Assembly: GCA_020853895.1 (NCBI GenBank)
Contig: JADYYB010000066.1
Coordinates: forward strand, 1-37,444
DNA length: 37,444 nucleotides
Reading direction: 5' to 3'
Source: Bauldia sp.
Lineage (GTDB): Bacteria > Pseudomonadota > Alphaproteobacteria > Rhizobiales > Kaistiaceae
Positions 1 through 37,444 of this stretch are shown one piece after another. The notes beneath the pieces were generated by a model. It saw only the letters and a program-made list of their open reading frames with translations. It was not told the origin of the DNA and searched no databases. Made by a program: the position numbers and the translations under genes. Position 1 is the stretch's first letter. Each line of letters begins with the position of its first letter.

Positions 1-412
<412 letters not shown>

Positions 413-798
413 ATGAGAGAATGTCTCGGCTTAATGGTCACTACGCATCTGCGTTTGCATTTGCATTGACGAGTCCCAAGCACAATCGTCACCGGACGGC
501 GCCGAAACGCCATCCAATAACAATGAGCTTGACGAAACGTAGTGCCGCCGAAGTCTCTGTTCGACCTCACGATCCGAAGACCGGGAGGTCCGCAAGGACT
601 CCGCCGCCTACGTTTCTCTTTCTTCCGATGCACTTTTCAAAGAACCCGACGGACATGCCGTCGTACCGCCGCTTAACCCTAAGCCTTGCGGCGCCGACAG
701 GAGACCGTCTCGCGGATGCGATCCGTGTCCCCGAAGAGTCGAAGGAAGCAAGAGCGAAGGTCGCTGTCGCCAGCGACTGCCGTCGCCCTCGGTGTGGC
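413..798 (-). other. rRNA operon leader (pre-16S)
   Basis: This ~385 nt stretch lies between the predicted rRNA promoter and the mature 16S 5' end, on the minus strand, and no protein gene in it is convincing. Its centre carries a boxA-like element followed within 30 nt by AAGAAAGAGAAACGTAGGCG (complement of about 605-624). I know that motif from rhizobial pre-16S leaders, where it takes part in antitermination and RNase III processing. Open frames here are short and overlap one another on both strands. Confidence 0.7.
634..646 (-). promoter_or_regulatory. boxA-like antitermination element of the rRNA leader
   Basis: The minus strand reads GGTTCTTTGAAAA, close to the boxA core (TGYTCTTTRA) that loads Nus factors on rRNA transcripts. 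It sits ~220 nt upstream of mature 16S and just before the conserved AAGAAAGAGAAACG leader motif. The position and motif pair support the call; function is inferred. Confidence 0.55.
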
Positions 799-828
799 TA
801 TATACGCAGCGCCCCATCCCCGTGTCAA
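799..828 (-). promoter_or_regulatory. Predicted rRNA operon promoter
   Basis: The minus strand has a perfect -35 hexamer TTGACA (complement of 823-828) and a -10 hexamer TATATA (complement of 799-804), separated by 18 nt. It faces the 16S gene and would start transcription near 792, giving a ~380 nt leader. It is the best sigma-70 type promoter I saw in the window. Upstream, 829-1336 holds no gene: only GC-rich DNA with two small near-tandem duplications, of 15 bp at 999-1028 and of 12 bp spaced by 18 at 1087-1116. Confidence 0.7.
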
Positions 829-1336
829 CCGCTTTGCCGGATAAACCGTGCGGGCAATTTCCGTCTGTGGGGAGGGTTCTGCGGGGATGTCTTAGATGGG
901 GCGCCGCGCCTCGCTTTCAAGCCCCTGATCCGCAAGGCGAAAGCAGCCCGCCCCAAGGCCTGGCGGCCGGATCGCCCGGCCTTCTCGCGAGACATTCCGA
1001 ACCGCCGAAGACCGAACCGCCGAAGACGCCTCCTCGCCGGACCGAACGTCACCCCTCGCGCGATCTTCTCGACTCCATTTTGATTTGCCGTCGGGTGCCA
1101 CTTGGCCGTCGGGTGCTCCCCACCACCGCACGTCGCCCCCCTCTCCTGCCCCTCGTCCCGCCCCTCCCTGCCGGCCCCCTCCGGCACGCCCGAAACCATG
1201 GCGGAGTGTGCCTTTCCGGTCCCATCTGTTGCACGAAACCTGCGTTGACTTGATTTCCACCACCGGGCACTTTTCGCCCTTAGAATCTGCTTAACCGTTG
1301 CGGTTGCGCAACGCCCTGGAGGGGACGCGCGTCACA

Positions 1337-3301
1337 GTGAAGGGATCGAGGCGTTCGGGGGCAGCCCACTGGTACGCGCGGAGCGGCGTCATCGAGCTCG
1401 GCGACGAGCCGGCATTGGCGTCGGGCAAGGAAGACGTCCAGCATCTTCGCCGTTCGGTGAGCCTCCGCTGGCTGAGCGGCACGGTCCTCACCGGCGTTTC
1501 CTCGAGCCTCCTCATCGGCGGGGCTCTCCTCGCCGCGATGGACAGCCCCCGCCAGTTCGTCACCCCGGCCTCGGCCTCGGTGCTCACCCAGAGCACCGGC
1601 ACCAGCGATTTCGCCGGCAAGGCCGACCGCATCGAGCCGATCATCCAGGCCCCGGCGAGCCGCCAGCTGCTGCAGGTCTCCACCCGCACCCGGCAGGACG
1701 ACCGCGACCTCATCCGCCTCCGTCCGTTCGCCCGTATCAGCGCCGGCCTCTCGATGCCGAGCGAGGCCGAGGCCGCGGCGATCCCCGCCTACGATCCGCT
1801 GGCGATCTTCGGCGAGGTCGAGGCCGAGCGGGCGCCCGCCCAGGCGGCCGCCGCCACCGACCAGATCTACGGCGCCTACGTGAACGGGGAGGTCGCCATC
1901 AAGGTGGTCGAGTTCCCGCTGGGCGACCCGGCGCTGACCGCCCCGGTGATCGTCGCCGACGCCGAGGTCGAATCGATCGTCCGCAACGCGGCGCGCTCCA
2001 TCGCCTCGGGCGGGGTCGCCACCTTCGCCTATGCCGAGGCCGACCAGGTCCGCGAGCCGATGGACGATCCCTTCGCCGCCCTCGGCGTCTCGATCGTGCC
2101 GGAGAACGTCACCCTCATCGCCCGGTCCGACGCCGGCGGCTCCTCGCCCTCCGAGCGCATCCTCTATTTCCAGTCCGGCGACACCTTCCAGACCGCGCTG
2201 GCCCGCTCCGAGGTGCCAACCGAGGACGCCACCGCCATCACCGGCGCGCTCAATTCGCTCATCGACCTCAACGGTCTCCGCCCCGGCGAGATCATCCGCG
2301 TCGGCCTCGGCCCGGCCGAGATCGGCGACATCCCTCGCCCCACCCGGGTCAGCATCTACGAGAACGGGGTCCACCAGGCCACGGTCGCCCGCACCGACGC
2401 CAACGCCTTCGTCCGCGCCGACGAGCCCGACCCGATGGACGACCTCGCCGCCGCCGCCAATAGCGGCGCGCCCATCTCGACCGGCTCCGGGCAGATGCCG
2501 CGCCTCTACGAGGCGATCTACCAGACCGCGCTCGACCAGGAAGTGCCGCGCGATCTCATCCCCGAGCTGATCAAGATCTTCTCCTACGAGGTCGACTTCC
2601 AGAGCCGCATCTCGGCCGGCGACTCGATCGAGATCTTCCACTCGGTCCCCGAGGACGCCGCCGACCCGCTCGCCGACCAGGAGATCCTCTACGCCTCGAT
2701 CACCCTCGGCGGGGTCACCAAGCGCTTCTACCGCTTCGCCACGCCCGACGACGGGCACGTCGACTACTACGACGAGGAAGGCAACAGCGCGCAGAAATTC
2801 CTCATCCGCAAGCCGGTCTCGATCGGCGTTCTCCGCTCCGGCTTCGGCTACCGCCGCCACCCCATCCTCGGCTACAGCAAGCTGCACAGCGGCACCGACT
2901 ACGCCGCCCCCGCCGGCACGCCGATCATGGCCGCCGGCGACGGCACGGTCGAGGAGGCCGGCTGGAGCTCCGGCTATGGCCGCTACACGGTCATCCGGCA
3001 CGCCAACGGCTACGAGACCGCCTACGCCCACCAGTCCGAGATCGCCTCCGGCATCGTGCCCGGCGCCCGCGTCCGCCAGGGCCAGGTCATCGGCTATGTC
3101 GGCTCCTCGGGCCTCTCGACCGGCCCGCACCTCCATTTCGAGGTCAAGATCAACGGCACCTTCGTCGATCCCCTCCGCATCCGCCTGCCCGAGGGCCGCT
3201 CGCTCGACGGCGACATGCTGGCGATCTTCGAGGAGGAGCGGAGCCGCATCGACCTCCTCCTCGAGAGCCCGACCCCCACCCGCGTCGCCTCCGCCCAGTA
3301 G
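1337..3301 (+). CDS. M23 family metallopeptidase, membrane-anchored (LytM-like)
   Basis: A 654-aa protein. A short cytoplasmic N-terminus is followed by one hydrophobic segment (residues ~48-68), so the rest should be periplasmic. The middle part includes a LysM/OapA-like stretch around ILYFQSGDTF. The C-terminal ~150 residues are a peptidase M23 domain with the zinc ligands of LytM-type endopeptidases: His517 and Asp521 in HSGTDYAAPAGTP, His565, and His598/His600 in HLHFE. The family cuts peptide cross-links in peptidoglycan or activates amidases. I chose the GTG at 1337 because GGAGGGG lies 12 nt upstream; an in-frame TTG at 1298 has no ribosome site. The gene faces away from the rRNA operon and has no same-strand partner. 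Confidence 0.9.
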   Translation: MKGSRRSGAAHWYARSGVIELGDEPALASGKEDVQHLRRSVSLRWLSGTVLTGVSSSLLIGGALLAAMDSPRQFVTPASASVLTQSTGTSDFAGKADRIEPIIQAPASRQLLQVSTRTRQDDRDLIRLRPFARISAGLSMPSEAEAAAIPAYDPLAIFGEVEAERAPAQAAAATDQIYGAYVNGEVAIKVVEFPLGDPALTAPVIVADAEVESIVRNAARSIASGGVATFAYAEADQVREPMDDPFAALGVSIVPENVTLIARSDAGGSSPSERILYFQSGDTFQTALARSEVPTEDATAITGALNSLIDLNGLRPGEIIRVGLGPAEIGDIPRPTRVSIYENGVHQATVARTDANAFVRADEPDPMDDLAAAANSGAPISTGSGQMPRLYEAIYQTALDQEVPRDLIPELIKIFSYEVDFQSRISAGDSIEIFHSVPEDAADPLADQEILYASITLGGVTKRFYRFATPDDGHVDYYDEEGNSAQKFLIRKPVSIGVLRSGFGYRRHPILGYSKLHSGTDYAAPAGTPIMAAGDGTVEEAGWSSGYGRYTVIRHANGYETAYAHQSEIASGIVPGARVRQGQVIGYVGSSGLSTGPHLHFEVKINGTFVDPLRIRLPEGRSLDGDMLAIFEEERSRIDLLLESPTPTRVASAQ

Positions 3302-3366
3302 GCCCGCGCTAGACTTGTCTGCCCCGTATCGGGAGGCGATCGCACCAGGATCGGACAGCCTTCCCC

Positions 3367-3536
3367 TTCCCCCTCCCCCCTTGTGGGGGAGGCCGGGAGG
3401 GGGCCTCGCGGCAAGCGAGGCACTAAGATCCCGCGGTAGCGAATGCCGACAGCGTAGATTTCTTGATCTTGCCTCGCTTGCCGCTCGGCCCCCACCCCGA
3501 CCCTCCCCACAAGGGGGAGGGGGAAAGTGGGCTCGG
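3367..3536. repeat. Long imperfect inverted repeat (intergenic palindromic element A)
   Basis: Two arms (3367-3430 and 3465-3536) are imperfect reverse complements. Each begins CCCCCTCCCCC-TTGTGGGG, runs through a G-rich stretch, then shows CGGCAAGCGAGGC and ends AAGATC at the centre. About 34 unique bases separate them. The element fills the gap between the convergent M23 peptidase and methyltransferase-like genes, so it may also end both transcripts. The 16-nt string GAGCGGCAAGCGAGGC (complement of 3471-3486) recurs exactly at 16383-16398. Confidence 0.75.
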
Positions 3537-3568
3537 GGAGAGCCGCCCTTGCTCCCGCTCCGCCGTGC

Positions 3569-4048
3569 TCAGATCCAGCGGCGGACCCTTGCCCGATACG
3601 CCTCGTACTCGGCGCCGAAGCGCCCGGCCAGGTACTCCTCCTCGCTGCGGATCACCAGCACGTAGAGGAGAAGGCCGACGACCGGCACCGCGATGAGGAC
3701 GCCGGCGCTACGGAAGGTCAGCCCGATGCCGGTGAGGATGATGAGGAAGGCGAGATAGATCGGGTTGCGGCTGACCGCGAACACGCCCTCGGTCGCCAGA
3801 TAGAGCTCGGGGCTGTTGGGCAGCGGGCTCGCGCCCGCCTTGGTCATCGCCGCCACCGCCTTGGCGGCGACCCACACGCCGAGCCCGACCAGCGCCACGC
3901 CCGCGAGGCTGGTGATCCAGCCGCCCGGAATGCCCGGCAGAAACCAGTCGGCGAGGAGGCCACCGAGGAGGCCCGCGAGGGGAAGAAGCGGCGGGACGGG
4001 AAAACCGTTCGGCCTTTCGATCTCCGGAAGCTCGGTGGTCTCGCTCAT
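3569..4048 (-). CDS. Isoprenylcysteine carboxyl methyltransferase-like membrane protein
   Basis: A 159-aa membrane protein with about four hydrophobic segments. The C-terminal half has the signature of the ICMT/phospholipid-methyltransferase superfamily: a GVFAVSRNPIYLA motif, a long hydrophobic hairpin, then EEEYLAGRFGAEYEAYRARV. In that family the NP and EE elements bind S-adenosylmethionine. Bacterial members are mostly of unknown substrate, since bacteria lack prenylated CaaX proteins, so only a membrane SAM-dependent methyltransferase can be claimed. The start lies 10 nt after the clpB stop codon on the same strand, so it is probably co-transcribed with clpB. The stop is TGA. Confidence 0.8.
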   Translation of the reverse strand: MSETTELPEIERPNGFPVPPLLPLAGLLGGLLADWFLPGIPGGWITSLAGVALVGLGVWVAAKAVAAMTKAGASPLPNSPELYLATEGVFAVSRNPIYLAFLIILTGIGLTFRSAGVLIAVPVVGLLLYVLVIRSEEEYLAGRFGAEYEAYRARVRRWI

Positions 4049-4058
4049 CTCCTCCTCG

Positions 4059-6668
<2,610 letters not shown>

Positions 6669-6743
6669 AAGCGCCTCCGTCGGAGCCGAACGCCCAACTC
6701 GAGGCACGCCCGGCTCGTTCCTGAACTCAACGGTTCAGCCGGG

Positions 6744-6772
6744 ATATGGTGTTGCTATTCTGCCACCAGAAG
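6744..6772 (-). promoter_or_regulatory. Possible heat-shock (sigma-32-like) promoter of clpB
   Basis: About 75 nt upstream of clpB, the minus strand reads CTTCTGG, 14 nt, then CACCATAT. This resembles alphaproteobacterial RpoH promoters (CTTG ... CCATAT-type -10), though the -35 is imperfect. The guess leans on clpB being heat-inducible in most bacteria. A CTGAAC/GTTCAG hairpin at 6721-6738 lies in the would-be 5' leader. Confidence 0.3.
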
Positions 6773-6829
6773 GGTCCCGACGCTTCCCGCGGAGGGAAAT
6801 TTTGGCGCACCCGCTCCTGCCTGCAAGGC

Positions 6830-6848
6830 GCGGCCGAAGCCCGGCCGC
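6830..6848 (-). terminator. Possible terminator stem after the DUF4167 gene
   Basis: GCGGCCG (6830-6836) and CGGCCGC (6842-6848) form a perfect 7-bp GC stem with a 5-nt loop, 12 nt past the DUF4167 stop codon. No clear U-run follows (the minus strand continues GCCTTGC), so this is a weak terminator candidate separating DUF4167 from clpB. Confidence 0.3.
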
Positions 6849-6860
6849 GGGGCGGCCCGG

Positions 6861-7613
6861 CTATTCGTCCGAACCCCCGCCCTCGTTCGCCGGCCCGGCC
6901 GGCGGCGCATTGTCCGGCCCGCGGTCCTGAAAGCGCTGGCGGTCGCGGCCCGAGCGACGGCGGCGGCGGTAATTGCCGCCTTCCTGCCCGCCCTGCTGGC
7001 CGAAATTCTGCTCGCCGCCGCCCCCGAAACCGCCCTGCCCGGCAACGAAGGCCGGCGGCTCGCCGCCGAACCCGGCCTCGTCGTACGACCCGCCCTCGGC
7101 GCGCGGCTGCTGCTCGCTGCGCTGCGGCGCGTCCGAGCCATTGCCGTTGGCGTAGCCCTGCTGGTCGCGATTGTGGTTGCCGTTGTAGTTCGGCTGGGAG
7201 TCCCCGTTCCGGTACGGATGCCCGTTGTTCGGGTTGTTCTGGCCGAACTGGGGCGGCGGCGGGATGTTCGAATAGAACCGGTCGTTCTGCATCGGCTCGT
7301 CGTCGTCCTCCTCCTCGCCCCGGACGTAGGGCTGGTCGGGCGTCGACATCTGCGGCGACTGCTGCGCGAACTGCTGCTGCGCGGCGGCGATGATGCGGAA
7401 ATAGTGCTCGGCGTGCTGGAGATAGCTCTCCGCCGCCACCCGGTCTCCCGAGGACTGCGCGTCGCGCGCCAGCGAAAGGTACTTCTCGGCAATGTGGTGA
7501 GCCGTACCGCGGATCTTCACGTCCGGGCCGTTGCTTTCGTAGGAGCGCGTGAGCGGATTGGGCCCCTTGCGGTTGCGTCCCCTCATGCGCTTGTTCTGCT
7601 GACCTTGCCTCAT
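6861..7613 (-). CDS. DUF4167 domain-containing protein
   Basis: A 250-aa protein of unknown function. The N-terminal ~85 residues form the conserved DUF4167 domain: a basic start (MRQGQQNKRMRGRNRKG), then a predicted helical pair ending in AAESYLQHAEHYFRIIAAA. The remainder is low complexity, rich in Asn, Gln, Gly and Pro, with an acidic patch (EEEDDDEP) and a basic RRRRRSGRDRQRF cluster near the end. It looks disordered and possibly nucleic-acid binding, though that is inference. The family sits between prmC and clpB in rhizobia, and here too. Its 5' region carries a GGCTGCG/CGCAGCC hairpin at 7642-7661. Confidence 0.9.
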   Translation of the reverse strand: MRQGQQNKRMRGRNRKGPNPLTRSYESNGPDVKIRGTAHHIAEKYLSLARDAQSSGDRVAAESYLQHAEHYFRIIAAAQQQFAQQSPQMSTPDQPYVRGEEEDDDEPMQNDRFYSNIPPPPQFGQNNPNNGHPYRNGDSQPNYNGNHNRDQQGYANGNGSDAPQRSEQQPRAEGGSYDEAGFGGEPPAFVAGQGGFGGGGEQNFGQQGGQEGGNYRRRRRSGRDRQRFQDRGPDNAPPAGPANEGGGSDE

Positions 7614-8006
7614 GACTACTCTCTATTGGGACCGGAAAGGGGGCTGCGCGAAACCGCAGCCTGCCCCACGTGAGTGCCGCGCCGGTCGCCGCGGCCTAAC
7701 GAGATATCGTCGACGAATCGCACGATCTTTGTGACTCAGGATGAACCTGGACGGCTCTTGCCGCTCAAGCAGGAAATCTCCCGCTACGATTTGATCTCAG
7801 CAGTGGACAACCGGATCATCGCGCCTCGAAGGCCGACGCTCTCAGCCCCGTCCACCGCATCGCCATGCACTAACCACCCGACCGACCCCAGGTTGAGGGA
7901 CCGGCTAAAGAAACCAGCGCATGTGCATTGAGTATTGGGCGAGCGGAAACTAGCCGCTCCGCGCCCATATTCCAAGCGATTTTTGTGTCATCCTCCGGCA
8001 ATTGCC
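7614..8006. other. Intergenic region between prmC and the DUF4167 gene
   Basis: This 393-nt region has lower GC than its neighbours. It contains a 7-bp hairpin (7642-7661) in the expected 5' leader of the DUF4167 gene and a GGCAATTGCC palindrome at 7998-8007. Short open frames exist on both strands, for example 7784-7975 on the minus strand, but none has a recognisable motif or ribosome site. It probably holds the DUF4167 promoter; I could not point to convincing hexamers. Confidence 0.5.
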
Positions 8007-8882
8007 TTAGCGCCGCGCTAATTCGACCACACGACTGACGCCGCGGAGATCGGGGTGGAGCCTCACGGCCCATCCCAGTCTTTCCGCCATTCCGGCCAAG
8101 GCCGCGGCCTGATCGAAACCGACTTCGACGAGCGCGAGCCCCTCCGGGGCGAGCAGCCGGCGGGCGGCGCCAAGCACCGCCCGGTGGCCGTCGAACCCGT
8201 CCCCTCCCCCGTCGAGGGCGAGAATCGGATCGTGCTCGCGCACCTCGATGTCGAGACCGGCGATATCCTCTGCCCGGATATAGGGAGGGTTGCTGACGAT
8301 TACATCCACCCTCCCCGACAAAGACTCGTCCCAGTCGCCCACCACGAGGCCGCAGCGCGACGCGAGCCCGAAGCGCATCGCGTTCCGCCGCGCGACGAGC
8401 GCCGCGCCTGGGGCACGATCGGCGCCGATCCCGAACGCCTGCGGAAGCTCGGAGAGGAGAGCGAGCAGGATCGCGCCCGAGCCGACGCCGAGGTCGAGGA
8501 TCGTGATCGCCCGGCCGGTCCAGCTCCGCGCCGCGACGCCACGGAGCGCCGCCTCGACGACGGTCTCCGTGTCGGGACGCGGCACCAGCGTGTCGGGGCC
8601 GAGCTCGAGATCGAGCCCCCAGAACTCCTGCCGGCCGAGGAGCCGCGCCACCGGCTCGCCCGCTTCGCGGCGCGCGACCAGCGCCTCGACCGCCGCCAGC
8701 TCGCCGGCCGTCACCACGCGCTCGTCATGGAGCGGCACCGAGCCCGCATCCATGCCGAGGACGTGCCCGAGGAGCATCCGCGCCTCGATGTCCGCGCCCG
8801 TCCCGGCGCGACCGAGCCGCCGCCGGACGCCGGCCCGAAGCTGCGCCACGGAGACCCGCGGCGGCGCTTGGACCACTGTCAC
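8007..8882 (-). CDS. prmC: Peptide chain release factor N(5)-glutamine methyltransferase
   Basis: A 291-aa SAM-dependent methyltransferase that modifies the glutamine of the GGQ motif in release factors RF1/RF2. The N-terminal helical domain is followed by a Rossmann domain with motif [12 protein letters not shown] and the catalytic NPPY motif in [11 protein letters not shown]. It lies directly after prfA, its substrate's gene: the GTG start used here overlaps the prfA stop (GTGA), so the two are translationally coupled. A second in-frame GTG at 8876 is equally possible (GAGG 7 nt upstream). The C-terminus ends VVELARR, as usual in the family. Confidence 0.95.
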
Positions 8883-9943
8883 GCCTCGCCCTCGACCTGC
8901 GCCATCAGGCTCGCCTGGTGGTCGGTGATGAGCGCGTTGATGAGCTCGTCGAGCCCGTAGCCGGCCATGATCTCGGGCAGGCGGTAGAGCGTGAGGTTGA
9001 TGCGGTGGTCGGTCACCCGACCCTGCGGGTAGTTGTAGGTGCGGATGCGCTCCGAGCGGTCCCCGCTGCCGACCTGGCCCTTGCGCGCCGCCGACCGTTC
9101 CGAGTCCACGCGCTGCCGCTCGAGGTCGTAGAGCCGCGAGCGGAGGAGCGCCATCGCCCGCTCGCGGTTCTTGTGCTGCGAGCGGTCGTGCGCGATCACG
9201 ATGATCCCGGTCGGGATGTGCAGGATGCGGATGCCCGAATCGGTGGTGTTGGCGTGCTGCCCGCCCGCGCTCGAGGCGCGTGTGGTGTCGATGCGGAGAT
9301 CCTCGCTGCGGATCGCGATGTCCACGTCCTCGGCCTCGGGCAGCACCGCGACGGTCGCCGCCGAGGTATGGATGCGCCCGCTCGCCTCGGTGTCCGGCAC
9401 GCGCTGCACGCGGTGGACGCCCGACTCGAATTTGAGCCGCGCGAACACGCCCTTGCCGGTGACCGTCGCGATGATTTCCTTGTAGCCGCCCGCCTCGCCG
9501 GGGCTCTCCGAGACCACGCCGACCTTCCAGCCATGCTCGTCGGCGTAGCGCTGATACATGCGGAAGAGGTCGCCCGCGAAGAGCGCGGCCTCGTTGCCGC
9601 CGGTGCCGGCGCGGATCTCGAGGATCGCGCTCTTCTCGTCGGCCGCGTCCTTCGGGAGAAGGAGGATGCGCACCTGCTGCGTGAGGTCCGCGATCCTGGC
9701 GTCGAGCGCCTTGGCCTCGTCGAACGCGATCTGGCCCATCTCCGGGTCGTCCATCAGCGCGTCGAGGTCGGCCCTCTCCTTCTCCGCCGCGCGGAGCTCG
9801 CGGATGCCCTCGACGATCGGGTCGAGCTCCGCCCGCTCCCGGTTCAGCTGGATCAGCGTCTGGGAGTCCATCGGCTCCATGAGCCTGCGCTCGATGGTTT
9901 CGGCGCGCGTGAGCAGCTGGTCGATCTTGGCCTGAGGAAGCAT
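8879..9943 (-). CDS. prfA: Peptide chain release factor 1
   Basis: A 354-aa protein that ends translation at UAA and UAG codons. It has the coiled N-terminal domain, the stop-codon recognition tripeptide of RF1 type at residues 183-185 (here PDT within [11 protein letters not shown]; PxT is the RF1 form), and the catalytic GGQ at 227-229 in [11 protein letters not shown]. The following [20 protein letters not shown] is typical. The next gene, prmC, methylates the GGQ glutamine. The start codon is ATG; no strong ribosome site is visible. A 227-nt gap holding a palindromic element separates it from ptsP upstream. Confidence 0.98.
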
Positions 9944-10015
9944 GGCAGGGGGTTACAACTGGTGACGGTCGCGCCGCAAGCCTGGAGCCTGTGCTCGACC
10001 ACGAGAGGACGAGTC

Positions 10016-10143
10016 CCGTCTCCCCGGTGGGGAGAGGGTTAGGGTGAGGGGGTACAGGTCCATCCGGAGAGGGCGGTCGAGCAGACCTATCCGGATGGGT
10101 GGAGCCCCCTGACCCCAGCCCTCTCCCCGGCGGGGAGAGGGGG
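10016..10143. repeat. Long imperfect inverted repeat (intergenic palindromic element B)
   Basis: The left arm starts TCTCCCC-ggt-GGGGAGAGGG, then TTAGGGTGAGGGGG and CATCCGGA. The right arm (10088-10143) is its imperfect reverse complement, with TCTCCCC-gcc-GGGGAGAGGG, CTGGGGTCAGGGGG and CATCCGGAT. The unit sits between ptsP and prfA on the same strand. Similar CTCTCCCC-type repeats are, from memory, common in intergenic regions of many proteobacteria. Confidence 0.75.
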
Positions 10144-10170
10144 CAGGTCGGCGTGAAGGAAACCGTGGAA

Positions 10171-12441
10171 TCAGAGCGGAATGCCTTCTTCCCGCGCGAA
10201 GGTGCGGAGCTCGGCCTGCACGCGGTCTTCCGGCCCGCCCGCATCGAGCGCGGCGTCGAGCCGGGCCGCGATCTTCCCGGCGTCGAGCTCCAGCAGCATC
10301 GTCTTCACCGGGCCGATCGAGGCCGGCGCCATCGAGAGCGACCGGAAGCCGACCCCGATCAGCGCCATCGCCCCGATCGGCGTCCCCGCCAGCTCGCCGC
10401 ACAGCGTCACCGGCACCTTCGCCTTCTCGGCCGCCGCCACGATCCGCTTCAAAGCCCGGAGGAAGGGCCGCGACAGCGGGCTGAACCGGCCCGCGACGCG
10501 CACATTGGCCCGGTCGCTCGCCATCATGAACTGCATGAGGTCGTTCGAGCCGACCGACACGAAGTCGCTCACCGCCATCAGCTCGTCGAGCTGCCAGAGG
10601 AGCGCCGGCACCTCGACCATCGACCCGATCAGGATCTTGCTCGGCCGCTTGTGGCCGTGGCGCTTGAAATGGTCCGTCTCGCGCTCGAACAGCCCGCGCG
10701 CCTGCGCGATCTCCGAGACCTCGGTGACCATCGGCAGCATGACGCGCAGCTCGCGCCCCGCCGCGGCATGCATCAGCGCCCGGATCTGCACCCGCATCAG
10801 TCCCGGCCGGTCGAGCCCGAGGCGGATCGCCCGCCAGCCCATGGCCGGGTTCTCCTCGTGCCAGGTGCGGAGATAGGGCAGCACCTTGTCCCCGCCGATG
10901 TCGAGCGTGCGGAAGGTCACCGGCCGCCCGTCCGCGGCGTCGATCACCGAGGCGTAGAGGTTCTTCTGCTCGGTCATCTTGGGCAGCGTCGCCGCGATCA
11001 TGAACTGCAGCTCGGTGCGGAAGAGCCCTATCCCGGCGGCTCCCGACTCGGTCAGGTGCGGAAGGTCGACCATCAGCCCCGCGTTCATGAGGAGGTCGAT
11101 GGCGACCCCGTCGCGCGTGACCGCCGGCCGGTCCCGGAGCTGCCGGTACTGCTCCTGCTTCCGCGCCCGGAAGCGGACCTTCTCGGCATAGGCCTCGCCC
11201 ACCTCGGAGGTCGGCCGGATATGGACCTCGCCGGTCTCCCCGTCGACGATGATGGCGTCGCGGTTCTCGACGAGGGCAACCGCGTCGGCGACCTGCCCGA
11301 CCGCCGCGATGCCGAGCGCCTTCGCGACGATCGTGACGTGGCTGGTCTGCCCGCCCTCCTCGAGGACGAGGCCCTTCACCCGTTCGCGGTCGTAGTCGAG
11401 GAGGTCGGCCGCCCCCATGTTGCGCGCGACGATGATCGCGTCGGCCGGCAGCTCGTCGCCGTCCTTGCCGTGGCCGCGCCCGACCAGCACCCGGAGGAGC
11501 CGGTTGGCGAGGTCGTCGAAATCGTGGAAGCGGTCGCGGAGCACCGGGTCGGACTGGCGGTTGACGCGGGCGCGCGTGTCGCTCTGCACCTGCTCGACCG
11601 CCGCCTCGGCGGTGAGGCCGTTACGGATCGCGTCGTGCATCCGGCGCACCCAGCCGCGGTCATAGGCGAACATGCGGTACGCCTCGAGCACCTCGCGATG
11701 CTCGCCGTGGTCGGCGATGTCGTCGCGCGAGAGCATGTCGTCGACCGAGAGGCGGAGGCTGGCGATGGCCGCGTCGAGCCGCGCCGATTCCTCGGCCGGG
11801 TTCTCCGCGATGAGATTGGTCACCACCACGCGCGGCTCGTGGAGGACCACATGGCCGATCCCCAACCCCTCGGTGAGGGGCAGTCCCGTGAGCGCCACCG
11901 GCCGGCGCATGTCGATCGCGGTGCCCGGCTTGGCGAGCCCTTCGAGCTCGCCCGCGGCCATCATCTCGGCCAGCACCATCGCGGTGGTCTGGAGGGCCTC
12001 GACCTCTTCCTCGTTGTAGGTGCGGTGCGCCCGGTTCTGGACGACCAGCACGCCGAGCGTCCGGCCGGCGCGCAGCACGGGAACGCCGAGGAAGGAGTGG
12101 TAGATTTCCTCGCCCGTCTCCGGGAGGTAGGTGAAGGCCGGGTGGAGCTGGGCGTCGGTGAGGTTCAGGGGCCGCGCCTCGGCCGCGATCGTGCCGACCA
12201 GGCCCTGCCCGACGCGGAGCGCCGCGCGATGCACCGACTCGCGGCGCAAGCCTTCGGTCGCGTAGAGCTCGAGGACGCCGTCGGAGCGGAGCACATAGAC
12301 CGAGCAGACCTCCGCGACCACGTTGGCGGCGATCTGCACCACGATCTTGTCGAGCCGGGCCTGCGCGCTGATCGGCTCCGCCATGATTTCGCGGAGTCGG
12401 CGGAGCAGAACGCGCGGCCCGGCGAGAGACCCCCGCACCAT
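10171..12441 (-). CDS. ptsP: Phosphoenolpyruvate--protein phosphotransferase PtsP (enzyme I-Ntr)
   Basis: A 756-aa first enzyme of the nitrogen phosphotransferase system. It takes phosphate from phosphoenolpyruvate and passes it to NPr, and on to EIIA-Ntr, a regulatory rather than sugar-import chain. It has an N-terminal GAF domain (residues ~20-165, which in this family senses glutamine), the enzyme I N-domain with phospho-histidine motif GGQTSHVTIVAKALG, and the PEP-binding barrel with SVGSNDLMQFMMASDR and the CGELAGTP cysteine loop. The ATG at 12441 is preceded by AAAGGA at 7 nt. It follows lysC, as in rhizobia, but a terminator lies between. The partner phosphocarrier genes are not in the window. 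Confidence 0.97.
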   Translation of the reverse strand: MVRGSLAGPRVLLRRLREIMAEPISAQARLDKIVVQIAANVVAEVCSVYVLRSDGVLELYATEGLRRESVHRAALRVGQGLVGTIAAEARPLNLTDAQLHPAFTYLPETGEEIYHSFLGVPVLRAGRTLGVLVVQNRAHRTYNEEEVEALQTTAMVLAEMMAAGELEGLAKPGTAIDMRRPVALTGLPLTEGLGIGHVVLHEPRVVVTNLIAENPAEESARLDAAIASLRLSVDDMLSRDDIADHGEHREVLEAYRMFAYDRGWVRRMHDAIRNGLTAEAAVEQVQSDTRARVNRQSDPVLRDRFHDFDDLANRLLRVLVGRGHGKDGDELPADAIIVARNMGAADLLDYDRERVKGLVLEEGGQTSHVTIVAKALGIAAVGQVADAVALVENRDAIIVDGETGEVHIRPTSEVGEAYAEKVRFRARKQEQYRQLRDRPAVTRDGVAIDLLMNAGLMVDLPHLTESGAAGIGLFRTELQFMIAATLPKMTEQKNLYASVIDAADGRPVTFRTLDIGGDKVLPYLRTWHEENPAMGWRAIRLGLDRPGLMRVQIRALMHAAAGRELRVMLPMVTEVSEIAQARGLFERETDHFKRHGHKRPSKILIGSMVEVPALLWQLDELMAVSDFVSVGSNDLMQFMMASDRANVRVAGRFSPLSRPFLRALKRIVAAAEKAKVPVTLCGELAGTPIGAMALIGVGFRSLSMAPASIGPVKTMLLELDAGKIAARLDAALDAGGPEDRVQAELRTFAREEGIPL

Positions 12442-12495
12442 CCGCAAATCCTTTGGAACGACGGCGAGAGCCCGCCGCGAACGGGCCCGAACCTG

Positions 12496-12523
12496 AAAAG
12501 ACGCCGGAGCTTGTGCCGGCGTC
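12496..12523 (-). terminator. Rho-independent terminator of lysC
   Basis: On the minus strand a perfect 8-bp stem GACGCCGG / CCGGCGTC with an 8-nt loop is followed directly by TTTT (complement of 12496-12499). The stem begins inside the lysC stop codon (TGA, complement of 12522-12524). It should end lysC transcription before ptsP, making ptsP a separate unit or dependent on read-through. Confidence 0.75.
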
Positions 12524-13769
12524 AGACCTTGTCGAGCCCGTATACCGAATGCAAAGTCCGCACCGCAAGCTCGGTATAGGAGGCGTCGATCAGGACGGAG
12601 ATCTTGATCTCCGAGGTGGTGATGGCGCGGATGTTGATGCCCTTGGAGGCCAGTGCCCGGAAGGCTTCCGCGGCGACGCCGGCGTGGCTCCGCATGCCGA
12701 TTCCGATCACCGAGACCTTGGCGACGTCGGTCGAGCCCTGCACGACCTCGTAGCCGATCGCCTCCCTGGAATCGTTCAACACCTTCCGCGCCCGCTCGTA
12801 CTCGGCGGTCGGCACGGTAAAGGTCATGTCGGTGGTCGAGCCGTCCTCCGAGATGTTCTGGACGATCATGTCGACATTGACGTGCGCCTCGGCCAGCGGC
12901 CCGAACACGGCGGCGGCGACGCCCGGCTTGTCGGCGACGCGCCGGAGCGAGATCTGCGCTTCGTCCCTGGAATAGGCGATGCCGGTAACGGTCTGCTTTT
13001 CCACGATCTCTTCCTCGTCGCAAATCAGCGTGCCGGGCGGTTCCCCGTTCCTCGGGATGCTGGCCGGATCCTCGAAGCTCGAGCGGACGAAGGTCCGCAC
13101 ATTATGCACCATGGCGAGCTCGACCGAGCGCACCTGCAGGATCTTGGCCCCCAGCGAGGCCATCTCCAGCATCTCCTCGAACGCGATCCTGGCGAGGCGC
13201 CGCGCCTTGGGGACGATGCGCGGGTCGGTCGTATAGACCCCGTCGACGTCGGTGTAGATGTCGCAGCGCTCCGCCCCGATGGCCGCCGCGATCGCCACCG
13301 CGCTGGTGTCAGACCCGCCGCGCCCCAGCGTGGCGATCCGCCCGTCCGGCGCGAGGCCCTGGAACCCGGCGATCACCGCCACCTGCCCCTGCGCCAGCCG
13401 CTCGACGAGCTTTGTCCCGTCGATCTCCAAGATCCGCGCCGCGCCATGCGCCGAGTCGGTGAGGATCGGGATCTGCCAGCCCTGCCAGGACCGCGCGTTG
13501 ATGCCGATGTCCTGCAGCGCGATGGCCAGGAGCCCCGAGGTCACCTGCTCGCCCGAGGAGACCACCGCGTCGTATTCGCGCGCGTCGTGAAGGGCCGAGG
13601 TCTCGCGCGTCCAGCCCACGAGCTGGTTGGTGACCCCCGACATGGCCGAGACCACGACGGCGACCTCGTAGCCGGCCTCGAGCTCGCGCTTGACGTGCTG
13701 GGCGACGTTCTTGATGCGCTCGATGTCGGCGACCGAGGTGCCGCCGAACTTCATCACCAGCCGGGCCAT
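12522..13769 (-). CDS. lysC: Aspartate kinase
   Basis: A 415-aa enzyme that phosphorylates aspartate, the first step towards lysine, threonine, methionine and diaminopimelate. The N-terminal kinase domain begins MARLVMKFGGTSVAD with the KFGGTSV signature. The C-terminal third carries two ACT domains (around VTGIAYSRDEAQISL and VSVIGIGMRSHAGVA) that bind amino-acid effectors for feedback control. The length is that of the alphaproteobacterial alpha-beta type. The start follows family convention; no Shine-Dalgarno is apparent upstream. The gene points away from the plus-strand unknown gene, ppa and ubiG. Confidence 0.97.
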   Translation of the reverse strand: MARLVMKFGGTSVADIERIKNVAQHVKRELEAGYEVAVVVSAMSGVTNQLVGWTRETSALHDAREYDAVVSSGEQVTSGLLAIALQDIGINARSWQGWQIPILTDSAHGAARILEIDGTKLVERLAQGQVAVIAGFQGLAPDGRIATLGRGGSDTSAVAIAAAIGAERCDIYTDVDGVYTTDPRIVPKARRLARIAFEEMLEMASLGAKILQVRSVELAMVHNVRTFVRSSFEDPASIPRNGEPPGTLICDEEEIVEKQTVTGIAYSRDEAQISLRRVADKPGVAAAVFGPLAEAHVNVDMIVQNISEDGSTTDMTFTVPTAEYERARKVLNDSREAIGYEVVQGSTDVAKVSVIGIGMRSHAGVAAEAFRALASKGINIRAITTSEIKISVLIDASYTELAVRTLHSVYGLDKV

Positions 13770-13908
13770 GGGAGGAGCGCTAAGCCATCCGGATAAAGGA
13801 AAATCCGCCCGGATGACCGGACGGACGGTTGGCGGCGGTTTAGCGGGTTACGGGCCGTGTCGCAACGGTTTGGCTACGCGGCCCCGAGCGCTGCTAGAGT
13901 TCCGCTCG

Positions 13909-14874
13909 ATGGTCGAGAAACTGATTTCCGGCGAAACCGTCGTTCTGCCCGACCCGCCGCCGGGATGGTTCGAGCTGGACTATTCGCTGACCCCCGCTGG
14001 CGAACTCGCCATGGTCCGGTGCGACCGGGACCATGTCGCCGAATTCCGCGCTTGGTACGAAGAAGCCGTAGCTCGGGCTACCGAACGCCTTGAACGCGGT
14101 GAGACGCCCCCACCCCGCCCGACTCTATCGGGCGCTCGGCTCCGCCTTTCTCGGTTCGACGGGAAGGCGGAGTCGGAAGCCTTCGAAGTGGCCTCCGACT
14201 CCTGGTACAAGGTTGCCGCACTGCCCGGCGGCGATTGGCTCGTGAGCTCGGGAGCGCGCTTTCAACGCTACACAGGCGGAGGGACCGCCACGGACTCGGT
14301 CGACCTAGGCGACTACATTGAGCACGTCGCCTGCACCCGGAGCGGAAAGATCTGGGTCGGCTACATCGACCAAGGCGTCTTTGCTGGTCTCAATCCCGAC
14401 GGCAGCGCCCCGCATTCGACTGCTGGCATTGCCAGTTTCAGCCCGGACGGAACTCTTCTCTGGCGCTTCAATTGGCGCGAGGAACTGTCGGTCTTTGATT
14501 GCTACTCCCTGACAATCGATGGCGAGCGAGTCTGGTCGTGTTCGTACAGTGATCCCAGCTTCTCGATAGTGCTTATCGAGAACGGCGAAGTAAAACTCTG
14601 GGGAAATGACCTCATTGGCGTCAAGGCCTTGGCGGTCGCCGGCGACTACGTGCTCTTGGCCGGCGGCTACGAGGCGGACAGCAACCGCGTAGCACTTCTC
14701 AAACTCGGTCCCGCTGACGCCCAGCTGATCAAGGAATGGCGCTTCGAGCCGCCCCGGCAACACTCCGCGCAGCTCATGCAAGGCCTCGGCTCCACGCTTC
14801 ACCTGGTCCGAAATCGGAAGTGGAGTAGGATTACCGTCCAGATGCTGCTCGACGCCGCCCGACCTGCATCGTAA
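13909..14874 (+). CDS. Hypothetical protein, possible beta-propeller-like repeats
   Basis: A 321-aa protein I do not recognise. There is no signal peptide or membrane segment. The N-terminus (~75 residues) includes a helical stretch FRAWYEEAVARATERLERGE. The remainder alternates short strands with W-, G- and D-rich turns (WYKVAALPGGDWLVSS, SGKIWVGYIDQGVFAGL, SPDGTLLWRFNWREE, GERVWSCSY, DYVLLAGGYEAD), suggesting a WD40/PQQ-like propeller. GC is lower than nearby: 33 of 60 bases at 14521-14580. It lies between lysC and ppa-ubiG, which are close divergent neighbours in rhizobia as I know them, so it may have been acquired. Translation probably starts at the ATG at 13909, but the ribosome site is weak. 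Confidence 0.7.
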   Translation: MVEKLISGETVVLPDPPPGWFELDYSLTPAGELAMVRCDRDHVAEFRAWYEEAVARATERLERGETPPPRPTLSGARLRLSRFDGKAESEAFEVASDSWYKVAALPGGDWLVSSGARFQRYTGGGTATDSVDLGDYIEHVACTRSGKIWVGYIDQGVFAGLNPDGSAPHSTAGIASFSPDGTLLWRFNWREELSVFDCYSLTIDGERVWSCSYSDPSFSIVLIENGEVKLWGNDLIGVKALAVAGDYVLLAGGYEADSNRVALLKLGPADAQLIKEWRFEPPRQHSAQLMQGLGSTLHLVRNRKWSRITVQMLLDAARPAS

Positions 14875-15000
14875 CCCCGAACGAGACCGTTCTTGCGGCC
14901 GCCCGTCTTCAGCGCTCTCGGAGCCGGATGCCGCACTGATCGCAGCCGCGACTTACGCTATTCGCTACCGCATCCCCTGATTTCAGCCCAAGAGACCCCC

Positions 15001-15534
15001 ATGCGCCTCGATGCCATCCCGATCGGCAAGAACCCGCCCCATGACGTGAATGTCGTCATCGAGGTGCCGATCGGCGGGGAGCCGATCAAGTACGAGATGG
15101 ACAAGCCCGCCGGCGCGCTGTTCGTCGACCGCTTCCTCTACACCCCGCTCCGCTACCCGGGGAATTACGGCTTCATCCCCCACACCCTCTCCGGCGACGG
15201 CGACCCCTGCGACGTGCTGGTGGCCAACACCCGCGCGATCATCCCCGGCGCGGTGATCAGCGTCCGCCCGGTCGGCGTCCTCCTCATGGAGGACAACTCG
15301 GGGGAGGACGAGAAGATTCTCGCCGTCCCCTCGCGCCATCTCACCCAGCGCTACGACCGGGTCGAGGCCTATAGCGACCTCCCCGACATCACCATCAAGC
15401 AGATCCAGCACTTCTTCGAGCACTACAAGGACCTCGAGCCCGGCAAATGGGTGAAGGTCAAGGGCTGGGGCGGCCCGGCCGAGGCCCAGCGCCTGATCCT
15501 CGAAGGCATCGAAAGGGCCAAGGGAAAGGGCTAG
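15001..15534 (+). CDS. ppa: Inorganic pyrophosphatase (family I)
   Basis: A 177-aa cytoplasmic enzyme that splits pyrophosphate and so pulls biosynthetic reactions forward. The metal-binding signature GDGDPCD spans residues 65-71 (Asp66, Asp68, Asp71), and the family start [18 protein letters not shown] and the KVKGWGG motif near the C-terminus are present. The length is that of bacterial hexameric family I enzymes. The ATG at 15001 begins the conserved region. The ubiG start follows 11 nt after its stop, so the two are probably co-transcribed, although their functions are not obviously linked. Confidence 0.97.
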
Positions 15535-15545
15535 ACTCCGGCCTG

Positions 15546-16295
15546 ATGGCCAACGCCCCGCACAGCACCGTCGACCCCGCCGAGATCGCGCATTTCAACG
15601 CGCTGGCCGGGAAATGGTGGGACGGGGACGGCGAGTTCGCCCAGCTCCACAGGATGAACCCGGTGCGCCTCGCCTTCATCCGCGAGACCATCACCCGCCA
15701 TTTCCGCCACCCCGTCGATGCCGAGCGGCCCTTCGCCGGCCTCCGCCTCCTCGACATCGGCTGCGGCGGCGGCATCCTGACCGAGCCCCTCGCCCGCCTG
15801 GGCGGGTCGGTGGTGGGCGCCGACGCCGGCGCGGAGAACATCGCCGCCGCCCGGCACCATGCCGCGGAGGTCGGGCTCGCGATCGACTACCGCGCCACCA
15901 CGGCCGAGGCGCTGGCCGCCGCGGGCGAGCGCTTCGACGCCGTCTTCGCGATGGAGATCGTCGAGCACGTCGCCGACCGCGCGCTCTTCATGGACGCCTG
16001 CGCGAGCCTCCTGAAGCCCGGCGGCCTTCTCTTCGTGGCCACGATCAACCGGACGCTCCGCTCCTTCGCGCTCGCGATCGTGGCGGCCGAATACGTTCTC
16101 GGCTGGCTGCCGCGCGGCAGCCACGACTGGAACAAGCTCGTGAAACCCGAGGAGCTGCAAGGCGATTTCGCCCGCACCCATCTCCGTCAGATCGCCACGA
16201 CCGGAGTCGTGTTCGACCCCCTCGGCGGCAACTGGCGCCGGGCCGGCGACATGGCCGTCAACTACATCCTCGCCGCCGCCAAGCCCGCGGGTTAG
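15546..16295 (+). CDS. ubiG: Ubiquinone biosynthesis O-methyltransferase
   Basis: A 249-aa SAM-dependent methyltransferase that performs both O-methylations in ubiquinone synthesis. The family N-terminus is clear (VDPAEIAHFNALAGKWWD, with the FNALAGKWWD motif typical of UbiG). Motif I LLDIGCGGG lies at residues ~68-76, then FAMEIVEHVAD, KPGGLLFVATINRT and HDWNKLVKPEEL. A membrane-associating segment (ALAIVAAEYVLGWLPRG) is as expected. The ATG at 15546 is used; upstream reading is open into ppa but would lengthen the protein beyond the family. It lies near lysC as in rhizobia, but the unknown gene and ppa intervene. Confidence 0.97.
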   Translation: MANAPHSTVDPAEIAHFNALAGKWWDGDGEFAQLHRMNPVRLAFIRETITRHFRHPVDAERPFAGLRLLDIGCGGGILTEPLARLGGSVVGADAGAENIAAARHHAAEVGLAIDYRATTAEALAAAGERFDAVFAMEIVEHVADRALFMDACASLLKPGGLLFVATINRTLRSFALAIVAAEYVLGWLPRGSHDWNKLVKPEELQGDFARTHLRQIATTGVVFDPLGGNWRRAGDMAVNYILAAAKPAG

Positions 16296-16298
16296 CCC

Positions 16299-16504
16299 CT
16301 CCACCCTCCCCTCGAGGGCCCCTCGAGGGGGAGGGTCGGCGGTCCTCCGGCTTACCGGAGGGCCAACGGGGTGGGGTGGCCTGAGCGGCAAGCGAGGCTA
16401 AAATCCGGGCCGGCGCCTACTTCCGGCTAGTCCATCGCCGTCCACCCCACTCCGGAGGCCGGCATAGCCGTCCTCCGACCCTCCCCCTCGAGGGGAGGGT
16501 GGAG
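16299..16504. repeat. Long imperfect inverted repeat (intergenic palindromic element C)
   Basis: Both ends read CTCCACCCTCCCCTCGAGGG inward; the left copy has an extra CCCCTCGAGGG duplication. Within each arm follow GGGAGGGTCGG, a TCCTCCGG-type hairpin and GGGGTGGGGTGG. The interior carries GAGCGGCAAGCGAGGC (16383-16398), identical to a string in element A, followed in both by an A-rich TC step. It lies directly downstream of ubiG and may form its terminator. Confidence 0.75.
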
Positions 16505-16519
16505 TCTGGCGCAGTCGGC

Positions 16520-16561
16520 GACTGCCAGACGCCGACTGCCAGATGCCGACTGCCGGATGCC
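16520..16561 (+). repeat. Three tandem copies of a 14-bp unit
   Basis: GACTGCCAGACGCC, GACTGCCAGATGCC and GACTGCCGGATGCC follow one another without spacer (16520-16533, 16534-16547, 16548-16561). Just upstream, GCAGTCGGCGACTGC is palindromic with the first unit. It fills the space between palindromic elements C and D and has no coding role that I can see. Confidence 0.8.
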
Positions 16562-16569
16562 CGATAGTC

Positions 16570-16638
16570 TCCCCCTCTCCCGCTTGCGGGGGAGGTAGCG
16601 GAGCTTGGGCCGACGGCCCTAGCGAAGCTGGAGGGGGA
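16570..16638. repeat. Palindromic element D
   Basis: Outer arms TCCCCCTC and GAGGGGGAA enclose a CCCGCTTGCGGG hairpin and a GGGCC-gac-GGCCC hairpin flanked by AGCTT and AAGCT. The nested stems would fold the whole ~69 nt. It belongs to the repeat block between ubiG and the DUF1178 gene. Confidence 0.65.
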
Positions 16639-16660
16639 ACCCGCGCCCTTCCCCCCAAAT

Positions 16661-16757
16661 TTGTCATCCTCCGGCTTGACCGGAGGACTGCGGGCCGTCT
16701 CCTCGACGGTACTGGACGTGGGCAACCCGGTCCCCCGATCAAGTCGGGGGATGACAA
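16661..16757. repeat. Palindromic element E (TTGTCATCC ends)
   Basis: The outer arms are TTGTCATCC and GGATGACAA. Each adjoins its own hairpin: TCCTCCGG-cttga-CCGGAGGA (16667-16687) and TCCCCCGA-tcaag-TCGGGGGA (16731-16751), with reverse-complementary loops. The unit ends 44 nt before the DUF1178 stop codon. From memory, GTCATCC...GGATGAC repeats are common between alphaproteobacterial genes. The whole stretch 16296-16801 has no credible gene. Confidence 0.75.
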
Positions 16758-16801
16758 GCATTGTTAGGTTTGCAGCGCCTGCTGGAGAAGCCCGGAAGCG
16801 C

Positions 16802-17293
16802 CTAGTTCTGGTCCTCGGGGAGGATCGGCATCGGGTGGACCTCGACGCCCTCCTCGATCAGCGCGTCGACCTCCTCGGCCGAGGCCTCGCCGTAGATCGA
16901 GCGCTTCTCCACCTCCTTGTAGTGGATCTTGCGCGCCTCCTCGGGGAAGCGGTCGCCGACATTCTCGGCGTTCTCGATCACGTGCTGCTTGATCCTGCGG
17001 ATCTCCTCGATCGCCGCCTTCACGCGCGGGTCGCCGGAGAGCACCTTGAACCGCTCGTCGAGCGCGGTCCCGGCCGGATCGGCGACCGCCGGCGCCTGTT
17101 CGCGCATCCGCTGGGCCGGCAGGGAGCGCCCGCGCCCGATACTCGGCGCCATCAATCTCTTGCTCACCGCCTCCGAGCCGCAGATCGGGCAAAGAAGATC
17201 GCCCTCCGAGAGCTGCCGGTCGTAGTCGCCGGAGTTGCGGAACCAGGCTTCGAAGCCGTGGTCGCGGTCGCAGCTGAGGTCGTATCGGATCAT
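16802..17293 (-). CDS. DUF1178 family protein
   Basis: A 163-aa protein of unknown function found across alpha- and betaproteobacteria. The N-terminus MIRYDLSCDRDHGFEAWFRN has the family Cys8/His12 pair, followed by CPICGS, so a zinc-ribbon-like site is likely. After it come KRLMAPSIG and a mostly helical, charged C-terminal half (EEARKIHYKEVEKRSIYGEA). The ATG overlaps the stop codon of the nitrilase-like gene (ATGA), indicating translational coupling. The pairing with the nitrilase gene is common in rhizobia, but no shared pathway is known to me. Confidence 0.92.
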   Translation of the reverse strand: MIRYDLSCDRDHGFEAWFRNSGDYDRQLSEGDLLCPICGSEAVSKRLMAPSIGRGRSLPAQRMREQAPAVADPAGTALDERFKVLSGDPRVKAAIEEIRRIKQHVIENAENVGDRFPEEARKIHYKEVEKRSIYGEASAEEVDALIEEGVEVHPMPILPEDQN

Positions 17294-18150
17294 GGCGACA
17301 TAAGTTGTTGGAGGAGCGTGGGTTTGTCTTCCGGCCTCGCATATAGTGGATCGACGGCCAGTGTGGGAATACGTGCCCGCGCCTTGTGGCTTTCTTCCGG
17401 GTCGATCTCGGCGAGGATCACGCCCGGCTCGACCCCGCCCTCCGCCAGGACCCGTCCCCACGGATCGACGATCAGGCTGTGGCCGTAGGTCTCGCGGCCG
17501 TCCTCGTGCCGCCCGCCCTGCGCCGCCGCGATGACATAGGACCCGGTTTCGATGGCTCTTGCCCTCAGCAGCACGTGCCAGTGCGCTTCGCCGGTCTGGC
17601 GCGCGAACGCCGACGGCACGGCGAGCACCGTTGCGCCGGACTGTGCCAGCACCCGGTAAAGCAAGGGGAAACGCACGTCGTAGCAAATGGTTAAGCCGAT
17701 CCTCGCGCCCGGCCCCTCGGCCACCACGGCGGCCTTGCCGGCGTGATAGGTACGCGACTCGCGCCAGCTCTCCCCGTTCGGAAGATCCACGTCGAAGAGG
17801 TGGATCTTGTCGTAGTGGGCGATCACCTTGCCGTCCGGCCCGATCAGGAAACCGCGGTTGGCCACGCTTTCTCCGTGCAGCCGGATCGCCAGCGACCCGA
17901 CATGGAGGTGGATGCCGAGCTCGGCCGCGAGCTCCCTGAAGCGCGCCAGCGCCGGGTCGTCCTTCTCCTCGTGGATCGCGGCAAGGAGCCGCGCCCGGTC
18001 GCGCTCGACGAGGCCCGTCATCTCCGGCGTCAGCACGTAGCGCGCGCCCTTCCCCGCCGCCTCGCGGATCAGTGCCTCGGCCGCCGTGATGTTCTCGGCG
18101 ACCGACCGGCCCGAGCGCATCTGCACCGCCGCGGCGAGGAACGCACTCAT
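17290..18150 (-). CDS. Carbon-nitrogen hydrolase (Nit family omega-amidase-like)
   Basis: A 286-aa cytoplasmic nitrilase-superfamily enzyme. The Glu-Lys-Cys triad is Glu43 (LTPEMTG), Lys115 (HYDKIHLFDVD) and Cys156 (TICYDVRFP). These surroundings match the Nit1/Nit2 branch, whose members hydrolyse deaminated glutathione or alpha-keto acid amides; the exact substrate here is inferred. Both ends overlap neighbours by ATGA: its start with the comF stop, its end with the DUF1178 start. In rhizobia a glutaredoxin gene (grxC) often lies between comF and this gene; here there is no room for one. Confidence 0.93.
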   Translation of the reverse strand: MSAFLAAAVQMRSGRSVAENITAAEALIREAAGKGARYVLTPEMTGLVERDRARLLAAIHEEKDDPALARFRELAAELGIHLHVGSLAIRLHGESVANRGFLIGPDGKVIAHYDKIHLFDVDLPNGESWRESRTYHAGKAAVVAEGPGARIGLTICYDVRFPLLYRVLAQSGATVLAVPSAFARQTGEAHWHVLLRARAIETGSYVIAAAQGGRHEDGRETYGHSLIVDPWGRVLAEGGVEPGVILAEIDPEESHKARARIPTLAVDPLYARPEDKPTLLQQLMSP

Positions 18151-18869
18151 TCCCGCACCACCAGCGCGAAGACCAGGACGTCGACCGAGGCCGCGCCGGC
18201 GCGGAGCAGCGCCTTGGTCGCCGCCTTCGAGGTCTCGCCGGTCGTGTAGACGTCGTCGACCAGCAGGACGCGCCGCCCGGCGATGATGCCCCGCGCCGCG
18301 TCCGGCACGGCGAACGCGCCGGCGACGTTCTTCGCCCGCTCCGTCGCGCTGAGCCCGACCTGCTGCCGCGTCGCCTTCACGCGGGCGAGCGCCTCGGGCG
18401 CGAAGACCTTGCCCGCGGCGCGCGCGATCTCGGACGCCAGGAGCGCCGACTGGTTGAACCGCCGCTGCCAGAGCCGCCGCCGGTGCAGCGGCACCGGCAT
18501 CACCAGCTCGGCGTCCGCGACCAGGCTGGCGCCCGCCCGGCCCATCCACAAGGCCATCCAGCGCGCGAGGTCGAGCCGGTCGCGATATTTGAGCGAATGC
18601 ACGAGCTGCCGCGCCACGTCGTCGTGCCGCGCCACGGCGCGGAGCCGCCCGAAGGGCGGCGGGTCGGCGATCGCTTCGGGCGACAGGGCGCCCCCGCCCG
18701 GATCGAAGGCGAAGGGCGTGCCGAGGCGCTCGCAATAGGGCCTCTCGATCATTGCCAGCCCGCCCCAGCAGCGTGCGCAAAGCCCGCCGTCCTCCCCCAC
18801 GCGCGTGTCGCAGGCGAGGCAATGCGGCGGCCACAGGAAGCGGACGATTCCCCTGCCGGCCCTCCGCAT
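18147..18869 (-). CDS. comF: ComF family protein (phosphoribosyltransferase-like)
   Basis: A 240-aa protein of the ComF/GntX family. The N-terminus has a four-cysteine zinc finger (Cys17, Cys20, Cys31, Cys34 in HCLACDT and CARCWGG). The C-terminal phosphoribosyltransferase domain has the PRPP-binding motif VLLVDDVYTTGET. The conserved PVPLHRRRLWQRRFNQS is present. ComF takes part in DNA uptake in naturally competent species; elsewhere its role is unclear. The ATG at 18869 gives the normal length; upstream in-frame codons run into the divergent methyltransferase promoter region. It is the first gene of the comF-nitrilase-DUF1178 unit. Confidence 0.93.
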   Translation of the reverse strand: MRRAGRGIVRFLWPPHCLACDTRVGEDGGLCARCWGGLAMIERPYCERLGTPFAFDPGGGALSPEAIADPPPFGRLRAVARHDDVARQLVHSLKYRDRLDLARWMALWMGRAGASLVADAELVMPVPLHRRRLWQRRFNQSALLASEIARAAGKVFAPEALARVKATRQQVGLSATERAKNVAGAFAVPDAARGIIAGRRVLLVDDVYTTGETSKAATKALLRAGAASVDVLVFALVVRE

Positions 18870-18971
18870 GGCGGGCCGGAGGCGGGGCGGCGAGGCTCTT
18901 TCTGCGATGCCGGTTTCGAGCACGCGAGGATCGCTATCCCTTTTTGACGCCGCGTCAACCGCGCACCATAA

Positions 18972-18990
18972 GGTGCCCATAATGGGCACC
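18972..18990. promoter_or_regulatory. 19-bp perfect palindrome in the comF/methyltransferase divergent region
   Basis: GGTGCCCAT-A-ATGGGCACC is a perfect 9-bp inverted repeat around one central base. It overlaps the chosen ATG of the methyltransferase (18982) and abuts a second in-frame ATG (18991). A dimeric regulator could bind it, or it could fold over the start codon in the mRNA. No regulator gene lies nearby. Confidence 0.4.
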
Positions 18991-19884
18991 ATGACCCCGC
19001 TTTTCGACCGCGCGCTCCTCGTGCGCCGCCTGCGGCGCGCCGCTGCGCGGGCCGATGGCGCCGATTTCCTGCTCCGCCGCGCCGCCGACGACCTCGCCGA
19101 GCGCCTGTCGGCCGTCTCGCGCCGCTTTGCCGTCGCGGCCGACGTCGGGACGCCCGGCGAGGCGGTCGCCGAGCTTCTGGCCGCTTCCGGCCAGGTCGAT
19201 ACGCTCCTCCGCCTCCGCCCCGTCGCGCCGCTGACCGGCCACGCCCTGGTGGTCGTCGCCGACGAGGAGCTCCTGCCGCTCGGCGGGGCCTCGCTCGATC
19301 TCCTCGTCTCGGCCCTCGCCCTGCAATGGGTCAACGACCTCCCCGGCGCGCTCGCCCAGTTCCGCCGCGCGCTCCGGCCCGATGGCCTCTTCCTCGGCGC
19401 CTTCGTCGGTGGCGACAGCCTGCCCGAGCTCCGCACCGCCTTCGCCGCCGCCGAGGCCGAGCTGCGCGGCGGCGCCTCGCCGCGCGTCGCCCCCTTCGTC
19501 GATCTCTCCGAGATGGGCGGCCTCCTGCAGCGCGCCGGGTTCGCGCTGCCTGTCGCTGACCGCGACCGGCTCGTCGTCCGCTATCCCTCGATGCTCGAGC
19601 TGATCCGCGACCTTCGCGCCATGGGCGCGACCAACGCCCTCGTCGAGCGCGACAGACGCCCGCTCACCCGCGGCGTTCTCCTCCGCGCGGCGGAGATCTA
19701 CGCCGGGCGCTTCGCCGACGCGGACGGACGGGTGCGCGCGACCTTCGAGATCCTCTCGGTGTCGGGCTGGGCGCCCGACGCCAGCCAGCAGAAGCCGCTC
19801 CGCCCCGGCTCGGCGGGGGCCCGACTGGCAGACGCGCTCGGAACGAGCGAACGGAGCGCGGGGGAGAAGGCCGGCCCGCGCTAG
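18982..19884 (+). CDS. BioC/NDUFAF5-like SAM-dependent methyltransferase
   Basis: A 300-aa class I methyltransferase-like protein with the start typical of the group (FDRALLVRRLRRAA). The Rossmann part has LDLLVSALALQWVNDLPGAL, the hallmark of the BioC/NDUFAF5 branch, then RALRPDGLFLGAFVGGDSLPELR. The glycine-rich SAM loop is weak (VAADVGTPGEAVAEL), as in several family members. In alphaproteobacteria this gene next to comF is related to mitochondrial NDUFAF5, which hydroxylates an arginine of a complex I subunit, so hydroxylase or methyltransferase activity are both possible. The start at 18982 has AAGG 8 nt upstream; ATG 18991 is the alternative. Its stop overlaps the convergent pilin stop. 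Confidence 0.87.
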   Translation: MGTMTPLFDRALLVRRLRRAAARADGADFLLRRAADDLAERLSAVSRRFAVAADVGTPGEAVAELLAASGQVDTLLRLRPVAPLTGHALVVVADEELLPLGGASLDLLVSALALQWVNDLPGALAQFRRALRPDGLFLGAFVGGDSLPELRTAFAAAEAELRGGASPRVAPFVDLSEMGGLLQRAGFALPVADRDRLVVRYPSMLELIRDLRAMGATNALVERDRRPLTRGVLLRAAEIYAGRFADADGRVRATFEILSVSGWAPDASQQKPLRPGSAGARLADALGTSERSAGEKAGPR

Positions 19885-20081
19885 GGCCAGGCGTCCAGCG
19901 TGCCGAACATCATGAACGCGTCATGGAGGTTGACGCCGAGGAGGCCCGCCGCGATGACGATCGCAAGGCCGATGAGGGCGGCGATCAGCGAGTATTCGAT
20001 GGCCGTGGCGCCGCTCCGCTCGTGCCAGAAGCCAGCCAGCGGCCGCACGGCTCGGACGTCCTTCCTGGCAATGGGCTCCAT
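19881..20081 (-). CDS. Flp family type IVb pilin
   Basis: A 66-aa prepilin. After a 24-residue leader comes the Flp/Fap signature SG-ATAIEYSLIAALIGLAIV: cleavage is expected after Gly24, with the conserved Glu29-Tyr30 pair five residues on, then one hydrophobic helix. Such subunits build Tad adhesive pili after processing by TadV/CpaA. No tad/cpa genes are in the window, so this copy is isolated. I chose the ATG at 20081 (GAGG 6 nt upstream) over the GTG at 20093. Its TAG stop overlaps the TAG of the convergent methyltransferase gene by two bases. Confidence 0.9.
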   Translation of the reverse strand: MEPIARKDVRAVRPLAGFWHERSGATAIEYSLIAALIGLAIVIAAGLLGVNLHDAFMMFGTLDAWP

Positions 20082-20126
20082 GGCGATCCTCACGGTCGGC
20101 CGACGACGCCGGGGCGGTTGCCCAGG

Positions 20127-20173
20127 CCCGTGGAGTTAACCGTTCAAGTTTGAAGGACTGTTTAAGCCACGGG
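20127..20173. repeat. Inverted repeat between the Nudix and pilin genes
   Basis: CCCGTGG (20127-20133) and CCACGGG (20167-20173) bracket a TTCAA-gt-TTGAA palindrome (20143-20154) and an AT-rich stretch. It lies 17 nt past the Nudix gene stop and upstream of the pilin gene. It may help end mutT transcription, though there is no U-run. Confidence 0.4.
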
Positions 20174-20190
20174 CAGAAACGGGCAAGTAT

Positions 20191-20628
20191 TCAGAGCCGT
20201 TCGGCGATCGCCGAGAGCAGAGGTTTGTCTGCGGGAACAAAGGGATAGTCGGAGAGCTTGTCGGGCTTCACCCATCTGAGCGTCTGACCTTCCCGCCCCT
20301 CTGGTAAACCCGTCCATTTGCGGCAGGCATAGAGGGGCATCAGGAGGTGGAAACTTTCGTAACCATGGCTGGCGAAGATCAGCGGCCAGAGGCACTGGAC
20401 GCAGATCTCGACCCCCAGCTCCTCGCGCAGCTCCCGCCCGAGCGTCTCCTCGGGGCTCTCGCCGGGCTCGACCTTGCCGCCGGGAAATTCCCAGAGCCCC
20501 GCCATCGCCTTGCCTTCCGGGCGCTGGGCGATCAGCACCCGCCCGTCCACGTCCACGAGCGCGCAGGCGGCGACCACGAGGAGCCGCTTCTCCGCCGTCG
20601 CGATCGGGCTAGCTTCGGTAGTCGCCAT
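20191..20628 (-). CDS. mutT: Nudix hydrolase, MutT-type (8-oxo-dGTP diphosphatase)
   Basis: A 145-aa enzyme that removes oxidised nucleotides (8-oxo-dGTP) from the pool. The Nudix box is complete at residues 51-73 (GX5EX7REUXEEXGU; REL at 65-67, EE at 69-70). The preceding [22 protein letters not shown] is typical of MutT. The start overlaps the end of argJ by 20 nt, so translation of the two is linked. The argJ-mutT pair is common in rhizobia. Substrate specificity is taken from the family. Confidence 0.93.
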
Positions 20629-21847
20629 TGATCGCGACGTACTCCTTGGTGAGGTCGCAGGTCCACACCGTGTCGCGCCCGCGCCCGATCCCGAGATCGA
20701 CGGTGATGGTGATGGCCTGGTTGCGCATGTACTCGGAAGCGGCTTCCTCCGAGTAGTCGAAGTCGCGCTCCCCGTTCACCGCCACCCGGAGGCTGCCGAA
20801 ATAGATCGCCAGCCTGTCGCGGTCGGCCGGCTCGCCGGCCTTGCCGACCGCAGCGACGATGCGCCCCCAATTGGCGTCCTCGCCGGCGATCGCGGTCTTC
20901 ACCAGCGGCGAGTTGGCGATCGACATGCCGATCCGCCGCGCCGATTTCTTCGAGGTCGCCCCGGTGACGTTGATGGCGACGAATTTCCGCGCCCCCTCCC
21001 CGTCGCGCACCACCTGGTGGGCGAGATCGCGGAGGAGATCGGCGAGCTCGCGGCGGAAGGCCCTGACCCGCCGGTCGGCCGGATCGGCGAGCAGTTCGCC
21101 GCCCGCCTTGCCGGTGGCGAAGAGGAGCAGCGTGTCCGAGGTCGAGGTGTCGCCGTCCACGGTGATGGCGTTGAAGCTGTCGACCGCCTCGCGGCGCAGC
21201 ATGTCGGTGAGGAGCGGGGCCGCGATCGGCGCGTCGGTCACCACGAAGGAGAGCATCGTCGCCATGTCCGGCGCGATCATGCCGGCGCCCTTGGCGATGC
21301 CGTTGATGACGACCTTCTGCCCGCCAAAGGCGACCTCGCGGGTGGCGACCTTGGGATAGGTGTCGGTGGTCATGATGGCGCGCGCGGCCTCGTGCCAGGC
21401 GGTACCGGTCGCGCTCGCGGCGGCCGGCCCGATCACCGGCGCGAACTTGCTGGCGTCGAGCGGCTCGCCGATCACCCCGGTCGAGGCCAGGAACACGTCC
21501 TCCGGCCGGCAACCGACGGCTTCGGCCACCATGCCGGCCGAAGCCGTCACCGTAGCCTTGCCGCGCATCCCGGTGAAGGCGTTGGCGTTTCCCGAGTTGA
21601 CGAGGAGCGCCCGGGCGGTGCCGGCGGCGAGCGCGGCGCGGCACCAGTCGACGGTCGCCGACGGGCATTTGGAACGGGTGAACACCCCGCCCACCGTCGT
21701 GCCCGGGTCGAACAGCATCAGCATCACGTCGGTCCGGCCGGGATAGCGTATCCCGGCCGAGGCGGTGGCGATCCTCGCTCCCGGAACCTCGGGGAGGTCC
21801 GGGAACGAGAGCGGCGCGAGCGGCGAGACGCCCGTCACGGCGCCCAT
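20609..21847 (-). CDS. argJ: Bifunctional ornithine acetyltransferase / N-acetylglutamate synthase
   Basis: A 412-aa enzyme that recycles the acetyl group from N-acetylornithine to glutamate in arginine synthesis. The precursor cleaves itself between Ala196 and Thr197 in [13 protein letters not shown], and Thr197 becomes the nucleophile. Other conserved stretches are [28 protein letters not shown] and GEDANWGRI, with the C-terminus ending in the usual AINGDYRS. The ATG at 21847 gives the normal length, with GGAGG about 11 nt upstream. It sits between the PpiC isomerase gene and mutT. Confidence 0.97.
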
Positions 21848-21867
21848 GTCGTGGCGCGCCTCCGCGG

Positions 21868-22953
21868 CTAGGGCGCCGGTGCCGGAGCCGCCGGCTCGGC
21901 GGGAGCCGGAGCAGGCTCGGGGGCCGGCGCAGCGGGCGCCGGGGCCGGCGCGGGCGCCACCGGCGTGGCGTCGGCCACGCGCAGGCACTCGACCGCCTCG
22001 AGCGGGTTGATCTCGACCGGCCCCGCGGCGGCGGGCGCCTCCGGCGCCGGCGTCGGCGCGTTCGGGTCGACGATCGAGGCGGTGGCGGTCAGCGCGTCGA
22101 TCCACGCCCCGTAGAGGTCGCCATAGACGATCTGCCGGACCTGGTCCTCGACCTGGTCGAAGGGCGGCGGCGGGGTGGTGCGGCGGTCCTCGGCGCGGAT
22201 CACGTGCCAGCCATATTCGGTCTGCACCGGCTGCTCGGTGATCGCGCCCGGCTCGAGGGCGAAGGCGGTGGCGCCGAACGGCTCGACCATCTGGCCTTCG
22301 CTGAAGAAGCCGAGATCCCCGCCATTGCCCTTGGTCGCCGTGTCGGTCGAATACTGCGCCGCGAGCGCCGCGAAATCCCCGCCCGCGCGCAGCTGGGCGA
22401 TGATGTCGATCGCCTCCTGCTCGGTGGCGACCAGGATGTGGCTGGCGCGCACCTCTTCCTGCGTGGTGACGCCGGCGATGAGGTTGTCGTAGCAGGAGCG
22501 GATCATGGCGTCGTCGACCGCCCCGATGATCCGCTGGGTGACGAACTCGTCGCGCAGCGCCTGCTTGCGGTAGAACGCCATGCGGCGGTCGTAGTCCGCC
22601 GTCTCCTCGAGGCCGACGGTGGCCGCGTGGTCGGCGAGGAGCTTGAGCGTGATGAGGGCATTGAGCGCCGCGCCCTTGCGCTGCGCCAGCGGCACGCTTT
22701 CCAGCATCGCGCCGAGCTCGTAGCCGGCGATCGTGACGTCGCCCTCGGTGATCTCCTCCCCGTTCACGATCGCGAGAACCGTGTTGGGGTCCGGCGGGCT
22801 GGACTGCAGCGGAGCGGCAGGGGTGGCGGGGGCCGGGGCGGCCGGATCCGCCGGCGCCTGGGCGAAGGCCATCGAGGCCGAAAGGACGGTGCCGGCAACC
22901 AGCGCCAAAGCGCGGCCAGCCAGCCGGAAACGGGCAGGATTCCTCGGGGTCAT
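21868..22953 (-). CDS. Periplasmic peptidylprolyl isomerase, PpiC/parvulin type (SurA-like)
   Basis: A 361-aa exported foldase. It has a clear signal peptide with likely cleavage after AFA (residue ~31), a Pro/Ala-rich linker, an N-terminal chaperone helix region ([11 protein letters not shown] onwards), and a parvulin domain around residues 165-265 ([38 protein letters not shown]). The last ~70 residues are almost entirely Ala, Pro and Glu, probably disordered; two cysteines (in IRSCYDN and AVECLRV) might pair. Such proteins help outer-membrane proteins fold. GGGAG lies 4 nt before the ATG. It is divergent from secA, as in rhizobia. Confidence 0.93.
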
Positions 22954-23040
22954 GCTACTCCCTTGTACGTGTTAGACCGGGGGGAAGCGGGTGGTCGCCC
23001 CGCTGATTATTGCCTGGCCGCAGCCGATCCCGGAGCGCCG

Positions 23041-23069
23041 TTGACATCGAAATGACCCCCTCTTATCTG
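23041..23069 (+). promoter_or_regulatory. Candidate secA promoter
   Basis: A perfect TTGACA (23041-23046) is followed after 17 nt by TATCTG (23064-23069), a weaker -10. It lies ~150 nt upstream of the secA start, in the 263-nt region shared with the divergent isomerase gene. No second convincing promoter is visible there. Confidence 0.45.
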
Positions 23070-23216
23070 TCTCACGTCCCGGCGTCCAGAACGCTTTGAC
23101 TCTCCTGGAATGGCAGCGCTCCAGCGACCCCAGCGGAGCCGGGCTTCCCGCCATTTCTTAGTGCGCAAGGCCTGGGCCTGCCCCATATTGTTGGGACGCC
23201 CCGAAGGACTCATTGA

Positions 23217-25985
<2,769 letters not shown>

Positions 25986-26012
25986 CCGCCGTTCCCTTTC
26001 CGATCCCCCACG

Positions 26013-26071
26013 CTTAACCTCCCCCTTGCGGGGAGGTCGAAACCGCCGTTTCAGGCGGTTTCGGGAGGGGG
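26013..26071 (+). repeat. Left 59-bp arm of the DUF559 unit (double hairpin)
   Basis: This arm contains two perfect hairpins: ACCTCCCC-cttgc-GGGGAGGT, then CGAAACCGCC-gtttca-GGCGGTTTCG, ending GGGAGGGGG. It also lies just after secA and could serve as its terminator. It pairs with the right arm at 55 of 59 positions. Confidence 0.85.
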
Positions 26072-26078
26072 GTAGGCC

Positions 26079-26445
26079 GTGGGGCACCGCACGATCCGGC
26101 CGGACAAGCGCCGCCTGGCGAAGGAGTTCCGCTCGCCCATGACCGAGCCCGAACTCCGTCTCTGGCTCACGATCCGCAACGGCGGGCTATCGGGTCTCCG
26201 CTTCCGCCGACAGGCTCCCTATCGTCGACTTCCTCTGCCTAACGGAGCGTTTGATCCTCGAGGTCGACGGCAGCCAGCACTGGTTTGACGAGAATGCCGA
26301 GAAGGACGCACGGCGAACCCGTTGGCTGGGGTCCGAGCGCTTTCGGATTCTGCGCTTCTCGAACCACGATATCCGCACCAACCTCGGCGGCGTCTGCGAC
26401 GCCATCCTGGCGGCGCGGTTGCGACCCCCTCCCGAAAACGGCTGA
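26079..26445 (+). pseudogene. DUF559 endonuclease-like gene, frameshifted
   Basis: The first frame (GTG 26079) encodes the family N-terminus: LAKEFRSPMTEPELRLWLTI and GLRFRRQAP. The family then continues with a segment like IGPYIVDFLCL. Here the sequence jumps from RQAP into another frame at 26221, which reads IVDFLCLTERLILEVDGSQH and on through RFRILRFSNHDIRTNLGGV to a TGA at 26443-26445. The missing IGPY-like codons and the frame change fit an 11-nt deletion at 26219-26221. The nuclease-like core (DFLCL..LILEVDGSQHW) is therefore out of frame. The gene lies inside 59-bp inverted repeats and its stop falls in the right arm. A sequencing error is less likely, because conserved residues are missing too. 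Confidence 0.85.
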
Positions 26446-26483
26446 AACGCCGTTTTCGACCTCCCCGCAAGGGGGAGGTTAAG
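26425..26483 (-). repeat. Right 59-bp arm of the DUF559 unit (double hairpin)
   Basis: Read on the minus strand it begins CTTAACCTCCCC-cttgc-GGGGAGG like the left arm. The second hairpin is CGAAAACGGC-gtttca-GCCGTTTTCG. The four differences from the left arm form two compensated base pairs (C-G to A-T and C-G to G-C). Confidence 0.85.
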
Positions 26484-26496
26484 GTGACGCTGACCC

Positions 26497-27678
26497 CTAA
26501 GGCGGCGGGACGGTCGAGGTGGTGGCGCTCCAGATTCCCGACGTGAAGAGGCTCTCGTAGTAGCTTGAGGCCGCAGGCGTTACCGGCGCCTCCACCGACA
26601 CTGTCGGCACGGCCGTCGAGGCCGCGATCGGCGCCGGAGCCGGCGGTACCGGCGCGGTCGCCGCGACCACCTCGGGCCGCGACAGCGGCATCGGCGCCGC
26701 GCCCGCCGACGGAGCCGGCGTCGGGGCCGCGCCCACCACGAACGGCCCGCTCGCGCCGGGCGCTGGCGTGGTGGCCGGCGGCAGCGCCGAGGCGATGGCC
26801 GGCGGAGGCGGCGGCTCGGCGCGTCCGCCCATCCGCGCGATCAGGTTCTGATAGGTCAGTCGCTCGGCCGCCGAGCGCTGCGCGACCAGCGTCCGCGTCG
26901 GCTCGGGCACCGAATAGGGCGGGCACACCGCGTTGGCGTCGAAGCGCGCCCCGCCCGCGTCGGCATTGAAGACGTAGCGGCGGTCGCACACGTTCACGCC
27001 CGGCACCGTCCGCGTCGCCTCGAAGGAGTCGTAGCCCTCCTTCAGCATCCACCAGAACTCGGCGTGCTCGCTGTCGGCGTGTCGCGCCATGTTCGCGGCG
27101 GTCATGCGGAACGGGAAGGCGTGCACCTGGAAGGCGCGCTGCCCGCCCTCGAAGGCCTCGCGCGCGATCGCGAACACCTCGCCCGCGTCCTCGTCGGTCA
27201 GCGCGTAGCAGCCGGACGAGGAGCACGCGCCGTGCACCATGAGGTTCGAGCCGGTGCGCCCGAGCGAGCGGTCGAAGGCGTTCGGGTAGCCGATGTTGAA
27301 GGCCAGATAGGCGATCGAGTTCGGGTTCATCTGCGCCGGGGTCACCGTGTAGAACCCCTCGGGCGCCTGGCGGTCGCCCTCGCGAATCTTCGGCCCGAGC
27401 ACGCCCGACCAGCGGCAGATGTCGTAGGTGGTCAGCAGCGCGTAGGAACCGTTCGGCGTCTGCTTCCAGATCTCGACCTCGGATTCCTCCTTGAAGATGC
27501 GGACATAGATCGGCGAGCCAATCTCCACGCCGATCATCCGCATCTTGGCGACCAGCATGCCGGGGATCGGCAGGAGATGCTTCGGAACGTCGGAAAGCTG
27601 GCAGCCGACGGCGGCGGCTGACAGGAGCGCGACCATAGCGGCGCGGCGGAAGAGGCCGATCTTCTCTCTGCGGTTCAT
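26497..27678 (-). CDS. L,D-transpeptidase family lipoprotein (YafK-like)
   Basis: A 393-aa putative lipoprotein. The signal peptide ends in lipobox AAVGC with Cys26 as the lipidation site. The YkuD-type domain holds VHGACSSSGCYALTDE: His149 and catalytic Cys157 in the HGxxxSxGC motif. This YafK/ErfK branch forms or cuts peptidoglycan-lipoprotein or 3-3 links in the periplasm. From about residue 280 the chain is Pro/Ala-rich and probably disordered. The ATG at 27678 has AGGA 6 nt upstream. It is the last gene of a minus-strand run xerD, lipoprotein, accA, this gene; accA followed by an L,D-transpeptidase gene is usual in rhizobia. Confidence 0.9.
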   Translation of the reverse strand: MNRREKIGLFRRAAMVALLSAAAVGCQLSDVPKHLLPIPGMLVAKMRMIGVEIGSPIYVRIFKEESEVEIWKQTPNGSYALLTTYDICRWSGVLGPKIREGDRQAPEGFYTVTPAQMNPNSIAYLAFNIGYPNAFDRSLGRTGSNLMVHGACSSSGCYALTDEDAGEVFAIAREAFEGGQRAFQVHAFPFRMTAANMARHADSEHAEFWWMLKEGYDSFEATRTVPGVNVCDRRYVFNADAGGARFDANAVCPPYSVPEPTRTLVAQRSAAERLTYQNLIARMGGRAEPPPPPAIASALPPATTPAPGASGPFVVGAAPTPAPSAGAAPMPLSRPEVVAATAPVPPAPAPIAASTAVPTVSVEAPVTPAASSYYESLFTSGIWSATTSTVPPP

Positions 27679-27775
27679 TCCCTGTCCTGCTCTCCGCCGG
27701 CTGATATGGGCGGAGTATCGAACCCGTAACCTTGACGAAGTGTTAGCCCGGCCGCATCCGAGACCATCGAAACTG

Positions 27776-28729
27776 TCAGAGCGTTCGCCCGATCGCAAGG
27801 AACTTTTCGCGCCGCATCCGGCGGATATCCTCGCGCGAGGCCCCGTCCAGCTCGCGGAGCGCCGCGTCGATCGTGTCGCCTGTCGCCCTTATCACCGCCT
27901 CCGGCTCGCGATGCGCGCCCCCCACCGGCTCCTCGATGATCGCGTCGACCACCTTCAGCCGCAGGAGGTCGTCCGAGGTGATCTTCATGTTGGTGGCCGC
28001 TTCCTGCGCATGCGAGGCGTCGTGCCAGAGGATCGAGGACGCCGCCTCCGGCGAGCTGACGCTGTAGATCGCGTGCTGCAGCATGTAGACCCGGTTGGCG
28101 GCCGCGATCGCGATCGCCCCGCCCGAGCCGCCCTCTCCAATGATCACCGCCACGTTCGGCACGCCGAGCCCGAGGCTGGTCTCGGTCGAGCGCGCGATCG
28201 CCTCGGCCTGGCCGCGCTCCTCGGCGTCGATGCCGGGATAGGCGCCCGCGGTGTCCACCAGCGCGATCACCGGGAGGTCGAACCGGTCGGCCATTTCCAT
28301 GAGCCGCGTCGCCTTGCGGTAGCCTTCGGGCCGGGCGCTCCCGAAATTGTGCCGGATGCGGCTCTCCGTGTCGCTGCCCTTCTCGTGGCCGACCACCGCG
28401 ACGGGCCGCCCGCGGAACCGCCCGAGGCCGGCCATGATCGCGGCGTCCTCGGCGAATTTCCGGTCGCCGGCGAGCGGTGTGAACTCGTCGATCAGCGCCT
28501 TGGTGTAGTCGAGGAAATGCGGCCGGTCCTGGTGGCGCGCGACCTGCGTGCGCTGCCACGGCGTCAGCTTGGAATAGATCTCGGAGAGAAGGTGCGCGGC
28601 CTTGGCCTCGAGCCGTCCGATCTCGTCGCCGATCGCGGCGGCGTCGCCGGTTTCGCTGATCGCCTTCAGCTCCTGGACCTTGCCCTGCAGGTCGGCCCAC
28701 GGCTTTTCGAATTCGAGATAGCTGCGCAT
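27776..28729 (-). CDS. accA: Acetyl-CoA carboxylase carboxyltransferase subunit alpha
   Basis: A 317-aa subunit that, with AccD, moves the carboxyl group from biotin to acetyl-CoA to give malonyl-CoA for fatty acid synthesis. The family N-terminus YLEFEKPWADLQGKVQEL is clear. The crotonase-like core has RPVAVVGHEKG, PVIALVDTAGAYPGIDAEER, GEGGSGGAIAI and SSPEAASSILWHDA. Length and ends are standard. It lies between the regulatory-domain lipoprotein gene (89 nt gap) and the L,D-transpeptidase gene (97 nt gap) on the same strand. Confidence 0.98.
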   Translation of the reverse strand: MRSYLEFEKPWADLQGKVQELKAISETGDAAAIGDEIGRLEAKAAHLLSEIYSKLTPWQRTQVARHQDRPHFLDYTKALIDEFTPLAGDRKFAEDAAIMAGLGRFRGRPVAVVGHEKGSDTESRIRHNFGSARPEGYRKATRLMEMADRFDLPVIALVDTAGAYPGIDAEERGQAEAIARSTETSLGLGVPNVAVIIGEGGSGGAIAIAAANRVYMLQHAIYSVSSPEAASSILWHDASHAQEAATNMKITSDDLLRLKVVDAIIEEPVGGAHREPEAVIRATGDTIDAALRELDGASREDIRRMRREKFLAIGRTL

Positions 28730-28818
28730 TGACCTCTATGGCGGCTGGGGCCGCGTGCAAATCGGGGCGGACCTTGGCTTGCGCCTTCCCCCGAAGTCAA
28801 GCCGCGCCGGGTTCCCTG

Positions 28819-29898
28819 CTAGGGCCCGAAGAGATCTGCCGTTCGGAGCGTCACCATCAGATCGCGCCACGCCTCGTAATGCTCGTTCGGGAACATCCGG
28901 TAGGGCTGGCATTGCTGCGCCGCCGCCACGGCCGCCTGCTGCACGCCCACGAAGGCGACGCCGCCGCGCACGGTGTCGAGCGGGCTCCGCGCGATCGCCG
29001 CCGGCTCGCGCAGCGTCCCGTCGGCGTTGAGGGCGAGACGCACGGTCACGACCTGATCCTGGCCGTCCTCGAACGGCCCCGGCCAGCACGCCTTCAGCTG
29101 CTCGCCGAACGCGGCCAGTTGCTCGTCGCTGATCTCCTCGCTCAGCCACGGCTCGACCGCCGGCCCGACGCGGAAGAGATAGCAGCGCCCCTCCACGTTC
29201 GGCACCACGTTATTGTAGGGCGGCAGGCCGACGCGGTCGTACTGGACGAAGGTCCCCTCCGGGAGGCGGGCGTTGAACCAGCTTCCCGCGCTCCGGAACT
29301 GGGGCTCGATCGGCGTCGTGAACACCGTCTCGGTGAACACCGTGTCGATGGTCGAGATGGTCCGCTCGGTCCGGTAGAAGAGCCGGTTGGTCCCCACCCG
29401 CGCCATGCGCGTCCCCAGCCCGCCGACCGGCTCGCCGGTGTCGACGAAGGTCACCGCCCCCGCTTCGTTCGGCGTGAGCTCCGCCGGGATGCCCTTGTCG
29501 ACGAGGTAGCGCATGTCGGCGGCGTTGACCGGCTGCGCGACCTGCGAGCAGTTGCGGAGCGCCAGATAGCCCTCCGCGCCGACCGCCCACAGCCCCGGCT
29601 CGGGCGGCATGCGCTGCACCACGATCTCGAGCGGCGGCTCCTCCTCCCTGGCGATCGCCAGCGAATACTCGGCCGGTGCGTAGCCCTCGCCCTCGATCAG
29701 GAATGGCACCCGTCCCGGCGCGTAGTCGAAGCGGAACGTGCCGTCGGCGGCCGTCGCCGCCATGTCGCGCCCATCCACGGTGATCTGCGCCCCCTCGACC
29801 GGCGCGCCGAAATTGTCGCGCACCACGCCGGTGACGGTCGCCCTCTCCCCGCACCCGGCCAGCGCCACGAGCGCGGCCACGCCAAGCCAACGACGCAT
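28819..29898 (-). CDS. Putative lipoprotein with carboxypeptidase-regulatory-like and TonB/TolA C-terminal-like domains
   Basis: A 359-aa exported protein. MRRWLGVAALVALAGC gives a lipobox with Cys16. Residues ~18-95 look like a CarboxypepD_reg Ig-type fold (VTGVVRDNFGAPVEGAQITV, AADGTFRFDYAPG). The middle part is not recognised. The last ~90 residues resemble the TolA/TonB C-terminal domain (VTVRLALNADGTLREP, then QQCQPYRMFP and a final VTLRT). It would sit on a membrane facing the periplasm; a role in envelope integrity is inference. The ATG at 29898 has GGAGG 4 nt upstream. It starts 19 nt after the xerD stop, so they are probably one transcript. Confidence 0.75.
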   Translation of the reverse strand: MRRWLGVAALVALAGCGERATVTGVVRDNFGAPVEGAQITVDGRDMAATAADGTFRFDYAPGRVPFLIEGEGYAPAEYSLAIAREEEPPLEIVVQRMPPEPGLWAVGAEGYLALRNCSQVAQPVNAADMRYLVDKGIPAELTPNEAGAVTFVDTGEPVGGLGTRMARVGTNRLFYRTERTISTIDTVFTETVFTTPIEPQFRSAGSWFNARLPEGTFVQYDRVGLPPYNNVVPNVEGRCYLFRVGPAVEPWLSEEISDEQLAAFGEQLKACWPGPFEDGQDQVVTVRLALNADGTLREPAAIARSPLDTVRGGVAFVGVQQAAVAAAQQCQPYRMFPNEHYEAWRDLMVTLRTADLFGP

Positions 29899-29917
29899 CG
29901 GACCTCCCTTGCCCATG

Positions 29918-30853
29918 TTATCGTTTTGCCAAGGGATGATGGTCTTCGAGGAGTCTCTGCAAGCGCTCTTCGAGCACATGCGTGTAGATTTGCGTGGTCG
30001 AGATGTCGGCATGGCCGAGAAGCTGCTGCACGACGCGAAGATCCGCCCCGTGCTGCAGGAGATGACTCGCGAAAGCGTGCCGGAGCACGTGCGGCGAGAG
30101 CCGGCTCGCCGCGATCCCCGCCTCGAGCCCGAGCTCCTTGAGGTCGCGCGCGAAGGCCTGGCGGGTGATGTGCCCGCTCTCCCCGATCGAGGGGAAGAGC
30201 CACGCGCTCTCCCCTGGCTGTGCCTCCTGCCGCGCCGCGGCATAGGCGGCCATCGCCTCGACCGCGGCGCCGGTCAGCGGCACCAGCCGCTCCTTGCTGC
30301 CCTTGCCGCGGACGGCGATCATCCTCTGGCCGCTCACCGCCGCGCTGGCCGGCAGCGCGACCAGCTCGGAGACGCGGAGCCCGCTCGCGTAGAGCACCTC
30401 GAGGAGCGCCCGGAGCCGGAGCGCCCGGAGCCGCGCCGCCTCGCTCCCCGGTTTCGCGGCACGCGCCTCGGCGGCGGCGAGCAGCGCGTCGACCTCCCTC
30501 TCCGAGAGCACCTTGGGCAGCGCCTGGGCCTTCTTCGGCCCGTAGACGACGCCGGTCGGATCGTCGCCGCGCACCCCTTCCGCGAAGAGAAACCGGTGCA
30601 GCTGGCGGATCGCCGACAGTCGCCGCGCCGCCGAGCTCGCCGCAAACCCGCGGCCCTCGAGGTCGGCGAGATAGCCCCGCACGAGCTCCGCGCCCGCGCT
30701 TTCGAGGTCGGCGCCGCGGCCGGCGAGGAAGCCAGCATAGTCCTCGAGGTCGCGGCGATAGGCGGCGAGCGTGTTGGCCGCCCCGCCGCGCTCCGCGCTC
30801 ATCATCTCGAGGAAGGCCTCGACATGCCGGAAGCTCTTGCCCGGAACGCTCAC
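29918..30853 (-). CDS. xerD: Site-specific tyrosine recombinase XerD
   Basis: A 311-aa recombinase that, with XerC, resolves chromosome dimers at dif near the terminus. It has an N-terminal SAM-like core-binding domain (residues ~8-95) and a catalytic domain with all tyrosine-recombinase residues: Arg160 (GLRVSEL), Lys184 or Lys187 ([12 protein letters not shown]), His255/Arg258 ([15 protein letters not shown]), His281 (LGHADIS) and Tyr290 (TTQIYTHV). The length fits XerD. The start is GTG at 30853 without a clear ribosome site; an internal start after residue 15 is possible. It is divergent from aroK-aroB, the usual rhizobial arrangement, which supports a housekeeping rather than phage origin. 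Confidence 0.95.
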
Positions 30854-30905
30854 CGCCGCCGCCCGTAGAGGTTCAAGGCCCTATCTCCCCGCTGCCGCCT
30901 TTTGT

Positions 30906-30938
30906 GCGGCCTCCCCGAGGACAAGGCAAGGAGGCCGC
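30906..30938. repeat. 9-bp inverted repeat in the xerD/aroK divergent region
   Basis: GCGGCCTCC (30906-30914) and GGAGGCCGC (30930-30938) are perfect reverse complements with a 15-nt spacer. They lie 52 nt upstream of xerD's start and ~60 nt upstream of aroK. A TTGACG at 30942-30947 with a weak GATAGC 18 nt on (30966-30971) could be an aroK promoter; the repeat would be just upstream of it. An operator role is only a guess. Confidence 0.35.
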
Positions 30939-30998
30939 GCCTTGACGCACCCCCCGCCTCGGGCCGATAGCAAGGCCGATTTTGGCGAGGGACCCTTC

Positions 30999-31604
30999 GT
31001 GTCTTTGGCAGACGAACCGCCGGCCGGCGAACCCGGGGGCGAGATCGAGACGACCGTCCGCGCCCTTCTCGGGCCGCGCACGATCGTCATGGTCGGCATG
31101 ATGGGCGCCGGCAAGACCTCCCTCGGCAAGCGCCTCGCCGCGCGCCTCGGCCTCCCCTTCGTCGACGCCGACGCCGAGATCGAGGCCGCCGCCAACGCCA
31201 CCATCGCCGAGATCTTCGAGCGCCACGGCGAGCCCTATTTCCGCGACGGCGAGCGGCGCGTCATCCATCGTCTCCTCAACGGCGAGCCGAAGGTCCTCGC
31301 CACCGGCGGCGGCGCCTACATGAACGCCGAGACCCGCGCCGACATCGCCGCCTCGGGCGTCGCCGTGTGGCTGAAGGCCGACCTCGACGTGCTGCTCGCG
31401 CGCGTGAAGCGCCGCAACACCCGCCCGCTCATCAATGCCGGCGATCCCGAGGCGACGCTGCGCCGCCTTATCGACGAGCGCTATCCGGTCTATGCCGAGG
31501 CTCCGATCCACGTGCACAGCCGCGACATTGCCCATGACGCGGTCGTCACCGATATCCTGAAGGCCCTCGCCGAGCACCTCTCGGCGCCGGCCCCGGAGCA
31601 CTGA
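30999..31604 (+). CDS. aroK: Shikimate kinase
   Basis: A 201-aa enzyme that phosphorylates shikimate in the route to chorismate and aromatic amino acids. Walker A is GMMGAGKT (residues 33-40), then VDADAEIEAAANATIAEIF, the shikimate-binding RDGERRVI and ATGGGAYMN, and the lid Arg region KRRNTRPLI. I chose GTG at 30999 because GAGGGA lies 6 nt upstream and the ~25-residue N-terminal extension is usual in alphaproteobacteria; the open frame runs further up without support. The stop is 2 nt before the aroB start, so the pair is an operon. Confidence 0.95.
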   Translation: MSLADEPPAGEPGGEIETTVRALLGPRTIVMVGMMGAGKTSLGKRLAARLGLPFVDADAEIEAAANATIAEIFERHGEPYFRDGERRVIHRLLNGEPKVLATGGGAYMNAETRADIAASGVAVWLKADLDVLLARVKRRNTRPLINAGDPEATLRRLIDERYPVYAEAPIHVHSRDIAHDAVVTDILKALAEHLSAPAPEH

Positions 31605-31606
31605 CC

Positions 31607-32746
31607 TTGGCCACCGCCGCCCTTCGCACCGCACCCGCCCCGACCATCGTCCCGGTCGAGCTCGGCGACCGCTCCTACGAGATCATGATCGGCCCCGCGC
31701 TCCTCGCCAGCGTCGGGCGGATCATCGCCGACCGCTTTCCGCGCGCCCGCGCCTCGATCGTCACCGACAGCAACGTGCGCGCCCATCACATGGCGGCGCT
31801 GGTCGCGAGCCTCGACGTCGCCGGCGTGAAGCACGACGCCATCGAGGTGACGCCCGGCGAGGGCTCGAAGAGCTACGGCACGCTGCAGAAGGTGGTCGAC
31901 TTCATCCTCGCCGGACGATTCGAGCGCGGCGATCTCGTGCTCGCCTTCGGCGGCGGCGTGGTCGGCGACCTCGCCGGCTTCGCGGCCTCGGTCGCGCGGC
32001 GCGGGATGCGCTTCATCCAGGTGCCGACCACGCTTCTCGCCCAGGTCGACTCCTCGGTCGGCGGCAAGACCGGCATCAACTCCCCACACGGCAAGAACCT
32101 CGTCGGCGCCTTCCACCAGCCGAGCCTCGTCATCGCCGACACCGACTTGCTCGACACGCTGCCCAGGCGCGAGTTCCTCGCCGGCTACGCCGAGGTCGCC
32201 AAGTACGGCCTCATCAACGACGCCTCTTTTTTCACCTGGCTGGAGAAGAACTGGCCGGCGGTGATGGCCAGTGGCGAAGCGGAGCGCGAGCACGCCATCG
32301 CCACCTCGTGCAGAGCCAAGGCCGCAATCGTCGCCGCGGACGAGTTCGAGACCGGCGACCGCGCGCTTCTCAATCTCGGCCACACTTTCGGCCACGCGCT
32401 GGAGGCGGCGACCGGCTACTCGGACCGCCTCATCCACGGCGAGGGCGTCTCCATCGGCATGGTCCTCGCGCACGCCTTCTCGGCACGCGAGGGTCTCTGC
32501 CCGCCGACCGACGCCGCCCGCGTCGAGGCGCACCTCGCCGCCGTCGGCCTCCCCACGCGCATCGATCAGATCCCGGGCCCGCGCCTCGGCGTCGAGACGC
32601 TGCTGACCCACATCGCCCAGGACAAGAAGGTCTCGCGCGGCAGCCTGACCTTCATCCTGACCCGCGGCATCGGCAAGGCCTTCGTCGCCCGCGACGTCTC
32701 CCCCGACGCCGTCCGCACCTTCCTCACCGAGACGCTGGGCGCCTAG
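31607..32746 (+). CDS. aroB: 3-dehydroquinate synthase
   Basis: A 379-aa NAD- and metal-dependent enzyme making 3-dehydroquinate, step two of the shikimate pathway. Conserved features: VTDSNVRAHHM, PGEGSKSYGTL, the NAD-binding GGGVVGDLAGF, PTTLLAQVDSSVGGKTGIN, the metal-site AEVAKYGLI, and LNLGHTFGHALEA with HGEGVSIGM. The start is TTG at 31607, with GGAG 8 nt upstream, 2 nt after aroK. In rhizobia a HlyC/CorC gene often follows; here a convergent NYN gene does, separated by a 12-bp hairpin that probably ends transcription from both sides. Confidence 0.97.
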   Translation: MATAALRTAPAPTIVPVELGDRSYEIMIGPALLASVGRIIADRFPRARASIVTDSNVRAHHMAALVASLDVAGVKHDAIEVTPGEGSKSYGTLQKVVDFILAGRFERGDLVLAFGGGVVGDLAGFAASVARRGMRFIQVPTTLLAQVDSSVGGKTGINSPHGKNLVGAFHQPSLVIADTDLLDTLPRREFLAGYAEVAKYGLINDASFFTWLEKNWPAVMASGEAEREHAIATSCRAKAAIVAADEFETGDRALLNLGHTFGHALEAATGYSDRLIHGEGVSIGMVLAHAFSAREGLCPPTDAARVEAHLAAVGLPTRIDQIPGPRLGVETLLTHIAQDKKVSRGSLTFILTRGIGKAFVARDVSPDAVRTFLTETLGA

Positions 32747-32768
32747 CCGCCCGCCTCCCTTCACCACG

Positions 32769-32797
32769 CTTAACCTCCCCCTTGCGGGGAGGTTAAG
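32769..32797. terminator. Solo hairpin of the DUF559-repeat family; probable bidirectional terminator
   Basis: CTTAACCTCCCC and GGGGAGGTTAAG form a perfect 12-bp stem with loop CTTGC. It sits in the 63-nt gap between convergent aroB and the NYN gene. Both strands would transcribe a strong GC stem with an A/T-rich base (TTAA), but no long U-run. Its sequence equals the outer hairpin of the DUF559 unit's arms, closed by TTAAG on both sides. Confidence 0.65.
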
Positions 32798-32809
32798 GTC
32801 GTGACTGCT

Positions 32810-34207
32810 CTACCGCCGACCGCCGCTTTCCTGGCGGGACTGAGTGTAGTTGGCGAGGATCTTCTGGATCTCGTTGCCGATGTCGTCCTCGGCCGCGGGA
32901 GGAGCCACTGGCTTCGGCGCGGGAGCGGCGGGGCGGAGTGGCGGCTTGCCCGAGGCCGCGGCGGTCGGCGGCGCGGGCGCGATCGGCTTGTCGACCGAGA
33001 CGTCCACCGCCTCGGCGATCGCCGCGAGGATCGAGTCCTCCACGTCCACGCCCGACGCCGGCTGAGCCTCCGGAGTGGCGGAGGCCGGTTCGGCCGCCGT
33101 GGTCGCGGCCGGCGCCGCCAGCGCCTTCGTCCGTTTGGCGGGGAATTGCGACACCTCGGCGGTCTCGCCCTTCCGGGCCAGCGCGTCCGAGGCTGGAATC
33201 TCGATGTCGAGGTGGTCGCCGGGCGCGCCGACGATCCACGACGAGACGAGTTCCTTGTCGCGCTCGCTGAGCTTGAGGTCGGCGTTGCCGGCGAGATAGA
33301 GCACCTGCTCGCGGAAGCCCGCGGCGAGCGCCTCCGGCTTGTCCTCGGCGGTGAACGAATGCCCCTTCAGCGCGAGGCCCTTCACCACGAACCCGACCTG
33401 CCGCTTGGTGACATTGCGCCCCGCCTCGGTGAGCCGGTTGGCGACGTTCTCGGCGGTCTGCTGGAAGTGGTAGCCGTTGGCCGCCACGTCCTCGGTGAGG
33501 AACTTGAAGAGCTCGGCGTAAGTCGCCGGCGCGTAGAGCGGAACTTTGGTCGCATCGTGGATGCGCCGCGCGAGATCGGACAGCTCCTCGCGCGCCGCCG
33601 AGCCCGCCGCCGGCGCCGCCTTGACCGGAGCCGGCGGAGGCGGCGGGGTGCGCGTCTGCGGCAGCCCCGCGCGGTCGTGCTCGGCCTCGATCGCGGCGAT
33701 CAGCTTGCCCTCGTCGAGGAAGGCGTCGGCGAAGGCCTTGTAGCTGGTCGAGGTCTGCGGCCCGGCATAGACGGCGGTCGTCCGGTTCTGCTGACGGAGC
33801 TTCAGGAGGACCGGCGTCAGATCGGTGTCGGCGCTGAGCAGGATGAACTCGTCATAGGGCGCCGAATGCGTGACGAGGTCGACCGCGTCGAGCACCATGC
33901 TGATCTCGGCCGCGTTCCGCTCGCGGCCCGACAGCGGCAGGCAGTCGATGATCTGGAAGCCTTGGGCGATCAGCCCCTCGCGCTGGCTGCCGAGGAGCTT
34001 CGGATCGGCGTAGCAGCGCTTGACGAGGAGCCGCCGCTTGTGCGGCTCGCCCTTCCGCTGCACGACGAGCTCGCCGTCCTCGATCGCGTCGAGCCACACC
34101 CCGCTCAGCCCGGCGAGCCATTCGGCCGCGACCTGCGAGCTCTCCCGAAGGCTCGCGTGGAGGCTGTCGTAGTCGACCAGGAGAACGCTGCGAACGATAT
34201 GCGCCAT
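32810..34207 (-). CDS. NYN domain-containing protein (PIN-like ribonuclease, predicted)
   Basis: A 465-aa protein. Residues ~5-150 form an NYN/PIN-like domain: VLLVDYDSLH (Asp12, Asp14), EISMVLDAVDLV (Asp107, Asp110) and ILLSADTDLTPVL (Asp127, Asp129), the acidic residues that bind metal in this RNase fold. Residues ~205-285 (REELSDLARRIHDATKVPL ... VTKRQVGFVVKGL) look like a small winged-helix unit repeated in this family, perhaps OST-HTH/LOTUS-like. From ~335 the chain is Ala/Pro-rich, and it ends with a short helix (IGNEIQKILANYTQS). Target RNA is unknown. ATG 34207 begins the domain; upstream in-frame codons are unsupported. It is convergent with aroB. Confidence 0.88.
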   Translation of the reverse strand: MAHIVRSVLLVDYDSLHASLRESSQVAAEWLAGLSGVWLDAIEDGELVVQRKGEPHKRRLLVKRCYADPKLLGSQREGLIAQGFQIIDCLPLSGRERNAAEISMVLDAVDLVTHSAPYDEFILLSADTDLTPVLLKLRQQNRTTAVYAGPQTSTSYKAFADAFLDEGKLIAAIEAEHDRAGLPQTRTPPPPPAPVKAAPAAGSAAREELSDLARRIHDATKVPLYAPATYAELFKFLTEDVAANGYHFQQTAENVANRLTEAGRNVTKRQVGFVVKGLALKGHSFTAEDKPEALAAGFREQVLYLAGNADLKLSERDKELVSSWIVGAPGDHLDIEIPASDALARKGETAEVSQFPAKRTKALAAPAATTAAEPASATPEAQPASGVDVEDSILAAIAEAVDVSVDKPIAPAPPTAAASGKPPLRPAAPAPKPVAPPAAEDDIGNEIQKILANYTQSRQESGGRR

Positions 34208-34342
34208 AGACCACACCGGCTTATCGTGGACGCGCCGGGACACCCCAACGTCTAGGTGCTCCCTTTCTAGCGAATTGCCGCCGTGCTGTCTGCCCGGAAT
34301 CCCGCCGCGCAACGAACTGTGTATTGCGGTGAGAGAGGCGCC

Positions 34343-35113
34343 TCAGAAGCGGTCCTTGCGCTGCCGGAGCGCAGTGAAAACCGCCGAATCCGTGGCGTTC
34401 GGCATCCCCACCGCCGCCTTCACGCTACTGTGGGTTGCGCGGAGGAAAGGGTTCGCCGCGAGCTCCTCGCCGATCGTCGCGGGGAGCGACGGCTTCCCCG
34501 CCGCCCGGAGCTCCGTGGCCGCACGGGCCCGCGCCTGCAGCGCTTCGTTGCCCGGCTCGATGCTGAGGGCAAAGCGCGAATTGGAGACCGTGTACTCGTG
34601 CCCGCAATAGAATTGCGTCGCCGGCGGGAGCGCGGCGAGCTTCTCGAGCGAGCGCCACATGACCGCGTGATTGCCCTCCGGCACGCGCCCGCAGCCGAGC
34701 GAGAACAGCGTGTCGCCGACGAACGCGATCCCCGCCTCGGGCAGGTGGAAGCTGACATGCCCGATGCTGTGTCCCGGCGTCTCGATCACCTGAATCGACT
34801 GGTCGCCCCACGCCGTCACGTCCCCCTCGCGCACCGCCGTGAGCCGCCCCGGAATCCGCGACAGCTCCGCTTCCGGCGCGATCGCCTCGCAACCATACGC
34901 CGACTGCAGCCCCTCGATGCCCGCCGTGTGGTCGCCGTGGTGATGCGTGACCAGGATGAGGTCGAGGCCCCAGCCGCGGCGGCGCAGCGCCTCCGCGATC
35001 AGCCGCCCGTCCGGCGCGTCGACGGACAATGTCTTGTTGCTTGGCGGATCGTGGACGATGACCGCGAAATTGTCGTCGCCGCCGCAGATGAACTGTTCGA
35101 TCTCGAGGCTCAT
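34343..35113 (-). CDS. gloB: Hydroxyacylglutathione hydrolase (glyoxalase II)
   Basis: A 256-aa metallo-beta-lactamase-fold enzyme that hydrolyses S-lactoylglutathione, the second step of methylglyoxal detoxification. The metal site is THHHGDH (His57, His59, Asp61, His62), followed by TPGHSIGHVSFH, FVGDTLFSLGCGR and FYCGHEYTVSN, all typical of GloB. The segment after GCGR reads VPEGN, where most members have FEG(T/D), a small oddity. The C-terminal substrate-binding domain is present (NPFLRA), and the protein ends at normal length. Divergent from the methyltransferase gene, with 93 nt between starts, as in rhizobia. Confidence 0.95.
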   Translation of the reverse strand: MSLEIEQFICGGDDNFAVIVHDPPSNKTLSVDAPDGRLIAEALRRRGWGLDLILVTHHHGDHTAGIEGLQSAYGCEAIAPEAELSRIPGRLTAVREGDVTAWGDQSIQVIETPGHSIGHVSFHLPEAGIAFVGDTLFSLGCGRVPEGNHAVMWRSLEKLAALPPATQFYCGHEYTVSNSRFALSIEPGNEALQARARAATELRAAGKPSLPATIGEELAANPFLRATHSSVKAAVGMPNATDSAVFTALRQRKDRF

Positions 35114-35206
35114 ATCGTCAGATGGTTCCAAGCGTGGCCTCGGCGGCCGGTCGCTTTCCCCTAGCACCCGCCGGAAAGCCGTGCCATCGGTCGGACCGGA
35201 GGCAGG

Positions 35207-35962
35207 ATGTATCTCGACGTCGCGGAACTGCGGACCTTCTACGCCGACCGCCTCGGGCAGACCGTGCGCGGCCTGATCGGCCAGCAGCTCGTTTCCTGCT
35301 GGCCCTCGGTCGCGGGCCGGAGCGTCCTCGGCCTCGGCTTCGCCTCCCCCTATCTCGACCAGTTCAGCGTCGGCTCGGAGCGCACGATCGCCCTCATGCC
35401 CGCCGCGCAGGGCGTCATGAAATGGCCCGCGAACGGGGCCAACGCCGCCGCTCTCGTGCTGGACGACGCCCTCCCCCTTCCCGACGCCTCGATTGAGCTG
35501 GTGCTCGCCATCCACAGCCTCGAAGCCGCCGAGGACGTCGAGGAGCTGCTGCGCGAGATCTGGCGCGTGCTCACCCCCGGCGGCCGGCTGATGGCGGTGG
35601 TCCCCAACCGGCGCGGGCTGTGGTCGCGTTTCGAAAGCACGCCCTTCGGCCACGGCCGCCCCTTCAGCCACGGCCAGATCGCAAAGCTCCTCCGCGACAA
35701 CCTCTTCTCGCTCCTCAACTCGCGCACCGCGCTGGCGATGCCCCCGCTCGCCCGCGGCCTCCCGCTTCGGAACGGCGCCGCCTGGGAGCGCGTCGGCCGG
35801 ACGATCTGGCCGGCCTTTTCGGGGATCCTGATCGTGGAGGCCGAGAAGCAGCTCTACCAGGCTGTCCCCGCCAAGAAGCGCCGCAGCCTCACCCGCCCCA
35901 TCCCGGTCCTCGTCCCCGCCAATGGCGGCGCCGCCCCCGCCCCGACAAGAGGGACTATCTAA
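35207..35962 (+). CDS. Class I SAM-dependent methyltransferase
   Basis: A 251-aa protein. The Rossmann core has motif I LGLGFASPYL (residues 41-50), DDALPLPDASIELVLAIHSLE (the acidic loop typical of Methyltransf_11 members), and a REIWRVLTPGGRLMAVVPNR motif. The C-terminal third (GRTIWPAFSGILIVEAEKQLYQ) is conserved among rhizobial neighbours of gloB. The substrate is unknown; it is not UbiE/UbiG by motif. The ATG at 35207 fits the family start. A TTGCCT-cgtc-AGGCAA hairpin at 35976-35991, 13 nt after the stop, may end the transcript. Confidence 0.88.
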   Translation: MYLDVAELRTFYADRLGQTVRGLIGQQLVSCWPSVAGRSVLGLGFASPYLDQFSVGSERTIALMPAAQGVMKWPANGANAAALVLDDALPLPDASIELVLAIHSLEAAEDVEELLREIWRVLTPGGRLMAVVPNRRGLWSRFESTPFGHGRPFSHGQIAKLLRDNLFSLLNSRTALAMPPLARGLPLRNGAAWERVGRTIWPAFSGILIVEAEKQLYQAVPAKKRRSLTRPIPVLVPANGGAAPAPTRGTI

Positions 35963-35975
35963 GCTCCCCAAATAC

Positions 35976-35991
35976 TTGCCTCGTCAGGCAA
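35976..35991 (+). terminator. Small hairpin after the methyltransferase gene
   Basis: TTGCCT and AGGCAA form a perfect 6-bp stem with a 4-nt loop, in the 48-nt gap before the STAS/GHKL gene. There is no U-run after it, so it is at best a weak terminator or attenuator. Confidence 0.3.
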
Positions 35992-36010
35992 CTGGGCCTA
36001 GGCATGCGGG

Positions 36011-37243
36011 ATGCAGTCTAGCGTTCGCCGAGACGGGAACCAGATCCAGGTAGTCGGTCGCTTTGATGGCTCCGATCTCCGCCGGATTCTCGGTGCAGTC
36101 CATCACATCATTAGGAAGCTTGAGTACAAGGACGTCATTCTAGACTTTCGGCGGGCGGACGCACTGTTTGAAAGCGGCGTTCTCCCACTTATACCAATTC
36201 TCCGAAAATATCGCGTCTCTGACAACGTAGACTTCATCCTCCGTCTTCCCGGCGATCCGCGGATGGCGCGCCTCTTTCGCAATTCTGGCTGGGACCATTG
36301 GATCGATCCCCTCAGGTTCCCACACGTTCCGGATGACTCCGGAAACCACGTTGCGGTCCGACAATTTTCCACGGCTGACGAGCAGTACGCCGTAGTTGAC
36401 GTCCTCGTTGAGAGGCTCTCTAGACATACACAACTCACCCAGGATCAAATGCAGGCACTGGAGTGGTCGCTGAATGAGATAACCGACAACGTTTTGAATC
36501 ACGCTCAAAGCCGCGTAGGAGGTTTCGTTCAGTCCACTTACTATGGTCAGTCGCAAGCTGTTGAACTAATGGTGGCCGACGCAGGGATTGGCATTCCGTC
36601 CTCACTAGGCATCAAGGACCACCAACACGCGATCGAACGAGCCATGCAAGAAGGCGTCACTCGAGACAGGAAGACAAACCAGGGGAACGGCTTGTTCGGC
36701 GTGTACCGCATAGCGTTGGTCGCCAACGGCCGGTTCGAAATTCAATCAAGCTTGGGGCATGTCTACTTGGACGAAGGATCAGTGAAATTTCGGGACGAAG
36801 CAACGCCCTATTCGGGCACCTTCGTTCGCTGGTCTATCTCACTAAAATCTGAGAAGATTATCTCCCAGGCACTAAAATTCCAAGGCCGCGCACACTCGAT
36901 AGTGTATGACTACTACGACAAGCTGCTCAATGAAGGCGGCGGTAGAATTGTCATGAGAATGAAGAAGGAATTCTCTTCTTTCCGGTCAAGGCAAGCGGGA
37001 AAGGGCGCTTACACGAAGATAAGAAATCTCCTCAACTGGGGAAGCACTCAGGGGCTGGAGCTGGACTTCTCAGAGATAAGCATTATCTCGTCAAGCTTTG
37101 CGGACGAGGTATTCGGAAGACTTTTTGTTGAGTTGGGTCCAATTGTCTTTATGAATCGCGTTCATCTCATCAACGCTCCCGGAGAAATACCTGGCATAAT
37201 CGATCAAGCGATGACCAAGCGCTTTGTTGAGGATAAGAAGTGA
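36011..37243 (+). CDS. STAS / GHKL ATPase / DUF4325 (STAS-like) three-domain protein
   Basis: A 410-aa soluble protein with three parts. Residues ~10-105 resemble a STAS (anti-sigma antagonist) fold: VILDFRRADALFESGVLPLI, with Ser55 (ESG) near where SpoIIAA-type proteins are phosphorylated. Residues ~125-280 form a GHKL ATPase of the SpoIIAB/RsbW kind: N-box EWSLNEITDNVLNHA (151-165), G1 box DAGIGIP (190-196), G2-like GNGLFGV (225-231). Residues ~320-400 match the STAS-like DUF4325 family (LDFSEISIISSSFADE, 351-366). GC is about 50% (30 of 60 at 36961-37020) against 72% (43 of 60 at 35581-35640), suggesting acquisition. It lies between genes usually adjacent in rhizobia. A regulatory switch is inferred; no sigma factor or partner is in the window. 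The ribosome site is weak (TAGG, 8 nt upstream). Confidence 0.8.
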   Translation: MQSSVRRDGNQIQVVGRFDGSDLRRILGAVHHIIRKLEYKDVILDFRRADALFESGVLPLIPILRKYRVSDNVDFILRLPGDPRMARLFRNSGWDHWIDPLRFPHVPDDSGNHVAVRQFSTADEQYAVVDVLVERLSRHTQLTQDQMQALEWSLNEITDNVLNHAQSRVGGFVQSTYYGQSQAVELMVADAGIGIPSSLGIKDHQHAIERAMQEGVTRDRKTNQGNGLFGVYRIALVANGRFEIQSSLGHVYLDEGSVKFRDEATPYSGTFVRWSISLKSEKIISQALKFQGRAHSIVYDYYDKLLNEGGGRIVMRMKKEFSSFRSRQAGKGAYTKIRNLLNWGSTQGLELDFSEISIISSSFADEVFGRLFVELGPIVFMNRVHLINAPGEIPGIIDQAMTKRFVEDKK

Positions 37244-37256
37244 GGCAGGCCGCCGG

Positions 37257-37444
37257 TCAATGCGAGAGCAGGAACACGGCTTGCTGGCCGAAGAGGTTCC
37301 GGAGCCGGCGCGGCGCGCGCGGTCCCATCCGCTCGCCCTTGGAATTGATCGCCACCGCCTGTTCGACCTTGGCGTTCACTTCCCCGCACAAGGCCTCGAA
37401 ATCCTTGATCGTGCAGAAATGGATGTTGGGCGTGTCGTACCAGG
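37257..37444 (-). CDS. metW: MetW, methionine biosynthesis protein (C-terminal part, cut by window end)
   Basis: The last 62 codons of a gene running off the right edge on the minus strand. The translation begins WYDTPNIHFCTIKDFEALC and ends RNLFGQQAVFLLSH before TGA. This is the characteristic MetW C-terminus (WYDTPNIHxCTxxDF and NLFxxQAVFL). MetW works with MetX, homoserine O-acetyl- or succinyltransferase, whose gene is normally just upstream and so lies beyond the window. Its stop is 13 nt from the end of the convergent STAS/GHKL gene. Confidence 0.92.
   Translation of the reverse strand, partial: WYDTPNIHFCTIKDFEALCGEVNAKVEQAVAINSKGERMGPRAPRRLRNLFGQQAVFLLSH

Follow-up and report, generated by a model that had tools for sequence, protein, structure and literature searches.

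Genes encoding the small DUF559 domain (PF04480) commonly lie between two inverted, REP-like repeats, which we call arms, and arm families multiply in genomes holding the matching DUF559 gene, the exceptions being some sparse arm types and one genome (G102). Our best reading, to which we give a probability of about 0.62, is a REP/REPIN system in which a Vsr-like PD-(D/E)XK nuclease takes the place of the RAYT enzyme; the binding, nicking and DUF559-driven dispersal that belong to this reading are inferred. The data suggest that DUF559 is widely partnered with families of mobile repeats, an association apparently not described before; we found no paper linking DUF559 to REP-like repeats in the open-access literature searched, subscription papers being outside the scope of the search.

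The window (the whole stretch of DNA analysed, 37,444 nucleotides of a Bauldia sp. contig) had been described earlier from its sequence alone. That preliminary description reported 59-bp inverted arms that differ only by two compensatory swaps in one hairpin, at a place between secA and an L,D-transpeptidase gene. Both claims held on re-examination of the sequence, the neighbours being secA and an L,D-transpeptidase-like gene. The arms at 26013-26071 and 26425-26483 are identical at 55 of 59 positions, and the mismatches at arm positions 31, 34, 43 and 46 amount to two exact base-pair swaps (C-G to A-T and C-G to G-C), both inside one 10-bp stem (26038-26047 with 26054-26063, loop GTTTCA) that is perfect in either arm. 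In a simulation that placed four random changes among the 59 positions, only 38 of 3,000,000 trials put all four within the stem with its pairing still perfect. Each arm, folded as single-stranded DNA, gives two hairpins (z about -5) and, after them, a G-rich tail. The features of the window are:

26013..26071, + strand: left arm, a REP-like repeat with outer end CTTA, hairpin 1, hairpin 2 and a G-rich tail toward the gene
26017..26037, + strand: hairpin 1 of the left arm, ACCTCCCC-loop-GGGGAGGT, almost invariant in the family
26038..26063, + strand: hairpin 2 of the left arm, 10-bp stem with loop GTTTCA, the covarying portion
26079..26445, + strand: remnant of a DUF559 (PF04480) gene, split between frame 26079-26288 (N-terminal part) and frame 26251-26445 (C-terminal part)
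26425..26483, - strand: right arm, the left arm inverted
26433..26458, - strand: hairpin 2 of the right arm, differing from its left-arm counterpart by two swapped base pairs
26459..26479, - strand: hairpin 1 of the right arm
10013..10142, no strand given: REPIN-like gene-free inverted pair of a second repeat family of the genome (C190 type), CCCTCTCCCC..GGGGAGAGGG plus GGGTGAGGGGG, cognate of the DUF559 gene on contig C190
32769..32797, no strand given: CTTAACCTCCCCCTTGCGGGGAGGTTAAG, the fused outer halves of two arms, forming a single palindrome

The DUF559 gene of the window is frameshifted, which corrects the preliminary description. Pfam finds positions 4-41 of PF04480 in one frame and positions 55-106 in a second, with the break at about 26220 (26190-26240), in the conserved QxPIGxY / PIGPY region. 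Since the domain is spread over two frames, this copy is probably a pseudogene, or else the assembly is wrong at that place; copies with an intact frame are present elsewhere in the same genome. The palindrome CTTAACCTCCCCCTTGCGGGGAGGTTAAG is probably the scar of a deletion within a REPIN. In genome G063 the secA/L,D-transpeptidase junction holds an arm pair without a gene, which leaves the exact history of the window site undecided.

If other DUF559 genes lacked such arms, the association proposed in the preliminary description would have been refuted. We searched for PF04480 in three sets of genomes, 81 from the order, 41 from relatives and 150 from the phylum, and took as the arm measure the best local alignment between the 300 bp upstream of the domain and the reverse complement of the 300 bp downstream, a gene counting as armed at a score of 35 or more. 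The idea survived: in Pseudomonadota 102 of 139 DUF559 genes were armed (81/110 within the order, 13/16 elsewhere in the class and 8/13 in other classes), against 2 of 263 control genes from the same loci under the same measure (Fisher p 9e-61). Among short control genes 2/134 were armed, and a second control, Vsr (PF03852), itself a related nuclease, gave none at the 29 testable loci out of 30 taken. These two results rule out the possibility that any small intergenic gene is flanked by REPs. A set of named genomes from several phyla yielded 50 armed loci out of 77 (78 were testable and 51 scored, one of which, L258, was dropped as its score ran through a stretch of N), with Mesorhizobium, Luteimonas, Pseudoxanthomonas, Dyella, Variovorax and Sphingopyxis among the carriers, together with metagenome-assembled genomes of Chloroflexota, Nitrospirota, Planctomycetota and Gastranaerophilales. 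We consider the association and its breadth to be shown.

Despite their sequence differences, the arms follow a common grammar, namely a hairpin CYCTCCC-loop-GGGAGRG, in many cases a further hairpin, and a G-rich tail in versions such as GGTGAGGG, GGATGAGGG and GGGAGGGG. REP-like repeats with CCCTCTCCC...GGGAGAGGG...GGTGAGGGG accompany DUF559 genes in several phyla, and the literature searched yielded no enzyme that mobilises them. The units of arm, gene and arm have a median length of about 500 bp. Hairpin 1 is outermost in 57 of the 102 armed cases, reversed in 12 and central or unclear in 33; the loci L172, L173 and L134 have their arms turned round, with the tail outside and hairpin 1 beside the gene.

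The same alignment measure detected no arms at 37 of the 139 DUF559 genes. In the tree the bare genes are dispersed, 33 of them requiring 28 changes, a scatter that fits arms having been lost or having decayed repeatedly. Within one genus, four genomes share an arm-less DUF559 gene at a conserved locus (L047, L151, L157 and L158), and a relative of the L157 gene in the same genome, L194, is armed. A single genome may contain at least eight diverged DUF559 genes.

In the window's own assembly (G000, 3.2 Mb in 277 contigs) all four DUF559 genes lie between arms, which belong to three families: the window-type arms of the window and of contig C110, those of C190 (CCCCTCTCCCCGGAGGGGAGAGGGTTAGGGTGAGGGGG) and those of C114 (CCCCTCCCCC...GGGGGAGGGTTAGGGAGGGGG). 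A BLAST search with the left arm gave 77 matches in this assembly, mostly in inverted, REPIN-like pairs of about 160 bp, so that the arms are members of dispersed repeat families and not private to the window's DUF559 gene, the other point on which the preliminary description needed correction. Twenty of the 77 places were read and are gene-free elements of 152-182 bp, composed of CTTAACCTCCCC-loop-GGGGAGGTCGAA, a second hairpin, TTCGGGAGGGGG, an unrelated spacer of about 50 bp and then the mirror image; the whole element folds as one long hairpin. This is the layout of a REPIN. Between the two arms of one element the outer 27-29 bases mostly agree and the loop variants TTGC, TTGA and TCGA are usually matched, while hairpin 2 is usually unlike.

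Hairpin 2 came in 27 distinct versions among the sequences read, and its variable pairs were Watson-Crick at a rate of 0.87 across the repeats of G000, compared with a mean of 0.55 and a maximum of 0.68 in 2000 shuffles. The preliminary idea would also have fallen had covariation been confined to the window's own pair of arms; it passed this test as well. As a separate observation, hairpin 2 falls into two classes in the gene-free elements of G000 (loci L104-L122), one of which always shows a G-G mismatch at its sixth pair; in many of these elements a hairpin of one class is combined with a hairpin of the other.

Arm families are matched to DUF559 lineages. Between genomes, arm similarity climbs with the identity of the DUF559 proteins, from about 0.33 (below 45% identity) through 0.42 (50-60%) and 0.70 (60-70%) to 0.84 (above 70%; Mantel p 0.001). 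In a test that relabelled arms within genomes, the best protein partner was also the best arm partner in 752 of 1445 cases observed, where the null gave 565 on average and 678 at most. Part of this matching is due to common descent of whole units. Counting the rows of one search with five arm types, C190-type arms occupy 57 places in G000 and none in G063, and L048-type arms 57 places in G063 and none in G000; the sparse types L060, C114 and L052 occupy 9, 3 and 2 places. Among members of the family, those holding a DUF559 gene with window-type arms contain 6-28 matches to the window-type repeat (median 18) and the others 1-17 (median 1; p 0.0002), with G102 as an exception that contains many such repeats and lacks the matching gene.

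The units relocate as wholes. In genome G071, the units L046 and L077 are near-identical through both arms and unrelated outside, and the same holds for L133 and L178, which come from two species of one genus and are alike through both arms; identity between unit copies ends at the outer edge of the arm. Coding dS is 0.37 for the first pair, in which the arms and short stretches just inside them are nearly unchanged, and 1.3 for the second. The arms are thus changing more slowly than silent sites, which shows constraint on them. Filled and empty sites were found in another genus: the unit is present in G094, G101 and G098 and missing from G245 and G246, where the same flanks enclose 30-47 bp with no arm at all, and G102 has a lone arm at this site. 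Over the 200 kb compared between G094 and G101 there was one clear REPIN difference, present in G101 and not in G094, with ragged ends. No target duplication was recognised at L046/L077 or L133/L178, the empty-site junctions have diverged too far for a footprint to be read, and two automatic scans of overlapping loci gave no exact insertion footprints.

The DUF559 protein is under purifying selection, with dN/dS of 0.09-0.3 in the diverged pairs where it was computable. Of the armed copies 97/102 are intact, with residues of catalytic type conserved, and nearly all of these keep R9, E16, R35, D45, E56, D58, H62, D71, R74 and R87 (numbering of the C110 protein); R9, E16, D45, E56, D58, H62, D71 and R74 are invariant in 60 sequences. 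Its predicted structure (pLDDT 92) matches 3hrl (Neisseria NGO0050), the homing endonuclease I-Bth0305I (3r3p) and Vsr (1vsr). By Pfam the protein matched DUF559 (PF04480) and, weakly, MTES_1575, with no match to the Vsr family profile (PF03852). The Y1 transposase domain (PF01797) was absent from 10 of the 12 unit-carrying genomes tested, G000 included; a RAYT acting in trans was rejected, as no Y1_Tnp was present in nine tested genomes of the window's family. A reading as a defence system was dropped, the PADLOC match being merely weak (mREase_II, E 5e-4).

REP/REPIN repeats with a dedicated RAYT enzyme (TnpA-REP, a Y1 HUH transposase) have been described (PMC3116915, PMC3733652), and the likeness to them that the preliminary description had drawn holds for anatomy and distribution. 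Both systems have a small single gene flanked by inverted REPs (here 102/139 versus 2/263 in controls), gene-free inverted REP pairs dispersed in the genome (not for every unit, the C114 and L052 types having 2-3 places), mostly one gene copy per repeat family with several families per genome, and a hairpin with an unpaired end. They differ in the enzyme, which here is an unrelated PD-(D/E)XK Vsr-like nuclease (PF04480) and not an HUH Y1 protein (PF01797), in the lack of a constant GTAG tag (among the gene-free pairs read, only some have GTAG after the tail), and in the second, covarying hairpin and G-rich tail that DUF559 arms often have. As the enzyme is unrelated, this is not a RAYT system, despite its REP/REPIN-like anatomy and distribution. 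The CGTC-tagged REPs, also alphaproteobacterial REP families and apparently without a dedicated transposase (Di Nocera et al. 2013, PMC3733652), are distinct repeats, the DUF559 arms seen in this analysis having no constant CGTC tag.

I-Bth0305I (PDB 3r3p) and Vsr (PDB 1vsr, 1cw0) share with DUF559 the fold, and the invariant acidic and His residues expected of it are present, but they are a mobile-intron protein and a mismatch repair enzyme, respectively. With classical transposons and MITEs the DUF559 units have terminal inverted repeats in common. Caulobacter VsrA (CCNA_02930) contains a DUF559 domain and is Vsr-like, but it has been studied as a presumed repair nuclease (PMC12907096); in a term search, neither palindromes nor inverted repeats nor transposition turned up in that paper. 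The same two-hairpin arm is seen in Rfam RF01762, whalefall-1, proposed to be a non-coding RNA and known from whale-fall metagenomes alone (PMC2864571), whereas the motif linked to DUF559 is a dispersed repeat. The window arms score 27.5 and 25.3 bits and the best arm elsewhere 35.7, all under the gathering threshold of 37; matches of up to 35.7 bits fall in the arms L105 492-548, L110 543-597, L178 3081-3134 and L056 4832-4885. Conceivably whalefall-1 is a REP-like repeat and not a non-coding RNA gene.

In our best reading, the window feature would be one decayed member of a widespread two-part element, made up of a small gene for a stand-alone DUF559 nuclease, enclosed by a pair of inverted REP-like arms, and of many gene-free, REPIN-like arm pairs dispersed in the same genome. 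The nuclease would recognise the arms of its own repeat family in their folded single-stranded form, with hairpin 1, hairpin 2 and G-rich tail, and nick DNA at or near them, so that arm pairs would be copied into new intergenic sites, a moving pair occasionally carrying the DUF559 gene along. Recognition of a folded form, already suggested in the preliminary description, remains an inference, as do the cutting of single-stranded REP DNA and movement by DUF559; no excision, insertion or DNA binding was observed. With two corrections, then, the earlier interpretation was supported overall. What speaks against the best reading are the lack of such observations and of any recognised target duplication, the 37 bare genes out of 139, the sparse arm types, G102 and the reversed arms in about a tenth of the units, and other transposases acting in trans are not excluded. 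A bolder version, for and against which we see much the same weight, would make DUF559 proteins the mobilising enzymes of a cross-phylum REP superfamily defined by CYCTCCC-loop-GGGAGRG, a further but optional hairpin and a tail rich in G, for example GGTGAGGG; a Vsr-like PD-(D/E)XK nuclease, working on ends folded as single strands, would then drive a class of mobile element that evolved separately from the HUH RAYTs.

The main rival, which we consider unlikely, is a selfish gene of the homing type: DUF559 would cut gene-free arm pairs (REPINs) or gene-less alleles, and repair, using the arms as homology, would insert a copy of the gene, whereas the REPs would spread by other means; copying into a cut allele is likewise inferred. 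In its favour, the nearest solved relatives include the homing endonuclease I-Bth0305I, the gene-free arm pair of G063 at the secA/L,D-transpeptidase junction is what would be expected of an empty REPIN target, and one and the same site holds related DUF559 genes in different species (L144 of G097 stands at the L172 site). However, homing into fixed sites leaves unexplained why arms are lineage-specific, dispersed at unrelated sites and tied in number to the matching DUF559, and the empty sites of G245 and G246 are without any arm. It is less likely still that the arms are inverted ends for an unrelated transposase acting in trans, with DUF559 as a passenger or regulator. The MITE-like structure with terminal inverted repeats would suit this, as would the fact that a unit type can exist without many copies, but one passenger with many arm families across phyla is improbable, arm family tracks DUF559 similarity, and no Y1 transposase is present in 10/12 relevant genomes.

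We give as little credence to DUF559 being a host nuclease for hairpins or mismatches that polices REP-like palindromes, or that serves in deamination repair as proposed for Caulobacter VsrA, its proximity to REPs being regulatory. The Vsr-like fold supports such a role, and so does the DNA damage response that VsrA causes upon loss of a methyltransferase (PMC12907096). Against it, true Vsr genes have no arms (0/29), the units duplicate and differ between sister species, and at least eight diverged DUF559 genes are possible per genome. Finally, the swaps might stem from ordinary gene conversion or replication through the palindrome, the link with DUF559 being fortuitous. The two window arms do differ by only two base pairs, but this explanation is all but excluded; family-wide covariation together with the association against controls rules out chance or gene conversion alone.

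Returning to the best reading, should the repeats prove to be tied to DUF559, their spread would be explained and PF04480, a family of unknown function, would be given one. REP biology would at the same time gain a second, unrelated type of enzyme. The DUF559 protein and its hairpin substrate would form a ready pair for testing at the bench.
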